DNA from: Arcobacter ellisii
GTDB lineage: Bacteria; Campylobacterota; Campylobacteria; Campylobacterales; Arcobacteraceae
Length of the DNA: 64,000 nt
Direction of reading: 5' to 3'
NCBI RefSeq assembly: GCF_003544915.1
Contig: NZ_CP032097.1
Location: forward strand, 2,728,001-2,792,000
Shown here: in pieces, positions 1 through 64,000 of the stretch
How positions within the stretch are numbered: the stretch's first letter is position 1
Layout of the letters: the number at the start of each line of letters is the position of its first letter
Made by a program: the position numbers and the translations under genes
The notes under the pieces: generated by a model
Database searches by the model: none
Seen by the model: only the letters and a program-made list of their open reading frames with translations
What the model was told of the DNA's origin: nothing

Positions 1-20
1 AATGCAAAAACTTTTTTCAT
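1..20 (-). CDS. Start of a gene running off the left edge (partial)
   Basis: On the minus strand an ATG at 20-18 is preceded by AAGGAG (28-33) and by a second AAGG directly next to it. The readable codons give MKKVFA, which looks like the first residues of a signal peptide or membrane protein. Only six complete codons lie in the window, so no function can be given. It is divergent from the small membrane protein gene at 151. Confidence 0.5.
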
Positions 21-150
21 CCTTCAACTCCTTAAAATAATTTAATTTATTATATTTAAAGATAATTTATATAGTTATTAAATTAATTATTTATTAAATT
101 AATTCTTATAGAATTTTATGCTAATCTATAAATAAAATTAAAGGTTCTGA

Positions 151-540
151 ATGTTTCAACTTCCATTAGAGATTTTATCTAATCTTGCTTCTATAATCTT
201 AGTTATAGTTCTTGTTATTTCTTATCTAAAACAGAAAAAAAGAATTGAAGTAATCAAAAAACTTGATTCTTTAAAAACAGAAAATAGTTTAACTCCAGAA
301 GATATCAATTATATTGATGAAAATATAAATGAGTTTAAAGAAAAAAGTGAAAAAGCAGATAATCTTGTGAAAATACTAAATCCTATTTTTATTTTAGCAG
401 TAGGTATTTTATTTATTTATCTTCCTGTTTCAGATGCTATGATTCATCTAAATGTGATTATTGTTGCAATAATTTATGTTCAACTTGACAAAATAAACAA
501 AAGAAATACACTAGCTTTACTAAAAGAGTTAAAAAAATAA
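151..540 (+). CDS. Small membrane protein of unknown function
   Basis: A 129-residue protein with a good Shine-Dalgarno (AAAGG) just upstream of its ATG. It has a hydrophobic segment near residues 10-25, a charged Lys/Glu-rich middle (about 28-75), and two more hydrophobic segments near 76-92 and 98-112. This suggests a three-pass inner-membrane protein with a hydrophilic loop. I do not recognise the family. It ends in a hairpin shared with the convergent Crp/Fnr gene and stands alone, so context gives no role. Confidence 0.7.
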   Translation: MFQLPLEILSNLASIILVIVLVISYLKQKKRIEVIKKLDSLKTENSLTPEDINYIDENINEFKEKSEKADNLVKILNPIFILAVGILFIYLPVSDAMIHLNVIIVAIIYVQLDKINKRNTLALLKELKK

Positions 541-552
541 TTTAACTCTTTT
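522..552. terminator. Bidirectional terminator hairpin
   Basis: A perfect 12-bp inverted repeat, AAAAGAGTTAAA (522-533) and TTTAACTCTTTT (541-552), surrounds a 7-nt A-rich loop between two convergent genes. T-runs lie at the 3' side in both directions. It overlaps both stop codons. Confidence 0.75.
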
Positions 553-1198
553 ATTCTGTTATATAACTTTTTAGTTTTGCATAATCTAAGATTTTTATAT
601 AACCTTTGTCATTTTGAATAATTTTTTCTTTTTTTAATTTCGCTAATTTTCTTGAAAATGTTTCAGGTGTTATATTTAATAGTTGTGCAATTTTTACTTG
701 TTTTAGATTTATTAAAATTGATTCATTGTCATATAAAAACTTCGCAATCTTTTCTATACTATTTGAACTCACATTATAATTTATAAAACTCTCTAAAGCC
801 TTTATTTTTCTTGTTAAAGATTTTATAAAAAACATTGAAACTTCAGGTTTTAATAAAAACTCATTTTTAAATTTTTCATAATCAATCAATAATACCTCTG
901 CATTTGTTTCAAAGGTACAATTTGCAGGAAATCTCAAATCTTCATAATTAACTATTTCAGCTATTAATGAAGGTGCCATTAGATTATGAATTACAACTTC
1001 ATTATCTTTATGGTCGTAAGTATAAAGTTTTGCAATTCCTTTTAACAACAAATGAAGATATTTTGGCTCATCTCCTTTGTAAAACAGAATTTCATCTTTA
1101 TTAAAAAATTTTTTTATTGAAATCTCTTTTAATCTTGTTTTTTCTTCTTCTTTTAAGAAATTAAAAAAATAAAAATCATCTATGGTATTCTTTGTCAT
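551..1198 (-). CDS. Crp/Fnr family transcriptional regulator
   Basis: This 215-residue protein has an N-terminal cyclic-nucleotide-binding-like beta barrel (about residues 15-120, including 'KDEILFYKGDEPKYLHLLLKG'-type sequence) and a C-terminal winged helix with the recognition region 'LNITPETFSRKLAKLKKEKII'. No N-terminal cysteine cluster like that of oxygen-sensing Fnr is visible, so a heme, NO or other redox signal is more likely. The open frame extends to a TTG at 1225, but that codon lies inside a perfect FNR-type palindrome (1212-1225), so I prefer the ATG at 1198. The gene diverges from a YgbA-like gene, which points to a nitrosative or redox stress role, probably with autoregulation. 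Confidence 0.85.
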   Translation of the reverse strand: MTKNTIDDFYFFNFLKEEEKTRLKEISIKKFFNKDEILFYKGDEPKYLHLLLKGIAKLYTYDHKDNEVVIHNLMAPSLIAEIVNYEDLRFPANCTFETNAEVLLIDYEKFKNEFLLKPEVSMFFIKSLTRKIKALESFINYNVSSNSIEKIAKFLYDNESILINLKQVKIAQLLNITPETFSRKLAKLKKEKIIQNDKGYIKILDYAKLKSYITE

Positions 1199-1211
1199 AT
1201 CTACTCTTTTA

Positions 1212-1225
1212 TTGACAGTCGTCAA
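1212..1225. promoter_or_regulatory. Crp/Fnr-type operator palindrome
   Basis: TTGAC-N4-GTCAA (TTGACAGTCGTCAA) is a perfect two-half-site palindrome with the 4-bp spacing typical of the Fnr/Dnr/NssR class. It lies between the divergent Crp/Fnr gene (start 1198) and the YgbA-like gene (start 1310) and is the obvious site for the adjacent regulator. Binding is inferred. Confidence 0.7.
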
Positions 1226-1309
1226 GGTTTAATTTCGTATTTTATGCAAAAATTTCAAAAAAGTAAATTAAATAAGATAAATTTTATCCTAATTATTAAA
1301 AGAAGAATT

Positions 1310-1657
1310 ATGAATACTGAAAAATTTGAAATTGAAATAAATACACTTAAAAAATTTTATGAACTTTATTGTAAAGATAAACATAAAGATTTAGAAGAAA
1401 AATCTTTTGAATTAATCTATAAAGATAAAATATTTTCAATAAAATTAAATCTTTGTGAAAATTGTTTTAAAAATATCAACTACTCTTTTGAAAAATTGCA
1501 AGCTTGTCCACACGAAATAAAACCAAGATGTAGAAAATGTCCAAATCCTTGTTATGAAAAAGAAAATTGGAAAGAGACAGCAAGAGTTATGAAATACTCG
1601 GCAATTAAATTATCTTTGGGAAAAATAAAATCAAGGGTAATTAATCTTTTTAATTAA
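1310..1657 (+). CDS. YgbA-like nitrous oxide-stimulated promoter family protein
   Basis: This 115-residue protein carries the cysteine pattern of the YgbA_NO family: 'LCENCF' near the middle, then 'ACPHEIKPRCRKCPNPCYE' and a conserved 'MKYS' tail. The many Cys pairs suggest a metal site. The family is controlled by the nitric-oxide repressor NsrR in enterobacteria, and its biochemical role is not established. I chose the ATG at 1310 (SD GAAG nearby) over an upstream in-frame ATG at 1244 that sits next to the operator and adds 22 basic residues. It diverges from a Crp/Fnr regulator and abuts ung with no spacer at its 3' end. Confidence 0.8.
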   Translation: MNTEKFEIEINTLKKFYELYCKDKHKDLEEKSFELIYKDKIFSIKLNLCENCFKNINYSFEKLQACPHEIKPRCRKCPNPCYEKENWKETARVMKYSAIKLSLGKIKSRVINLFN

Positions 1658-2305
1658 TTACCAGTTGATTGCCTCTTTTTTCAGATTTGTCAAAATTTCA
1701 TTTGTTTTAGAAAAATGTTTACACCCAAAAAAACCTCTATAAGATGAAAGTGGACTTGGATGTGGAGCTGTTAAAATATGGTGTTTTGATTTATTTATCA
1801 ATTTTGTTTTAGCAATTGCTGGACTTCCCCAAAGAATAAAGATTACATTCTCTTTGTTATCACTAATATATTTAATGATATTATCTGTAAATATTTCCCA
1901 ACCCAAATTATGATGGGATTTTGGTTTGCCTTCTTCTACTGTTAAAATAGTATTTAAAAGCATTACTCCTTGTTTTGCCCAAGATGTTAAATCTCCATCT
2001 TCACAAATAGATTTTTTACCTAAATCATCATTTATCTCTTTTAAAATATTTACCATAGAAGGAGGATTTTTAATATTACTTGGAGTTGAAAATGCTAAAC
2101 CTTGTGCTTGTCCAAAACCATGATATGGGTCTTGTCCTAAAATTACAACTTTTAGATTTTCAAGTTTTGTTAAACTAAAAGCTTTAAAGATATTTTGTTT
2201 TTCTGGAAAAACTGTAGATGTTTCATATCTTTTATCAATCTCATTTTTTAGCTTTTCATAATACTCTTTTTCTTTTTCTAAATTTATTACATCTTCCCAA
2301 GTCAT
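1658..2305 (-). CDS. ung: Uracil-DNA glycosylase, family 1
   Basis: It removes uracil from DNA as the first step of base-excision repair in the cytoplasm. The 215-residue length is normal. The water-activating motif GQDPYHG (about residues 57-63, with the catalytic Asp), AQGLAFS, the LLNT/VEEGKPKSH uracil-recognition region and the DNA-intercalating HPSPLSS loop (about 180) are all present. Its stop codon directly abuts that of the convergent YgbA-like gene. No operon partner is evident. Confidence 0.96.
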   Translation of the reverse strand: MTWEDVINLEKEKEYYEKLKNEIDKRYETSTVFPEKQNIFKAFSLTKLENLKVVILGQDPYHGFGQAQGLAFSTPSNIKNPPSMVNILKEINDDLGKKSICEDGDLTSWAKQGVMLLNTILTVEEGKPKSHHNLGWEIFTDNIIKYISDNKENVIFILWGSPAIAKTKLINKSKHHILTAPHPSPLSSYRGFFGCKHFSKTNEILTNLKKEAINW

Positions 2306-2332
2306 CGTACTTCCTAATATTTAAAAATAAAA

Positions 2333-2360
2333 AAAGCTAAGGCTTTAAAACCTTAGCTTT
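2333..2360 (-). terminator. Rho-independent terminator after the aldehyde dehydrogenase gene
   Basis: A 10-bp perfect stem, AAAGCTAAGG (2333-2342) and CCTTAGCTTT (2351-2360), has an 8-nt loop. Read on the minus strand it is followed by a T-run, matching termination of the 5450-2382 operon before ung. Confidence 0.75.
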
Positions 2361-2381
2361 GAAAAAATCAAAAATTATTTA

Positions 2382-3773
2382 TTATAAAACTGGTGATTTG
2401 ATAACCATCATTTTTTGATTTTGCATTTCTCTCATAGAATCAGGAATTCCACCTAATCCTAAACCAGAAGTTTTAGCTCCACCAAACGGCATCCAGTCAA
2501 CTCTAAATGCTGTATGGTCATTTACCATAACTGCTGTTGCATTTAATCTTTTTACTGCTTTTAAAGCTGTATCAAGATTTTTTGTAAATACCGCTGCTTG
2601 GAATGAAACATCTAATTGATTTGCTCTTTTAATTGCTTCATCTAAAGTTTTATAAGAATATACACAAACAACTGGTCCAAAAATCTCTTTTTGAGAGATA
2701 ATTGCATCATCAGATGGGTTTACAATAACAGTTGGTTCAAAACAAGAATCACCTATTCTTTTTCCACCAGTTAAAATTTTTCCACCTTTTGCAACTGCAT
2801 CATTAACCCACTCTTCAACTCTATTTACTTCATTGTGGTTAATTAATGGCCCAACTTCAGTTTTTGGGTCTAATTGGTCACCAACAACTAATTTTGAAGC
2901 TTTTTGGGCAATTTCAGAAGCTACAGTATCAGCAATTGATTCATGTACAAAAATTCTTTGAACAGAAACACAAACTTGACCAGCGTGGTAGAATCCACCT
3001 TTTACTAAGTCTGGAATCATAGCTTCAATATCAGCATCTGGCTCAACGATTACTGGTGCCACTCCACCATGTTCTAACGCACTTCTTGTACCAGCACTTG
3101 CTTTTGAGTTTAAGTACCAACCAACAGGTCCTGAACCAATAAATGTAAAGAATGCAGTTTTTGGAGATGTAACTAAAAGTTCTCCACCTTGTCTATCACA
3201 AACAACAGCTTGTGCCCAACCTTCAGGAAGTCCAGCTTCTTTTAATAATTCAACAAGTCTTAATGCACTCATTGGAGTTTGAGTTGCTGGTCTAATAATA
3301 ACTGGACAACCAACAGCAATTGCAGGAATTACTTGGTGAATTGCTAAGTTAAATGGGTGATTAAAAGCTGAAATTGCAGCAACTACACCAATTGGTTCTT
3401 TCATAGTATAAGCCATTCTGTTAGCTGAACTAGCAGTATGACCCATAGCTATTTCTTGACCTTCTTGTAATCCAATTTGTTCAATAGCAATTTTTACACC
3501 ATTAATAGCTCTCTGAATTTCAACTTTAGAGTCAATATATGGCTTTCCACCTTCACTTGCACAAAGAATTGTTAATTCTTCAACTTGAGAAGACATAATC
3601 TTCATCAAGTTTTCTAAAATTTCAATTCTTTTGTATTTTGGAATCCAGTTATCTACATCTAAGAATCTCTCATAAGCAGTATCGATAGCTTTTTGAACTC
3701 CTTCAACTGTTGTAAATGGAACTGATCCAACAACTCTTCCGTCAAATGGTGATGTTACTTCTATTGTACTCAT
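2382..3773 (-). CDS. NAD(P)-dependent aldehyde dehydrogenase family protein
   Basis: A 463-residue member of the aldehyde dehydrogenase superfamily, oxidising an aldehyde to an acid in the cytoplasm. Catalytic residues are visible: Asn138 in 'ISAFNHPFN', Glu234 in 'ALEHGG' and the nucleophile Cys268 in 'AGQVC'. The C-terminal 'PFGGAKTSGLG' is also typical. The substrate cannot be read from sequence. The gene lies 18 nt downstream of an acetolactate-synthase-like TPP enzyme in the same orientation, so the two probably act on related 2-oxo acid or aldehyde intermediates. A terminator follows. Confidence 0.9.
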   Translation of the reverse strand: MSTIEVTSPFDGRVVGSVPFTTVEGVQKAIDTAYERFLDVDNWIPKYKRIEILENLMKIMSSQVEELTILCASEGGKPYIDSKVEIQRAINGVKIAIEQIGLQEGQEIAMGHTASSANRMAYTMKEPIGVVAAISAFNHPFNLAIHQVIPAIAVGCPVIIRPATQTPMSALRLVELLKEAGLPEGWAQAVVCDRQGGELLVTSPKTAFFTFIGSGPVGWYLNSKASAGTRSALEHGGVAPVIVEPDADIEAMIPDLVKGGFYHAGQVCVSVQRIFVHESIADTVASEIAQKASKLVVGDQLDPKTEVGPLINHNEVNRVEEWVNDAVAKGGKILTGGKRIGDSCFEPTVIVNPSDDAIISQKEIFGPVVCVYSYKTLDEAIKRANQLDVSFQAAVFTKNLDTALKAVKRLNATAVMVNDHTAFRVDWMPFGGAKTSGLGLGGIPDSMREMQNQKMMVIKSPVL

Positions 3774-3791
3774 AATTTCCCTTTCAAATTT

Positions 3792-5450
3792 TTATATTAA
3801 ACATTGTTTTTTTGCTAAAAGCTCATTTAAAATAGCGTGATTTAATGAATAATCTACTGCTAAATCAATTAAGTGAACACCTTTACCATTTACACAAGCA
3901 TCTAAAGTTTTTTCAAACTCTTCAACTGAAGTTGGTCTGTGTCCTGTTGCACCATATGATTCAGCGTATTTAACGAAATCAGGATTTCCTAAATCTAAAC
4001 CAAATGTTTCGAATCCCATTCCTGTTTGTTTCCATTTAATCATACCGTATGCATTATCATTTAAGATAATAACTGTTAGGTCTAATCCTAATCTTACAGC
4101 TGTTTCTAACTCTTGAGAGTTCATCATAAATCCACCATCACCACAAACAGCAACAACTTTTTTCTCTGGATTTATCATTTTAGCTGCCATTCCAGAAGGA
4201 AGTCCAGCCCCCATAGTTGCTAATGCATTGTCAAGTAATAATGTGTTTGGTTGTGCACATCTATAATTTCTTGCAAACCAGATTTTATAAACACCATTAT
4301 CAAGTGTAACGATATCTTCTGGGTTTAATGTTTGTCTAATTGCACGTACCGCTCTTTGAGGTAAAATTGGGAATCTATTATCACCAAAATATTTTGATAA
4401 TCTTGTTCTGATTTCATCTGCTAATCTTGCATAGTAATCAAAATCCCAGTGAGCTTGAGGAGTAATTGCTTGAGTAATTTCTTGGATACTTCCAGCAATA
4501 TCACCAACAACGTCTAATTGAGGGAAATATGTATCATCAACTTCACTTGGGAAGAAGTTAACGTGAATAACTTTTGTAGCATCTGGTTTATTTTCCATAA
4601 AAAATGGTGGTTTTTCAATTACATCGTGACCAACATTGATGATTAAATCTGCTCTTTCAATTGCGCAGTGAATAAAGTCATCTTTAGATAATGCAGCAGT
4701 TGATAAACATAATGGGTGATTTTCATCAATAACACCTTTACCCATTTGAGTAGAGAAGAATGGCATTCCAGTTTTGTTTACAAAATCAGTTAAAGCTGTA
4801 CCAATTCTTGTTCTATTTGCACCTGCTCCAATTAATAATAATGGTCTTTTTGCACCTTCAATCATTTTAATTGCATCAGCAACAGCTGCTTCACAAGCAG
4901 TTGGATATTTGAAAGGTTTTACTGGATAGATATTAAATTCAACTTCTTCAGCTGCAATATCTTCTGGTAATTCAATATGTACAGCACCTGGTCTTTCAGT
5001 AGTTGCGATTTTAAATGCTTCTCTTACCATTGATGGAATGTTGTTTCCATTTACAACTTGTTTAGCATATTTAGTCATTGGTTTCATCATACCAACGATA
5101 TCAACGATTTGGAATCTACCTTGTTTAGATTTTTTGATTGGTTTTTGCCCTGTAATCATCATCATTGGCATACCACCAAGTTGTGCATAAGCAGCACTTG
5201 TAGCAAAGTTAGTAGCTCCAGGTCCAAGTGTAGAGATACAAACTCCAACTTTTCCTGTTAATCTTCCATAAGTTGCAGCCATAAATCCTGCACCTTGCTC
5301 ATGTCTTGTTAAAATTAGTTTAATATTTGAAGTTCTTAAGGCTTCAAGAAAATCAAGATTTTCTTCACCTGGAATTCCAAAAATATACTCAACACCTTCG
5401 TTTTCTAATGCTTTTATGAATAATTCTGATGCATTCATTTTAGTCTCCAT
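3792..5450 (-). CDS. Thiamine-diphosphate enzyme, acetolactate synthase large-subunit-like
   Basis: A 552-residue protein with the three domains of the pyruvate oxidase/acetolactate synthase family. The TPP-activating Glu51 is in 'TRHEQGAGFM', the central domain contains 'GAGANR', and the C-terminal Mg-TPP motif runs from GDG to NDN ('VCGDGGFMMNS...ILNDN'). No small regulatory subunit gene is adjacent, which argues for a catabolic AlsS-type enzyme or another decarboxylase rather than the biosynthetic IlvB. The paired aldehyde dehydrogenase just downstream supports a catabolic two-step route. Benzoylformate- or oxalyl-CoA-type decarboxylases are alternatives that sequence alone does not exclude. 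Confidence 0.85.
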   Translation of the reverse strand: METKMNASELFIKALENEGVEYIFGIPGEENLDFLEALRTSNIKLILTRHEQGAGFMAATYGRLTGKVGVCISTLGPGATNFATSAAYAQLGGMPMMMITGQKPIKKSKQGRFQIVDIVGMMKPMTKYAKQVVNGNNIPSMVREAFKIATTERPGAVHIELPEDIAAEEVEFNIYPVKPFKYPTACEAAVADAIKMIEGAKRPLLLIGAGANRTRIGTALTDFVNKTGMPFFSTQMGKGVIDENHPLCLSTAALSKDDFIHCAIERADLIINVGHDVIEKPPFFMENKPDATKVIHVNFFPSEVDDTYFPQLDVVGDIAGSIQEITQAITPQAHWDFDYYARLADEIRTRLSKYFGDNRFPILPQRAVRAIRQTLNPEDIVTLDNGVYKIWFARNYRCAQPNTLLLDNALATMGAGLPSGMAAKMINPEKKVVAVCGDGGFMMNSQELETAVRLGLDLTVIILNDNAYGMIKWKQTGMGFETFGLDLGNPDFVKYAESYGATGHRPTSVEEFEKTLDACVNGKGVHLIDLAVDYSLNHAILNELLAKKQCLI

Positions 5451-5675
5451 TAATTTTTAAAAATAATAATTGATAATCACATTCTATATCTATTTAATTC
5501 TTATTAAATCACGCTAATATTTTATTTTGAATATGATACTTTGTATTGTTATTATACAACTCGCGAATTATAGTTGATTAACACTTAATATTATAACCAT
5601 ATTACCCCATATAGTTTAGATAATATTAATAATATTTTGTATACTATAATTCAATATTTAACAAAAGGTTACATT

Positions 5676-6269
5676 ATGAAGAAAATTTTACTAATTTTGT
5701 TACTTGTAATAGTCTTACCCTTTTTCTATTTGATTGTTACAAATTATAACAACATTCCAAAACTAGATGAAAATGTAAAAGAAAAGTGGTCACAAGTACA
5801 AAACCAATATAAAAGAAGAGCTGATTTAATACCAAATCTTGTGGAAACAGTAAAAGCTTATGCAGAACATGAAAAAAGTACTTTTGTGGAAGTTACAGAA
5901 GCAAGAAGTAAAGTATCTGCTATAAATATCAATGAAAATACACTTAATAATCCAGCACTTTTACAACAATTTGATAGTGCTCAAGCAGGATTAAGTAGTG
6001 CTTTATCAAAGCTTATGGTTGTAGTTGAAAAATATCCTGAATTAAAAGCAAATCAAAATTTTCAAGCACTTCAATCACAACTTGAAGGCACAGAAAATAG
6101 AATTTCTGTAGCACGAAAAGATTTTATTGAAGCAGTTAAACTTTATAATTTAGAATTAAGAACTATGCCTGGAAAACTTGTAGCTGCAATAGTTCATCCA
6201 GAAGCAGAGTTAAAAGAGACTTTTACAGCAAGTCCAACAGAGCAAGAAGCTCCAAAAGTAAAATTCTAA
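5676..6269 (+). CDS. LemA family membrane protein
   Basis: A 197-residue LemA protein. One N-terminal transmembrane helix ('ILLILLLVIVLPFFYLIV') is followed by the long helical LemA domain with 'RRADLIPNLVETVKAYAEHE', 'EARSKV' and 'NRISVARKDFIEAVKLYN'. The ATG at 5676 has AAAGG upstream, and the 13 codons before it are probably untranslated. Its TAA overlaps the next ATG by 1 nt. LemA is commonly encoded with TPM-domain proteins, as here. The molecular function is not established, although a role in envelope stress or membrane organisation is often suggested. Confidence 0.9.
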   Translation: MKKILLILLLVIVLPFFYLIVTNYNNIPKLDENVKEKWSQVQNQYKRRADLIPNLVETVKAYAEHEKSTFVEVTEARSKVSAININENTLNNPALLQQFDSAQAGLSSALSKLMVVVEKYPELKANQNFQALQSQLEGTENRISVARKDFIEAVKLYNLELRTMPGKLVAAIVHPEAELKETFTASPTEQEAPKVKF

Positions 6270-6886
6270 TGATTTTAAATGAAAAAGAACAAGAACTAAT
6301 TTCAAAGGAGATAGAAAATCTTGAAAGATTTTCTTCTGCTGAATTAGTTGCTGTTATAACTCAAAAAAGTTCAAACTATAAATATGCAGGATTATTAATT
6401 TCAATATTTTTTGTTTTTTTCTCTTCTTTTATTTTATATTTTTTAAAAGAGTTATCAATTTTAGAACTACTTCAATATCAACTTTTGATTTTTGTAGGAA
6501 TAAATTTATTATTTGAAAATTATAAAAAATTGGTTTTAAAAATCTTACCTCAAAATTATAAACATCAAAAAGCTTCTTTATATGCAAAAGAACAATTTAA
6601 TAATTTAGGACTAAATAGAACAAAAACAAAACAAGCTATTATGTTTTTTGTTAGTCTTGATGAAAAATATGTTGAGATTATTACTGATAAAGAGATTTCA
6701 AAAAAAATACCTGATGAATTTTGGCAACAATTGGTACAAGAGTTTATAGATGATGTAAAAAAAGAAGATTTTTTAAATGGATATTTAAAAGCCCTAAAAA
6801 CATCAAAAGCTATTTTAATTCAACATTTTCCAATTCAAGAAAATGATAAAAATGAATTATCAAATGAAGTAATTGAGTTAAAATGA
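6269..6886 (+). CDS. TPM-domain membrane protein
   Basis: A 205-residue protein of the TPM (TLP18.3/Psb32/MOLO-1) family. 'LSSAELVAVI'-like sequence opens the domain, a hydrophobic hairpin near residues 33-75 inserts into the membrane, and the C-terminal part ('LGLNRTKTKQAIMFFVSLDEKYVEIITDKEISKKIPDEFW') is the usual TPM core. It overlaps lemA by 1 nt and the next TPM gene by 4 nt (ATGA), so the three are translationally coupled. It resembles the short TPM proteins found next to LemA elsewhere. Its function is unknown. Confidence 0.85.
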   Translation: MILNEKEQELISKEIENLERFSSAELVAVITQKSSNYKYAGLLISIFFVFFSSFILYFLKELSILELLQYQLLIFVGINLLFENYKKLVLKILPQNYKHQKASLYAKEQFNNLGLNRTKTKQAIMFFVSLDEKYVEIITDKEISKKIPDEFWQQLVQEFIDDVKKEDFLNGYLKALKTSKAILIQHFPIQENDKNELSNEVIELK

Positions 6887-7800
6887 AAAAAATTATATTA
6901 ATTTTACTTTTTATTTTCAGTTTCTTAAATGCAGATATTACACAATATTTCCCAAAATTAGAGGGAAGAGTTGTTGATGAAGCAAATCTTTTATCTCCTT
7001 TGGTTAAAAAAGATATAGATTTAATTTTAAAAGAGGAAGAAGAGAAAAGCTCAAATCAAATTGTTGTTGTAATTCTGAACTCTTTAAACGGATATACAAT
7101 CGAAGAGTATTCATATCAACTTGGAAGATTTTGGGGAATTGGTCAAAAAGATAAAAACAATGGTGTTTTACTTGTGATTTCTATGGCTGAACGAAAAATT
7201 AGAATAGAGGTTGGTTATGGACTTGAAGGTGCTTTAACTGATAAAATTTCCCATGAAATTATCAATTACACAATTAAACCAAATTTTAAAGCAAATCAAT
7301 ATGAACTTGGGATTTTAAAAGCTTTAAATGAGATAAAAGCTGCAATAAAAGGCGAATATGTTGCAAAAGCTAAAACAGGAGATGACTTTAACTCTGTTTT
7401 TAACGCAATTATTCCTTTAGCTTTTTTTGCTTTGATATTTCTTTCAATGATTGCAAATAGTATCTCAAAAGCCTTAAGAAGTCAGTTTTTATATAAAGTT
7501 ACTAAATCATCTATCCCTTCATCTTTCTTTGGATTTTTTGCTTATGTAAGTTCTCAACCATTTACAACTTATAACTTCTTAGTTGCACTTATTATTTTTG
7601 TAATGGTTTTTGTATTTAATTTTATAATCTCAAAAAAAGTAGATTTTGATAAACTTGCAAAAGAGAATTATACAAATAGCTCAAACAGTTCATCAGGATT
7701 TGGTGGTTTTGGCTCATCTTCATCTTCAAGTGGTGGATTTGGTGGATTCTCTGGTGGCGGAGGAAGTTTTGGAGGAGGAGGCGCAAGTGGCGGCTGGTAA
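6883..7800 (+). CDS. Secreted/membrane-anchored TPM-domain protein with Gly/Ser-rich tail
   Basis: This 305-residue protein has a signal peptide ('IILILLFIFSFLNA'), an extracytoplasmic TPM domain (about residues 28-165, with 'GRVVDEANLLS', 'SNQIVVVIL', 'NNGVLLVISMAERKIRIEVGYGLEGALTD') and two membrane segments near 180-200 and 225-245. It ends in a low-complexity Gly/Ser tail finishing GGGGASGGW. This matches YgcG-type proteins encoded with LemA. The tail's GGA codons also make the ribosome-binding site of the next gene. Confidence 0.88.
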   Translation: MKKIILILLFIFSFLNADITQYFPKLEGRVVDEANLLSPLVKKDIDLILKEEEEKSSNQIVVVILNSLNGYTIEEYSYQLGRFWGIGQKDKNNGVLLVISMAERKIRIEVGYGLEGALTDKISHEIINYTIKPNFKANQYELGILKALNEIKAAIKGEYVAKAKTGDDFNSVFNAIIPLAFFALIFLSMIANSISKALRSQFLYKVTKSSIPSSFFGFFAYVSSQPFTTYNFLVALIIFVMVFVFNFIISKKVDFDKLAKENYTNSSNSSSGFGGFGSSSSSSGGFGGFSGGGGSFGGGGASGGW

Positions 7801-8443
7801 AAAAACAATTATATTTGATTTAGATGGAACATTAATAGACTCTTTAGAAGATATTGCAGTATGTATGAATAAAGTTTTAGAAGAGTTAAATCTTCCTATT
7901 CACAAAATTGATGATTATAAATATTTCGTAGGAAGTGGTGTTGATGTTTTAGTTGAAAATGCATTAAAAGGTCATTCATTAGAGATAAAAAATGAAGTTT
8001 TAAAAAGATTTAAAAAAGAGTATGACCAAAAACTTCATGAAAATACTAAACCTTATGAAGGCATTTATGAGTTATTAGATGAACTTAAAAAGCTTGATTA
8101 TAATCTTGCTGTTTTATCAAATAAACCTCATGATTTTACAGTGCAATATGTAGATTATTTATTTAAAGATTATGGTTTCAAAGAGGTTCATGGACAAAAA
8201 GTTGAAGTTCCAAGAAAACCACATCCAATTGGAGCGATAGCTATTGCTGAGGCTTTAAATGTTCCTTGTGAAGAAGTGTTTTTTGTTGGAGATACTTTAG
8301 TTGATATGAAAACTGCAAAAAGTGCTAATATGAAAGCTATTGGTGTTTTATGGGGATTTAGAGATGAAAAAGAACTAAATGAACATGGAGCTGATTTTAT
8401 AGTAAAACACCCTTTGGATATTTTAGAAATTGTAAAAAAATAA
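7787..8443 (+). CDS. gph: HAD-family phosphatase, phosphoglycolate phosphatase-like
   Basis: A 218-residue HAD hydrolase that dephosphorylates a small phosphometabolite, probably 2-phosphoglycolate. Motif I is 'IFDLDGTLIDS' (nucleophile Asp near residue 10), motif II 'AVLSNKP', motif III the Lys in 'RKPHP', and motif IV 'VFFVGDTLVDM'. The cap domain is of the small helical type. The open frame extends to 7646, but that stretch encodes the neighbour's Gly-rich tail in another frame. The GTG at 7787, 4-5 nt after GGAGGAGGAGGC, is the best start and overlaps the TPM gene by 14 nt. Confidence 0.88.
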   Translation: MAAGKKTIIFDLDGTLIDSLEDIAVCMNKVLEELNLPIHKIDDYKYFVGSGVDVLVENALKGHSLEIKNEVLKRFKKEYDQKLHENTKPYEGIYELLDELKKLDYNLAVLSNKPHDFTVQYVDYLFKDYGFKEVHGQKVEVPRKPHPIGAIAIAEALNVPCEEVFFVGDTLVDMKTAKSANMKAIGVLWGFRDEKELNEHGADFIVKHPLDILEIVKK

Positions 8444-8469
8444 AAGTTTTATAAATATAAAGGATTTAC

Positions 8470-8691
8470 GTGGCAGATAAATATATTCCAATTGCATGTC
8501 AATTATACGATAAACTTGAAGAATTAGCTGTAAAAAAAGTTAAAACAAAAATTACTTATCTTGATTATTATGAAGAAAAAGTTGTTGAGGATTTTATTGT
8601 AGATTTTAGAACAAAAAATAAAGAAGAGTTTTTGATACTTGCAAATGGAATCGAAATTAGACTTGATAAGATTATTACACTAGAAAATTAA
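8470..8691 (+). CDS. Rof-like Rho-binding antiterminator
   Basis: A 73-residue protein with the fold signature of the Rof family: 'YIPIACQLYDKLE' at the N-terminus and 'GIEIRLDKIITLEN' at the C-terminus, matching the 'Y.PI.C..YD.LE' and 'LRLDKI' blocks of the E. coli protein. Rof binds Rho and inhibits transcription termination. It starts with GTG preceded by AAAGGA. The call rests on family resemblance in a short protein, and the effect on Rho here is inferred. Confidence 0.75.
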   Translation: MADKYIPIACQLYDKLEELAVKKVKTKITYLDYYEEKVVEDFIVDFRTKNKEEFLILANGIEIRLDKIITLEN

Positions 8692-8704
8692 TTATTCTTA
8701 AAGG

Positions 8705-8731
8705 TTGTATATGCAACTATTGCATATACAA
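8705..8731. promoter_or_regulatory. MarR operator, perfect 12-bp inverted repeat
   Basis: TTGTATATGCAA (8705-8716), a 3-bp spacer CTA, and TTGCATATACAA (8720-8731) form a perfect palindrome 15 bp upstream of the MarR gene ATG. Size and position fit an autoregulatory MarR operator controlling the regulator and the MFS exporter behind it. Confidence 0.8.
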
Positions 8732-8745
8732 TTAAAGGAATAATT

Positions 8746-9171
8746 ATGGCTTATGAATTACAAAAATCTCTTGGTTTTAAAATAAACCAAGCAGCAAATA
8801 AAATCAATAATAAATTTACACACTTATTAAATCAATTTGATATTGCCCCTGAACAAAGGGCAACACTTGAAATTATTAAATATGAAAAAGATGTAAATCA
8901 AACAAAAATCGCACATATTTTAGGAAAAGATAAAACAACTATAAGTAGAACTCTTGCTACTTTAGAAAAAAAGAAGTTTATTTTAAAAAAACAAATAGAT
9001 AAAAGAACAAATTTAATTGAACTTACAAAACTAGGAAATGAGATTTTAGAAAAAAGTGCTACTCAAGTCAAAGAGTTTAGAACTACCCTATTTTCAAATT
9101 TAGAAAATGAAGAAGTAAATGTACTTGTTAATTTACTTGAAAAAGTTGCATCAAATGTTGAAGAGTTATAA
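8746..9171 (+). CDS. MarR family transcriptional regulator
   Basis: A 141-residue winged-helix protein. The recognition helix region is 'NQTKIAHILGKDKTTISRTLATLEKKKFI', followed by the wing 'DKRTNLIELTKLG', as in MarR/EmrR-type repressors that respond to small aromatic ligands. Its ATG has AAAGGA upstream and lies just after a perfect palindrome. Its stop overlaps the start of the MFS exporter by 1 nt (TAATG), so it very probably represses its own operon and that pump. Confidence 0.92.
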   Translation: MAYELQKSLGFKINQAANKINNKFTHLLNQFDIAPEQRATLEIIKYEKDVNQTKIAHILGKDKTTISRTLATLEKKKFILKKQIDKRTNLIELTKLGNEILEKSATQVKEFRTTLFSNLENEEVNVLVNLLEKVASNVEEL

Positions 9172-10322
9172 TGCGAAAATCAATTAATCATTTATATTTA
9201 ATAGTTTTATTGTCCATTTTATCATCTGTTGCACCAATGGGAATTGATACTTATTTACCTTCGATTCCTGAAATTGCAAAATCACTTTATGTTAGTATTG
9301 ATAAAATAGAGTTATCTTTATCAATCTTTTTAATAGGTTTTTCAATTGGACAAATTTTTGGTGGACCAATTTCTGATAAATATGGAAGAAAACTTAGTTC
9401 AATTTTTGGTCTTTTAGGTTATGCCCTTTTTAGTTTTATAATAATTTTTAGTACAACAATTTATGAGTTATGGATTTATAGATTTTTTGAAGCATTTTTT
9501 GGAGGAATTGTAGTTGTAAATGCAGCTGCTGCGGTAAGAGATAGATTTCATGGAGCAGAAGCTGCAAAAGTATTTTCACTAATTGGAATTGTAAGAAGTT
9601 TAGCTCCACTTTTAGCACCAGCTATTGGAGCGTTTATTATTCACTTTTTCTCTTGGGAAGCTGTATTTATATTTTTAACACTTTATGCTTTAGTAGTTGC
9701 ATTTTTTATATATAAAGATTTACCTGAAAGTTATACATATGTGAAACAAAATATTTTTGAATCATATAAAATAGTATTAACCCATAAAACAGCAATGAAA
9801 GCTATGTTAACACTTGGATTTAGTTTTGGTGGATTTTTTATTATTATTGCAAAGACTTCATTTATCTATATTGAGCATTTTAAAATCCCAACAGATTATT
9901 TTCCTTTTTTCTTTGGAATAAATTTTATTTTATTGGTTTTAATGATAAAAGTAAATGTAAACTTACTAAAAAAATATAATGATTTACTTATTTTAAAGAC
10001 AGCTATTTTCGTACAAATAGTTGTTGGAATCATATTTATCTTCACTCAAGAAAATATTAGTTTGATTTTAATTGTAATTTTAATTGCAAGTTATATGAGT
10101 ATGATGGCATTTATTTTTGGAAATTGTATGGCATTAGCCTTAGAACACTTTCCTAAAAATGCAGGAGTTGCTTCTGGAGTAATTGGTGTTTTACAGTTTG
10201 GATTGGGAGCGATTATCTCTTCAATAGCACTAAGTTATCACAATGATACTTTTTTACCTATTGCTTTAAGTATAACATTCATTTCTATAATCTCATTTTT
10301 GATTATTAGAACATATAAATAA
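9171..10322 (+). CDS. Bcr/CflA family multidrug efflux MFS transporter
   Basis: A 383-residue protein with 12 predicted transmembrane helices, acting as a proton-coupled drug exporter in the inner membrane. Helix 1 ends in 'APMGIDTYLPSIPEIA', characteristic of Bcr/CflA. The major-facilitator motif A follows ('GPISDKYGRKL', about residues 64-74), and 'RFFEAFFGGIVVVNAAAAVRD' corresponds to the antiporter motif region. It is translationally coupled to the MarR regulator. The substrate cannot be predicted. Confidence 0.92.
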   Translation: MRKSINHLYLIVLLSILSSVAPMGIDTYLPSIPEIAKSLYVSIDKIELSLSIFLIGFSIGQIFGGPISDKYGRKLSSIFGLLGYALFSFIIIFSTTIYELWIYRFFEAFFGGIVVVNAAAAVRDRFHGAEAAKVFSLIGIVRSLAPLLAPAIGAFIIHFFSWEAVFIFLTLYALVVAFFIYKDLPESYTYVKQNIFESYKIVLTHKTAMKAMLTLGFSFGGFFIIIAKTSFIYIEHFKIPTDYFPFFFGINFILLVLMIKVNVNLLKKYNDLLILKTAIFVQIVVGIIFIFTQENISLILIVILIASYMSMMAFIFGNCMALALEHFPKNAGVASGVIGVLQFGLGAIISSIALSYHNDTFLPIALSITFISIISFLIIRTYK

Positions 10323-10332
10323 AAGGATTTTA

Positions 10333-10560
10333 ATGATAATAAAAAGAAAATATGAAAGAATAGTTTTTGCTTTTGTAATGAGTTTTATAATGAGTTTCAT
10401 CATGAGTTTTGTAATTACATTTATAAATTTAGGTTTTATTGATGGATTTATATTAATTTGGCTCGAAGCTTGGGTTAAAGCCTTTTTTGTAGCTTTTCCA
10501 GTTATTACTATTATTTCACCTTTGGTGAAATTTTTAGTTCATAAATTATTGAAAGATTAG
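10333..10560 (+). CDS. DUF2798 small membrane protein
   Basis: A 75-residue, two-helix membrane protein of the DUF2798 family: 'KRKYERIVFAFVMSFIMSFIMSFVITFIN' and the second helix 'WLEAWVKAFFVAFPVITIISPLV'. It begins 11 nt after the MFS gene and is probably the last gene of that operon. The direct repeat FIMS-FIMS in helix 1 comes from three near-identical 12-nt units. Its function is unknown. Confidence 0.85.
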   Translation: MIIKRKYERIVFAFVMSFIMSFIMSFVITFINLGFIDGFILIWLEAWVKAFFVAFPVITIISPLVKFLVHKLLKD

Positions 10561-10577
10561 GAGTTTTCCTAATCTTT
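10552..10577. terminator. Bidirectional terminator between DUF2798 and the convergent gene
   Basis: An 11-bp perfect stem, AAAGATTAGGA (10552-10562) and TCCTAATCTTT (10567-10577), with a GTTT loop spans the two convergent stop codons. Confidence 0.7.
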
Positions 10578-10959
10578 ACACTTCTAAATCAAAAAATGAT
10601 TCTTCAACTTTTTGATATTTTGCAACAGAACAAGTAATTTTTATCGCATTATCATAATCTTTAAACTCTTCAACAAAAAGTTTTTGTAATTTTTCAGTTT
10701 CTACTGCTCTAAAAATAAAATATCCTAAAACTTCAGTTCCTCTTGAACCTGCTTTTTCTATTCCAAAACTATCAAATTTCCAGTCAATTCCTCTTGTAAA
10801 AAAGAAAACTTCTGTAATTCTTTTTTCTAACTCTTCTCTTACTTTATTATCATATGCTTTTAAGTGTACATAAAAAGCTACATTTGTATTAAATTCTGAT
10901 TGAACTAATTTTTCTTGTTCAGTTGTTATTGGTTTTTCTATTAAATTTATATTGCTCAT
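10576..10959 (-). CDS. Conserved hypothetical cytoplasmic protein
   Basis: A 127-residue soluble protein with no signal peptide or membrane segment. It is rich in charged and aromatic residues ('VFFFTRGIDWKFDSFGIEKAG'). The mixed alpha/beta character could fit a dimeric ferredoxin-like barrel, but I do not recognise the family. It is a single gene, convergent with the MarR/MFS operon and divergent from the hemerythrin gene. The start is an ATG with weak upstream purines. Confidence 0.65.
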   Translation of the reverse strand: MSNINLIEKPITTEQEKLVQSEFNTNVAFYVHLKAYDNKVREELEKRITEVFFFTRGIDWKFDSFGIEKAGSRGTEVLGYFIFRAVETEKLQKLFVEEFKDYDNAIKITCSVAKYQKVEESFFDLEV

Positions 10960-11141
10960 TTTTAAATGCTTTCCTAGTTTTTTCGTATTATATTCAACTT
11001 TTTTAAAATAAAACTTGTAATATTTATATAAACAAATTTATTTTAGCTATTTTTTAAGTTTCAATAAAATAATAAAATCTTTTTTATTCTTATATTTAAT
11101 ATTTAATCTTATATAATATTTTCACTAACAGAAGGTAGATT

Positions 11142-11978
11142 ATGAAACAAGAAACTAATAATATTTCTATTATTTGGAAATCTGAATACAATATAAACAA
11201 CTTTACAATAGATAGAGAACATCAAGATCTATTTTCTATTGCAAGGGAAGCTTTAAATACTTCAAAACTAAAAAATGACAAAGACCAGATCGATAAACTA
11301 AAAAAAGTTATTACAAAACTTTTTGATTATGTTGGAACTCATTTTAATAATGAACAAAAATATATGGAAAATATAAGTTATCCAGATATTGAAGAACATA
11401 AATTTTTACATAAAAATATGTTAAATATGCTAACAAACTTAGTCTCTGAACTAAACACTATGGAATTAGAACAAATACAAAAATCTTTATATAACTTTAT
11501 TGAAGAATATTTTATAAAACATATTATTTTAGAAGATAAAAAAATCCAACTTTGGAATACTAATCTTGATGATTTAAAGAAAAACTTTGGGTGGAAAGAG
11601 ATTTATAGTGTACAAAATCCTGCAATTGATGCTGAGCATAAAAAACTATTTGATATAGCACAAGAAGCGTTTATAGAAGTTGAACCTCAGCAAAAAGCAC
11701 AAAAAATAAAAAATGTTTTAACTAAACTCTATGATTATATGAAAACTCATTTTAAACATGAAGAGGAGTATATGCAAGAGATTAATTATCCAAATATAAA
11801 AGAGCATAAAAAACTTCATCATAAAATAATTGAAGATATAAATAGTTTAGTAAGAAGACTTCCTAGTTTAAATGAAGAGTTATTTGAAAAAGAGCTTGCA
11901 AAACTTATTGATATTGCACTTGTTCAACATATTATTCAAGAAGATAGAAAAATCATAACTTGGGCAAAATCAATTTAG
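11142..11978 (+). CDS. Tandem bacteriohemerythrin (two hemerythrin domains)
   Basis: A 278-residue protein built from two hemerythrin domains. Domain 1 (about 12-135) shows 'DREHQDLF', 'HFNNEQKYM', 'EEHKFLHKNM' and 'HIILEDKKI'. Domain 2 (about 150-275) shows 'DAEHKKLF', 'HFKHEEEYM', 'KEHKKLHHKI' and 'HIIQEDRKI'. Each retains the His/Glu/Asp set for a di-iron oxygen-binding centre. There is no signal peptide, so it should act in the cytoplasm in oxygen binding, sensing or scavenging. Such proteins are frequent in microaerophilic Campylobacterota. AGAAGG upstream supports the start. Confidence 0.93.
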   Translation: MKQETNNISIIWKSEYNINNFTIDREHQDLFSIAREALNTSKLKNDKDQIDKLKKVITKLFDYVGTHFNNEQKYMENISYPDIEEHKFLHKNMLNMLTNLVSELNTMELEQIQKSLYNFIEEYFIKHIILEDKKIQLWNTNLDDLKKNFGWKEIYSVQNPAIDAEHKKLFDIAQEAFIEVEPQQKAQKIKNVLTKLYDYMKTHFKHEEEYMQEINYPNIKEHKKLHHKIIEDINSLVRRLPSLNEELFEKELAKLIDIALVQHIIQEDRKIITWAKSI

Positions 11979-12033
11979 TTTATTTTTATAATAAAATAAT
12001 ACAATCTCACACTTTATTTTAAGGATTATTATT

Positions 12034-12384
12034 ATGAAAAAAATTATTTTAGCATCTGCATTATCTGTTTGCACATTATTAGCTTTTGATATTGGTGGTG
12101 CTTTAAAAAATGCTGGTACAGCTGCTGGAACTGCTGCATTAAACGGTGATACAGATGTAAAATCACTTTCAAAAACTGCTGCTGGTTCAGCTGGATTAAC
12201 TTCTGAAGCTTTAGGAGAAAAATTAGCAACAACTGTAAAATCAAATAATACTACTGTTTCTTCTATGGATAAAGCAAAAGAGTTATGTTCTCAAGCTTCA
12301 ACTGTTCAATCAATCGCAAATATTGATAGCACAATTGTAAAAGAAGCTATTGCTATTTGCTCTGAAAAAGTTATGGATAAATAA
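12034..12384 (+). CDS. Small secreted protein of unknown function
   Basis: A 116-residue protein with a clear signal peptide ('KKIILASALSVCTLLAFD', cleavage probably near residue 18). The mature part is rich in Ala, Gly, Ser and Thr and contains two cysteines near the C-terminus ('ELCSQAS' and 'AICSEK'), possibly a periplasmic disulfide. The composition resembles DUF2501-type periplasmic proteins, but I am not certain. It has its own Shine-Dalgarno (AAGGA) and a terminator downstream, so it is monocistronic. Confidence 0.75.
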   Translation: MKKIILASALSVCTLLAFDIGGALKNAGTAAGTAALNGDTDVKSLSKTAAGSAGLTSEALGEKLATTVKSNNTTVSSMDKAKELCSQASTVQSIANIDSTIVKEAIAICSEKVMDK

Positions 12385-12398
12385 TTACCAATTTTTAT

Positions 12399-12422
12399 AT
12401 AAGAGAGAGTTTTCTCTCTTAT
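12399..12422. terminator. Terminator after the small secreted protein gene
   Basis: A 10-bp perfect stem, ATAAGAGAGA (12399-12408) and TCTCTCTTAT (12413-12422), with a GTTT loop lies 15 nt after the stop codon and before the RND operon. Confidence 0.7.
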
Positions 12423-12495
12423 TCTACTTGTTATATTAATATTCAATTAAACTTCATACATTAAAATCTTATAATTTATTTTCAAGGATTTTTTT

Positions 12496-13644
12496 GTGTT
12501 TAAAAAACTACATTTCATTATTTTTACTCTAACAACTCTTTTTATATTTACAGCCTGTGAAAAAAAAACTCCTACAAATACTCAACCTCAAGCTGTTGAA
12601 GTTGGATATATTTCACTAAAAGAGCAATCTATTGCCTTACAACAAGAGTTATCAGGAAGAGTTAAAGCCAAATTTGTTTCTGAAATTCGACCACAAATTA
12701 GTGGAATTATAAAAAAGCAACTTTTTACAGAAGGTTCAAAGGTAAAACAAGGGGATATTTTATATAAAATTGATTCTACTTCTTATCAAGCCTCTTACAA
12801 TCAAGCAAAAGCATCACTTGAAAGTGCAAAAGCACAAATAGAGAGTTCTAAATTAAAAGTGCAAAGATATGAAGAGTTATTAAAATTTGATGGTATTTCA
12901 AAACAAGAACTTGATGATGCAAAAGCTTCATATCTTCAAGCAATAGCAAATGTTGAAGAGAAAAAAGCAGCACTAGAAAGTGCAAAAATCGACCTTGAAA
13001 GAACAAATATAAAAGCACCTATTTCTGGATATATTGGTGTTTCAACTATAACTTTAGGTTCACTTGTATCATCAAATCAAACTGAAGCCTTAACAACAAT
13101 TAGAGATACAAATAGTGTTTTTGTGGATTTAAGTCAATCACAAGCTCAACTTTTAACTTTACGAAAATTACTAACTAAAGATAATGTAATACAAGGGAGT
13201 TCTGATGTTAGCCTGATTTTAAGTGATAACACAACTTATGAACATAAAGGAACTTTACAACTTCAAGAGGTTTTTGTAGATGAGAGTACAGCAAGTGTGA
13301 CATTAAGAGCAACTTTTCCAAATGAAAAAAATATTTTACTTCCTGGAATGTTTGTAAAAGCAGTTATTGATTCAGCTATTGATACAAAAGCATTTTTAGT
13401 TCCACAACAAGCTGTTTCAAGAGATGAAAAAGCAAATCCAGTTATTACAATTATTCAAAATGACAATAGTGTAAAAAAACAGATAATTACTATTGAAAGA
13501 GCTGTTGGGAATAAATGGTTAGTTACAAATGGTATTTCAAGTGAAGATAAAATCATTATTGAAGGTTTAAATAAAATAACTGCAAAAAGTAAAGTTAATC
13601 CTATTGATGTAACTACAAAATATATAGATATAAAAAAGGATTAA
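12496..13644 (+). CDS. RND efflux periplasmic adaptor lipoprotein
   Basis: A 382-residue membrane-fusion protein linking the inner-membrane RND pump to the outer-membrane channel. A lipoprotein signal ends in 'FIFTAC', giving lipid attachment at the Cys near residue 21. The barrel-sandwich halves 'GRVKAKFVSEIRPQISGIIKKQLFTEGSKVKQGDILYKID' and 'DLERTNIKAPISGYIG' flank a coiled-coil hairpin (about 100-160). The C-terminal beta domains contain 'LPGMFVKAVI'. It starts with GTG after AAGGA and leads a three-gene operon with no adjacent TetR-type regulator. Confidence 0.93.
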   Translation: MFKKLHFIIFTLTTLFIFTACEKKTPTNTQPQAVEVGYISLKEQSIALQQELSGRVKAKFVSEIRPQISGIIKKQLFTEGSKVKQGDILYKIDSTSYQASYNQAKASLESAKAQIESSKLKVQRYEELLKFDGISKQELDDAKASYLQAIANVEEKKAALESAKIDLERTNIKAPISGYIGVSTITLGSLVSSNQTEALTTIRDTNSVFVDLSQSQAQLLTLRKLLTKDNVIQGSSDVSLILSDNTTYEHKGTLQLQEVFVDESTASVTLRATFPNEKNILLPGMFVKAVIDSAIDTKAFLVPQQAVSRDEKANPVITIIQNDNSVKKQIITIERAVGNKWLVTNGISSEDKIIIEGLNKITAKSKVNPIDVTTKYIDIKKD

Positions 13645-13648
13645 TAAA

Positions 13649-16600
13649 ATGATAGCTCGTTTTTTTGTTAATCGCCCTATTTTTGCTTGGGTTATCTCTT
13701 TAGTTATTATGATAGCTGGAACTGTCTCTTTATATACACTTCCAGTGGAACAATATCCTGATATTGCTCCTCCTCAAATAAATATTTCAACAACTTACAC
13801 CGGAGCATCTGCTCAAACGGTTGAAAATAGTGTAACTCAAATAATTGAACAACAACTAACAGGTCTTGATGGAATGATTTATTTTTCTTCAAGTAGTAGT
13901 TCTTCGGGAAATTCAAAAATAAGTGTTACCTTTGAGCAAGGAACAGACCCTGATATTGCTCAAGTTCAAGTTCAAAATAAAGTGCAACAAATACTTTCAA
14001 GACTACCTGATGACGTACAAAGACAAGGAGTAAGAGTAACTAAATCACAATCAGATTTTTTACTTTTAGCCTCTTTATATGATTCAACTGGAAAAGCAAA
14101 TAAAGAGGATATTGCAGACTTTTTAGTAAGTAATTTACAAGATAGTATTTCAAGAATTGATGGTGTTGGAGAAGTTCAAGTTTTTGGTGGACAATATGCC
14201 ATGAGAATTTGGCTAGACCCTAAAAAACTTGAAAACTTTAAATTAATGCCCTCAGATATACAATCAGCTATAAATACTCAAAATTCACAAGCTTCAGCAG
14301 GTCGTTTAGGAGGTTTACCAGTTGTTAGTGACCAACAATTAGCTGTAACTGTAACAGCTAGATCAAAATTTAAAACTGTAAGTGAATTTGAAAATATAAT
14401 AGTTAAAAACAATAGTGATGGTTCATTTGTAAAACTAAAAGATGTTGCAAGGATTGAATTAGGAAGTCAATCATATAGTAATATCACAAATCTAAATGGA
14501 TTTCCATCAACTGGTATTGCAATTCAATTAGCATCAGGTGCAAATGCTATTAAAACCTCAAATAGAATTAAAGAGTTTTTAAAAAAATATGAACCAAATC
14601 TTCCTTTAGGATATGAAATCACATATCCAAGAGATACAACAGCTTTTATACAAGCTTCTATAAAAGAGGTTGTAAAAACTCTAATCGAAGCGATTATTTT
14701 AGTTGTTTTAGTTATGTATATTTTCCTAAAAAATTATAGAGCAACACTTATTCCAGCGGTTGCTGTTCCCGTTGTTTTACTTGGAACTTTTGGAATTTTA
14801 AATATTTTGGGTTATTCAATAAATACTCTTACTATGTTTGGTATGGTTTTATCTATTGGTCTTTTAGTTGATGATGCTATTGTTGTAGTTGAAAATGTTG
14901 AAAGAAATATGAAAGAGTATAATCTTTTACCAAAAGAAGCAACAATAAAAGCCATGCAAGAAATCACTAGTGCTTTAATTGGAGTTGCAACTGTTTTATC
15001 TGTTGTATTTTTACCAATGGCATTTTTTAGTGGTTCAACAGGAGTTATTTATAGACAATTTTCAATAACTATTATCTCTTCTATGGTTTTATCAGTTGTT
15101 GTTGCTTTAACTTTAACACCTGCTTTATGTGCAACAATTTTAAAACCACATAAAGAAGAGAACTCAAAAGGTTTTATCTCTTGGTTTGGGAATCTCTTTG
15201 AAACTTTTACTTTAAGATATAAAAATAGTTTAAGTAGCATACTAAAAAATCCTATAAAATGGATGGTTTTTTATAGTGTTATTATTGGTGCTTTGGCATA
15301 TGTTTTTATAAAACTGCCAACAAGTTTTTTACCAAAAGAGGATCAAGGTTCACTAATGATTCAATACACACTTCCTGAAGGTGCAGTTACTTCAAGAACA
15401 GTTGAAGTTGCCCAAACTATTAAAGATTATTTTTTAAAAGAAGAAGCTTCAAATGTTGATAATATTTTTACAATTTCAGGTTTTAGTAGTAGAAGTAGTG
15501 GTCAAAATGTTGGAACAGCTTTTATCTCTTTAAAAAATTGGGATTTAAGAAAAGGTGAAGAAAATCGTTCAGAAGTTATAGGACAAAGAGCCATGAAAAC
15601 TTTTTCTAATCCAAAATCTCCTTATTTTATAAGAGACGCAAGAGTTATTTCTATGAATCCTCCTGTTGTTCAAGGGTTAGGCTCAACAGATGGTTTTGAG
15701 TTTCAACTTCAAGCAGATGCTATGACTTCAAGAACAGCGCTAAATGAAATAAAAGAAAAAATCTTAGAAGATGCTTCAAAAAATGAAAAAATTAGTTCAG
15801 TAAGAGCAGATGGAACAAACAGTACACCACAACTAAAAATCGATTATGATATACAAAAAGCTTTAACATTAGGTCTTTCTTTATCAAATATTGATGATAC
15901 TTTAAGTGCTGCTTGGGGTGGAGTTTATGTAAATGATTTTATTGATAGGTCAAGGGTAAAAAGAGTTTATATTCAAGGTGATGCACCATTTAGGTCAAAA
16001 CCTGAAGATTTATATGCTTGGAATGTAAGAAACTCAAATGGAGATATGGTTTCATTTGAAGAATTTTCAAATATAAAATGGGATTTTGGTCCAGAAGAAC
16101 TAACTCGTTATAATGGTTTTGCTTCATATCAAATCCAAGGTTCAGCAGCACTTGGAGTTAGTTCAGGAGTTGCTATGGATGAGATAGAAAAAATAGCAAA
16201 TAACTACTCATCAGGAACAATGCACGAATGGAGTGGAGTTTCATATCAAGAAAGACTTTCTACTGGTCAATCAGGACTTTTATATACTGTTTCTATTTTG
16301 ATTATATTTTTATGTTTAGCTGCACTTTATGAGAGCTGGTCTGTGCCATTTTCAATTCTTTTTGTTGTTCCTTTAGGAGTTGTTGGTGCAGTTATGGCTG
16401 TTTATTTTAGAGGTTTAGATAATGATGTTTATTTCCAAGTTGCACTTTTAACAACCATAGGATTGGTTTCAAAAAATGCAATTTTGATTATTGAGTTTGT
16501 TGATACTGCTTATAAAAATGGTAAACCTCTTATTAGTTCAGCAATCGAAGGAGCAACTTTAAGACTAAGACCAATAATTATGACTTCTCTTGCATTTATT

Positions 16601-16789
16601 GCTGGAATTACACCTTTGGCAATATCAACGGGAGCTGGAGCAAATAGTAGGATTTCAATAGGAACTGGAATTGTTGGTGGAACTTTAAGTGCAACCATTT
16701 TAGCGATATTTTTTGTTCCTCTGTTTTATGTTCTAATCAAAAAAATATTTTCATCGAATGAAAAACAATTAAAAAATGAGGTAATTTAA
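13649..16789 (+). CDS. RND multidrug efflux pump, AcrB/HAE1 family
   Basis: A 1046-residue, full-length AcrB-type proton antiporter. It begins 'MIARFFVNRPIFAWVIS', has 12 transmembrane helices in the 1+5+1+5 arrangement, and two large periplasmic loops. The proton-relay Asp pair is in helix 4 ('SIGLLVDDAIVVVENVER'), and the charged Lys lies in the C-terminal half ('GLVSKNAILIIEFV'). It lies 4 nt behind the adaptor and 1 nt before the outer-membrane factor, so the full tripartite pump is in one operon. The hydrophobic/amphiphilic type (drugs, bile salts) is more likely than metal export because the heavy-metal family signatures are absent. Confidence 0.96.
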   Translation: MIARFFVNRPIFAWVISLVIMIAGTVSLYTLPVEQYPDIAPPQINISTTYTGASAQTVENSVTQIIEQQLTGLDGMIYFSSSSSSSGNSKISVTFEQGTDPDIAQVQVQNKVQQILSRLPDDVQRQGVRVTKSQSDFLLLASLYDSTGKANKEDIADFLVSNLQDSISRIDGVGEVQVFGGQYAMRIWLDPKKLENFKLMPSDIQSAINTQNSQASAGRLGGLPVVSDQQLAVTVTARSKFKTVSEFENIIVKNNSDGSFVKLKDVARIELGSQSYSNITNLNGFPSTGIAIQLASGANAIKTSNRIKEFLKKYEPNLPLGYEITYPRDTTAFIQASIKEVVKTLIEAIILVVLVMYIFLKNYRATLIPAVAVPVVLLGTFGILNILGYSINTLTMFGMVLSIGLLVDDAIVVVENVERNMKEYNLLPKEATIKAMQEITSALIGVATVLSVVFLPMAFFSGSTGVIYRQFSITIISSMVLSVVVALTLTPALCATILKPHKEENSKGFISWFGNLFETFTLRYKNSLSSILKNPIKWMVFYSVIIGALAYVFIKLPTSFLPKEDQGSLMIQYTLPEGAVTSRTVEVAQTIKDYFLKEEASNVDNIFTISGFSSRSSGQNVGTAFISLKNWDLRKGEENRSEVIGQRAMKTFSNPKSPYFIRDARVISMNPPVVQGLGSTDGFEFQLQADAMTSRTALNEIKEKILEDASKNEKISSVRADGTNSTPQLKIDYDIQKALTLGLSLSNIDDTLSAAWGGVYVNDFIDRSRVKRVYIQGDAPFRSKPEDLYAWNVRNSNGDMVSFEEFSNIKWDFGPEELTRYNGFASYQIQGSAALGVSSGVAMDEIEKIANNYSSGTMHEWSGVSYQERLSTGQSGLLYTVSILIIFLCLAALYESWSVPFSILFVVPLGVVGAVMAVYFRGLDNDVYFQVALLTTIGLVSKNAILIIEFVDTAYKNGKPLISSAIEGATLRLRPIIMTSLAFIAGITPLAISTGAGANSRISIGTGIVGGTLSATILAIFFVPLFYVLIKKIFSSNEKQLKNEVI

Positions 16790-16790
16790 G

Positions 16791-18215
16791 ATGTTAAAAA
16801 CAAATATTTCAATACTTCTTTCAATCCTTATTTTTAATGGATGTGCCTCTTTAGAGCCAAAGTTAGAACCTGTTGATTCAAATGTAATTCCAAAAGAGTG
16901 GAATACAAAAATAGAAAATAATTCAACCTCAAATATTAATGAGATAAAACCCTCTTGGGAAAATTTTGTTCAAAATGAAACTCTAAAAAAAGTAGTTGAA
17001 TTAGCTATAAAAAACAACAAAGATTTAAAAATAGCTATTTTAAATATAGAATCAGCAAGGGCAACATATAGAGTTTCAAAAGCAGATAATTTTCCTACAA
17101 TCAACACAAACGCAAATACAACAAGAGCAAAAAGTTTAGGTTCAACAAACACAACTTCAATCTCACAAAATTACAATGCAAATCTTAGTACCTCTTACGA
17201 AATTGACCTTTTTGGAAAAATAAAAAGCCTAAATGAGAGTGCATTAAACAGTTATTTATCAACAAAATATGCAGCAAATAACGCAAAAATAACACTTATA
17301 AACGAAACAATAACTGCTTGGATTACACTTGCAAATGATATGGAACAACTAAAACTAGCAAATGAAACCGTAGAAAATCTACAAAAAGTTTATGAGTTAA
17401 ATGAAAAAAAATATAAAGCAGGAGTTATTTCAAAAGCTGATGTTTTAAGTGCAAATGCTTCTTTAAAAGAAGCACAGATTTCAAAAATTTCATATACAAA
17501 ACAAATAGAACAAGATAAAAATGCACTAGAGCTAATAATCGCCCAACCTTTACCAAAAGAGCTTTTACCAAAAGGTTTTGAGAATTATCAAACTTGGTTA
17601 ATTCCAGTAAAAGCTGGTCTTTCTTCACAAGTTTTATTAAATAGACCAGATGTTATGGAAGCAGAATATACACTAAAAGCAAAAAATGCAAATATAGGAG
17701 CAGCAAGGGCTGCATTTTTCCCAAGTATCTCTTTAACTGCAAGTAGTGGAATAGCAACTAAAAGTTTATCAAATCTTTTTGATGGAGGAACTGGTGTTTG
17801 GTCATTTGCTCCAAGTATAACTCTACCAATCTTTGATGGTGGTCAAAATAGTGCAAATTTAGATTACTCTTATGCTCAAAAAGATATTGCACTTTTAGAG
17901 TATGAAAAAACTATTCAAACTGCTTTTAAAGAAGTAAATAATGCACTAATTACCCAAGCAACAATAAATGAACAAATCCAAAAACAAAAAGAGTTGGTTG
18001 ATTCTGTATCAAAAAGTTATGATATCTCTTTAAACTCATACAAAGTTGGTATTGGTACATATTTAGAAGTTTTAATTAATCAAAGAACAAAAATAAATGC
18101 AAAACAAACACTTATAAATACCTATCTTGAAGATTTAACAAACCAAATAACTTTATATGGCGCACTTGGTGGAAATGAGAATATAGAAGAAAATATAGAG
18201 GGAAGAAGTTTCTAA
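16791..18215 (+). CDS. Outer-membrane efflux factor, NodT/TolC family lipoprotein
   Basis: A 474-residue outer-membrane channel of the tripartite pump. The lipoprotein signal ends 'LIFNGCASLEPKL' (lipidated Cys near residue 18). Two related outer-membrane efflux repeats follow (about 60-250 and 265-465), including 'LLNRPDVMEAEYTLKAKNANIGAARAAFFPSISLTA'. It begins one base after the RND pump stop codon and is the last gene of that operon. Confidence 0.94.
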   Translation: MLKTNISILLSILIFNGCASLEPKLEPVDSNVIPKEWNTKIENNSTSNINEIKPSWENFVQNETLKKVVELAIKNNKDLKIAILNIESARATYRVSKADNFPTINTNANTTRAKSLGSTNTTSISQNYNANLSTSYEIDLFGKIKSLNESALNSYLSTKYAANNAKITLINETITAWITLANDMEQLKLANETVENLQKVYELNEKKYKAGVISKADVLSANASLKEAQISKISYTKQIEQDKNALELIIAQPLPKELLPKGFENYQTWLIPVKAGLSSQVLLNRPDVMEAEYTLKAKNANIGAARAAFFPSISLTASSGIATKSLSNLFDGGTGVWSFAPSITLPIFDGGQNSANLDYSYAQKDIALLEYEKTIQTAFKEVNNALITQATINEQIQKQKELVDSVSKSYDISLNSYKVGIGTYLEVLINQRTKINAKQTLINTYLEDLTNQITLYGALGGNENIEENIEGRSF

Positions 18216-18287
18216 ACTCTTTATTTTCTATTTACAAGATTTATCTCTTTTGATATTATTTTAGTTAAAAAATTCGAGGTTAAAAAA

Positions 18288-19706
18288 TTGCGAATCTTAT
18301 CTAATTATCTTGTAAATCCACTATCTGTGATTATTGCTACACTGTTTACTTTTATAAACTTTTTAGTAATTTTGTTGCCTTTTCATGTGACATTGATTCT
18401 TTTTTTAGATTCCCAATCCAATTTTGACCTATCAAACAATATTTTTATTTACACAATGATTTTTATGTTTATTTTTACTTTGATTTATTTGTGTTTGGAT
18501 TTTTATTATGGATTTACCATAAAAACTATTATTAAAGGTTGTCTTGAAATAAAGACTATTCCTGAATTAGATTTTCTTCAAAAAAATTTCGATGAAACAA
18601 TAAAAAATTTTGATTTAAAAAACGTAACTTTTTTATTACAAGAGAGTAAAGAGATAAATGCTTTTGCAGTTTTGAGTTTGAGAAAAAAATATGTGATTAT
18701 TACAACTGAAATGGTTGAACATATTTTAAAAAGTTTTGATACCCAAGAAGCACAAGATAAAGCATTTCAAGGTTTAATCGCACACGAATTATCACATCTT
18801 ATAAATTGGGATTCTCTTCCAAATCTAATACTTCTTTCAGGACAAGTTGTTGCCGTTATTTTATCAAATATCCTAACTTTTGTTTCAACTCTAGTAATAA
18901 GAATTATCTCTATAATTCCTATTGTATCCCTTTTTGCAGTTATAGTGACATATATATTTTTATTTTTACAATTTTGTTTAAATATGATTTATAGTTTTAT
19001 TTTACAACCTCTTTATTTACTTATTGAAAGATTTTTTGGAAGAGTAATAGAACATCGTTCAGATTACCAAAGTGCAAAAGCTCTAAGTTGGGAATCGATG
19101 TATCTTTGTTTGAACTCTTTAATGGCTTTAAATGGAAATACTTTTAATAGTAGTTTTTCAACCCATCCAAGTACAATAAATAGGATTTTACATATTTATA
19201 AAATTGAAAAATCGCCTGAAAATATCGAAGTCTCTTTTTTTAGTAAATATTTTAGTTTGATATTAGTTTTTGCCTCTTTAGTTTTATCAATCTATTTTTT
19301 AGTTATGAATTTTAATCACTTAAATTATCTAAATGAGATACTAAAAGATTATCTTGCTTTATTTTATTCAAGCACAAAAGATTTACTTTTTTATATCCAT
19401 GAAACAAAATTATATTTACCAATAGTTGTAGCGATAATCGCAGCTTTTTTAACTTTTTATATTTTGAAAAAGATTTCACTTTTTGTAAAAAAAATCTATG
19501 TTTCAAAAAATCTTAATAGAAGTGAAAATACACCTATTGATTTTTTACTTTTATATGCAATACAAAACAATGACCTAAATGCTTTTTTAAACATCTTAAA
19601 ATCAGGTGCAAATATAGATATGATTTTTGAAGGACATACAATAGAAACATACGCACAACATATGAATCCAAAGTTTTTAAAACATATTGAAAAAATCAAA
19701 GGCTAA
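18288..19706 (+). CDS. M48 family integral-membrane zinc metalloprotease
   Basis: A 472-residue membrane protease related to HtpX and YhfN-type enzymes. The zinc motif HELSH is in 'GLIAHELSHLINWDS' near residue 165, and the third ligand is probably the Glu in 'VIEHRSDYQSAK' near 255. There are two N-terminal membrane segments, a hydrophobic stretch between the zinc motif and the third ligand, and more after it. The last ~50 residues ('LLLYAIQNNDLNAFLNILKSGANID') resemble a single ankyrin repeat. The start is TTG at 18288, 8 nt after GAGG. The substrate is unknown, and membrane protein quality control is the usual role. Confidence 0.88.
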   Translation: MRILSNYLVNPLSVIIATLFTFINFLVILLPFHVTLILFLDSQSNFDLSNNIFIYTMIFMFIFTLIYLCLDFYYGFTIKTIIKGCLEIKTIPELDFLQKNFDETIKNFDLKNVTFLLQESKEINAFAVLSLRKKYVIITTEMVEHILKSFDTQEAQDKAFQGLIAHELSHLINWDSLPNLILLSGQVVAVILSNILTFVSTLVIRIISIIPIVSLFAVIVTYIFLFLQFCLNMIYSFILQPLYLLIERFFGRVIEHRSDYQSAKALSWESMYLCLNSLMALNGNTFNSSFSTHPSTINRILHIYKIEKSPENIEVSFFSKYFSLILVFASLVLSIYFLVMNFNHLNYLNEILKDYLALFYSSTKDLLFYIHETKLYLPIVVAIIAAFLTFYILKKISLFVKKIYVSKNLNRSENTPIDFLLLYAIQNNDLNAFLNILKSGANIDMIFEGHTIETYAQHMNPKFLKHIEKIKG

Positions 19707-19713
19707 ATTATAA

Positions 19714-19905
19714 ATGAACATAGAATACAAATTTTTACAAAAAGCAATAGCTGATAAAAACTATATTAATTTTAGTTATGAAAACAAAAGTTATAAAAAT
19801 GTAAAACCTTTGAAACTAGACGATGAAAATAGACTTTTTAGTGATAAAGGTGTTTTTGAGTTTGGGAAGATTAGGAAGTTGGTGATTTTGAAAGAAAGGT
19901 TTTGA
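19714..19905 (+). CDS. Small hypothetical protein, WYL-like fragment
   Basis: A 63-residue protein starting 7 nt after the M48 gene. 'INFSYENKSYKNVKPLKLDDENRLFS' looks like the first strands of a WYL-type ligand-sensing domain, but it is too short for a full domain and lacks a DNA-binding part. The ATG has no clear Shine-Dalgarno and may be translated by coupling to the protease gene. Low confidence in function, moderate in being a real gene. Confidence 0.5.
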   Translation: MNIEYKFLQKAIADKNYINFSYENKSYKNVKPLKLDDENRLFSDKGVFEFGKIRKLVILKERF

Positions 19906-19996
19906 AACTTTATTCTTTTAATAATATTTTTCATAGATTATAAGCCATGATAAAATATTATTTTTTTATAATAAATAAATTATTAAAAGGTTATCA

Positions 19997-21036
19997 ATGG
20001 CAACACCTAAAGTTTTTGTTAGTTCAACATGTTTTGATTTAAAAGAAGTTAGAGATTCTATTAGTAGATTTATAAAAAGTTTTGGATTTGAACCAATACT
20101 TAGTGAACACGGAGACGTTTTTTATCATCCTGATTTACATACTCATGAAGCTTGTATCCATGAAGTTTCAAATTGCCAATTATTTATTTTAATAATTGGT
20201 GGAAGATTCGGTGGTACTTATGATATTGATAAGCAAAAATCGATAACTAATGCTGAATATGATGCTGCTAGACAATTAAATATCCCTGTTTTTACTTATA
20301 TAAAAAAGGTGTATATGATAATCATCATACCTACCAAGCAAACAAAAATAAAGAATTTGCTGAAAAAATAGATTTTCCAAATATAGAAAATCAAGAATAT
20401 GCAATAAATATCTTTAATTTTATTGACCAAGTTAGAAAATCTAAAACAAATAATGCTTTTGAAACTTTTGAAACAGCAAATGAAATTGAAATACATCTTA
20501 AAAAACAATGGGCTGGAATGTTTTTTGAATTTCTTAAAAATAGAGAAGTAAAAGAACAAGTTAATGCAGCAAACTTTATGTTAACTACATTGAAAACATC
20601 AAGTGAAAAACTAGAAGAAATGATAAAAGTTTTATACAGTCCAGAGCAACAAGAAAACAAATTAGATAATATAGAACATAAATACAATGCTATTGAATTT
20701 TTTGAGCTCGTATTAAAATCACCTTCAAATGAAAATAAAAATTATCTAGCAGAAGAAAGTAAATTAGATGAACTTACAAAAATTGACCCAAATACTTGTT
20801 CATGGACAGATTATTTGATTAAACTAGGTGCTTTTAAATTATCTAAAACTACTTTTTCTAAAGATTTAGATTTTATTGGAATTGGAAAGCAAGATTTTAT
20901 GATTGTTCTTGAAGACTTATTAAGTGAAGAAAAAGAACATAACCATTTAAAAATTTATGCAGAAAAATTTGAAAATGGTATTAAAAAATTATCTGAAGAA
21001 GAAAGAAAACAAATATTAGAAAAATTTGTAAAATAG
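19997..21036 (+). pseudogene. DUF4062 domain protein, split by a -1 frameshift at 20302-20308
   Basis: The first frame (19997-20371) encodes the typical DUF4062 domain: 'KVFVSSTCFDLKEVRDSISRFIKSFGFEPI' to 'SITNAEYDAARQLNIPVFTYIKK'. After 'YIKK' it runs into a divergent tail and stops. The -1 frame continues perfectly from 20309 ('GVYDNHHTYQANK...') and stays open to 21036, so the intact protein would be about 346 residues. DUF4062 occurs in proteins of signalling and defence-like architectures, with no firm function. The joint sits on A AAA AAG in the correct phase for -1 slippage, so this could be programmed or phase-variable expression rather than a dead gene. AAAAGG precedes the ATG. Confidence 0.75.
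20302..20329 (+). other. Candidate -1 ribosomal slippery site with downstream stem-loop
   Basis: A AAA AAG (20302-20308) is in the phase required for dnaX-type -1 slippage. A 5-nt spacer is followed by TATGAT (20314-20319), loop AATC, and ATCATA (20324-20329), a perfect but weak 6-bp stem. No clear internal Shine-Dalgarno stimulator is visible upstream. A one-base deletion in the A-run explains the data equally well. Confidence 0.4.
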
Positions 21037-21151
21037 TAAATTTTGTTAAAGTTCAAGGCAAGAGGAGAAATTGAAGTAGGAGCATACTACAAAGTATGTG
21101 ACTATTTCAATTTTGACGATAACGCAGAAATTTAGCAAAAGAACTATTTTA
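21030..21151. repeat. Large imperfect palindrome (about 59-nt arms) between convergent genes
   Basis: The arms meet at CATACT-ACAA-AGTATG (21083-21098). Going outward, ATTGAAGTAG pairs with CTATTTCAAT, then there is an internal loop, then TTTTGTTAA with a complementary TTAGCAAAA, and the outer AAAATAGT (from 21030) with ACTATTTT (to 21150). The whole element covers the 112-nt gap between the DUF4062 gene and the flavoprotein gene and touches both stop codons. It could end transcription on both strands or be a dispersed REP/MITE-like unit. Only one copy is in this window. Confidence 0.65.
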
Positions 21152-22375
21152 CTTAGCTAAACTTTTCCCAACAAGATACCCACTCGCCCACGCAAAGTGT
21201 AAGTTAAATCCTCCCCTATTTCCAACTATATCTAAAACTTCACCAGCAAAATATAGATTTTTCACTAACTTACTTTCATAAGTTTTATTATCAACTTCAA
21301 CAGTTCTTACACCTCCCCCACTTGCTTCTGCGTGAGCGAAACCTTGAGTATCTACAACTTTCATCTTCCATTGATTTAGTTGATAAGCTATTGCTTTTAT
21401 CTGTTTTGCATTTATTTCATTTGCTTTTGTATCAAGATTGATTTTACAAATATCAAGTAACACAGGAGCTATTTTATTTGAAACCATTCCAGTTAAAATA
21501 TCTACAACTCTTTGATTTGGTACGGTTTTTAGTAAACTTTGTATTTGGTCGGATAAATCATTTTTATTTATTTTTGGAAAGAAGTTGATAGCTATTTTTA
21601 CATCTTGATAAGAGCTTAGATTTAAAACTGCAAGTTGGGATATATCAAGTATCGCAAAACCTGAAACTCCATAACTTGTAAAAAGTACATCTCCAAATAT
21701 CTCTTGCTCTAAATTGTTATTTACAAACAGACTTACTAAACACTCTTTTTTAACTCCTTGAAGTTTTCCATTGTAGTTATTATCAGTTTGAAGTCCCACA
21801 AGAGATGGATAAGTTGGATTATATGAGTGTCCAAATTTTGAAGCAAAATCTAAACCACTCTCGTTTGCATTTAGTTGAGGAGCTGCACCTAAACCATTTG
21901 AGATTAGAACTTTGTCATAGTTTTTGTATTCAAATTCGTGAGTTTTTACTACAAATTTATCTTCAACTTTTTCTATATCTTTTATGAAATGTTCTAAATA
22001 AACATTAACATCTAAATTTTTTAAAGCCAACTCCAAAAGATTTGTTACTGATTTTGCTTCATTTGAAAGTGGATAAACTTTTCCACTCTCTTTCTCATCA
22101 AGTAAAAGTCCAATACTTTTACAAAATTTTTCAAAGGCTTTAAAATCAAACTCTTTTAAAGCAAAATTTACAAAATCAGGATTTTCTCCTATAAAATTTT
22201 TTGAAGTTATCTTGCTATTTGAGATATTGCATCTTCCATTTCCACTAGCCAAGATTTTTTTCCCAATACCTTTATTTGCATCAAACATATCTATTTGTAA
22301 ATTTTTATTTAATCTTTTAGCTGTAATTGCAGCCATAATTCCAGCTGCTCCACAGCCAATAATCGCTATTTTCAA
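21149..22375 (-). CDS. HI0933/BaiN-like FAD-dependent oxidoreductase
   Basis: A 408-residue flavoprotein. The N-terminal dinucleotide motif is 'IAIIGCGAAGIMAAITAKRLN', 'ILASGNGRCNISNSK' follows near residue 43, and the C-terminal family signature is 'NLYFAGEVLDIVGNRGGFNLHFAWASGYLVGKSLAK'. This is the HI0933/aminoacetone-oxidase-like family, which uses FAD and probably NAD(P)H. The natural substrate is unknown, and the BaiN bile-acid assignment is only one member's role. It is transcribed alone and diverges from the MoxR gene. Confidence 0.9.
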   Translation of the reverse strand: MKIAIIGCGAAGIMAAITAKRLNKNLQIDMFDANKGIGKKILASGNGRCNISNSKITSKNFIGENPDFVNFALKEFDFKAFEKFCKSIGLLLDEKESGKVYPLSNEAKSVTNLLELALKNLDVNVYLEHFIKDIEKVEDKFVVKTHEFEYKNYDKVLISNGLGAAPQLNANESGLDFASKFGHSYNPTYPSLVGLQTDNNYNGKLQGVKKECLVSLFVNNNLEQEIFGDVLFTSYGVSGFAILDISQLAVLNLSSYQDVKIAINFFPKINKNDLSDQIQSLLKTVPNQRVVDILTGMVSNKIAPVLLDICKINLDTKANEINAKQIKAIAYQLNQWKMKVVDTQGFAHAEASGGGVRTVEVDNKTYESKLVKNLYFAGEVLDIVGNRGGFNLHFAWASGYLVGKSLAK

Positions 22376-22486
22376 TACTATTTCCTAAATCATTTTTTTG
22401 ATTATAGCCAATGAACTCTTTTAGACTCTTTCAAAATATGAGGAACATAAATTGCATTCTTTTTAGCCAATAATAAAGGATAAAAT

Positions 22487-23488
22487 ATGAATCCACAGAA
22501 GATAAAACGTTCAGTTGAACACCTATGTGAGCGAAAAGTACCTATATTTTTATGGGGACCTCCAGGTATTGGAAAATCATCAATAATCTCTCAAATAGCA
22601 CGTGAAAAAGGTATTGCTTGTATAGATTTAAGACTCTCACTACTTGACCCAACAGATTTAAGAGGTATTCCATTTTTTGATGCAAATGCACAAACAGCTA
22701 TTTGGGCACCTGCTTCATTTTTACCAGATGGTAGTATCAAAGAGGGAATTCTGTTTTTAGATGAGCTAAATACTGCTGCACCTATGGTTCAAGCTTCTGC
22801 TTATCAACTTATCTTAGATAGAAAAATTGGAGAATATAAACTTCCTGATGGTTGGGCAATTGTTGCAGCAGGAAATAGAGAAAGTGATAAAGGTGTTGTT
22901 TTTAGAATGGCTGCACCACTTGCAAATAGATTTATCCACCTTGATATGGAAGTAAATGTAGATGATTGGAGAAGTTGGGCAATTAGTTCTAATATTGATT
23001 TATCAATAATTTCATTTATCTCATATAGACCTGATGCGCTTTTTACATTTAATACTCACAGTGATTCAAAAGCCTTTGCAACTCCAAGAACTTGGGCTTA
23101 TGTAAATGAGATTTTACTTTCAACACCTGAAGATGACCTGCTTATGCCACTTATTAGTGGAGCAATTGGTGAAGAGTTAGCTGCTTCATTTTTAGGCTTT
23201 AAATCTGTGGTAAAAGATTTACCAGATATGAACGCAATTTTTGAAGGAACAACGACTGAAACTCCAACTGATACTTCTGCTTTACATATTTTATGTACAG
23301 CTTTAACACTAAAAGTAAATGATGAAACAAGAACAAAAGAGTTAGACAATCTAGTAACTTACTCTTTAAATCTTCCAGGAGAGTTTGCGGTTATGATAAT
23401 CCAAGATTTAAGACAAAGAAATATTGAACTTGATTATCTAAAATCTTGGCCTTTGTGGATGAAAAAATTTAATACTTTGCTTAGATAA
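22487..23488 (+). CDS. MoxR-family AAA ATPase
   Basis: A 333-residue AAA+ ATPase. Walker A is 'WGPPGIGKSSI' (about residues 22-32), Walker B 'GILFLDELNTA' (about 87-97), and the sensor 1 region is 'IVAAGNRESD'. MoxR ATPases act as chaperones that remodel or activate a target together with a von Willebrand A domain partner. That partner starts 3 nt downstream, so the pair forms one functional unit. The target is unknown. Confidence 0.92.
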   Translation: MNPQKIKRSVEHLCERKVPIFLWGPPGIGKSSIISQIAREKGIACIDLRLSLLDPTDLRGIPFFDANAQTAIWAPASFLPDGSIKEGILFLDELNTAAPMVQASAYQLILDRKIGEYKLPDGWAIVAAGNRESDKGVVFRMAAPLANRFIHLDMEVNVDDWRSWAISSNIDLSIISFISYRPDALFTFNTHSDSKAFATPRTWAYVNEILLSTPEDDLLMPLISGAIGEELAASFLGFKSVVKDLPDMNAIFEGTTTETPTDTSALHILCTALTLKVNDETRTKELDNLVTYSLNLPGEFAVMIIQDLRQRNIELDYLKSWPLWMKKFNTLLR

Positions 23489-23491
23489 ATT

Positions 23492-24622
23492 ATGAACGCA
23501 GATATTTTACTAACAAAAGCAAAAAGCCAGCTAACAACAAAATATCCATATTTTGGAATGTTAGCATCAAGACTAAAACATGAAGAAAATGAAAATATAA
23601 GAGCATATGCTAGTAATGGAAAACGATTTTTATATAATCCTTCTTTTGTAGAAAGTTGTAGTATTGAAGAGTTGTCTTTTGTTTTGACTAACTGCGTTAT
23701 GCATCACATCTTATCTCACCAACAAAGAAAACTAAAAAGAAAAGGTTTTCTTTGGCAACTTGCAACTGATTTTGCTATAAATAATCTCCTTTTTAAAAAT
23801 GGAATGAAAATCCCAAAAGGTGCAAATTTTGATAAAAAATACAAAAATATGTACGCTGAAGAGATTTATGAAGATTTGAAAAAAGAGAGAATTGAAGCTG
23901 GACTTGATGCTTATGAAGAAGATGAAAAAGAAAAAGAGCAAGAACAAAATGATGAAAATAAATTTACAAAAGTAAAAAATATAGAAGAAAACTTAGATGA
24001 AAGAGACGAAGAACAGTGGGAATATGCTTCAACTTTAGCAAAAGAGGTAGCTATAAGAAAATCACTTATGCCTTTAGGTTTTGAAAGATTAGCAAAAAAA
24101 GTAGAAGCAAAAAATATCGATTGGAAATTTGAACTATACAATGCCATAAATAGACACATGAGAAACAACTATGCTTTTATGCCACCAAATAAAAAACATC
24201 TATATCGTGGTTTTGCTCTGCCATCACTAACAAGTGATACACTTAGTCTTATAGTTGCTATTGATACATCTGGTTCTATTCAAGAGGATATTTTAGCAGC
24301 TTTTGTAGAAGAGTTTAAAACAATCATGCAAAATTTTCCAGCAGTAAATATAGAACTTCTAATAGCTGATGCAAAAATACAAGGTCACTATAGTTTTAAA
24401 AATGCCCAAGATATTGATTTTGTTTTAAAAGGTGGTGGAGGAACGGATTATCGTCCAGTATTTGACTATATAGATGCGAACTTTCCAATGAGTAGTATGC
24501 TTTTATATTTTACTGATGGTGATGGGATTTTCCCAAGAATTCCTCCATCGTATGAAGTTCTTTGGGCTTTATCAAATAGAAAAGATAGAATCCCTTTTGG
24601 AAGGTCAATTGTGATTTTTTAA
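23492..24622 (+). CDS. VWA-like/putative metallopeptidase-domain protein, MoxR partner
   Basis: A 376-residue protein. The N-terminal half contains 'LTNCVMHHILSHQQRK', similar to the putative metallopeptidase domain of this family, then an acidic Glu/Asp-rich linker (about 130-170). The C-terminal VWA-like domain carries a MIDAS-like 'VAIDTSGSI' near 255 and later 'GGGGTDYRPV' and 'YFTDGDG'. It is co-transcribed with the MoxR ATPase (3-nt gap) and overlaps the convergent cupin gene by 4 nt. It probably delivers metal-dependent adhesion or maturation of a partner protein. Confidence 0.9.
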   Translation: MNADILLTKAKSQLTTKYPYFGMLASRLKHEENENIRAYASNGKRFLYNPSFVESCSIEELSFVLTNCVMHHILSHQQRKLKRKGFLWQLATDFAINNLLFKNGMKIPKGANFDKKYKNMYAEEIYEDLKKERIEAGLDAYEEDEKEKEQEQNDENKFTKVKNIEENLDERDEEQWEYASTLAKEVAIRKSLMPLGFERLAKKVEAKNIDWKFELYNAINRHMRNNYAFMPPNKKHLYRGFALPSLTSDTLSLIVAIDTSGSIQEDILAAFVEEFKTIMQNFPAVNIELLIADAKIQGHYSFKNAQDIDFVLKGGGGTDYRPVFDYIDANFPMSSMLLYFTDGDGIFPRIPPSYEVLWALSNRKDRIPFGRSIVIF

Positions 24623-24933
24623 TAAAAAACTGCAAACCAAATAGTTGGCTCTGTTTGGCTTGTAAACTTTACTCTGTGTTTTTCAAATGCTTTTATATTT
24701 AAACAATCACCTTTTTTTAACTCAACTTCATAATCATCAAATTCAAGTATAGCAAAACCCTCAAGTAACAAAATATATTCACTCTCTTCTTGCTCATACC
24801 AAAAATTTTCAGGTGATTTTTGACCATTTGAAACAATTTTTTCTATTTTTATCTTCTCATTTTTAAAAATTTCAAAAAATTTTTCTTCATTTTTATCTAC
24901 TAGGATTTCATCAAAGATGTTATATTTTTCCAT
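24619..24933 (-). CDS. Small cupin-domain protein
   Basis: A 104-residue single-domain cupin. The first half holds 'FWYEQEESEYILLLEGFAILEFDD' (cupin motif 1, with Glu residues and a poor His set) and the second 'LKKGDCLNIKAFEKHRVKFTS' (motif 2, with one His). Metal binding may be incomplete because motif 1 lacks the usual two histidines. Substrate and role are unknown. Confidence 0.8.
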   Translation of the reverse strand: MEKYNIFDEILVDKNEEKFFEIFKNEKIKIEKIVSNGQKSPENFWYEQEESEYILLLEGFAILEFDDYEVELKKGDCLNIKAFEKHRVKFTSQTEPTIWFAVFY

Positions 24934-25001
24934 TAAAATCTTTTCCTAAAATATTGATTTTTTGGTATTTTACCCAAATTCTTATAATGATGTGATATAA
25001 T

Positions 25002-25020
25002 CTTGATTGATTTAATCAAG
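25002..25020. promoter_or_regulatory. Inverted repeat upstream of metY, candidate Rrf2 operator
   Basis: CTTGATT (25002-25008) and AATCAAG (25014-25020) are a perfect inverted repeat with a 5-bp spacer. The related octamer TTGATTAA recurs at 25061-25068 and 25119-25126, on both sides of the promoter. This arrangement suits autoregulation by the Rrf2 protein encoded in the operon. Confidence 0.5.
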
Positions 25021-25073
25021 TTAATTATACACCACTTATTTATAGGTAATTATATTAATTTTGATTAAACTAC

Positions 25074-25102
25074 TTGACATTGATTTAAAAATGTTCTATA
25101 AT
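25074..25102 (+). promoter_or_regulatory. Sigma-70 promoter of the sulfur assimilation operon
   Basis: A consensus TTGACA (25074-25079), a 17-bp spacer and a consensus TATAAT (25097-25102) lie 45 bp upstream of the metY ATG. A full -35 is unusual in this AT-rich sequence, so this is probably a strong promoter that needs repression. Confidence 0.75.
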
Positions 25103-25146
25103 TTCAACATAATTAAAGTTGATTAATTTAAAAAGGATTAAGATAC

Positions 25147-26415
25147 ATGGAAAAAGAAACAATTGCAATACATGCAGGATATAATAAAAAACAAGGTAAC
25201 GGAGAGATGTCTGTTCCAATTTCTCAAACAACAGCTTATGCGTTTAGAGATAGTGAACATGCAGCAAATCTGTTTGCATTAAAAGAATTAGGACCAATCT
25301 ATACAAGATTAACAAACCCAACAACAGATGTTTTAGAGCAAAGATTTGCACAACTAGAAGGTGGAGCAGCAGCTATTTGTACATCTTCAGGACAAGCTGC
25401 AATTTTCTATGCGATTGCAAACGTTGCAGAAGCTGGTGATAATATCATTATTTCTGATAAATTATATGGTGGAGCAGTTACACTTTTAACTCATACTATT
25501 AAAAGATTTGGAATTAGTGCAAAAGTATTTAAAAGTGATGATGCTTCTAATTTAGAAGAGTTAATTGATGATAAAACAAAAGCAATTTTCTTTGAATCAT
25601 TATCAAATCCACAAATTGCAATTACTGACGTTGAAAAAGTAGTTGAAATTGCAAAAAGACATGGTGTTTTAACAATTTGTGATAATACAGTTGCAAGTGC
25701 AGCTTTATTTAACCCAATTTCTTGGGGTGTTGATGTTGTTGTTCATTCAACTTCAAAATATACAAATGGTCAAGGAACTGCAATTGGTGGAATCGTTGTA
25801 GAAAGAGATGGATTAGCAGAATTTTTCAAAGCAAATTCAAACAGATATTCTCATTTTACAACACCAGATGAGTCATATCATGGCTTAGTTTATACAGATG
25901 TTCCTCTTCCAAACTTTTGTTTAAGAATTAGATTAGCATTATTAAGAGATATAGGTGCAACTCAAGCTCCATTTAACTCTTGGCTTTTAATTCAAACATT
26001 AGAAACTTTAGGATTAAGAGTTGATAAACACTCTGATAACGCTTTAGAAGTTGCAAAATTCTTAGAGTCACATCCAAAAGTAAAAGCGGTAAATTATCCA
26101 GGGCTAAAATCTAATAAATATTATGATAAAGCTCAAAAATATTTCAAAGGTGGAAAAGCATCTGGTCTTATCTCCTTTGATGTTGAATCTTTTGAAGAAG
26201 CAAAAAGAATTATCGATAGCGTTAAACTGTTTAGCGTTGTTGTAAATATTGGAGATAGTAAATCACTAATTACTCATCCAGCTTCAACAACTCATTCTCA
26301 AATGAGTCCAGAAGAGTTAGTAAAAGCGGGAGTTAATCCTGTGACTGTTAGGCTTTCTATTGGTTTAGAAAATCCTGTTGATCTTATTGAAGATCTAAAT
26401 CAAGCATTAAACTAA
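25147..26415 (+). CDS. metY: O-acetylhomoserine (thiol)-lyase
   Basis: A 422-residue PLP enzyme that makes homocysteine from O-acetylhomoserine and sulfide. The PLP lysine is K204 in 'VVHSTSKYTNGQG'. 'ETIAIHAGY' and 'SSGQAAIFYAI' are typical of the Cys/Met metabolism PLP family, and the length and 'FNSWLLIQTLETL' region favour MetY over cystathionine lyases. It is the first gene of an operon with an Rrf2 regulator, cysK and sulfate reduction genes, placing sulfide incorporation and supply together. AAAGGA precedes the start. Confidence 0.93.
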   Translation: MEKETIAIHAGYNKKQGNGEMSVPISQTTAYAFRDSEHAANLFALKELGPIYTRLTNPTTDVLEQRFAQLEGGAAAICTSSGQAAIFYAIANVAEAGDNIIISDKLYGGAVTLLTHTIKRFGISAKVFKSDDASNLEELIDDKTKAIFFESLSNPQIAITDVEKVVEIAKRHGVLTICDNTVASAALFNPISWGVDVVVHSTSKYTNGQGTAIGGIVVERDGLAEFFKANSNRYSHFTTPDESYHGLVYTDVPLPNFCLRIRLALLRDIGATQAPFNSWLLIQTLETLGLRVDKHSDNALEVAKFLESHPKVKAVNYPGLKSNKYYDKAQKYFKGGKASGLISFDVESFEEAKRIIDSVKLFSVVVNIGDSKSLITHPASTTHSQMSPEELVKAGVNPVTVRLSIGLENPVDLIEDLNQALN

Positions 26416-26418
26416 AAA

Positions 26419-26832
26419 ATGCCTCTAATATCAACAAAAGGTGTATATGGTTTAACTGCCATGTACGAGTTAAGTAAGCATCAAGAAGATAGTCCCATGC
26501 AAATCAAGGAAATATCTGCAAATGCTAACATTCCTCAAAATTATTTGGAACAGCTCTTAAGTAAACTAAGACGAGCTGATTTAGTAAAAAGTATAAGAGG
26601 AGCAAGAGGTGGTTACACCCTTGCAAAGAGTCCAGAAGAGATCAAAGTAGTTGATATTTTGATAGCTTTAGAAGATGATATAAAAATTATTGACACAAAA
26701 ACAGATAATCCAATTTTGAATATCTTTTTTGATGAGTCAAAAAATAGTATGAAAAAAATCTTTGATATTCAGCTATCTAAATTAGATGAATATCAAGATA
26801 AATATAACGAATTTTTACATTACAATATTTAA
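26419..26832 (+). CDS. Rrf2 family regulator, CymR-like (no Fe-S cysteines)
   Basis: A 137-residue Rrf2-type winged-helix protein: 'GVYGLTAMYELS', 'IKEISANANIPQNYLEQLLSKLRRADLVKSIRGARGGYTLAKSPEEI'. It has no cysteine at all, unlike IscR and NsrR, so it cannot carry their iron-sulfur cluster. Among characterised members this resembles CymR, the cysteine metabolism repressor that works through a complex with cysteine synthase. Here the gene sits 3 nt after metY and 12 nt before cysK, supporting that reading. It probably represses this operon. Confidence 0.88.
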   Translation: MPLISTKGVYGLTAMYELSKHQEDSPMQIKEISANANIPQNYLEQLLSKLRRADLVKSIRGARGGYTLAKSPEEIKVVDILIALEDDIKIIDTKTDNPILNIFFDESKNSMKKIFDIQLSKLDEYQDKYNEFLHYNI

Positions 26833-26844
26833 GGAAGGCAAAAA

Positions 26845-27777
26845 ATGAAATACGCAAATAACATAACAGAATTAATTGGTAATACACCTTTAGTAAAATT
26901 ACAAGCTGCTAGTAATGCAAGTGGAGCAACAGTTTTAGGAAAATGTGAATTTATGAATCCATCACATTCAGTAAAAGATAGAATTGGTACAAACATGATA
27001 AACGCTGCTTTAAAAGCTGGTTTAATCAATAAAGAGACAACAGTAATCGAACCAACAAGTGGAAACACTGGAATTGCATTAGCTTCTGTTTGTGCAGCTT
27101 TAGGAATTAAATTAATTCTTACAATGCCTTCATCAATGAGTATTGAAAGAAGAAGATTATTAAAAGCTTTAGGTGCTGATTTAGTATTAACAGCTCCTGA
27201 AAAAGGGATGAAAGGTGCTATTGAAAAAGCTGATGAGTTACATGCACAAACTCCAAACTCTTTCATTCCACAACAATTTGCAAATGCTGCAAACCCTGAA
27301 ATTCACAGACTTACAACAGCAAAAGAAATTTTAGCTGATACAGATGGTAAAGTTGATATTTTCATTGCAGCTGTTGGAACGGGTGGAACAATTACAGGAA
27401 CAAGTGAAGTTTTAAAAGCTCACAATCCAAATGTACAAATTATTGCAGTTGAGCCAGAAGCATCACCTGTATTAAGTGGTGGAAAACCAGGACCTCATAA
27501 AATTCAAGGAATTGGAGCTGGATTTGTTCCTGCAGTATTAAATACTGGAATTTATGATGAAGTAATTCAAGTATCAAATGATGATGCAATCGAAAGTTCA
27601 AGAAGACTTGCATTAACAGAAGGATTACTTGTAGGAATTAGTGCAGGTGCAAACGCTCATGTTGCAGCACTTGTAGCAGCTAGACCAGAAAATAAAGGTA
27701 AAACTATAGTTACAATTTTATGTGACACAGGTGAGAGATACTTAAGTTCTGGTTTATACAATTATGATGAAGAGTAA
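26845..27777 (+). CDS. cysK: Cysteine synthase A
   Basis: A 310-residue PLP enzyme that makes cysteine from O-acetylserine and sulfide. The PLP lysine is K44 in '[11 protein letters not shown]', the substrate loop is '[10 protein letters not shown]', and the phosphate-binding loop is '[10 protein letters not shown]'. The CysK signature 'SAGANAHVA' is near 265. It directly follows the Rrf2 regulator gene and may be its co-repressor, as in the known CymR-CysK pair (inference). AAGGAAGG precedes the ATG. Confidence 0.96.
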
Positions 27778-27789
27778 GAACTCTTCATC
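27766..27789 (+). terminator. Hairpin at the cysK 3' end
   Basis: GATGAAGAG (27766-27774) and CTCTTCATC (27781-27789) form a perfect 9-bp stem with a 6-nt loop containing the cysK stop codon. No T-run follows, so it is more likely an intercistronic mRNA processing or attenuation element than a full terminator. Confidence 0.4.
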
Positions 27790-27808
27790 CATATAAAAAA
27801 GGAAATAA

Positions 27809-28039
27809 ATGCACGAAAAACCTTATAGGTCAGTTGTTAAAACTATCTCTTGGAGAACAGTTGGAACACTTGATACAATGATTGTTTCATATTTTGTAAC
27901 TGGAAGCTTAGTAATGGCAGCTTCAATTGGTTCAATAGAAGTTATTACAAAAATGATTTTATACTATTTTCACGAAAGAGCTTGGAATAAACTATCTTTT
28001 GGAAAAGTAAAACCAGTAGAAAATGATTATCAAATTTAG
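27809..28039 (+). CDS. DUF2061 membrane protein of sulfate assimilation operons
   Basis: A 76-residue protein matching the DUF2061 family: 'YRSVVKTISWRTVGTLDTMIVSYFVTGSLVMAASIGSIEVITKMILYYFHERAWNKL'-type sequence with two short hydrophobic helices. Family members are often found in cysteine or sulfate assimilation operons, as here between cysK and cysH. The biochemical role is unknown. AAAGGAAA lies 6-7 nt before the ATG. Confidence 0.9.
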   Translation: MHEKPYRSVVKTISWRTVGTLDTMIVSYFVTGSLVMAASIGSIEVITKMILYYFHERAWNKLSFGKVKPVENDYQI

Positions 28040-28048
28040 GTTATAAAA

Positions 28049-28750
28049 ATGAGTAAAGAATTAATAGAAAATATAAATAAAGAGTTAGAAAATAAATCAA
28101 CTCAAGAAGTAATATCTTATTTTTTAACAAAATTTAAAAATGTAGCTTTAAGTTCAAGTTTAGCAGCAGAAGACCAAGTTTTAACTGATGTGATTTTAAA
28201 ACAAGATAAGAATGCAACAATATTTACATTAGATACAGGAAGATTACATCCTGAAACTTATGATGTTATGGATGCAACAAATTTAAAATATGGTGTAAAA
28301 ATTGATGTATTTTTTCCAAATAGTGAAAAAGTACAAGAGCTTTATCAAACTCAAGGTGTAAATGGTCAATATGAAAGTATTGAAAATAGAAAAAACTGCT
28401 GTAATATCAGAAAAATTGAACCATTAAAAAGAGCTTTAAAAAATGTTGAAGTTTGGATTACTGGTTTAAGAGCAGCTCAAAGTATTACAAGAGTTGATAT
28501 GCCTTTAGTTGAATGGGATGAAAACTTCAAAGTTATAAAAGTAAATCCTTTGATTAACTGGAGTGAAAAAGATGTTTGGGATTATATAAAAGAAAATAGA
28601 GTTCCATATAACAAACTTCACGACAAAGGTTTCCCTAGTATTGGATGTGCTCCTTGTACAAGAGCTATAAAAGAAGGTGAAGATATAAGAGCTGGAAGAT
28701 GGTGGTGGGAAAACCCAGAACATAAAGAGTGTGGATTACATAAAAAATAA
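28049..28750 (+). CDS. cysH: Assimilatory adenylylsulfate (APS) reductase
   Basis: A 233-residue CysH-family reductase that turns APS (or PAPS) into sulfite with thioredoxin. The CC pair in '[10 protein letters not shown]' and the later CxxC in 'GCAPCTRAI' are the [4Fe-4S] ligands that mark bacterial APS reductases, in contrast to the cluster-free PAPS reductases. The catalytic C-terminal Cys is in 'ECGLHKK'. No APS kinase gene is in the operon, consistent with direct use of APS. It is followed by cysD after 11 nt. Confidence 0.94.
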
Positions 28751-28761
28751 AAGGAGAAAAA

Positions 28762-29673
28762 TTGATAAGTAAAGATAGATTAACTCATCTTAAACAACTA
28801 GAAGCTGAATCAATGCATATTATGAGAGAAGTTGTAGCAGAGTTCTCAAATCCAGCAATGTTATATAGTGTTGGAAAAGACTCTTCTGTAATGTTACATC
28901 TTTTACAAAAAGCATTTTATCCTGCTCCTCCTCCATTACCTTTAGTTCATGTTGATACAACATGGAAATTTAAAGAGATGATTGAGTTTAGGGATAAAAG
29001 AGCAAAAGAAGTTGGTATGGAACTTATTGTTTATACTAATCCAAAAGGGCAAGAGATGAATATCTCTCCATTTACTCATGGTTCGGCACTTCATACAGAT
29101 ATTATGAAAACTGAGGGTTTAAAAAATATGTTAAACATCCAACAGTTTGATGCAGTGTTTGGTGGAGCTAGAAGGGATGAAGAGAAATCAAGAGCAAAAG
29201 AGAGAATTTACTCTTTTAGAGATAAAAACCATAGATGGGACCCAAAAAATCAAAGACCAGAACTATGGAATATCTATAATGGAAGACACACAAAAGGTGA
29301 GTCTATTAGAGTATTCCCATTATCAAACTGGACAGAACTTGATATTTGGCAATATATCTATTTAGAAAATATCTCTATTCCTGATTTATATTTTTCAAAA
29401 GAGAGAGATGTTGTAGAATATATGGGTACAAAAATCATGGTTGATGATGATAGAATGCCTGAAGAATTAAGAAAAACAGCTAAAAAAGAGATGGTAAGAT
29501 TTAGAACTTTAGGATGTTATCCTTTAACTGGAGCAGTAAATTCAACTGCTACAACATTACCTGAGATTATTCAAGAGATGCTTATTTGTACAACAAGTGA
29601 GAGACAAGGAAGATTAATAGACTCTGATGGTGACGCATCAATGGAGAAAAAGAAACAAGAGGGGTATTTTTAA
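28762..29673 (+). CDS. cysD: Sulfate adenylyltransferase subunit 2
   Basis: The 303-residue catalytic subunit of ATP sulfurylase makes APS from sulfate and ATP. The PP-loop is '[14 protein letters not shown]' (about residues 35-48), with '[18 protein letters not shown]' and '[14 protein letters not shown]' further on. The start is TTG at 28762 behind AAGGAGAAA. CysN begins one base after its stop, so the two subunits are co-expressed. Confidence 0.96.
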
Positions 29674-29674
29674 G

Positions 29675-31132
29675 ATGGCACATCAGTCAGATTTAATTTC
29701 GCAAAATATTGAACAATATTTAAAAGAGCATGAAAACAAAGAGATTTTAAGATTTATTACTTGTGGAAGTGTAGATGATGGAAAATCAACTCTAATTGGA
29801 AGATTATTATACGATTCAAAAATGATTTTTGAAGACCAATTAGCAGCTATTGAAAAAGATAGTAAAAAAGTTGGAACAACTGGTGATAAAATTGATTTAG
29901 CACTTTTAGTTGATGGACTTGCAAGTGAAAGAGAACAAGGTATTACTATTGATGTTGCTTATAGATTTTTCTCAACAGAAAAAAGAAAGTTCATCATAGC
30001 CGATACTCCAGGTCACGAACAATATACAAGAAATATGGCAACTGGTGCTTCAACAGCTGATGTTGCTATTATTTTAATTGATGCTAGACAAGGGATTTTA
30101 ACTCAAACTAAAAGACACTCATATATTGCATCACTTTTAGGAATTAAAAACCTAATCGTTGCTATTAATAAGATGGATTTAGTTGATTTTAGCCAAGAGG
30201 TATTTGAAAAAATCAAAAGAGATTACAATGATATTATTTCATTTTTACCTCATCACAATGACTTAAACATAGAGTTTATACCTATTTCAGCACTTGATGG
30301 AGACAATATTTTAACAAATTCTCCAAAATGTTCTTGGTATAAAGGTTTACCTTTAATGCCATTATTAGACACTATTCCTATTCATAAACAAGAGTCTTCA
30401 TCATTTAGACTTCCTGTTCAATATGTAATAAGACCTCACTTAAATTTTAGAGGGTTTAGTGGAACAATTGCAAGTGGTGAAATCAAAGTTGGTGATGAAA
30501 TAACTGTATTACCATCAAGAAAAACATCTAAAGTTAAATCAATAGTATCAAATGATATTAAAGATTTAAGACCAATTGGAAAAGATGAAACTGTTGAAAC
30601 AGTAGAAAAAGCATTTGCTCCAATGGCTACAACTATCACACTTGAAGATGAGATTGATATAAGTAGAGGTGATATGATAGTAAAAACTGGAGATATTCCA
30701 AAAGTATCAAATCACCTTTCAGTTATGGTAGTTTGGATGGATGAAACTCCAATGAAACTAAATCAAAATTATGTGATTAAAAGAGCAACATCTGTAATTA
30801 ATGGTGCATTTAACGCAATTGAATTTAAGAAAAATATCAACACTTTTGATGAAGTTGATGCAAGTGAATTAGCTTTAAATGATATTGCAAAATGTACATT
30901 ATCACTTGATAGAGAAATTGCAGTTGATCCATACCATGAAAATAGATACACTGGAAGTTTTATCATTATTGATAAATATAACAACTCTACTGTTGGTGCA
31001 GGTATGATTATCTCTTCTATTGAAGGTTTTGCAAAACTAGAAGAAAATAAAAAAGTTTATTCAAAAGCTGAAATTGAATTAAATGAATTTATTAGAAGAA
31101 ACTATCCTGAATGGGATTGTAAGGCTATCTAA
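29675..31132 (+). CDS. cysN: Sulfate adenylyltransferase subunit 1 (GTPase)
   Basis: The 485-residue GTPase subunit drives APS synthesis by GTP hydrolysis. G1 is 'GSVDDGKSTLIGRLLYDS', the switch region includes 'EREQGITIDVAYRFF', G3 is 'DTPGHEQY' and G4 'NKMDLVDF'. Two EF-Tu-like beta-barrel domains follow. An open frame extends upstream into cysD, but the ATG at 29675 behind GAGGGG is the clear start. Its stop overlaps the next gene's ATG by 1 nt. Confidence 0.96.
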   Translation: MAHQSDLISQNIEQYLKEHENKEILRFITCGSVDDGKSTLIGRLLYDSKMIFEDQLAAIEKDSKKVGTTGDKIDLALLVDGLASEREQGITIDVAYRFFSTEKRKFIIADTPGHEQYTRNMATGASTADVAIILIDARQGILTQTKRHSYIASLLGIKNLIVAINKMDLVDFSQEVFEKIKRDYNDIISFLPHHNDLNIEFIPISALDGDNILTNSPKCSWYKGLPLMPLLDTIPIHKQESSSFRLPVQYVIRPHLNFRGFSGTIASGEIKVGDEITVLPSRKTSKVKSIVSNDIKDLRPIGKDETVETVEKAFAPMATTITLEDEIDISRGDMIVKTGDIPKVSNHLSVMVVWMDETPMKLNQNYVIKRATSVINGAFNAIEFKKNINTFDEVDASELALNDIAKCTLSLDREIAVDPYHENRYTGSFIIIDKYNNSTVGAGMIISSIEGFAKLEENKKVYSKAEIELNEFIRRNYPEWDCKAI

Positions 31133-32226
31133 TGTCTAATAACCTAGCATTAAATATTGAGAAAATCAAAAAAGAAAAAAGTGGAATAGATGTCTTAGCA
31201 GACATCTATTTTTATGCTGTTTTTGGTGAAAAAATGAGTCTTGAAGATTTAGAAAGATTCAAATGGTATGGACTTTATGCGCAAGATGAACAACAAAACT
31301 ATTTTAAACTAAGAATTCCTTTGTTTATGGGAGAGTTAAATTTAATTCAATTAAAAACTCTTAGTTTAATATCTAAAAAATATAGTAATGAAACTTTAAT
31401 TTTTTCAGATGAACAAAAAATAGAACTTACAAATCTAAAAGTTTTTGATTTACCAGAGATTTTTAAGCTACTTCAAGAGATAAAATTAAACACTTATTTT
31501 GAAGCAGGACATACAGTAAGAAGAGTTTTAACTTGCCCAGTAAATGGAATAGACCATACTCAACTTTTGGATGTTGAACCTCTTGCAAATAAGTTAAATG
31601 AAACATTTATTGGAAATAAAAATTTTGAAAATCTTCCAAATAAACTTCAAATTGCAATAAGTGGTTATGAAGAAGGGTGTGATGTGAGATTTACTCCTGA
31701 TGTTAGTTTTAATGCAACAAAAGATGAAAAAGATAAAATTATTTTTGCTGTTAAAATTTTGGACAAAATTATTGGATATATAACTCCTGCACAAGTTATT
31801 AATACAGCAAAAGCAATTGCTAATATTTATAAAGATTTTGGAGATAGAGAAAATCCTAAAAGAAGTACATTTGAATATCTAGTAAATAATTGGGGATTCA
31901 ATAAATTTTCTGATATTTTAAATTCAACAATAAATTATAAAATTCAAAGAAATATAAATAAAATTGAAAATATCGTACCAAGAAAACCTAGACTTGGAAT
32001 TAATAAAAGCAAAATCGAAGGTGAAAGTTATATTGGTTGCAGAATTGGCTCTTCAACTATTAAAAGTACAAATATCGATACCCTATCCTCTTTACTTGAA
32101 AAATATGAAGCAAGTAGAGTAAAAATCACACACAAAGGAAATATCATCATTCTTGATGTTCCAACAAGTAGTGCAGAAAACTTAGCAAAAGAGTTGGAAA
32201 AAATCAACTTTAATCCTTTTATTTAA
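31132..32226 (+). CDS. Nitrite/sulfite reductase-like protein lacking the cluster cysteines
   Basis: A 364-residue protein with the ferredoxin-like half-domain of siroheme reductases ('WYGLYAQDEQQNYFKLRIPLFMGELNLIQL'), then 'VRRVLTCPVNGIDHTQLLDVEPLANKL' and 'LPNKLQIAISGYEEG', typical of the first NiR/SiR repeat. It contains only three cysteines in total, so the canonical four-Cys [4Fe-4S]-siroheme site (C-x5-C and C-x3-C) cannot be present. Its position after cysN in a sulfate reduction operon implies a role at the sulfite step, but as written it is probably not a standard sulfite reductase. It could be an accessory, an atypical enzyme or a degenerate copy. Confidence 0.75.
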   Translation: MSNNLALNIEKIKKEKSGIDVLADIYFYAVFGEKMSLEDLERFKWYGLYAQDEQQNYFKLRIPLFMGELNLIQLKTLSLISKKYSNETLIFSDEQKIELTNLKVFDLPEIFKLLQEIKLNTYFEAGHTVRRVLTCPVNGIDHTQLLDVEPLANKLNETFIGNKNFENLPNKLQIAISGYEEGCDVRFTPDVSFNATKDEKDKIIFAVKILDKIIGYITPAQVINTAKAIANIYKDFGDRENPKRSTFEYLVNNWGFNKFSDILNSTINYKIQRNINKIENIVPRKPRLGINKSKIEGESYIGCRIGSSTIKSTNIDTLSSLLEKYEASRVKITHKGNIIILDVPTSSAENLAKELEKINFNPFI

Positions 32227-32253
32227 AAAAGAGCTTTTTAATAAGCTCTTTTT
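32226..32253 (+). terminator. Rho-independent terminator of the sulfur assimilation operon
   Basis: AAAAAGAGCTT (32226-32236) and AAGCTCTTTTT (32243-32253) form an 11-bp perfect stem with a 6-nt loop ending in a T-run, starting at the stop codon of the reductase-like gene. Confidence 0.85.
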
Positions 32254-32331
32254 ATTGAAGCCAACTCTTATACTAAATAACTTAAAATTATAAAACAAAT
32301 AACAATAACTAATTATAAAGAGTAAAAATTT

Positions 32332-33633
32332 ATGAACAAAAATATTTTTAGACCTTTTTTCAATGAAAATACAAATATTTTAGACTTTATTAGATACAAC
32401 ACAATTGGAAAAAATAAAAAAGAGTATTTTGATTACACTGCCTCAGGACTTGCATTTAGACAAATAGAAAATAGAATTTTTGATGTTTTAGAAACTTATG
32501 CAAATACTCACTCAAAAGAGGCTTCAAATGCTGATACCACATCAAATTATTATGAACTTGCAAGAAAAAATCTAGCAAAATCTTTGGAATTAAATGATGA
32601 GTTTGCAATACTTCCAAGTGGTTGTGGAACAACTGCTGCTATAAAAAAATTTCAAGAGTTATTAGGAATATATATTCCACCAGCAACAGTTAAAAGATTT
32701 GGAATAACTGTAGCTAAAAAGAAACTTCCTCTAATCATCGTTGGTCCTTATGAACATCACTCAAATGAAGTAAGTTATAGAGAAGCTTTGTGTGAAGTTA
32801 TAAGAATAAAACTAACAAATGATGGATTAGTTGACCTTTTTCAATTAAAAGAAGTTTTGCAAGAAAATACTCATAGAGAAATAATTGGTTGTTTTTGTAT
32901 AGCTTCAAATGTATCTGGAATAATAACTCCTTATGAAGAGATATCAAAACTTATTAAACGTTATGGTGGAAAAGTTTTGTTTGATGCAGCAGCTTCTAGT
33001 CCATATATAAATGTACCTTGTGAGCTTTATGATGCTTTAGTTTTATCTCCACATAAACTTCTTGGAGGTCCTGGAAGTTGTGGATTACTTATCATTAAAA
33101 AAGATTTAATAGATACTTCTATTCCCCCCTCTTTTGCAGGTGGTGGAACAGTTGAATATGTAAATAAAGATTTACAACTTTATCAAAAAGATGTAGAAAT
33201 AAGAGAAGATGCTGGAACTCCACCTATTTTACAATTTATTCGAGCTAGCTTAGCTTATCAACTAAGAAATGAAATAGGTTTTGATTTTATAAAAAATAGA
33301 AAAAATGAGTTAAAAGAGTATTTTATTAGTGAACTTAAAGAGATTCCAAATTGTATTATCTATGGAAATCAGGAAGTTGAAAATATAGGGATAATCTCTT
33401 TTAATATAAAAGGTTTAAGCCCTTATGATTTATGTAATAATTTATCTTCAACTGATAATTTTCAAACAAGAGCAGGTTGTTCATGCGCTGGACCTTATGG
33501 ACATGATTTACTTGGAATAAAAGAGCTTGATATAAATAATCGTCCAGGATGGGTTAGGATTTCTATTCATTTTTCACAAACAAAAGAAGATATTAAAAAT
33601 TTGATTGAGAGTATTAAAAAAATTGTAAATTAG
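32332..33633 (+). CDS. Class V aminotransferase-fold PLP enzyme, cysteine desulfurase-like
   Basis: A 433-residue PLP-dependent enzyme. The PLP lysine is in 'DALVLSPHKLLGGPGSCGLLI' (about residue 242), 'VLFDAAASSPYINV' holds the cofactor Asp, and a Cys-rich loop 'TRAGCSCAGPYG' near 383 resembles the catalytic Cys region of selenocysteine lyases and desulfurases. It is separated from the sulfur operon by a terminator but may still act in sulfur transfer. Other members of this fold have quite different substrates, so the reaction is uncertain. Confidence 0.85.
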   Translation: MNKNIFRPFFNENTNILDFIRYNTIGKNKKEYFDYTASGLAFRQIENRIFDVLETYANTHSKEASNADTTSNYYELARKNLAKSLELNDEFAILPSGCGTTAAIKKFQELLGIYIPPATVKRFGITVAKKKLPLIIVGPYEHHSNEVSYREALCEVIRIKLTNDGLVDLFQLKEVLQENTHREIIGCFCIASNVSGIITPYEEISKLIKRYGGKVLFDAAASSPYINVPCELYDALVLSPHKLLGGPGSCGLLIIKKDLIDTSIPPSFAGGGTVEYVNKDLQLYQKDVEIREDAGTPPILQFIRASLAYQLRNEIGFDFIKNRKNELKEYFISELKEIPNCIIYGNQEVENIGIISFNIKGLSPYDLCNNLSSTDNFQTRAGCSCAGPYGHDLLGIKELDINNRPGWVRISIHFSQTKEDIKNLIESIKKIVN

Positions 33634-33640
33634 TTTATAA

Positions 33641-33676
33641 AAAAGGGAAAACAAAATAAATTTCGATTTCCCTTTT
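33641..33676. terminator. Terminator between the PLP enzyme and outer-membrane protein genes
   Basis: AAAAGGGAAA (33641-33650) and TTTCCCTTTT (33667-33676) are a perfect 10-bp inverted repeat with a 16-nt loop, placed between two convergent genes with T-runs on both strands. Confidence 0.65.
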
Positions 33677-33704
33677 GATTTAAAAACTAGGAGAATTTCA
33701 AAAA

Positions 33705-34274
33705 TTAGAATTTGAAATTTAAACCTGCAAACATTGATGTTGAATCTTCAAGTTCTAAATTTGCATCTAAAAAATCTGCTCCTTCTGATACCGATATTGA
33801 TTTATCTACGTTGTATTTAGAATATGCAAATCCTAATTCAAATTCTACATTTTTTGTAATATCATAAATTGCCCCAACTTGTGCTCCATAAGTTAATCCT
33901 GACATATCAAAGTCCATATAATTAAAATCAACTTTTGTATTACCTAAATGTGCTCCTGCATACAATCTAAATTGTTCATTCATTGGGATTAAATAATCAT
34001 AACTTCCTAAAATTGTTGTTGCATCTGTTTCATCTTTCGAAAATTTTCTATGAGATAAAGATACTCTATGTGTTTTGTCTAAAATCACACCAGCTTTTAA
34101 TAATAAACCTGTATCTTTAAAACTTTCTGTTCCCGAAAAACTTCCTGACTCACCATCAATAGAATAATCAAATGTTCCTTTTACATCAGCATTTACTCTT
34201 TCAACACCTGCACCTAAAAAGTATTGTAAGTCCATAGCCATCATTGATGTACTTGCTAAAACTAAACTTGTCAT
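33705..34274 (-). CDS. Outer-membrane beta-barrel protein
   Basis: A 189-residue protein from the ATG at 34274, forming an 8-strand-like barrel with alternating hydrophobic residues, an 'LRLYAGAHLG' type strand, and a C-terminal 'LNFKF' ending in Phe as expected for outer-membrane insertion. From this ATG the signal peptide ('TSLVLASTSMMAMD') lacks the usual positively charged N-end, and no Shine-Dalgarno precedes it. In frame upstream an ATA at 34292-34290 with AAGGA 7 nt before it would add RKSLV and give a normal signal peptide, so the true start may be non-AUG. Function unknown beyond a barrel. Confidence 0.8.
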   Translation of the reverse strand: MTSLVLASTSMMAMDLQYFLGAGVERVNADVKGTFDYSIDGESGSFSGTESFKDTGLLLKAGVILDKTHRVSLSHRKFSKDETDATTILGSYDYLIPMNEQFRLYAGAHLGNTKVDFNYMDFDMSGLTYGAQVGAIYDITKNVEFELGFAYSKYNVDKSISVSEGADFLDANLELEDSTSMFAGLNFKF

Positions 34275-34526
34275 AACTAATGATTTTCTTATTATTTTTT
34301 CCTTGTTAATTATTTAATAATGTATAAATACATATTATTGCTGAAATACTAACCAATAAATTACTCATAAAAGACTATTTTTTAGGTTTTCTTTATTTTT
34401 TATAATAAAAACATTTATTTATATATTATTTAGTAACAATTATTTATTTTTCGAAGTTTTTTTCACTACACAAAAAGTAAACATTCCATTTAAAGTTCAT
34501 TAACTTAAAATGTCTACAATTCACCC

Positions 34527-35645
34527 ATGAGTTTTATAATATTTTTTTCAGTTTTTTTAAGTGTTTTTGCTTTCCAAACTTGGGTAATAAAAAAACGTCT
34601 TATAAATAAACTGGATTTTAATTATAAAACAAAAAAGTATCTTAGCTTTTTACTATATCTTACATTTTTTGGGGTACTAATGTACCCAATAGCTAGATAC
34701 TTCCCAATAGTGCCTAACTGGCTCTATTTTCTCCTTTCTTTACCAATTGGGGTGATTTTTTTAACATTTATAATCACTTTATTCCATGAATTCATCTCAT
34801 TTGGTTTATCTAAAACAAAATATACAAAAAACCGAAGAGAATTTTTCAAAAAAAGTTTAGATATTGGTATAGTTTCTGCTGTAATTGCAACAAATGCAAA
34901 AGCAATTGATAATGCAAGAGATATTGAACTTGAAGTTGTTGATGTAAAAATAAAAAATTTAAAACTACCTTACACTATTGTTCAATTAAGTGATATTCAT
35001 ATTGGTGGATTAATTACAAAAGATTTTATAAAAAATTTAGTAAATAAAGTAAATATTCTAAATCCTGATGTTGTTGTGATAACTGGTGATTTAGTTGATA
35101 CAAAACTTGAGTATGCAAAACCTGCACTTGATGAATTAAAAAACATAAATTCAAAATATGGAAACTTTTTTATTGTTGGAAATCATGAGTATTTTCATGG
35201 AGTTAAACCAATTATAGATTATGTAAATACTCTAAATATAAAAACACTTGAAAATGAAAATGTTTATATTGGAGAAAAAAATAAAGGATTTTATCTTTGT
35301 GGTGTTTATGATAGATTTGGAAATAGATATGGTTCTTTCCAACCTAACATAAAAAAAGCTTTAGAAAATACTCAAAATGAACCAACTATTTTATTAGCTC
35401 ATCAGCCAAAATTTGTTGAAGAAATTGACACAAAAGATATAGATTTAATTCTTTGTGGACATACTCATGGTGGACAAATTTTTCCATTTAATTTTTTAGT
35501 AAAACTTCAACAACCATATGTAAAAGGTTTAAATCAACATAGTGATTCAACTCAAGTTTATGTTAATAAAGGAACAGGATTTTGGGGACCACCCATGAGA
35601 TTGGGGGCTTCAAGTGAGATAACTATTTTAAAATTATCTTCTTAA
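34527..35645 (+). CDS. Membrane-anchored metallophosphoesterase, YkuE-like
   Basis: A 372-residue protein with three N-terminal membrane segments (about residues 1-20, 40-58 and 68-92), then a calcineurin-like phosphoesterase domain. The metal-binding motifs are in order: 'LSDIHIGG' (about 155), 'ITGDLVDTK', 'IVGNHEYFHG' and 'CGHTHGGQIFPF'. YkuE-type enzymes hydrolyse phosphoesters such as UDP-sugar lipids, but no substrate can be assigned here. It stands alone between the divergent outer-membrane protein gene and convergent hsp20. Confidence 0.9.
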   Translation: MSFIIFFSVFLSVFAFQTWVIKKRLINKLDFNYKTKKYLSFLLYLTFFGVLMYPIARYFPIVPNWLYFLLSLPIGVIFLTFIITLFHEFISFGLSKTKYTKNRREFFKKSLDIGIVSAVIATNAKAIDNARDIELEVVDVKIKNLKLPYTIVQLSDIHIGGLITKDFIKNLVNKVNILNPDVVVITGDLVDTKLEYAKPALDELKNINSKYGNFFIVGNHEYFHGVKPIIDYVNTLNIKTLENENVYIGEKNKGFYLCGVYDRFGNRYGSFQPNIKKALENTQNEPTILLAHQPKFVEEIDTKDIDLILCGHTHGGQIFPFNFLVKLQQPYVKGLNQHSDSTQVYVNKGTGFWGPPMRLGASSEITILKLSS

Positions 35646-35649
35646 GTTT

Positions 35650-35745
35650 TTACTTTTGTAAAATAAAAAATGAACTTAAAATTGATAAAGTATAAATACT
35701 CATCAAAATAATATAATCGATTTTATTTGTATTGTTCTTTTCCAT
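35650..35745 (-). CDS. Predicted 31-residue small membrane protein downstream of hsp20
   Basis: An ATG at 35745 has a near-perfect Shine-Dalgarno AAGGAG (35752-35757) 6 nt upstream. It encodes 31 residues beginning MEKNNTNKID, with a hydrophobic helix 'YIILMSIYTLSILSSFFIL' and a final QK. The charged head plus one membrane helix is typical of bacterial small membrane proteins. It follows hsp20 by 37 nt on the same strand and may share its heat-regulated transcript, although a hairpin lies in between. No homology is claimed. Confidence 0.5.
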   Translation of the reverse strand: MEKNNTNKIDYIILMSIYTLSILSSFFILQK

Positions 35746-35760
35746 TGAAATCTCCTTTTA

Positions 35761-35784
35761 AAGAAGGAGTTTTCACTCCCTCTT
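35761..35784 (-). terminator. Imperfect hairpin after hsp20
   Basis: AAGAAGGAGT (35761-35770), loop TTTC and ACTCCCTCTT (35775-35784) pair at 9 of 10 positions. Only a short T-stretch follows on the minus strand, so termination may be partial, leaving read-through into the 31-residue ORF. Confidence 0.4.
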
Positions 35785-36196
35785 ATTTTACTGTAATTGT
35801 TTTTTTAGTATTGTCATCTTTTAATTTTGGAATAATTACTTCTAAAACTCCATTATCACTGCTTGCTTCAATATTTTCTATATCAGCATTATCAGGAAGT
35901 GTGAAACTTCTTGAGAATTTACCAAAATATGTTTCTACTTTATAATAATCCTCTTCTTTAACTTCCTCTTTTAGTTTTCTTTCTCCACTGATTGTTAAAA
36001 CACCTTTATTTATATCAACTTTAATATCTTCTTTTTTTACACCAGGTAAGTCAACATCAACATGATAAGCAAACTCTCCTTCCCTTGTATTTACAACTGG
36101 GACGAAAGCACCAACACCTTCATTTTTCGATTGATTATAAAAATTTTTTTCTAGCTCTTTTAATTGTTTAAATGGGTCAAATTTTGTTATTAACAT
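35783..36196 (-). CDS. Small heat shock protein, Hsp20/alpha-crystallin family
   Basis: A 137-residue ATP-independent holdase chaperone. The alpha-crystallin domain spans about residues 38-127, with 'EFAYHVDVDLPGVKKEDIKVDINKGVLTISGERKLKEE' and the conserved 'FSRSFTLPDNADIENIEASSDNGVLEVIIPK' (A-x-x-x-n-G-v-L motif). The C-terminal oligomerisation I-x-I/V motif is weak ('KTITVK'). AAGGAG precedes the ATG. Two CIRCE elements upstream place it under HrcA repression. Confidence 0.95.
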   Translation of the reverse strand: MLITKFDPFKQLKELEKNFYNQSKNEGVGAFVPVVNTREGEFAYHVDVDLPGVKKEDIKVDINKGVLTISGERKLKEEVKEEDYYKVETYFGKFSRSFTLPDNADIENIEASSDNGVLEVIIPKLKDDNTKKTITVK

Positions 36197-36265
36197 CTCT
36201 AACTCCTTAATTTCTTATAAACTTGACTTATTATTTATCAAGTTAGTGAAATATTAACATATTTT

Positions 36266-36292
36266 TTAGCACTTGTCAATATATAGTGCTAA
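36266..36292. promoter_or_regulatory. CIRCE element 1 (HrcA operator)
   Basis: TTAGCACTT-N9-TAGTGCTAA matches the CIRCE consensus TTAGCACTC-N9-GAGTGCTAA in 16 of 18 arm positions with the exact 9-bp spacer. It lies 70 bp upstream of hsp20. Confidence 0.85.
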
Positions 36293-36327
36293 TATTTTTA
36301 TTAAATTTTATATATAGATATTATAAT

Positions 36328-36354
36328 CTAGCACTAACTAACAAATAGTGCTAA
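36328..36354. promoter_or_regulatory. CIRCE element 2 (HrcA operator)
   Basis: CTAGCACTA-N9-TAGTGCTAA matches CIRCE with the exact 9-bp spacer and one further mismatch in the left arm. It flanks a minus-strand TATAAT (36325-36320), so the two CIRCE copies bracket the likely hsp20 promoter. An effect on the divergent gene at 36479 cannot be excluded. Confidence 0.8.
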
Positions 36355-36478
36355 AATTAAATGTTAAAATATAAACAATAAGTTTTAGTTACAATTGTAT
36401 TACTTATATACAAAATTTAATAACTAACTTATTATTATTTCTTGTATAATGATTTTAATTCAAAAAAAGGATTAAAAT

Positions 36479-39400
36479 ATGTCTTTAAAAGTCGTAATTT
36501 CCCATAAAACCCACTATAAATATGATAGAGCCATTTCATTGTCTCCACACATTATAAGGTTACGTCCAGCTCCTCATAGTAGAACACCTATTGAAGCCTA
36601 TTCATTAAAAATAAAACCTGACAATCATTTCTTAAATTGGCAACAAGACCCTTTTGGAAACTATTTAGCAAGATTAGTTTTCCCAGAAAAAACTAAAGAG
36701 TTTTGTGTTGATGTAGAAATTATTGCAGATATGATTACAATAAATCCTTTTGACTTTTTTGTGGAAGATAGTGCTAAAAACTACCCTTTTGAATATAAAA
36801 AAGATTTAAAACATGAATTAAAACCTTATTTAAAAATAGAAGAAAAAGGTAAATTACTAAAAGAGTTTGTTAAAAAACTAGATAAAAAAGAGAAACCTAT
36901 TATCGATTTTTTAGTTGAAGTTAATCAAAAAATCAATCAACATTTAAACTATACAGTTAGACTTGAAGCTGGTGTGCAAAGTTGTAAAACTACTTTAGAG
37001 AAAAAACTTGGTTCTTGTAGAGATTTTGCTTGGCTTTTTGTACAAGTTTTAAGACATTTAGGACTTGCTGCCCGTTTTGTTTCAGGATATTTAGTTCAAT
37101 TAACAGCAGATGTAAAATCACTTGATGGTCCAAGTGGTCCTGAAAATGACTTTACGGATTTACATGCTTGGACAGAGGTTTATATTCCAGGTGCAGGATG
37201 GATTGGACTTGATAGTACAAGTGGACTTTTTGCAGGAGAAGGTCATATACCACTTGCTTGTACACCACACTATAATAGCGCTCACGCTATTGAAGGATTT
37301 AGTGATAAATGTGAAACAGAGTTTTTCTTTGAAAACACTGTTACAAGAATTTTTGAATCACCAAGGGTTACAAAACCTTATAAAGATGAGCAATGGGAAG
37401 CTATTTATAATTTAGGTTTCAAAGTTGATGAAGATTTAGTAAAAAATGATGTTCGTTTGACTATGGGAGGAGAACCAACTTTTGTATCTATTGATGATAT
37501 GGAATCAGCTCAATGGAATAGTGAAGCAGATGGACCTCATAAAAGAGAATTAGCAAATAATCTATCAAGAAGATTACTTGAAACAAATACAAATGGTGGA
37601 TTATTACATCATGCTCAAGGTAAATGGTATCCAGGAGAGCCTCTTCCTAGATGGCAAACAACTGTTTTTTGGAGAAAAGATAAAAAACCTGTTTGGAAAA
37701 ATCCAGATTTATTAGCTGATATGAATAAAAGTTATGATTACTCAATAGCTGATGCAAAAAAATTTATCTCTACTTTATCTTTAATTTTAGGGATTAGTGA
37801 TGAAAATATAATTCCAGCCTTTGAAGACCCTATTTATTATATTATGAAAGAAGCTGAACTTCCTATTGATATTGACCCTTTAAAATATGATTTAAAAGAC
37901 CCTTTAGAGCGAAAAACTATTGCTCAAAAATTAACTTATGGACTAAATAATGAAGTAGGATATGTACTTCCTGTTAGTTTTGGAATCTCAAAATGGATTA
38001 CTTCAAAATGGGAGTTTAGACGTGGTCATCTGTTTTTAGGAGCAGGAAACTCTCCTATTGGACTTAGACTTCCACTTGAATCACTTATTGTTAAACCTCA
38101 AGTTGAATTAGAACAAGATTTTGAACCTGATTTATTTGCTTCTTATCCTGCTTTAGGAGATTATATTAGTGCAGTTGAAAAACGTGCTAAAAAAATGAGC
38201 AAAAAAACTACTTTAAAAAATAAATATAATGCTTTTGTAAGAACAGCTTTAAGTGTTGAAATAAGAGATAATAAACTTTGTATATTTCTTCCTCCTATTG
38301 AAAAAACAGAAGTATTTTTGGATTTAATTGCCTCTATTGAAGAAACAGCAAAACGATTAAACTTAGCTGTTATTATTGAAGGATATGAACCACCCCATGA
38401 TTTAAGAACAGATAGAATCAAAGTAACTCCCGACCCAGGAGTAATTGAAGTAAATATTCAACCAACAAGTTCATGGAAAGAGTTAAGTGATAACCTACTT
38501 TCACTTTATGAAGATGCAAGATTATGTAGACTTGGAACTGAAAAGTTTATGATTGATGGAAGACACACAGGAACTGGTGGTGGAAACCATGTAACTATTG
38601 GAGCTATGGAACCAAGTGATTCACCACTATTGAGAAATCCTCAATTACTTAGAAGTTTAATCACATTTTGGCAACATCATCCTGGTTTATCTTACCTTTT
38701 CTCAGGAGCATTTATAGGTCCAACTTCTCAAGCACCAAGAGTTGATGAAGGAAGAGTTGAAAATCTATATGAATTAGAAATTGCCTTTTCTCAAATACCT
38801 GAAAGTGGAGATGTTCCTTATTGGCTAACAGATAGATTATTTAGACATATGTTAACGGATATTACAGGAAATACCCACAGAAGTGAGTTTTGTATAGATA
38901 AACTTTATTCACCTGATAGTGCAAGTGGAAGACTTGGTATTTTAGAATTACGTGCTTTTGATATGCCACCACATTCACAAATGGCCCTTTTGCAAATGTT
39001 ATTAGTTCGAGCTTTAGTTTCTTGTTTTTGGAAAAGACCATATAAACACAATCTTATTCGTTGGGGAACAAGACTTCACGATAAATTCTTACTAGAACAC
39101 TATGTAAAAGAGGATTTAAAAAGTGTAGTTGAGTATCTAAATGATGAAGGATATGAGTTTAAACTTGATTGGTTTGACCCATTTTTTGAATTTAGGTTCC
39201 CATTATATGGAATGACTATGATAAATGGAATGCATGTAGAAATTAGAGCTGCAATTGAGCCTTGGCATGTTTTAGGAGAAGAATCAAGTTCTCAAGGAAC
39301 AGCAAGATATGTGGACTCTTCACTTGAAAGACTACAAATAAAAATAAAAGATTTCAATGAAGAAAGATATGTAGTAACTTGTAATGGTGTTCAAGTTCCT

Positions 39401-39844
39401 CTAACAAAAACTGAAGTTGAAGGAGAGTATGTAAGTGGAGTAAGATACAAGGCTTGGCAACCTTGGTCAGCCCTTCATCCAACCATTAAAGTAGATACAC
39501 CTTTAACTTTTGATATAATAGATAAATGGAATACAAGATCAATTGGTGGATTTAACTACTTTGTTACACATCCAGGGGGAAGAAGTTATGATACTTTCCC
39601 TGTAAACTCTTATGAAGCTGAATCAAGAAGAATAAACAGATATTGGGATTTTAATCACTCTCAAGGGGAAGTAACACCTTATGAGCCAAAAATCACAGGT
39701 GAAGCAAACTCTGTTTTTGCAGTTGAAGCAGCAAGAGTTATGACAAGTAGAACTGGAAGTAAAAAATTATACTTCCATGAAATGCCAAAAAATAAAGAGT
39801 ATCCTCATACATTAGATTTAAGACAAAGGTGGATAAAAAATTAG
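36479..39844 (+). CDS. Transglutaminase-DUF2126 fusion protein (cassette A)
   Basis: A 1121-residue cytoplasmic protein. The N-terminal part (about 1-300) is a bacterial transglutaminase-like domain with its own beta N-domain ('ISHKTHYKYDRAISLSPHIIRLRP') and an intact triad: Cys180 in 'KLGSCRDFAW', His229 in 'DLHAW' and Asp245 in 'WIGLDST'. The rest (about 320-1110) is DUF2126, with 'TMGGEPTFVS' and 'GTGGGNHVTIGAMEP' motifs. DUF2126 resembles glutamine-synthetase/GCS-like amidoligases. It is followed with no spacer by the ATP-grasp/alpha-E gene. The substrate is unknown; peptide or amide bond formation or remodelling is the family-based inference. Confidence 0.92.
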   Translation: MSLKVVISHKTHYKYDRAISLSPHIIRLRPAPHSRTPIEAYSLKIKPDNHFLNWQQDPFGNYLARLVFPEKTKEFCVDVEIIADMITINPFDFFVEDSAKNYPFEYKKDLKHELKPYLKIEEKGKLLKEFVKKLDKKEKPIIDFLVEVNQKINQHLNYTVRLEAGVQSCKTTLEKKLGSCRDFAWLFVQVLRHLGLAARFVSGYLVQLTADVKSLDGPSGPENDFTDLHAWTEVYIPGAGWIGLDSTSGLFAGEGHIPLACTPHYNSAHAIEGFSDKCETEFFFENTVTRIFESPRVTKPYKDEQWEAIYNLGFKVDEDLVKNDVRLTMGGEPTFVSIDDMESAQWNSEADGPHKRELANNLSRRLLETNTNGGLLHHAQGKWYPGEPLPRWQTTVFWRKDKKPVWKNPDLLADMNKSYDYSIADAKKFISTLSLILGISDENIIPAFEDPIYYIMKEAELPIDIDPLKYDLKDPLERKTIAQKLTYGLNNEVGYVLPVSFGISKWITSKWEFRRGHLFLGAGNSPIGLRLPLESLIVKPQVELEQDFEPDLFASYPALGDYISAVEKRAKKMSKKTTLKNKYNAFVRTALSVEIRDNKLCIFLPPIEKTEVFLDLIASIEETAKRLNLAVIIEGYEPPHDLRTDRIKVTPDPGVIEVNIQPTSSWKELSDNLLSLYEDARLCRLGTEKFMIDGRHTGTGGGNHVTIGAMEPSDSPLLRNPQLLRSLITFWQHHPGLSYLFSGAFIGPTSQAPRVDEGRVENLYELEIAFSQIPESGDVPYWLTDRLFRHMLTDITGNTHRSEFCIDKLYSPDSASGRLGILELRAFDMPPHSQMALLQMLLVRALVSCFWKRPYKHNLIRWGTRLHDKFLLEHYVKEDLKSVVEYLNDEGYEFKLDWFDPFFEFRFPLYGMTMINGMHVEIRAAIEPWHVLGEESSSQGTARYVDSSLERLQIKIKDFNEERYVVTCNGVQVPLTKTEVEGEYVSGVRYKAWQPWSALHPTIKVDTPLTFDIIDKWNTRSIGGFNYFVTHPGGRSYDTFPVNSYEAESRRINRYWDFNHSQGEVTPYEPKITGEANSVFAVEAARVMTSRTGSKKLYFHEMPKNKEYPHTLDLRQRWIKN

Positions 39845-42334
39845 ATGTCAATTTTTGATAGTTGTAGGTTAGAATCATCATTTGATGAAATGTTTGATAA
39901 TGAATGTAATATTAGACCTCACTGGAAAGATATTATAGCTGGACTTGAAAATGCAGGAATCAAACAATTAGAACAAAAACAACTAGAGATTGATTGGCGA
40001 CTTGAAGATAATGGGGTTACTTATAATATTTATAATGACCCAGAAGGAAATAATAGAAGATGGAATCTTGACCCTATTCCTTTGGTTATAACAAGCCAAG
40101 AGTGGGAAGAGGTTTCAAAAGGATTAAGACAAAGAGCAAAACTTCTAAATCTAATTTTTAAAGATTTATACACTGAACAAAGATTAATAAAAGAAGGAAT
40201 TGTTCCAGCTGAAATAGTTTTTGGTCATAAAAGTTTTATTCCTGAAGTTTTTAACTTTAAAAACAAAGATTATTACTCTTTAAGATTTTATGCAAGTGAT
40301 ATAAGTAGAGGTCCAGATGGTAAGTTTTGGGTTATAAATGATAGAACTCAATCACCATCAGGTCTTGGATATGCAATAGAAAATCGTCTTACAATGAACT
40401 CAATTTCAAATGACTTATATCCAAATGTTGAAATAAAGAAGATGGCTAAATTTATAGAGGGTTATAAAAATATGCTTAAATCTTTATCTCCTTCAAATCA
40501 AGAGAATCCTTTAATAGCTCTTTTAACTCCAGGTCCACTAAATGAGACCTATTTTGAGCACTCATATCTTAGTTCATATTTAGATTTAACTTTAGTTCAA
40601 GGTGAAGATTTACTTGTAAAAAATAATCACCTTTGGCTAAAAAGTTTAAAAGGTTTAAGGCGGGTTGATACTTTGATTAGAAGAGTTGACGCACAATATT
40701 GTGACCCACTTGAATTAAAAAACAACTCTCATTTGGGAGTTGCTGGTCTTGTAAATGTAATGCGAGAAGATAATTTATCTATGATTAATCCAATTGGAGT
40801 AGGAATACTTGAGAATATTGGTTTAAATCCATTTATGAAAAATATCGCAAAATTTTTATTAGATGAAGAGTTACTTCTTCCACAAATTGCAACTTGGTGG
40901 TGTGGACAAAAAAAAGAATTGGATTTTGTATTAGAAAATCTAAAAAATCTAATAGTAAAAAAGATTGATAGAACTGACAATATTGAAGTATATTTTGCAA
41001 ATAAATTTGATGAAGAACAATTATTAGAGTTAAGTGAAAAAATCAAAAAAAATCCACACTATTACGTTGGTCAAGAGATTATTGATTTTTCAACAACACC
41101 TTCATATTCAAAAGGAAAAATTGAACCAAGAAATACTGTAATTAGAGCTTTTTCTTACTTAGATGAAGATGATTATCAAGTTTTACAAGGTGGATTAATC
41201 CGTGTTTCGCCATCAAAAGATTCATTAGTTGTTTCAAATCAAAAGGGAGGAGCAAGTAAAGATTTATGGATTTTAGGAAAAGATGAGGATTTTATTGGAA
41301 ATAATATCTTTAAAAACCGAGCCTTTTTTGATTCAAGACTTGAAAATATCTCTACAAAAAGAGCTGAAAATCTATTTTGGATGGGAAGATATTTAAGTAG
41401 AGCTATTACTACAGCTAGAATGATTAGATTTAATTTAAAATCAATGTTAAATATCAACAGATATGATGATAATACAAACTCAAAACAAACAACAAAAATC
41501 TTAAATACAGCACTTACTCACCTAACAATGTGTTATCCTGGATTTTTAGATGAAGAGTTAAAACAACCACTTGCTGAAATTATTTCACTAATAAAAGATA
41601 AAAATAGAGTAGGAAGTCTCTCTTTTTCACTTAGTTTACTTTCAAACCTAAATGCAAGTGTAAAAAATCTTCTTACAATGGAAGCTTGGCGTATTTATGA
41701 AAAGATGCAAAAAGAGTGGAATAACTATAATAAAAGAGAAGTTTTATCATATAAAGACCATATAAATGAGCTTGATAAACTTTTAATTTATCTAATGGCA
41801 TATAAAGAGTTGATTGATGAGAGTATTTTCAAAGAACAAGGTTTAATTCTTTATGATATCGGCTGTAAAATTGAGATTTCTCAACTTTTAATCTCTAAAT
41901 TAAGGTCATTACTTACTTTAAAACTTGATAAACTTTTAGAGTATGATGTTTTAGATTCTATGCTTAACTCTTATGAGAGTTACAACTCATATAGAGCCTA
42001 TTATAAATCATCATTAGATTTAAAAAATGTCTTGGATTTTTTACTTTTTAATACAAAATACCCAAAATCACTAATTTATATTATCACTCAATTATTAGAA
42101 GATTTAAAAGAACTACCAAAAAATAGTCATTCATCAAGATTAAGTAATTTTGAAGAGCCTGTTTTTAAAGCCTTTTCAATGATAACTCTTGCAAACTCTA
42201 ATAAACTTTTAGAGATAAAAGAAGATGAATTTATATATAAAGAGTTAGAAAATTTCCTTTCAATAATTTCTGATTTATTAAGCAAAACTTCTGAAGAGTT
42301 AACAAAAACATATTTTTCACACTATAACGAGTAA
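39845..42334 (+). CDS. Circularly permuted ATP-grasp fused to alpha-E domain (cassette A)
   Basis: An 829-residue fusion. Residues about 15-480 form a circularly permuted type 2 ATP-grasp ('RQRAKLLNLIFKDLYTEQRLI', 'LLTPGPLNETYFEHSYLSSYL', 'RRVDAQYCDP'). Residues about 490-800 are the all-helical alpha-E domain beginning 'RAENLFWMGRYLSRAITTARMI'. Compared with the separate ATP-grasp at 53730-55094, the Gly-rich 'EAGGYGVM' loop is replaced by 'RTDNIEVYF' near residue 375, so nucleotide binding may differ. It abuts the DUF2126 gene and lies 2 nt before the second transglutaminase gene. The product is unknown. Confidence 0.9.
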   Translation: MSIFDSCRLESSFDEMFDNECNIRPHWKDIIAGLENAGIKQLEQKQLEIDWRLEDNGVTYNIYNDPEGNNRRWNLDPIPLVITSQEWEEVSKGLRQRAKLLNLIFKDLYTEQRLIKEGIVPAEIVFGHKSFIPEVFNFKNKDYYSLRFYASDISRGPDGKFWVINDRTQSPSGLGYAIENRLTMNSISNDLYPNVEIKKMAKFIEGYKNMLKSLSPSNQENPLIALLTPGPLNETYFEHSYLSSYLDLTLVQGEDLLVKNNHLWLKSLKGLRRVDTLIRRVDAQYCDPLELKNNSHLGVAGLVNVMREDNLSMINPIGVGILENIGLNPFMKNIAKFLLDEELLLPQIATWWCGQKKELDFVLENLKNLIVKKIDRTDNIEVYFANKFDEEQLLELSEKIKKNPHYYVGQEIIDFSTTPSYSKGKIEPRNTVIRAFSYLDEDDYQVLQGGLIRVSPSKDSLVVSNQKGGASKDLWILGKDEDFIGNNIFKNRAFFDSRLENISTKRAENLFWMGRYLSRAITTARMIRFNLKSMLNINRYDDNTNSKQTTKILNTALTHLTMCYPGFLDEELKQPLAEIISLIKDKNRVGSLSFSLSLLSNLNASVKNLLTMEAWRIYEKMQKEWNNYNKREVLSYKDHINELDKLLIYLMAYKELIDESIFKEQGLILYDIGCKIEISQLLISKLRSLLTLKLDKLLEYDVLDSMLNSYESYNSYRAYYKSSLDLKNVLDFLLFNTKYPKSLIYIITQLLEDLKELPKNSHSSRLSNFEEPVFKAFSMITLANSNKLLEIKEDEFIYKELENFLSIISDLLSKTSEELTKTYFSHYNE

Positions 42335-42336
42335 TT

Positions 42337-43230
42337 ATGATTTATGAAATATACCACGAAACAAAATTTGATTATGCCTCACTTGTAACTTTTAGTCATA
42401 ATATTGCAAGACTAAAACCAAAAAATTCAACAACTCAAAAACTATTGGAGTATTCATTACATATTGAGCCAAAACCATATGAAACTTCTGAATTTATTGA
42501 CTATTTTGAAAATACTAATAATTTTATGTTAATTCGAGAATCACATAAAACCCTAAAAGTAATTGCAAAATCAAAAGTTGAAAGAATAGAGAGTGAAATA
42601 AACAAAGAGCTTGAGTCTTTAAAAAATATCACTATTACAGTTGGTGAAGCAAAAGAGAGACTTAATAAATATTATAAAGATGATGTTCTTGCAAAACTCT
42701 TTTTATTTGAAACAGAGTCTATTCCAACACCTTCTTCACAAATAAAAGAGTATATCTTAGAATCTTTTAGTGATGAAAAGAACCTATTTAATGCTACTTA
42801 TGAATTTATGGGACGTATTTTTAATGATTTTGATTTTGTATCAGGATTTACAGATATTACAACTCCTATTGAAGTAGTTTTTAAAGAGAAAAAAGGGGTT
42901 TGCCAAGATTTTGCACAATTTGCAATTTCAGCTTTAAGAAGTATTGGAATTCCAACACGTTATGTAAGTGGTTATATTCAGACTATTCCAGAAGAAGGAA
43001 AAGAAAAACTTTTTGGGGCAGACGCTTCTCATGCTTGGTTTTCTATTTATATTCCTACTTTTGGTTGGGTAGATTTTGACCCAACAAATAACAAAATTCC
43101 AAATGAAGAGTATATAATCTTAGGATATGGAAGAGATTATTTAGATATTTCACCTCTAAAAGGTGTTGTTCAAAGTAGTGGAGGAAGTACTTTAAAAGTT
43201 AAAGTAAATGTTGAAGCAATAAAAGAGTAA
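42337..43230 (+). CDS. Transglutaminase-like cysteine protease-fold protein (cassette A)
   Basis: A 297-residue transglutaminase-like protein with an N-terminal beta domain ('YEIYHETKFDYASLVTFSHNIARLKP') and the catalytic core: Cys189 in 'KKGVCQDFAQF', His232 in 'ASHAWFSIYIP' and Asp249 in 'VDFDPTN'. There is no signal peptide. Bacterial members act as peptidases, amidases or cross-linkers. It closes cassette A. Its stop faces that of the convergent chemoreceptor with a 7-nt gap. Confidence 0.92.
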   Translation: MIYEIYHETKFDYASLVTFSHNIARLKPKNSTTQKLLEYSLHIEPKPYETSEFIDYFENTNNFMLIRESHKTLKVIAKSKVERIESEINKELESLKNITITVGEAKERLNKYYKDDVLAKLFLFETESIPTPSSQIKEYILESFSDEKNLFNATYEFMGRIFNDFDFVSGFTDITTPIEVVFKEKKGVCQDFAQFAISALRSIGIPTRYVSGYIQTIPEEGKEKLFGADASHAWFSIYIPTFGWVDFDPTNNKIPNEEYIILGYGRDYLDISPLKGVVQSSGGSTLKVKVNVEAIKE

Positions 43231-43250
43231 GGAAAGCCTAGAAGCTTTCC
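43231..43250. terminator. Short hairpin between convergent transglutaminase and chemoreceptor genes
   Basis: GGAAAGC (43231-43237), loop CTAGAA and GCTTTCC (43244-43250) form a perfect 7-bp stem overlapping the chemoreceptor stop codon. There is no strong T-run, so its role as a terminator is uncertain. Confidence 0.35.
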
Positions 43251-45220
43251 CACTCATCATCATTTGATTTTGTTGATGTGATTACTTTTGTATCTTTATT
43301 TGTTGATACTGTTTGTGTATGTTGTTTTGGTACTGATTTTTTAATTGGTGCTACATAAATCTCTTTTTGTGTATTTTTTAGATTCATATCTTTTGCTTTT
43401 ACTTCATTTTTACCATTAAACTCTTTTTCATCTGCATGAGTTACAACTAATTTTGCTATTTGGTCTGTTATTACTGCTACATCATGTGTTTGACTTGCCA
43501 CCATTGCATTTTGTTGTGTTTGTTGGTCTAATTGATTTACTGCATCATTTATTTGTTCAATTCCTAGTAATTGTTCTTTTGAAGCGTTTTGAATATCTGA
43601 AATTAAATTTATAGTTTGAGAAATATTTTCATTTAATTGTTTATATCCATCTATCATATGATCAGCTATCTCTTTTCCATGATTTGCTTTTGAAGTTGCA
43701 TTTTCTACTATTGTTTTTATCTCTTTTGCTGCTTCTGCTGAACGAGATGCTAAGTTTCTTACTTCTTGTGCAACAACTGCAAATCCTTTTCCTGCTTCTC
43801 CAGCAGTTGCAGCTTCAACTGCTGCATTTAAAGAAAGAATATTTGTTTGGAATGCTATTTGGTCAATTACAGTAATTGCTTCATTGATTAAGTTAACTTG
43901 ATTATTGATTTCATCCATTGCTTGAGTTGTTTGATTTGCTAATTTTTCACCTTGGTTAGCTGAGTTTGTTACTTCAGTTGAAAGTTTAGCCATTTTTGCA
44001 ATATTCTCTGTATTATTTCTTACATTAGAAGTTATTTGTTCTATTGCTGCTGCTGTTTCTTCTAAAGAGGCTGCTGCTTCATTTGAGCTTTGGTTTAATT
44101 TATCTACATTTACAAGTAAAATATCCGAGCTTGCATCTAAAGTCAATCCATTTGTTTTATTATCTATTAGCATTTGAGTAATTGAAGTTTGTAGAGTATT
44201 AATACCTACAACTAATCTTTCAAACACTCCACCTTTTTCATCATTTGGATGCATTCTTAATGCTTTTCTATAATCTAATCTTGCATACTCTTCTAAGATT
44301 ACATCAACCTCTTCAAATCGTTTTCTTGTACTTTCAATCATTTTATTTACATTGTTTTTAAACTCTTCTAATGAAGTATTTGACGTTGATTTTTCAATAA
44401 ATTGTCCATACCAACCATTATTTACTCTACTCATTACTACTTTTGCATCATCAATTAATAAGTTATCTTGGTTGATTGTTTTTTCAATTTGTTTGATATT
44501 ATCATTAACAAATTTTGCCATTTCACCAAACTCATCTTTTGCTGTATCATCTAATAAAGAGATTTGATTTGAACTTCTATTTAAGTATGAGAAGAACGAT
44601 ATTAATCCTGATTTGAAGTTGTCTAAAGAGTTAGCAACTATTTTAGAAATAAATAAAGAGATTAAAATAAAAATAAGAATTGCTACAATTGCTACAATAC
44701 TTAAAATTGTATTTAAAGACTCATAAGCTGCGATTCTTGACTCAATTGCAGTATTATTTATCTCTTTAATTTTACTCTCTAAAACTCCTCCAACTTTTAC
44801 CATATTTGCTATGATCTCTTTTAATTCAGGTGTTTCTTGTGGGTCTTTAGTAAATTTTGATGAATAACTTTCAAAACCTGAAATATATTGTTTTGAAGAG
44901 TCAAGAATCTCATCACATATGATTTTATTTTTTTCAATTACTAATATACTTTTTAATGTTGTTACTTCATTATCCAATGATTTAAAAGTATCTTTTACTT
45001 TTTGTGCTGTATCATCACTTGGATTTCTCATATATTGATAAACAGCTATTCTTCCTTTTAGAAGTTCTTGAATTAATACTTCAGTTTTAATTGCTATTTC
45101 ATTTCTTTTTTCTGCAAAATTACTTTTATTTACGTAAATTATTGCACAAATAATAACAATTGCTATAAACATTAAAGGAAACAATAGAAGTTTCATCTTT
45201 GTACTTAAATTCTTTAGCAT
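43238..45220 (-). CDS. Methyl-accepting chemotaxis protein with CheR/CheB-tether pentapeptide
   Basis: A 660-residue chemoreceptor: transmembrane helix 1 (about 10-30), a helical periplasmic sensor domain (about 32-172), transmembrane helix 2 (about 173-195), and a long linker with HAMP-like helices. The signalling hairpin has its conserved tip '[44 protein letters not shown]'. The last residues are DDEWESF, matching the xWxxF tether that recruits CheR and CheB. The ligand is unknown. It lies between cassette A and the sulfate transporter operon, both of which it faces or follows, so sensing of sulfur compounds is only a guess. Confidence 0.94.
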
Positions 45221-45366
45221 AAGTTTTCCTTATTTACAAATTATTTCGTTATTATATTCTTTTATTAATTATAAGCTACATAATTCTTACATAATAAGGC
45301 TTATTCTTATTTGTTTTGTGTAGTTTAATTACATTTTTATATAAAAATAATTTTATTGTGTACAAC

Positions 45367-46428
45367 TTATATCCCTGCTCCATCTTCAAATGTTCTTAAT
45401 GCTCTTGGTCGGATTCCTACAATGTCACCTTTATTTATATTTTTTTCTTTAAATTCATAGTGAGAAATCTCAACCAATACTGTTTTTGTTTCATTTTCCA
45501 AATGTGTTAATTCTACTTTTACTTGTGAACCTGCAAGTTGGATATATCTTACTTTTGCTTGTAAAATTGCCTCTTTATCATTTACTGAAACTATCTCTAA
45601 TTCATGTGGTCTGATTAAAAATTTAGAGTTATTATCTTGATTTTCTAAAGATGAATCAATATTTAATCTTCCATCTTCCTCTCTTCCATGGAACAGGTTT
45701 ACATTTCCTAAAAAGTTAATTACAAACTCATTTGCTGGATTATGAAATACCTCTTCAGGAGTTCCAACTTGCTCTATTTTTCCTTTACTTATAACCACAA
45801 TTCTATCAGCAACTTCAAGTGCTTCTTCTTGGTCATGTGTTACTAAAACTGTTGTTATTTTCAACTCTTCTTGTAACTCTTTTAACCATTTTCTCAAATC
45901 TGCTCGCACTTTTGCATCTAAAGCACCAAATGGTTCATCAAGTAATAAAACTTTTGGCTCAACGGCTAAAGCCCTTGCTAATGCAACCCTTTGTCTTTGA
46001 CCTCCAGATAATTGCCAAGGAAATCTGTTTGCGAAACCATCAAGTTGAATAAGTTGTAAAAGTTTTGTAACTTTTTTATTTATCTCATCATTTGATAATC
46101 TCTCTTTTTTTGGTTTTACTCTAAGACCAAAAGCGATATTTTCAAAAACTGTCATGTGTTTGAAAAGTGCGTAATGTTGGAATACAAATCCAATATCCCT
46201 ATCACCTATATCTTTTTTAGAAACATCAATATTATTAAATAAAATCTCACCTTTATCTGTGTCATCTACTGTTTCAAGTCCTGCAATCATTCTTAGAAGT
46301 GTTGTTTTTCCACTCCCTGATGGTCCTAAAAGTGCTAAAAGTTCACCCTCAACTATTTCTAAATTTATATTATCAAGGGCTACAAAGTTTCCAAAATATT
46401 TTGTTAAGTTTTTTACTTCAATTTTCAT
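45367..46428 (-). CDS. cysA: Sulfate/thiosulfate ABC transporter ATPase
   Basis: The 353-residue ATPase subunit powers sulfate or thiosulfate uptake. Walker A is '[11 protein letters not shown]' (about 35-45), the ABC signature is '[15 protein letters not shown]', and Walker B is '[12 protein letters not shown]'. A C-terminal regulatory TOBE-like region follows ('[12 protein letters not shown]'). It is the last gene of the sbp-EAL-cysT-cysW-cysA operon, starting 16 nt after cysW. Confidence 0.95.
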
Positions 46429-46443
46429 TTTATTATTCCTTGT

Positions 46444-47304
46444 CTATTCTTCTATTTTTAATTTTTCTAATTCTCTTTGAACTTTCCACTCTAAAATATA
46501 TTTTAAAACCAAAGTTAAAAGTGCAAGTATGGCTAAAAGTGTAGAAACTGCAAATGCAGCTACAAAGTTATATTCGTTATATAAAATCTCAACTTGTAAA
46601 GGCATAGTGTTTGTTACTCCTTGGATATGTCCAGAAACAACTGAAACTGCCCCAAATTCACCCATTGCTCTTGCATTACATAAAATAACTCCATATAGAA
46701 GTCCCCATTTTATATTAGGAAGTGTAACTTTCCAAAATGTTTGAAAACCACTAGCTCCTAAAAGAAGTGCAGCTTGTTCTTCATCGTTTCCTTGTTCTTG
46801 CATTAAAGGAATTAACTCTCTTGCCACAAAAGGAAAAGTTACAAATATAGTTGCTAACACAATTCCAGGAACTGCAAAAATAATTTGAACATCATTTGCG
46901 ATTAACCAAGAACCAAACCAACCTTGCGCTCCAAATAATAAAACATACACAAATCCCGAAATAACTGGACTTACAGCAAAAGGTAAATCAATTAAAGTGA
47001 TTAAAAAACTTTTTCCAAAAAACGAGTATTTAGCTATCGCCCAAGATGCACATACTCCAAAAACTAAATTCAAAGGAACAGCAATAACAGCTGTAATTAA
47101 AGTTAGTTTTATTGCTTGAAGAACATATTCATCATTAAAACTTTCAAAATAGGCTTCTACACCTTTTCTAAAAGCTTCTGCAAATATAGTAATCAAAGGA
47201 ACTACCAACATAATCATCAAAAAACTAACAGCAGTTCCAATTAATAAATATTTAACAACTTTTGATTCATCTAACGATGATTTTGAATTACTTCTTGTTT
47301 TCAT
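46444..47304 (-). CDS. cysW: Sulfate ABC transporter permease subunit
   Basis: A 286-residue inner-membrane permease with six transmembrane helices and the EAA-like loop 'EQAALLLGASGFQTFWKVTLPNIKWGLLYG'. It pairs with CysT to form the sulfate channel. The open frame extends to 47337, but the ATG at 47304 overlaps the cysT stop as ATGA and has GGAGG at the proper distance, so this start is preferred. Confidence 0.94.
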   Translation of the reverse strand: MKTRSNSKSSLDESKVVKYLLIGTAVSFLMIMLVVPLITIFAEAFRKGVEAYFESFNDEYVLQAIKLTLITAVIAVPLNLVFGVCASWAIAKYSFFGKSFLITLIDLPFAVSPVISGFVYVLLFGAQGWFGSWLIANDVQIIFAVPGIVLATIFVTFPFVARELIPLMQEQGNDEEQAALLLGASGFQTFWKVTLPNIKWGLLYGVILCNARAMGEFGAVSVVSGHIQGVTNTMPLQVEILYNEYNFVAAFAVSTLLAILALLTLVLKYILEWKVQRELEKLKIEE

Positions 47305-48155
47305 ATAGCCTCCATTCCTCTTCTTCTTGAACTCCATCTTTGAAGCATATTTATTAATAACAACATCACAAAAGAGATTACTAACATCACAACTGCAATT
47401 GCTGTTGCTCCTGCAAAATCGTATTGTTCAAGTTTTGTAATAATCAAAAGTGTACTAATCTCTGTTTTAAATGGCATATTTCCAGCAATAAAAACAACCG
47501 AACCATATTCACCTAAAGCTCTTGCAAATGACAAAGCAAATCCAGTTAAAAGTGCTGGAAAAATTGTAGGAAGTATCACTTTATAAAAGGTTTGCCATCT
47601 ACTCGCTCCCAAAGATGCACTAGCTTCCTCTTGTTCTATTTGAATCTCTTCAAGTGCTGGTTGAATTGTTCGCACCACAAAAGGAAGTCCTATAAAAATC
47701 AAAGCAATAGTAATTCCAATAGGAGTAAACACAACTTTAATTCCTAGTGGTTCTAAATATTGTCCAAACCAACCTTGTGACGAATATAGAGTTGTAAGAG
47801 CAATTCCTGAAACTGCTGTTGGAAGTGCAAATGGTAAATCAACAATTGCATCAAAAATTCTTTTTCCAAAAAACTCATATCTAACCAAACACCAAGCAAC
47901 GATAAGTCCAAAAAAAGTATTTACAAGTGCAGCAATTAGTGAAGTAACAAATGTTAGTTTATAACTTGCAACTACTCTAGCTTCTGTTGTTGCGTTTATA
48001 AATGCCTCCCAACCTAAACTAAAAGCCTCTGTAAAAAGTGCTATTAAAGGAATGATAACTATGATACTAAGATAAAACACAGTATATCCCATAGTTAATC
48101 CAAACCCTGGTATTGGTGATTTTGGTCTTTTTAATACTCCAAAATTCAATCTCAT
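47301..48155 (-). CDS. cysT: Sulfate ABC transporter permease subunit
   Basis: A 284-residue inner-membrane permease: 'VLPGFGLTMGYTVFYLSIIVIIPLIALF'-like first helix, six membrane segments, and the EAA loop 'EQEEASASLGASRWQTFYKVILPTIFPALLTG'. It is translationally coupled to cysW (ATGA overlap). It starts 12 nt after the EAL-domain gene, which interrupts the usual sbp-cysT order. Confidence 0.94.
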   Translation of the reverse strand: MRLNFGVLKRPKSPIPGFGLTMGYTVFYLSIIVIIPLIALFTEAFSLGWEAFINATTEARVVASYKLTFVTSLIAALVNTFFGLIVAWCLVRYEFFGKRIFDAIVDLPFALPTAVSGIALTTLYSSQGWFGQYLEPLGIKVVFTPIGITIALIFIGLPFVVRTIQPALEEIQIEQEEASASLGASRWQTFYKVILPTIFPALLTGFALSFARALGEYGSVVFIAGNMPFKTEISTLLIITKLEQYDFAGATAIAVVMLVISFVMLLLINMLQRWSSRRRGMEAI

Positions 48156-48167
48156 TTTAAAACTCCC

Positions 48168-49406
48168 TTATTTTAATTCTTTAACATTTTTTGGCTCATC
48201 AAACCAATATCCTTGAAAATAATCTATCTCCAACTCTTTACAAGTTTCATAAATCTCTTTTGAAGAGACAAACTCTGCAACAGTTTTTATTCCTATTTTC
48301 TTAGCAAAAAAAACTATTGCTTCAACAACTGCTTTTGCTGATTTTGTTTTGTTTATATCTTGAATAATAGAACCATCAAGTTTTATGAAATCTGCTTGTA
48401 ATCTAACTAAATATGAGAAGTTAGAATAACCTGTTCCAAAATCATCTATTGCTATTTTTACCCCAAGATTTTTGACAATTTTTATAAAAGAGATAACCTC
48501 TTCAATATTATCAATACCTTCACTCTCTGTAATTTCTATTGTTAAAGAATGTCCTATATCAAACTCATAAATTTTCTGTATCAGAAAATCTACAACATCT
48601 TTTTCCAAAATATCACTAATTGAGAGATTTATACTAAACTCTATATTTTTATTTTCAAAATATTCAAAAGATTTTTGAATTACTTTTTTTGTAATTTCAC
48701 TATATAAATTGATTTTTTTTGCTCTATTTATAAAAAAATATGGACTTATTACTTCACCTTTTGAGTTTTTCATACGAACTAAGATCTCATATTTTTTTTC
48801 AAATTGATTGCTTATTAACTGTGCAAAAATTTCAAATTTATCTTTTCTTACTGCTTCTATTATTTGCCCTTCCCAATACAAATCTTGTTCTATTGATAAA
48901 GAATTTGGATGACAAATATGGTGTTGTTCAGCATCGTAAATCACTAGATTATGTTTTACTACTTTTGTTTGTTTTAAAGCAAACTCAGCAGTAAACAAAA
49001 GTTCAGGATAATTTATAGCAACACCAACTCTCAAAGGTATATAAACTTTAAATCCATCAACTTCAATAGGTGAATAACCAAAATACCAAATAATTGATTT
49101 TATAGTTTGGATAAACCTATCTTTTGAAATATCTTCACTTGAAGCAGACGCAAAAATGTCTGCTCCTAAATAATAGATTTTGCTATTTAAAAATCTATTT
49201 TCTAATCTTAAAGAGATTATTTTTAATACTTTTTCTCCAAAATCGTATCCATAATAGTGATTAATATTTCCAAAACCATTAACATCAAAAATAGCTACTT
49301 TATTAAATTTATTTTTTTTGTTATCTTCTAAAAACTCTTTTCTATTTGGAAGATTAATCTCAAACTCTTTATTATCTGTAAATTGCGTCAAATGTTCCAC
49401 CATCAT
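48168..49406 (-). CDS. Degenerate GGDEF-EAL domain protein in the sulfate transport operon
   Basis: About 412 residues without a signal peptide or membrane segment. The N-terminal GGDEF domain ('[12 protein letters not shown]', '[24 protein letters not shown]') has 'LGADIFA' in place of GGDEF, so it should not make c-di-GMP. The EAL domain keeps most catalytic residues: 'EILVRM' for EAL, 'INLSISD', 'IEITESEG', 'IDDFGTGYS', 'FIKLDG' and 'FQGYW'; the AEGVE segment reads AEFVS. It may be a c-di-GMP phosphodiesterase or a binding protein. The start is uncertain: the frame opens at 49451, and ATGs at 49406 and 49403 lie inside the sbp 3' end without a clear Shine-Dalgarno. Confidence 0.82.
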
Positions 49407-50457
49407 CAAAATGTGTTTTTTGTGCTGTTTTCCAATCCACAAAAACATCATTGATTTTTAAAAGTTCAAGTTTTGGAAATCTTGCTATATCTTCTTTATC
49501 TGCAAATTCTGGTTTATATGGTCTATAATAGTTTTTAGCTGCTAATTTTTGACCTGAAGGTGAATATAAATATTCTAAATAAGCCTTAGATACTTCATAA
49601 GTTCCATTCTTTTTAGCATTTTCATCCACAACAGTTACAGGAGGTTCTGCCAAAATTGATACAGTTGGAACAACTATTTCAAACTCACCAACACCTAACT
49701 CATTTATAGATAAAAAAGCTTCATTTTCCCAAGCAAGTAAAACATCTCCAATTTGTCTTTGAACAAAAGTATTTGTAGCTCCTCTTGCACCTGAATCAAG
49801 AACAGGAACATTTTTATAAACTTTTTTTACAAATTCAATTGCTTTTTTATCAGCCTCTTTAAACTTTTCAGAGTTTCTATCTACTTTAGTAATATCTCCT
49901 AACTCTTGTTTTATTGCATAAGCATAAGCTGCTAGATAGTTCCATCTTGCACCTCCTGATGTTTTTGGATTTGGAGTAATAACTTCAACACCCTCTTTTA
50001 CTAAATCATTCCAATCTTTTATACCTTTTGGATTTCCCTTTCTTACTAAAAATACAATAGTTGAAGTATAAGGAGATGAATTGTTTTCAAGTCTTGTTTG
50101 CCAATCTTGTGGAAATAATTTTGTACTTTGTGAAATTTTGTCAATATCATAAGCTAAAGCCAAAGTAACTACATCTGCTTTTAATCCATCAATCACAGCT
50201 CGTGCTTGTTTTCCAGCTCCTCCATGTGACTGTTTTATAATTATCTCTTGTCCTGTTTTTTCTTTCCAATATTTTGCAAAATCTTTGTTATATTGAGAAT
50301 ATAACTCCCTTGTTGGGTCATAAGAAACATTTAATATCTCTAATTTATTTTTTGCTGCTTCAGCTTTATAATCATAATTATCATTTGCAATCGCAAATGC
50401 AGGAATTAATAGACCTGCTAAAACTAATTTTTTAATATCTTTTACTACTTTTTTCAT
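49372..50457 (-). CDS. sbp: Periplasmic sulfate-binding protein
   Basis: A 361-residue solute-binding protein of the sulfate ABC transporter. The signal peptide is '[17 protein letters not shown]' with cleavage near residue 25. Family motifs include '[15 protein letters not shown]', '[31 protein letters not shown]', '[20 protein letters not shown]' and the C-terminal '[16 protein letters not shown]'. It is the first gene of the transporter operon. Thiosulfate-binding CysP is similar, so thiosulfate uptake is also possible. Confidence 0.94.
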
Positions 50458-50487
50458 TTTAAATTTCCTCTGTTTTAATTAACATAC

Positions 50488-50501
50488 ACTAAATGTGTGA
50501 A
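50488..50501. promoter_or_regulatory. Rrf2-type box 1, upstream of sbp
   Basis: ACTAAATGTGTGAA on the plus strand, 31 bp upstream of the sbp start. It is the weakest copy of a 14-bp motif repeated at 50597 and 51116, differing at two positions from the best copy. Confidence 0.45.
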
Positions 50502-50596
50502 CTATTAAAGATTTTTAAAAAATCTCACCTTATTTTGATAAAAAAATTTTCATACACATATCACACATCATAATTATCTCCTTCTATATAATATAC

Positions 50597-50610
50597 ATTA
50601 AATTGGTGAA
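50597..50610. promoter_or_regulatory. Rrf2-type box 2, upstream of sbp
   Basis: ATTAAATTGGTGAA is identical in 13 of 14 positions to the copy in front of the Rrf2 gene (51116). It lies in the sbp-rrf2 gap, far upstream of sbp and just past the rrf2 stop. Confidence 0.5.
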
Positions 50611-50644
50611 TATTAAAAATCAAAAAAAAATATAGGTGTTTTGA

Positions 50645-51106
50645 TTAGATTCCTAATCCACCTACAAATTCTTCTTTAAAAATATCCTCTTTTTTTATTG
50701 GTTCTTGCATCAAACAAGAAGCAATTGTTGTTTTATCCAAAATTTGTGCAGTCAAATTTCTTATATTTAAAAAGACTCTTCTAAAATAACATTTACTCTC
50801 TTGAGAGCAAGGCTCATAATTAGAAACTGATACACAAGAAATCATTGCTATCATTCCCTCAAAATGCCTAATAACTTCACCTAAAGTTATTTCATTTGAA
50901 GCTTTTGCTAAAACATATCCACCATAACGACCAGGAATACTACTAACCCAACCTGCTTTATTCATCTCAAGCATTATGTTTTCTAAAAATCTTCTTGGAA
51001 CATCTGTACTTTCAGATAACTCTCTAATTGAAATAGAACTATTTTTTTGTTCTGCAATTGCAAATAAAGCTCTTAATGCATAATCAGTTTTTTTTGATAC
51101 TTTCAT
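50645..51106 (-). CDS. Rrf2 family regulator with Fe-S cysteines, next to sulfate transport genes
   Basis: A 153-residue Rrf2 protein: 'KKTDYALRALFAIAEQ', 'IRELSESTDVPRRFLENIMLEMNKAGWVSSIPGRYGGYVLAKASNEITLGEVI'. Three cysteines, C91, C100 and C106 (C-x8-C-x5-C), are placed like the cluster ligands of IscR/NsrR. It could sense iron-sulfur status, redox or sulfur supply. It is upstream of sbp on the same strand, and a 14-bp motif recurs in front of itself and of sbp, consistent with autoregulation plus control of sulfate uptake. It differs from the Cys-free Rrf2 at 26419. Confidence 0.9.
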   Translation of the reverse strand: MKVSKKTDYALRALFAIAEQKNSSISIRELSESTDVPRRFLENIMLEMNKAGWVSSIPGRYGGYVLAKASNEITLGEVIRHFEGMIAMISCVSVSNYEPCSQESKCYFRRVFLNIRNLTAQILDKTTIASCLMQEPIKKEDIFKEEFVGGLGI

Positions 51107-51115
51107 TTATCACCT

Positions 51116-51129
51116 ACTAAATTGGTGAA
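51116..51129. promoter_or_regulatory. Rrf2-type box 3, upstream of the Rrf2 gene
   Basis: ACTAAATTGGTGAA starts 10 bp before the Rrf2 ATG. The surrounding CACC-N9-GGTG (51111-51127) is a small inverted repeat, suggesting a dyad operator that overlaps the Rrf2 ribosome-binding region. Confidence 0.55.
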
Positions 51130-51187
51130 ATTATAATTTATTTTTTTTAACTTGTCAATAGCTATTTAAAAAAATAGAAAAATTGGC

Positions 51188-52120
51188 TTAGCCAATTCTT
51201 GCTATTCTAAATGTAACTGCATGTTCATAAATAAGTGAGTTGCTGTAAAAACAAGTAATCATTCCATTACAAGGAGCTAAAAATTGGTGAATTATATTAC
51301 CTTCTAAAGAGTCAACTATTTCCCCTATTATTTGGTCTTTTGATACATAATTCCCAGCTAATTCTTTTGGTATAAAAATTCCACTTTTTGGTGATTTTAC
51401 TATACTTATTGTATTTCTATCCATTATTGTTGATTCATAACCATTGAAGATATGATAATTAATGATTTTACTTTTGTCCATAAATCTAATAATTGCTTGA
51501 TTTATTTGGCTTGCTATTTTTTTATCCACTTGATTATCACTTGGACAAATAACAGAAAATGCTTTTGTTCCCCAAAGTTGCCAGTTATATTGTAAAGTTA
51601 CAGTATCTATTGATTTCATAGTTCTATGATGAATTAGTTTAAAACCAAATCTTTTTGCGGCTAATAAATCTTCATATCCACTTTTATAAAGTTTTATATA
51701 TGGTACACAAGTAGCTGGATCTGGACGTCTTTCTAGGATTATTCCATAATCATAACCATTTATTGCATCAAAAACTTTTTTTGCAATTCTTTGAGTTGTT
51801 TCACCAAATTCATATCCTGGAAACATCATATTTATATCAGTATTATCCAAAGGCCAAAATCTTTTCCCAATATTCAAAGCATAATGATTTATTGAAGGAA
51901 TAATTAAAATATCACCTTTTATTTTCTCTTCTTCAATTTTATTTTTAAAAAAATCAACCAATGATGAAGCACAATATAAAGGAAGTATAGAATCTCCTTC
52001 CATTGCACCAACAACAGCAACTCTTGGAGCTTTTGGATTTGAACCTTTAAATAAATATCCCTCAACTACTAAAGGAGCACGACTAAGTGATTCTATTTTT
52101 AAAATCTCAATTTTTTCCAC
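51188..52120 (-). CDS. AstE/AspA-like protein lacking zinc ligands, probable pseudoenzyme (cassette B)
   Basis: About 310 residues, similar in length and fold to its neighbour at 52107-53063. The zinc motif H-x-x-E of that neighbour reads M-E-G-D here ('VGAMEGDSIL'), the second His (DIHSS) is replaced in 'ILERRPD', the catalytic Glu region is 'FSVICPSDN', and the substrate Arg in 'DLNRAFPG' is Met ('DINMMFPG'). It therefore should not hydrolyse as AspA does and may serve as a regulatory or structural partner. I chose the GTG at 52120 (GGAG 6 nt upstream) over the TTG at 52132. It is the last gene of cassette B. Confidence 0.8.
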   Translation of the reverse strand: MEKIEILKIESLSRAPLVVEGYLFKGSNPKAPRVAVVGAMEGDSILPLYCASSLVDFFKNKIEEEKIKGDILIIPSINHYALNIGKRFWPLDNTDINMMFPGYEFGETTQRIAKKVFDAINGYDYGIILERRPDPATCVPYIKLYKSGYEDLLAAKRFGFKLIHHRTMKSIDTVTLQYNWQLWGTKAFSVICPSDNQVDKKIASQINQAIIRFMDKSKIINYHIFNGYESTIMDRNTISIVKSPKSGIFIPKELAGNYVSKDQIIGEIVDSLEGNIIHQFLAPCNGMITCFYSNSLIYEHAVTFRIARIG

Positions 52121-53063
52121 TTTTTTCTCCAAAAATTCTAGCTATTAAAGAACCTTCATAAACAACTGGATACTCTCTTAATGTAAATAAAATTCCATCA
52201 TTAGGAGCAAATAATGTAGATAATATTGTTCCACTTAATGGGTCAACAATATCTCCTATTTTATTCCCCTCTTTTATAATCGCACAATGGTCAAGAGCAG
52301 GAACAAAAAGTCCACTTCTTGGAGCATTTAGATAAAAAACATCTCCAATTTCTGAACTAAAAGGAACTCTTACATCAAAATTCTCTTCACACTCAATAAT
52401 TCTCTCTTTTTTCATAAGATTTAAAATACCTATTAAAAGTTGGTTTCCATACTCTTTTGTAAGTCTCATTCCAACACCCATTTCAACAACAAGTGTTTTT
52501 GTACCCATTGAGTTTAAAGTATGTGAAAAAGTAGCTTCTAAAACTGTTACCGCATCATGTATCCAAATAAAATCACAGTTTAACTCTTTTGCTAAAGGTA
52601 AAGTATCTTTTGAAAACTCTTTATTTATTCTAATTTGAGGAATCTCTCTTAAAAAAATATTACTTGAATGAATATCAATAGCTATATCACTTCCTCTTAC
52701 ATCATTTGCAAGGGCATGAACAACTTGACCAGGAAGAAACTCCTGTGCACTTCCTGGAAATGCCCTATTCAAATCAACATCATATAAAGGAAATCCTCTT
52801 GTAATTGTATCAACACCCAAAGAGTTAACAGCAGGGTATAAATCGACTATTCCCCTTAGTTTTTCACTATTTTTATTTAGCCAATCAGCTAAAAGATAAA
52901 TAACTAATTGTCCTTCTAATTCATCGCCATGAATACCACTAACAATTGAAATTCTTTTAGCTTTTTTGTTATCATTTATTTCTGTAGATTCAAATCTAGC
53001 TCTTTTTATAGCAAGTTTTTCACCAACAGGTAAATTTGATGTGAAGATTTCTTCTATTATCAT
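52107..53063 (-). CDS. Succinylglutamate desuccinylase/aspartoacylase family zinc hydrolase (cassette B)
   Basis: A 318-residue M14-fold zinc enzyme. The ligands are His45 and Glu48 in 'SGIHGDELEG' and His132 in 'IDIHSS', the catalytic base is probably Glu194 in 'LVVEMGVG', and the carboxylate-binding Arg is in 'VDLNRAFPG'. It should cleave an N-acyl amino acid or gamma-amide-type bond. The substrate is unknown. It overlaps the alpha-E gene by 1 nt and the pseudoenzyme gene by 14 nt, so the three are coupled. Confidence 0.9.
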   Translation of the reverse strand: MIIEEIFTSNLPVGEKLAIKRARFESTEINDNKKAKRISIVSGIHGDELEGQLVIYLLADWLNKNSEKLRGIVDLYPAVNSLGVDTITRGFPLYDVDLNRAFPGSAQEFLPGQVVHALANDVRGSDIAIDIHSSNIFLREIPQIRINKEFSKDTLPLAKELNCDFIWIHDAVTVLEATFSHTLNSMGTKTLVVEMGVGMRLTKEYGNQLLIGILNLMKKERIIECEENFDVRVPFSSEIGDVFYLNAPRSGLFVPALDHCAIIKEGNKIGDIVDPLSGTILSTLFAPNDGILFTLREYPVVYEGSLIARIFGEKSGKN

Positions 53064-53728
53064 TATTCCTCAACTATTATTTTTTTTATTTTATTGTTTA
53101 CCGAATTCAAAATTGTTTCATAAGACTCATTTTCATCATGTTGTTTGAATTTAGCATCAGGAGCCAATCTTGTTACGATTTTATCAATTTCTTCCATAAG
53201 AACCAGTGAAAACTCTTTATCTTTTTCTATTCTTAGATGAAAATCAACCTTCTCAACTAGCTTTCCAAGTCTTATAAAATAATCACTATTATTTCTTTTT
53301 TGACGTCTTGTTAACTCTCCCCAAATTTCACTAATCAAAGATAAAACATAATCAATATATCTACAATCTATACTAAAACTTGAATGACTTGAATGTTTTA
53401 ATAAATCTGCTAATTCAATTACAGAACCAAAGGCTTCTGTATCCATATTAGACCGACTTATAATTGCATTCTCTTTTGCATAAGAGATTAGATTATAAAC
53501 ATTTGCACTATGATTTCCAAATACTGCCACATTTAAAAATTCTTTAGCATTTTCATACTCTAAATCAACTCCAAGTTTTTTATAAAAAGTTTTTCCAGAA
53601 TCTTTATCTATATCAATTATTCTATCAAAATGATAAACAGCTTCAATCAAAGTGGCTTCAATTCTCTCTAAATATCTTCCAAACCAATAAAGATTATTTG
53701 CTACATTTGCAGTTAATAATTGCTCCAT
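53063..53728 (-). CDS. Alpha-E domain protein (cassette B)
   Basis: A 221-residue all-helical protein with the alpha-E signature 'VANNLYWFGRYLERIEATLIEAVYHFDRII' and conserved Glu/Asp/His-rich helices after it. It corresponds to the C-terminal domain of the cassette A fusion at 39845-42334. Alpha-E is almost always linked to circularly permuted ATP-grasp proteins and has been proposed to help in peptide or amide synthesis. Its GAGG ribosome site lies inside the end of the ATP-grasp gene, 1 nt ahead. Confidence 0.9.
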   Translation of the reverse strand: MEQLLTANVANNLYWFGRYLERIEATLIEAVYHFDRIIDIDKDSGKTFYKKLGVDLEYENAKEFLNVAVFGNHSANVYNLISYAKENAIISRSNMDTEAFGSVIELADLLKHSSHSSFSIDCRYIDYVLSLISEIWGELTRRQKRNNSDYFIRLGKLVEKVDFHLRIEKDKEFSLVLMEEIDKIVTRLAPDAKFKQHDENESYETILNSVNNKIKKIIVEE

Positions 53729-53729
53729 C

Positions 53730-55094
53730 TTAATCCTCCATTACCCAAGTATCTTTAAATCCACCACCTTGAGATGAATTAACTAAATAATTTCCAGCTT
53801 CCATTGCATATCTTGTTAATCCACATTGCCAAACTTTTGGTTCTTCTGCCATAACAACATAAGCCCTAAAATCAGCTTTTCTTGGAACAATTTCATCATT
53901 TATATAACACTCTTCATCATAAAACTCTATTAACTCTTGAGCAATAAATCTTCTTGGATTTGCACTAATTATTGTTTTTAAATCATCTAACTGAATTTTT
54001 GACATAGCATGACCAAACATAACTCCATAACCACCAGCTTCAGCCACATCTTTAATAACTAATTTATGCATATTCTCAAATACATATTTTCTATCATCTT
54101 CAAAATATGGTAAATATGTTGGTGCATTTCTTAGAATTGGTTTTTCACCTAAATAATATTCAATCATTTTTGGTACAAAATAGTAAATACCTTTATCATC
54201 AGCAATACCATTTCCAGGTGCATTCATAATCGCTACATTACCAGCTAAATATACTTCCATAATTCCTGGAACACCTATTAGACTCTCTTCATTAAAGAAT
54301 TTTGGGTCTAAAAATTCATCATCCAATCTTCTATAAACAGCCCCTACTTTGATTAGTTGACCATTATAATTTTTAAAATATAAAATCTTATCTTTAACTA
54401 TTAATTCATCGTTTCTTACAAGTTGAGCACCTATTTTTCTAGCTAAATAAGCATGTTCATAATATGCTGAATTAAATCTTCCTGGAGTTAAAACAACATT
54501 TATTCCTCCGCAACTAACATAATTCATAGCTTCTTCTAAAATAGAGGGATAACCTTTTATTGGTTTTATTTTTAGTTTTTCAAAAAAATCTGGATAAATT
54601 TTTCTATAAGTATCTCGAACTGATAAAGGATAACTAGCTCCACTTGGAACTCTTAAATTATCTTCTAAAATAACCCAATCATCAGTGATTGTATCTTTTA
54701 CTAAATCTATACCATTTATATGTGTTCTGATTTTTTTATTTGGAGAGAAACCTTCAAGCTCTTTTAAATAACCTTTGGCTTGAAAAATAAATTCTTCTGG
54801 AATAACTTTGTCTTTGATAATTTTTTTATCTGTATATAAATCTTCTAAAAAAAGATTTAAAGCCTTAATTCTTTGAGATAGACCTTTATCCATCTTATCA
54901 AACTCTTTTGAATCAATTATTCTTGGAATAACGTCAAAAGGAAGCGATCTTTCAATAAAATTTCCATCTTTATAAAGGTTGAAATTTACTGCAAACTTGT
55001 CCATATACTTTTGAAATTCATCAATCTTCAATCTATCTTGTTTTGAAAATATTTCCCAAAACAACTCACTCTTCTCATTTTTTATATCTAGCAA
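53730..55094 (-). CDS. Circularly permuted ATP-grasp protein (cassette B)
   Basis: A 454-residue ATP-grasp of the circularly permuted type 2 family. Key stretches are 'QRIKALNLFLEDLYTDKKII', 'LEDNLRVPSGASYPLSVR', 'LTPGRFNSAYYEHAYLARKIG', 'RRLDDEFLDP', the Gly-rich 'DVAEAGGYGVMFG' (about 350) and 'SSQGGGFKDTWVMED' at the end. It probably forms a carboxylate-amine bond with ATP. The start is TTG at 55094 with GGAGG 6 nt upstream. It is the first gene of a four-gene minus-strand operon. Confidence 0.92.
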   Translation of the reverse strand: MLDIKNEKSELFWEIFSKQDRLKIDEFQKYMDKFAVNFNLYKDGNFIERSLPFDVIPRIIDSKEFDKMDKGLSQRIKALNLFLEDLYTDKKIIKDKVIPEEFIFQAKGYLKELEGFSPNKKIRTHINGIDLVKDTITDDWVILEDNLRVPSGASYPLSVRDTYRKIYPDFFEKLKIKPIKGYPSILEEAMNYVSCGGINVVLTPGRFNSAYYEHAYLARKIGAQLVRNDELIVKDKILYFKNYNGQLIKVGAVYRRLDDEFLDPKFFNEESLIGVPGIMEVYLAGNVAIMNAPGNGIADDKGIYYFVPKMIEYYLGEKPILRNAPTYLPYFEDDRKYVFENMHKLVIKDVAEAGGYGVMFGHAMSKIQLDDLKTIISANPRRFIAQELIEFYDEECYINDEIVPRKADFRAYVVMAEEPKVWQCGLTRYAMEAGNYLVNSSQGGGFKDTWVMED

Positions 55095-55221
55095 CTCACA
55101 CCTCCTAAACTAATAAATTCTAGTCTTTATTGTCTGAAAAATTACTAAATAATTACTTTCTTTTTTCTTTTTATTGTATATTAAATAAACATTTTATTTT
55201 GTTTAATTTATAAACCATAAA

Positions 55222-55254
55222 AAAAGGGAGAAGATGTATAATCTTCTCCCTTTT
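55222..55254 (-). terminator. Strong Rho-independent terminator of typA
   Basis: A perfect 14-bp stem, AAAAGGGAGAAGAT (55222-55235) and ATCTTCTCCCTTTT (55241-55254), has a 5-nt loop and a 7-T run in the minus-strand direction. It separates typA from cassette B. Confidence 0.9.
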
Positions 55255-55255
55255 G

Positions 55256-55277
55256 AATAGTTTTTGATAAAACTATT
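55256..55277. terminator. Second hairpin downstream of typA
   Basis: AATAGTTTT (55256-55264) and AAAACTATT (55269-55277) form a perfect 9-bp stem with a TGAT loop, 1 nt from the strong terminator. Confidence 0.6.
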
Positions 55278-55282
55278 TTATA

Positions 55283-55367
55283 TTATGCAAATTTCTCTTT
55301 TTTTCTCAACATTGAAGCTAAAGCTTCAAGTTTCGCTTAAGAAAAATTTATTCTATTATTAAGCGAA
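55283..55367 (-). repeat. Duplicated typA 3' tail and hairpins in its 3' UTR
   Basis: This 3' UTR contains a second copy of the last codons of typA (KKEKFA-stop) out of frame at 55283, open back to 55336 as KLEALASMLRKKEKFA. On the plus strand 17 of 18 bases match (GC[A/G]AATTTCTCTTTTTTT at 55287 and 55363). TTCGCTTAA (55332-55340) and TTAAGCGAA (55359-55367) are a perfect 9-bp inverted repeat. TTGAAGC-TTTA-GCTTCAA forms a further hairpin. Together with the two terminators this fills the 264-nt gap before cassette B. Confidence 0.6.
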
Positions 55368-57173
55368 TTTCTCTTTTTTTGCAGTTCTTTTTCTAACTGT
55401 TGGGTCTAATTCTCTTTTTCTTACTCTTACAGATAAAGGAGTTACTTCAACTAATTCATCATCTTCAATCCACTCTAAAGCGTTTTCTAAAGACATCGTT
55501 CTTGGTGGAACTAATTTAATAGCTTCATCAGCACCAGAAGATCTAACGTTTGATTGAGCTTTTCCTTTAATAGGATTTACATCTAAATCGTTATCTTTTG
55601 CGTGTTGTCCAATTACCATTCCAACATAAACTTTATCTTGAGGTTTAATGAACATTACCCCTCTATCTTGTAAGTTAAAAATTGAATAACCTAAAGCTTC
55701 TCCATTTTCCATAGAAACTAATGCTCCATATTTTCTACTTTCAACTGTTCCTGAATATGGTCTGAACTCTAAGAATGAGTGATTCATAACACCCTCACCT
55801 TTTGTTTCAGTTAAGAACTCTGTTCTAATACCAATTAATCCTCTTGCTGGAATTTCAAACTCAAGTCTTGTATAACCTTCACCCATTGGAACCATGTTTG
55901 TCATAGTTGCTTTTCTTTTTCCAAGTTTTTCAATAATTGCACCTGAAAATTCATCTGGTAAGTCGATTACTAAATGCTCAAATGGCTCCATTTTTACACC
56001 ATTTTCTTCTCTAATAATAACTTCAGGTCTTCCAATACAGAACTCAAAACCTTCTCTTCTCATATTTTCAGCAAGAATAGTAATTTGAAGCTCACCTCTT
56101 CCGTTTACTTTAAATTTACCTTCACCAATTTGCTCATAACCCATAGCAATATTAGTGTTCATCTCTGCTTTTAATCTCTCATCAATTTTGTTTGAAGTAA
56201 CAAATTTACCTTCTGTTCCAGCAAGTGGAGAATCATTAACTGCAAAAGTAACAGATAAAGTTGGCTCTTCGATGTGCATTGGGTCAAGTGGCATTGGATT
56301 TAATGGATCACATAAAGAATCTCCAACATCAATTGTTTCAAAACCAGCAACAGCAACAATATCACCAGCACCAGCAGTTTTAATATCTATTCTTTCTAAA
56401 CCTTTAAATCCAATAAGTTTAGAAACTCTTCCTTTTACTTTTTCACCATCAGCTTTAACTAAAAGAACTGTTTCACCTTGAGAAATTGTTCCGTTAAAAA
56501 TTCTAGCGATTCCGATTTTTCCAATGAAATTATCATAATCTAATGTAAATACTTGAAGTTGTAATCCATTTTCATCAGCACCTTGAGGTTTTGGAACTTC
56601 TTTTAAAATAGTTTCAAATAATGGTTTTAAATCCATATTTCCATCATTTGCATCAAATCTTGCATACCCATCTCTAGCTGCTGCATAAATAACTGGGAAT
56701 TCTAATTGCTCTTCATTTGCATCCATTTGTGCAAATAAGTCAAATACTTCATCAACAACTCTATCAGGCTCAGCTGCTGGTTTATCAATTTTGTTTACAA
56801 CAACGATTGGTCTATGTCCTAAAGATAATGCTTTTTTAACAACGAATTTTGTTTGTGGCATAACCCCTTCTTGTGCATCTACAAGAAGTAAAACAGAGTC
56901 AACCATTTTTAAAACCCTCTCAACTTCTCCACCAAAATCGGCGTGTCCTGGAGTATCAATAATGTTAATTCTTACACCTTCGTAATCAATTGCTGTATTT
57001 TTAGAAAGAATAGTAATTCCTCTTTCTTTTTCGATAGCATTACTATCCATAACTCTTTCATCAACGTTTTGGTGTGATGAAAAAGTTCCTGATTGTTTTA
57101 GTAATTCATCAACTAGTGTTGTTTTTCCGTGGTCAACGTGTGCAATTACTGCGATATTTCTAATGTCTCTCAT
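55359..57173 (-). CDS. typA: Ribosome-associated GTPase TypA/BipA
   Basis: A 604-residue translational GTPase that acts on the ribosome, linked to assembly and stress adaptation. G1 is '[19 protein letters not shown]', the switch region is '[13 protein letters not shown]', G3 is '[15 protein letters not shown]' and G4 'NKIDKPAA'. EF-G-like domains and the BipA C-terminal domain ('[28 protein letters not shown]') follow. It is monocistronic and followed by a structured 3' UTR and terminator. Confidence 0.97.
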
Positions 57174-57331
57174 TGGTTCTCTTTTTATAAATTTTCGCGA
57201 TTATACTAAAAAATAGCTTAAAATCTTATATTTAGAAAAATTTAGGAATATGAACAAAAATTCATAATTTGTTCATCTTTTATTCATTAATTATATTTAT
57301 ACTTTCAAAAATTTATATATAAAGGTATTTT

Positions 57332-58954
57332 TTGAGAAATTTTTCACAATATAAGCTTATTTTTTTAAGTACTCTTTTTTTCACACTTTTTTACAACTTT
57401 TCATTTTTTACAAATGTTGTAAACACATATAGTTTTCAAGGTTTTAATAAAATCTATGTATTATCAACTGCTATATTATTAATTAGTTTTTTAACTCTAT
57501 TTTTTACGATATTAAGTTCAAAATATACAACAAAACCTATTTTATTAATCACTACGGTTATATCAGCATTTACTGCTTATTTTATGGATACATACCACGT
57601 TGTAATTGATAGTGAAATGATTAGAAATAGTTTACAAACAAATCTAGCTGAATCATCAGATTTATTTAGTTTCAAACTTGTTTTATATGTATTCTTTTTA
57701 GCAATTCTTCCTAGTTATTTTATCTATAAAATAAAAATTGAATATAAACCATTTAGAAAAGAGTTATTTTCAAAATTAAAAACAGTTGTTTTATCTATCA
57801 TAGTAATTTTAATTATTCTATTTAGTTTCAATAAATTTTATACATCATTTTTTAGAGAACATAAACCTTTAAGATTTCATGTAAATCCTATTTATTGGAT
57901 TTATAGTGTTGGTAATTATATAAATAAATCTTTAAATAGTGGTCCTATTGTTTTAAAAGAGATAGGAACAGATGCCAAAGTAATTCCTGAAAAAACTATT
58001 GAAGAGGAAGAAAAAAAAGAGTTAATTATTATGGTTGTAGGAGAAGCAGCACGAGCTGATAGATTTTCATTAAATGGATATGAAAAAGATACTAATCCTT
58101 TATTAAAACAAGAAGAGATTATAAATTTCCCTAATATGTACTCTTGTGGAACAGCTACTGCCCAATCTGTTCCTTGTATGTTTTCTATTTTTGATAAAGC
58201 TGATTATGATTATAAAAAAGGTATTTCAACACAAAATGTTTTAGATGTTTTAAAACATACAAACAATATAGACATTTTATGGAGAGATAATAACTCTGAT
58301 TCAAAAGGAGTTGCATTAAGAGTTGATTTTGAAGATTATAGAACTTCACAAACAAATACAAAGTGTGATGATGTTGAGTGTAGAGATGAAGGAATGCTAC
58401 TAGGTCTTGATGAATATATCAAAAATCACAAAGATAAAGATATATTAATAGTTCTTCATCAAATGGGAAATCATGGGCCTGCTTATTATAAAAGATATCC
58501 AAAAGAGTTTGAAAAATTCACTCCTGTTTGTAAAACAAATCAACTTGAAGAGTGTACACAAGAAGAAGTAAGTAATGCTTATGATAACGCGATTTTATAC
58601 ACTGATTATTTCTTATCAAAAGTAATCAACTTCTTAAAACCATATTCAAATACTCATGAAACAGCAATGTTTTATATGAGTGACCATGGGGAAAGCTTAG
58701 GAGAAAATGGTTTTTATCTACATGGAATGCCATATATGATTGCTCCAAATGAACAAAAACACATAGCTTCACTTTTATGGTTAGGCGATGGAGAAATGAA
58801 AGAGGATTATAATATTGAAAAATTAAACACTTACAAAAACAAAGAGTTTTCACAAGATAATCTATTTCATACACTTTTAGGGCTTTTTGAAGTAGAAACA
58901 GATGTTTATAAAAAAGATATGGATATTTTAAATGACTCAAGAAAACCTGAATAA
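57332..58954 (+). CDS. eptA: Phosphoethanolamine transferase, EptA family
   Basis: A 540-residue enzyme of the inner membrane that moves phosphoethanolamine from phosphatidylethanolamine to lipid A or another surface acceptor. There are five N-terminal membrane helices, then a periplasmic alkaline-phosphatase-fold sulfatase domain: 'LIIMVVGEAARADRFSLNGY', the nucleophile Thr in 'YSCGTATAQSVPCMFS', 'DILWRDNNSDSKG' and 'YMSDHGESLGENGFYLHG'. The start is TTG at 57332 behind AAAGG. The PAP2 gene overlaps its 3' end by 23 nt. Modification would reduce negative charge and raise resistance to cationic peptides. Confidence 0.93.
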   Translation: MRNFSQYKLIFLSTLFFTLFYNFSFFTNVVNTYSFQGFNKIYVLSTAILLISFLTLFFTILSSKYTTKPILLITTVISAFTAYFMDTYHVVIDSEMIRNSLQTNLAESSDLFSFKLVLYVFFLAILPSYFIYKIKIEYKPFRKELFSKLKTVVLSIIVILIILFSFNKFYTSFFREHKPLRFHVNPIYWIYSVGNYINKSLNSGPIVLKEIGTDAKVIPEKTIEEEEKKELIIMVVGEAARADRFSLNGYEKDTNPLLKQEEIINFPNMYSCGTATAQSVPCMFSIFDKADYDYKKGISTQNVLDVLKHTNNIDILWRDNNSDSKGVALRVDFEDYRTSQTNTKCDDVECRDEGMLLGLDEYIKNHKDKDILIVLHQMGNHGPAYYKRYPKEFEKFTPVCKTNQLEECTQEEVSNAYDNAILYTDYFLSKVINFLKPYSNTHETAMFYMSDHGESLGENGFYLHGMPYMIAPNEQKHIASLLWLGDGEMKEDYNIEKLNTYKNKEFSQDNLFHTLLGLFEVETDVYKKDMDILNDSRKPE

Positions 58955-59642
58955 ACAGATTTTACTTACAACTATTTTATTAATAGTTGTAATTTGTCTA
59001 TTTCAATTTACAAATCTTGATATTTTTATTCAATCATTTTTTTATGATTTTGAATCAAAAAATTGGTTAATAGATAAAAATGAACCTATATTAAAACTCT
59101 TTTTATATGATGGATTAAAAAAAGCTATTATTATTTTTAATGTTTTAATATTAATAGCTTTACTATTTTTTAGAAAAAAGCAAATTATTCAAGAGTATAA
59201 AAAAGGTCTTTTGATAATTTTACTTTCAGCTATTTTTATTCCAAGTATTGTTGGAACTTTAAAGGCTATTACAAATACTCCTTGTCCTTGCAATATTATA
59301 AATTTTGGAGGAACTTATCCTGATATAAAAGTGTTTGATAAATATCCTGAAGATTTTATCCAAAAATCAAAAGCAAAATGTTGGCCAGCAGGTCATGCAA
59401 GTGGTGGCTTTGCTTTAATGTCACTATTTTTTTTATTTAAAAAACCAAAACATCAAAAAATTGCTCTTATTGGAACAATAATTTTAGCTTGGAGTATGGG
59501 AACATATAAAATGCTTTTAGGAGACCATTTTCTAAGTCATACTATAATCACTATGCTTTTAGCTTGGATTATTATTCTAATAATTGTAAAATTCATTTCA
59601 TTTAAACAAAGGCAAATTCTTGAGAAACCAACCAAAATATAA
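58932..59642 (+). CDS. PAP2-family membrane phosphatase, possible LpxE-like
   Basis: A 236-residue protein with six hydrophobic segments. Phosphatase motifs are diverged: 'LKAITNTPCPCN' for motif 1, 'CWPAGHASGGFALMSL' for motif 2 (PAGH instead of PSGH), and 'GTYKMLLGDHFLSHTI' for motif 3. Members of this subgroup sit beside eptA and dgkA. In Helicobacter pylori a lipid A 1-phosphatase of the PAP2 family neighbours eptA, so removal of a lipid A or lipid phosphate is a reasonable inference. Its ATG lies inside the eptA 3' end. Confidence 0.85.
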   Translation: MTQENLNKQILLTTILLIVVICLFQFTNLDIFIQSFFYDFESKNWLIDKNEPILKLFLYDGLKKAIIIFNVLILIALLFFRKKQIIQEYKKGLLIILLSAIFIPSIVGTLKAITNTPCPCNIINFGGTYPDIKVFDKYPEDFIQKSKAKCWPAGHASGGFALMSLFFLFKKPKHQKIALIGTIILAWSMGTYKMLLGDHFLSHTIITMLLAWIIILIIVKFISFKQRQILEKPTKI

Positions 59643-59979
59643 TTTTTTTAAAAATACATCTTACGCATTAAAAGGTTTAGTTGATTTAATAAAAACGGAA
59701 ACTTCATTTAAAATTGAGTTGATTATTACTCTTATTTTATTACCAGTTATCATCTTTATAGACACAACTCTAACAAACAAAGCTTTAATGTTTATTACCT
59801 TAATGGGTATGATATTAGCAGAAACAACAAATAGTGCAATTGAACGTGTTGTTGATTTAGTAACTTTAGAACATCATGATATGGCAGGACGAGCAAAAGA
59901 TGTTGGTAGTGCAATTGTGTTTTTAAGTATTTTTATTTTTGTAATTACTTGGCTTATTATTTTAATAGATATTTTTTAA
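59620..59979 (+). CDS. dgkA: Diacylglycerol kinase
   Basis: A 119-residue, three-helix membrane kinase of the DgkA family with the signature 'AETTNSAIERVVDLV' and 'HHDMAGRAKDVGSAIVFLS'. It phosphorylates diacylglycerol, which EptA releases when it takes phosphoethanolamine from phosphatidylethanolamine. Its place behind eptA suggests recycling of that product. The start is TTG at 59620 with AAAGG upstream, overlapping the PAP2 gene by 23 nt. Confidence 0.94.
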   Translation: MRNQPKYNFFKNTSYALKGLVDLIKTETSFKIELIITLILLPVIIFIDTTLTNKALMFITLMGMILAETTNSAIERVVDLVTLEHHDMAGRAKDVGSAIVFLSIFIFVITWLIILIDIF

Positions 59980-59982
59980 ACT

Positions 59983-60000
59983 TTGTCAAGAAATTGTCAA
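59983..60000 (+). promoter_or_regulatory. Direct repeat TTGTCAA, candidate response-regulator site
   Basis: TTGTCAA at 59983-59989 and 59994-60000 form a direct repeat spaced 11 bp start to start, one helical turn, followed by TTAACTTAAC. OmpR-family regulators bind such tandem sites. It lies 68 bp upstream of the SHP gene, whose operon ends in an OmpR-family regulator and a histidine kinase. Confidence 0.5.
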
Positions 60001-60067
60001 TTAACTTAACAACAAAAATTTAAACTATTCCTCTAAACTTCTAATAATAAAAATATTAGGAGGAATT

Positions 60068-60469
60068 ATGAAAGCTTTAATTATTACAGCCTTAGTTGCA
60101 AGTTTAAGTTTTAGTGCAACAGTTGATGAATACTTAAACTCTCTAAAACAAGAAGTTTTAAAAGAAAATCCATCTTTTAAAGGTTTTGATGCAAAAAGAG
60201 GTGAAGAGATTTTCACTTCAAAACATATAGGGAAAAAAGGCAAAGAGATTTCATGTACAAGTTGTCATGGAACAAATTTACAAAAATCTGGTGAAAATAT
60301 CTTTACAGGAAAAGTTATAGAACCACTTTCTCCAAAGGCTAATAAAGAGAGATTTACAGATGTTGCTACTATTGAGAAATGGATGAAAAGAAACTTCAAT
60401 GATGTTTACAATCGTGAAGGAACAGCACTTGAAAAAGGTGATGTAACTACATACATCATAAATCAATAA
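60068..60469 (+). CDS. DUF1924 / SHP-like monoheme cytochrome c
   Basis: A 133-residue periplasmic protein with a signal peptide ('LIITALVASLSFSA') and one heme-binding CTSCH (Cys63, Cys66, His67). It belongs to DUF1924, the group related to sphaeroides heme protein (SHP), an oxygen- or NO-binding cytochrome. SHP genes are found in operons with a diheme cytochrome c and a membrane cytochrome b, as seen here. GGAGG lies before the ATG. It is the first gene of the operon. Confidence 0.88.
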   Translation: MKALIITALVASLSFSATVDEYLNSLKQEVLKENPSFKGFDAKRGEEIFTSKHIGKKGKEISCTSCHGTNLQKSGENIFTGKVIEPLSPKANKERFTDVATIEKWMKRNFNDVYNREGTALEKGDVTTYIINQ

Positions 60470-60479
60470 AGGATAAAAA

Positions 60480-60992
60480 ATGAAATATTTAATTTTTTTA
60501 GGTTTAATGATAAACGCCCTATTTGCTGAAGGATATTCTTCAACACCAGATGTAGCACCTGTTAAAAATGATTTATATATAAAAGAGTGTGGAAGTTGTC
60601 ACTTTCCTTATCAACCAGGATTACTTCCAAGTAATGCTTGGGAAAAAATGATGGCAAATTTAGATAATCACTTTAATAGTGATGCAACACTTGATGATAA
60701 AACTTTTCAAACTTTATCAAAATATTTAAACGATAATAGTGCAGAAAAAAATATGCAATATAAAAGAAGTAATAGAATAGTTTCAAGTATTCCAGCTGGA
60801 CAAATTGCTGATTCTATTTCAACAACACCTTATATGATAAAAAAACATAGAGAAATTAGAAAAGATTTAATTACTCAAAAAGAGGTAAAAGGTCTGTTTA
60901 ATTGTATAGCTTGTCATACAACAGCAGACAAAGGAATTTATAGTGAAAGAGATATAAAAATCCCAAATTTTGGTAAATGGGAAGATGATTAA
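60480..60992 (+). CDS. Diheme cytochrome c (DHC)
   Basis: A 170-residue periplasmic protein with a short signal peptide and two heme motifs: 'ECGSCHFPYQPGLLPSNAW' near residue 37 and 'FNCIACHTT' near 142. The spacing and 'LPSNAWEKMMANLDNHF' match the DHC family that gives electrons to SHP. A near copy of this domain is fused to the C-terminus of the next protein. Confidence 0.9.
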   Translation: MKYLIFLGLMINALFAEGYSSTPDVAPVKNDLYIKECGSCHFPYQPGLLPSNAWEKMMANLDNHFNSDATLDDKTFQTLSKYLNDNSAEKNMQYKRSNRIVSSIPAGQIADSISTTPYMIKKHREIRKDLITQKEVKGLFNCIACHTTADKGIYSERDIKIPNFGKWEDD

Positions 60993-61002
60993 AGGATAAA
61001 TT

Positions 61003-62118
61003 ATGGAAAAATCATATATCTGGTCATTGCCAACAAGAGTGTTTCACTCTTTGTTTGCAGTTTTTATATTATTAGTTTTTTTAACAGATGATGATAAATT
61101 ATTAAACTATCACGCAGTTATTGGTTATGCAATATTAATTCTTTTGATTTTTAGAGTTTGTTGGGGCTTTTTTGGACCTAAATATTCAAGATTTAAAGAT
61201 TTTCCAACTGGTAAACAAAATGTAAAAGAGTTTTTAAATAATCTTTTTGAAGAAAATCAAAAATATTTAGGACATAATCCTCTTGCTTCTTATGTAATGA
61301 TAACTATGTTAGTTGTGACTTTTTTAGCGATTATTACAGGGATTTTAGCCTTTGGAATACAAGAAGGAAAAGGTATCTTATCTTTTTTAAATAACTCTTA
61401 TTTTAAAGAGATGAAACTATTTAAAGAGATTCATGAAATATTCGCAAATATTCTTATAGCTTTAATTGTTGCTCATGTAAGTGGTGTGATTGTAGATAAA
61501 TTTTTACATAAAAAACATGAAACATTAAATTCAATAGTTACAGGTTATAAAATAACAAATGAGAGTGAAAATATCAAATTAAATATTTTTCAAAAACTTT
61601 TTGCTCTTTTAATGTTTATTTTCTTTATAGGATTTTTGATATTTAATTTAATAGAACCAAAAAATGTTCTTATTGCTTCAAAGTTTGAACCAATAGATTA
61701 TAAGACACAAAATGAAGTTTTTGTAACCGAGTGTGGAAGTTGCCATACTCTATACCCTGCTAATCTTTTGCCTAAAAAATCATGGGAACTTATAATGAAT
61801 GATTTAGAAAATCATTTTGGAGATGATGCTTCACTTGATATGCAAACAAATAAAGAGATTTTGGCATTTTTAGTAAAAAATAGTGCTGAAACTTCAACTA
61901 TGAAAGCTAGTTGGAATTTTTTGAATTCAATAAATAATAAAGATATAATAGCTTTAAGTCAAACAGATTATTGGAAAAGAAAACACAAAAATATTCCAAA
62001 AGAGATTTTTGAAAATGAAAAAATTAAAAGCCAAGCAAACTGCAAAGCTTGTCATAGTGATATAGAAAAAGGATTAATTGAAAATGAAAATATTAAAGAT
62101 ATTTCTGATTTTAAGTAG
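61003..62118 (+). CDS. Membrane cytochrome b fused to a DHC-like diheme cytochrome c
   Basis: A 371-residue fusion. The N-terminal di-heme cytochrome b domain (about 1-185) has four helices with histidines in 'RVFHSLFAV', 'YHAVIGYAI' and 'FANILIALIVAHVSG'. A further helix (about 197-220) leads to a periplasmic DHC-like region with 'ECGSCHTLYPANLLPKKSW' (about 245) and 'ANCKACHSD' (about 350). It probably takes electrons from the quinol pool and passes them through the attached hemes to the separate DHC and SHP. ATG behind AAAGGA. Confidence 0.9.
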   Translation: MEKSYIWSLPTRVFHSLFAVFILLVFLTDDDKLLNYHAVIGYAILILLIFRVCWGFFGPKYSRFKDFPTGKQNVKEFLNNLFEENQKYLGHNPLASYVMITMLVVTFLAIITGILAFGIQEGKGILSFLNNSYFKEMKLFKEIHEIFANILIALIVAHVSGVIVDKFLHKKHETLNSIVTGYKITNESENIKLNIFQKLFALLMFIFFIGFLIFNLIEPKNVLIASKFEPIDYKTQNEVFVTECGSCHTLYPANLLPKKSWELIMNDLENHFGDDASLDMQTNKEILAFLVKNSAETSTMKASWNFLNSINNKDIIALSQTDYWKRKHKNIPKEIFENEKIKSQANCKACHSDIEKGLIENENIKDISDFK

Positions 62119-62473
62119 TTTACTTTTAGTTCTAAATGCCGATGAAGATAAACATAAATATAAACACTCATACAAAAATCTTGATTATTTAGATTTAACT
62201 AATGAACAAGCAAAAGCTATAAAAAAGGCTTTAGTTGAGTTAAAAAAAGATTATGAAGATTTTTATGAATACAAAGAAAAACAAGAAGATATTTTAGAAG
62301 ATATTATAAAAGCAGATAATTTTGATGAAGAATTATATTATAGAACTATTATGGATTTAAAAACAAAAGCCACAAAACTTGAAGTAAAAAGAATCAAAAA
62401 AATCCATGAAGTTTTAAATGAAAAACAAAAAGAAGAGTTTGCTGATTATTTAGAGGAGTGGGAAATTGAATAA
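62084..62473 (+). CDS. Spy/CpxP-like periplasmic LTxxQ-motif protein
   Basis: About 129 residues with a signal peptide ('KILKIFLILSSLLLVLNAD') and a highly charged helical mature part carrying two LTxxQ-like motifs, 'LTNEQAKAIKKAL' and 'LNEKQKEEFADYL'. This is like Spy, CpxP and ZraP, small periplasmic chaperones or metal-responsive modulators of two-component systems. Start options are the TTG at 62078 or the ATG at 62084; both overlap the cytochrome gene. It precedes a response regulator and kinase, so it may modulate that kinase. Confidence 0.75.
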   Translation: MKILKIFLILSSLLLVLNADEDKHKYKHSYKNLDYLDLTNEQAKAIKKALVELKKDYEDFYEYKEKQEDILEDIIKADNFDEELYYRTIMDLKTKATKLEVKRIKKIHEVLNEKQKEEFADYLEEWEIE

Positions 62474-63128
62474 AAAAGTTTTATTGATTGAAGATGATTT
62501 ACAAATGCAAAAATTTATAATCGAATATTTAAAAGATTATGGATTTGATTGTATTGCTTTTGACCAACCAAAAGATGCCATTGAAAATTTTAAAGAAAAT
62601 GACTACTCAATTATAATTTTAGATTTGATGCTTCCTGAAATGGATGGATTTGATCTGTTTAAAAAATTAAAACAAATCAAAAATACTCCAATAATAATCT
62701 CAAGTGCTAGAGGAGATATTGGAAATAAAATCCATGGTTTTGAACTTGGAGCTGATGATTATCTTGCAAAACCTTATGAACCAAGAGAATTGGTTTTAAG
62801 AATTGAACATATTTTGAAAAAAAGTTTTAACAAAACTATAAATATTGGTGATTTTGTAATTGATAAGGAAAATCGTACTGTATTTATGGATAATTATCCA
62901 ATTGACTTTACAAAAATTGAGTTTGAAATTTTTCTGTTTTTAATTGAAAATCAAAATAAAATCTCTTCAAGAGAACAGATTTTAAATGCAACTTCTTTAG
63001 ATATAAATACAAAAAATAGAACTATTGATATGCATATTTCAAACATAAGATTTAAAATTGGTGATGATTCAAAAAACCCTAAATATATAAAATCTGTTTG
63101 GGGAATTGGTTATAAGTTTGTTGGATAA
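62466..63128 (+). CDS. OmpR/PhoB-family response regulator
   Basis: A 220-residue regulator: receiver domain with the phosphorylation site Asp53 in 'IIILDLMLPEMDG' and 'DDYLAKPYEPREL', then a winged-helix C-terminal domain with 'RTIDMHISNIRFKIG' and 'YIKSVWGIGYKFVG'. It starts with TTG at 62466, 8 nt before the previous gene's stop. It probably controls this operon from the TTGTCAA direct repeat upstream. Confidence 0.95.
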   Translation: MNKKVLLIEDDLQMQKFIIEYLKDYGFDCIAFDQPKDAIENFKENDYSIIILDLMLPEMDGFDLFKKLKQIKNTPIIISSARGDIGNKIHGFELGADDYLAKPYEPRELVLRIEHILKKSFNKTINIGDFVIDKENRTVFMDNYPIDFTKIEFEIFLFLIENQNKISSREQILNATSLDINTKNRTIDMHISNIRFKIGDDSKNPKYIKSVWGIGYKFVG

Positions 63129-63131
63129 ATT

Positions 63132-64000
63132 ATGTCAATATTAAAAAAAATATCTATTTTATTTGTTTTGAGTTTTATTTTGATGATTACCATTGGTTCG
63201 TGGATTGATAATATAAATTCAAAAAGAATGGATAATTTAGTAAAAGAGAAATACCTAAAAGTAATAGAAGATATTTTTAGAAATATTGAAAATAAAAACT
63301 ATATAAATACTATATTTCAAAGAAATCAATTAGAACTTTTAAAAGATTTCAAAATTTCCAATGAAGAGATAATTTATGAACAAAACTATACTTTTGGACA
63401 TATTCTTATTTTAAAAAAAACTTTTGATGATGAGTTTATTATAAAAATAAACTATTTAGATGAAGAGTATATTTTAAAAACTGCCGATGAAGAAAATCTT
63501 AATGATAAAACTATTTTAAATCTTCTTGTATTTTTAGATATTTTTACTCTTTTATTAATCTTTTTATATATTTTAAAACTTTTATCACCTCTAAAAACTA
63601 TTACAAAAGATATAAAAAATTTTGCATCTGGTGATTTATCAACAAGAATAGATATAAACTCAAATGATGAAATAGGAACTTTGGCAAATAGTTTTAATAA
63701 TATGGCAAGTTCACTAGAAAACTCTATAAAAACAAGGGAAGAACTTTTAAGAGATATTGGACATGAACTGCGAACTCCAATAGCAAAAGGAAAATTTGCA
63801 ATTGAAAAAATAGATGATTTTTCTCAAAAAGAGTTACTAAAAAAGATTTTTTCTGATTTAGAAACTTTGACAAATGAGTTAATTGAACTTGAAAAACTAA
63901 ATCTAACTAAATTAAATCCAACAACATTTAGTGCTGAAACTTTAGTTTTAGAATCTTTAGGAAAACTATATTTAGATGATGAATCAAAAATCCAAATAGA
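63132..64000 (+). CDS. Sensor histidine kinase (3' end outside the window)
   Basis: The frame opens at the ATG 63132, 3 nt after the regulator gene, and runs past the right edge. The visible ~289 residues show an N-terminal membrane helix ('ISILFVLSFILMITIGSW'), a small periplasmic sensor region (about 25-128), a second helix (about 129-150), a HAMP domain ('LSPLKTITKDIKNFASGDLSTRI') and the phosphoacceptor 'RDIGHELRTPIAKGKFAIEK'. The ATPase domain is not in view. It resembles CusS/ArsS-type kinases. It pairs with the adjacent regulator. Confidence 0.93.
   Translation, partial: MSILKKISILFVLSFILMITIGSWIDNINSKRMDNLVKEKYLKVIEDIFRNIENKNYINTIFQRNQLELLKDFKISNEEIIYEQNYTFGHILILKKTFDDEFIIKINYLDEEYILKTADEENLNDKTILNLLVFLDIFTLLLIFLYILKLLSPLKTITKDIKNFASGDLSTRIDINSNDEIGTLANSFNNMASSLENSIKTREELLRDIGHELRTPIAKGKFAIEKIDDFSQKELLKKIFSDLETLTNELIELEKLNLTKLNPTTFSAETLVLESLGKLYLDDESKIQI

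Follow-up and report, generated by a model that had tools for sequence, protein, structure and literature searches.

Recent work has identified DUF4062 as a TIR-like NADase with a role in phage defence, in the system named Swarozyc (PMC13174449). Its Klebsiella pneumoniae representative, the DUF4062 TIR-like NADase defence protein KpSwz (PMC13174449; PDB 10wc, 11cq, 11cv), requires the C-terminal domain for defence. A second body of work concerns programmed -1 ribosomal frameshifting of the dnaX or IS3 type. In IS elements, A AAA AAG is one of the commonest heptamers. In E. coli it ranks with the most shift-prone ones, and without stimulators it belongs there to the heptamers above 0.10% (PMC4066793). 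Frame changes are also found in singleton genes, which the GeneTack survey classed as pseudogenes, h-pseudo or errors (PMC3711429). The locus analysed here touches all three. It lies in a window of 64,000 nucleotides, positions 2728001-2792000 of the complete, single-contig genome of Arcobacter ellisii (2,799,949 bp), where an initial annotation had described a DUF4062 gene split at a slippery heptamer and had suggested dnaX-type programmed frameshifting. All positions below are those of the window unless a locus is named.

Reading frames and domain content

The frame-0 ORF (19997-20371, + strand; 124 aa) covers the N-terminal, DUF4062/TIR-like part of the protein, in which Glu87 is the presumed catalytic residue. 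It starts at ATG 19997 and runs through 102 DUF4062 codons and AAA AAG into a 20-residue non-homologous tail that stops at 20371. Pfam DUF4062 (PF13271) matched residues 5-91 with an E value of 3e-24 and 85.4 bits against a gathering cut-off of 24.7. The codons around the split are ...TTT ACT TAT ATA AAA AAG GTG TAT..., with A AAA AAG in register (ATA AAA AAG) at 20302-20308 (+), and here the homology passes to the -1 frame. Read from 20302, the latter gives KKGVYDNHHTYQ... and ends with TAG at 21034-21036. It has 244 residues (KKGVYDNHH...) when both lysines are counted and 242 beyond the heptamer, and this continuation of 242 codons plus stop (20309-21036, +) is the rest of the protein, homologous to intact relatives up to the C-terminus. 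The frame-switched reading of 346 aa aligned over its whole length with intact homologues (40-48% identity), which shows that this sequence does change frame at the heptamer. In these respects, that is the DUF4062 identity, the exact split at the in-phase heptamer, the open -1 frame and the early end of the zero frame, the initial annotation was confirmed.

Like KpSwz, the protein has an N-terminal DUF4062 of about 100 residues with VFVSST, LIIGGRxG and SxTxxE-type motifs and a long C-terminal part behind it. Its distribution is patchy, as the gene was found in only 3 of 104 genomes of the family, and the corresponding slot of sister species holds defence-type genes. The position of KpSwz E97A aligned with Glu87 (KpSwz numbering inferred), which is conserved in all homologues. 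However, the similarity to KpSwz is weak and limited to the N-terminal part (chain 10wc against residues 5-102, E 0.04), the C-terminal part showed no detectable sequence similarity to KpSwz, and the gene described here is frame-disrupted. An AlphaFold model of the homologue from the Planctomycetes contig L037 reached a mean pLDDT of 51.8 and was usable in the N-terminal part only. According to this low-confidence model, the split would directly follow strand four of the TIR-like core. Foldseek searches with the model returned weak TIR and DNPH1 (deoxyribosyltransferase-like) matches, none at E <=0.001, and PADLOC gave no match. By analogy with Swarozyc, the intact protein would consist of a TIR-like NADase domain and a long, mostly helical C-terminal part and may act as a phage sensor and abortive-infection effector. 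The frame-0 product would probably be inactive, because it is without everything past the fourth core strand and without the whole C-terminal part, whose counterpart is required in KpSwz; the gene would then be inactive or nearly so in this genome.

Comparison with homologues

The initial annotation had proposed an alignment of orthologues to look for a conserved heptamer and split. The idea of a heptamer conserved among congeners was rejected, with the gene present in only 3 of 104 genomes of the family. Across the site, none of the four homologues aligned (G055, G029, L037 and L069) is split. Those in G055 (48% identity), L037 (46%) and G029 (40%) have a single open frame over the full length, and the Acinetobacter homologue L069 (35% identity over residues 1-278) has one continuous frame across the site. 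The codons aligned to Lys-Lys are GTG AAA AAA TCT in G055, GTA AAA AAG AAT in L037, GTT GAA GCA GGG in G029 and ATT GAT CAA AAT in L069. In L037 the third base of GTA thus creates an in-register A AAA AAG at the same two lysine codons, and the gene is unsplit. Since this relative carries the same heptamer without a split, the heptamer is no more than a spelling of Lys-Lys that follows an A-ending codon. An Aliivibrio homologue (L038) was considered as a second split case and rejected, as its apparent break is a masked run of N with no insertion. In viral contigs no relative with the single protein was found; the alignment was too diverged for use. The E. coli genomes gave no match.

The -1 half was 38-54% identical to each homologue near the junction and 23-35% further on, and similar values were obtained among the homologues themselves. 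Therefore, long decay is not apparent in the half behind the split, as would be expected if the indel were very recent or an error.

Origin of the split

To place the heptamer in its genomic background, we used a sample of twenty 20-kb stretches plus the window (464 kb) with 333 non-overlapping ORFs of at least 150 aa. Within the window, 106 copies of the heptamer sequence were counted, where 99 are expected. In register, A AAA AAG was found in 63 copies in 53 of the 333 genes of the 464 kb, against 27 expected from codon shuffles, and hence it is not avoided in this genome. The same genes contain 527 A-runs of at least seven. Losing one A would leave an in-register A AAA AAG in 137 of them (26%), and 219 (42%) would be left with an A-type heptamer of some kind in register. 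Once one base has been lost from an A-run, it is therefore ordinary to find a dnaX-like heptamer at the break point.

We consider it most probable, at about 0.88, that a horizontally acquired accessory DUF4062 gene has been interrupted by a single-base indel in the A-run that encodes Lys-Lys, the indel being either a recent mutation or a sequencing or assembly error. An A-run indel, by mutation or sequencing error, had been listed initially as an alternative and now accounts best for the locus. Other split genes were looked for in the 464 kb by an incomplete screen, which sought neighbouring open frames that have no ATG close by; apart from an IS3-type element none was convincing, so that a generally error-prone assembly is not indicated. 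The case resembles the GeneTack singletons in that the frame change is validated against intact relatives, occurs in one genome and has no conserved site (PMC3711429). It differs in nothing essential, the slippery heptamer being an extra resemblance that is explained by the A-run. Besides the lack of other convincing split genes in this screen, two points stand against the indel: the intact state of the 242-codon -1 frame would be expected under programmed use as well, and the heptamer has the record in IS elements and E. coli cited above. All tRNA-Lys genes found have the anticodon UUU, and together with the inherently shift-prone heptamer this makes low-level unstimulated slippage likely. 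In this reading the accessory gene is broken by the indel in the Lys-Lys run, and a low level of unselected ribosomal slippage on the heptamer may leak a little full-length protein.

An extension of this reading gives the leak a role. The TIR-like NADase would be throttled by low-level -1 slippage at the indel-made heptamer, resulting in mostly inert product and a trace of full-length effector, and the indel, as a check on a costly gene, would be tolerated or indeed favoured. We regard this as very improbable. Were the slippage selected, an abortive-infection effector would be held in check by a novel mechanism, but this is not where the evidence leads.

Programmed -1 frameshifting, in which the gene would yield both a short DUF4062-only and a full-length protein, is in our view very improbable, although the in-register A AAA AAG, the undamaged -1 frame, the UUU anticodon of every tRNA-Lys gene found and a hairpin at 5 nt all agree with it. 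The 6-bp stem-loop reported in the initial annotation is present (TATGAT-AATC-ATCATA, mostly A-U; 20314-20329, +; arms 20314-20319 and 20324-20329, 4-nt loop) and begins 5 nt after the heptamer. It has one G-C pair, and the stem alone has an MFE of -2.8 kcal/mol. Its arms fall in the codons for the conserved Asn-His-His (N-H-H) region, and the hairpin itself was absent from relatives. Stems of at least 6 bp at that spacing occur at 21% of random codon positions and after 18 of the 63 in-register heptamers. In windows of 42-101 nt the MFE was that of average coding sequence, with an equal or greater stability in 28-51% of random coding windows. Compared with dinucleotide shuffles, z values of -1.7 and -3.1 were obtained, of which the -3.1 belongs to the 101-nt fold, a fold that is average among real coding windows here. 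An Rfam search gave no match. Judged by random coding windows, the remaining in-register heptamers, the relatives and the IS3-type control described below, the hairpin was rejected as a stimulator, and heptamer and hairpin together are not more than chance.

Moreover, the 30 nt before the heptamer contain none of the SD-like elements GAGG, GGAG, AGGA, GGNGG or AGGKG, for which the criteria (6-17 nt before the motif) were taken from PMC4066793; some known frameshift cases and the IS3-type control are likewise without one. This control, an IS3-type element of the same genome (L050, 18726-19909), has its HTH_Tnp_1 and rve halves in two frames with an in-register A AAA AAG at the orfA/orfB junction, and its family suggests that it is likely a genuine frameshift site. 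It shares heptamer and register with the DUF4062 site and to that extent favours programmed use there as well. In contrast to the 6-bp stem of -2.8 kcal/mol, however, it carries, 6 nt downstream of the heptamer, a 10-bp hairpin of -11.2 kcal/mol. Further against programmed use, the in-register heptamer also occurs in 53 of 333 ordinary genes, the split is absent from all four homologues, one of which has the heptamer in an unsplit gene, and the short product would, in the low-confidence model, stop after core strand 4 and not at a domain boundary.

Accordingly, the dnaX-type interpretation of the initial annotation could not be upheld. The DUF4062 site shares with dnaX the in-register A AAA AAG and a hairpin a few nucleotides downstream, but it is without an upstream SD-like element, its hairpin is weak, its split is unconserved, one homologue has the heptamer unsplit, and the geometry is common after loss of one A from an in-frame A-run that precedes a G. 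The site owes its likeness to dnaX to base composition. In an AT-rich genome, an indel of a single A can imitate the dnaX-type signal, and for this reason a heptamer with a spacer and a short hairpin is no evidence of recoding in such a genome.

Reversible phase variation, whereby slipped-strand changes of the A-run would switch a costly defence gene on and off, appears just as improbable as programmed frameshifting. Defence genes can be phase-variable, a homopolymer sits at the split and the downstream frame is undamaged, but the run comprises only six A's here and homologues do not keep a long A-run (GAA GCA in G029, GAT CAA in Acinetobacter). As there are 527 A-runs of at least seven in the 333 sampled genes, a run of this length makes no distinctive contingency locus.

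Expression of the protein by transcriptional slippage at the A-run is the least probable explanation, since this process, described at long A-runs in AT-rich genomes (PMC5009743), has been reported at runs of more than seven and often of at least nine (PMC3711429, PMC5009743), and six A's are present here.

Genomic context

The locus is an example of a Swarozyc-like DUF4062 gene located within a variable defence slot in Arcobacter-type bacteria. We compared window positions 19714-22375 with the loci L100, L103, L104 and L105. On the left the slot is bounded by a conserved 63-aa ORF (19714-19905, +), which forms this edge in most sister species examined, and on the right by a gene (21149-22375, -) that is conserved in 31 of 31 congeners and that we take, by its sequence, to encode an oxidoreductase of the NAD(P)/FAD type. 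Between these edges, G010 has an EcoO109I-type restriction enzyme with a C5 methyltransferase, G006 a HepT/nucleotidyltransferase (HepT/MNT) pair, and G002 a YafQ-type toxin with a probable Phd-type antitoxin and a DUF2971 gene, and in G022 the slot is nearly empty. The interval from the 63-aa ORF to the oxidoreductase is a variable slot with cargo that, from its predicted products, is of the defence type. In the metY region of L104 (G006), the metY-like protein is 98% identical to that of the window, compared with 89% for the adjoining oxidoreductase, which may reflect recombination.

Two further observations concern other regions. At L048, positions 12000-20000 (G000:C1, about 292000-300000), a tandem repeat of 408 bp was found in no fewer than 19 copies, probably within a gene for a large adhesin-type repeat protein. 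On the minus strand of the window (51191-53063), two adjacent genes of the AstE/AspA type (succinylglutamate desuccinylase/aspartoacylase) have overlapping open frames and are probably tandem paralogues.
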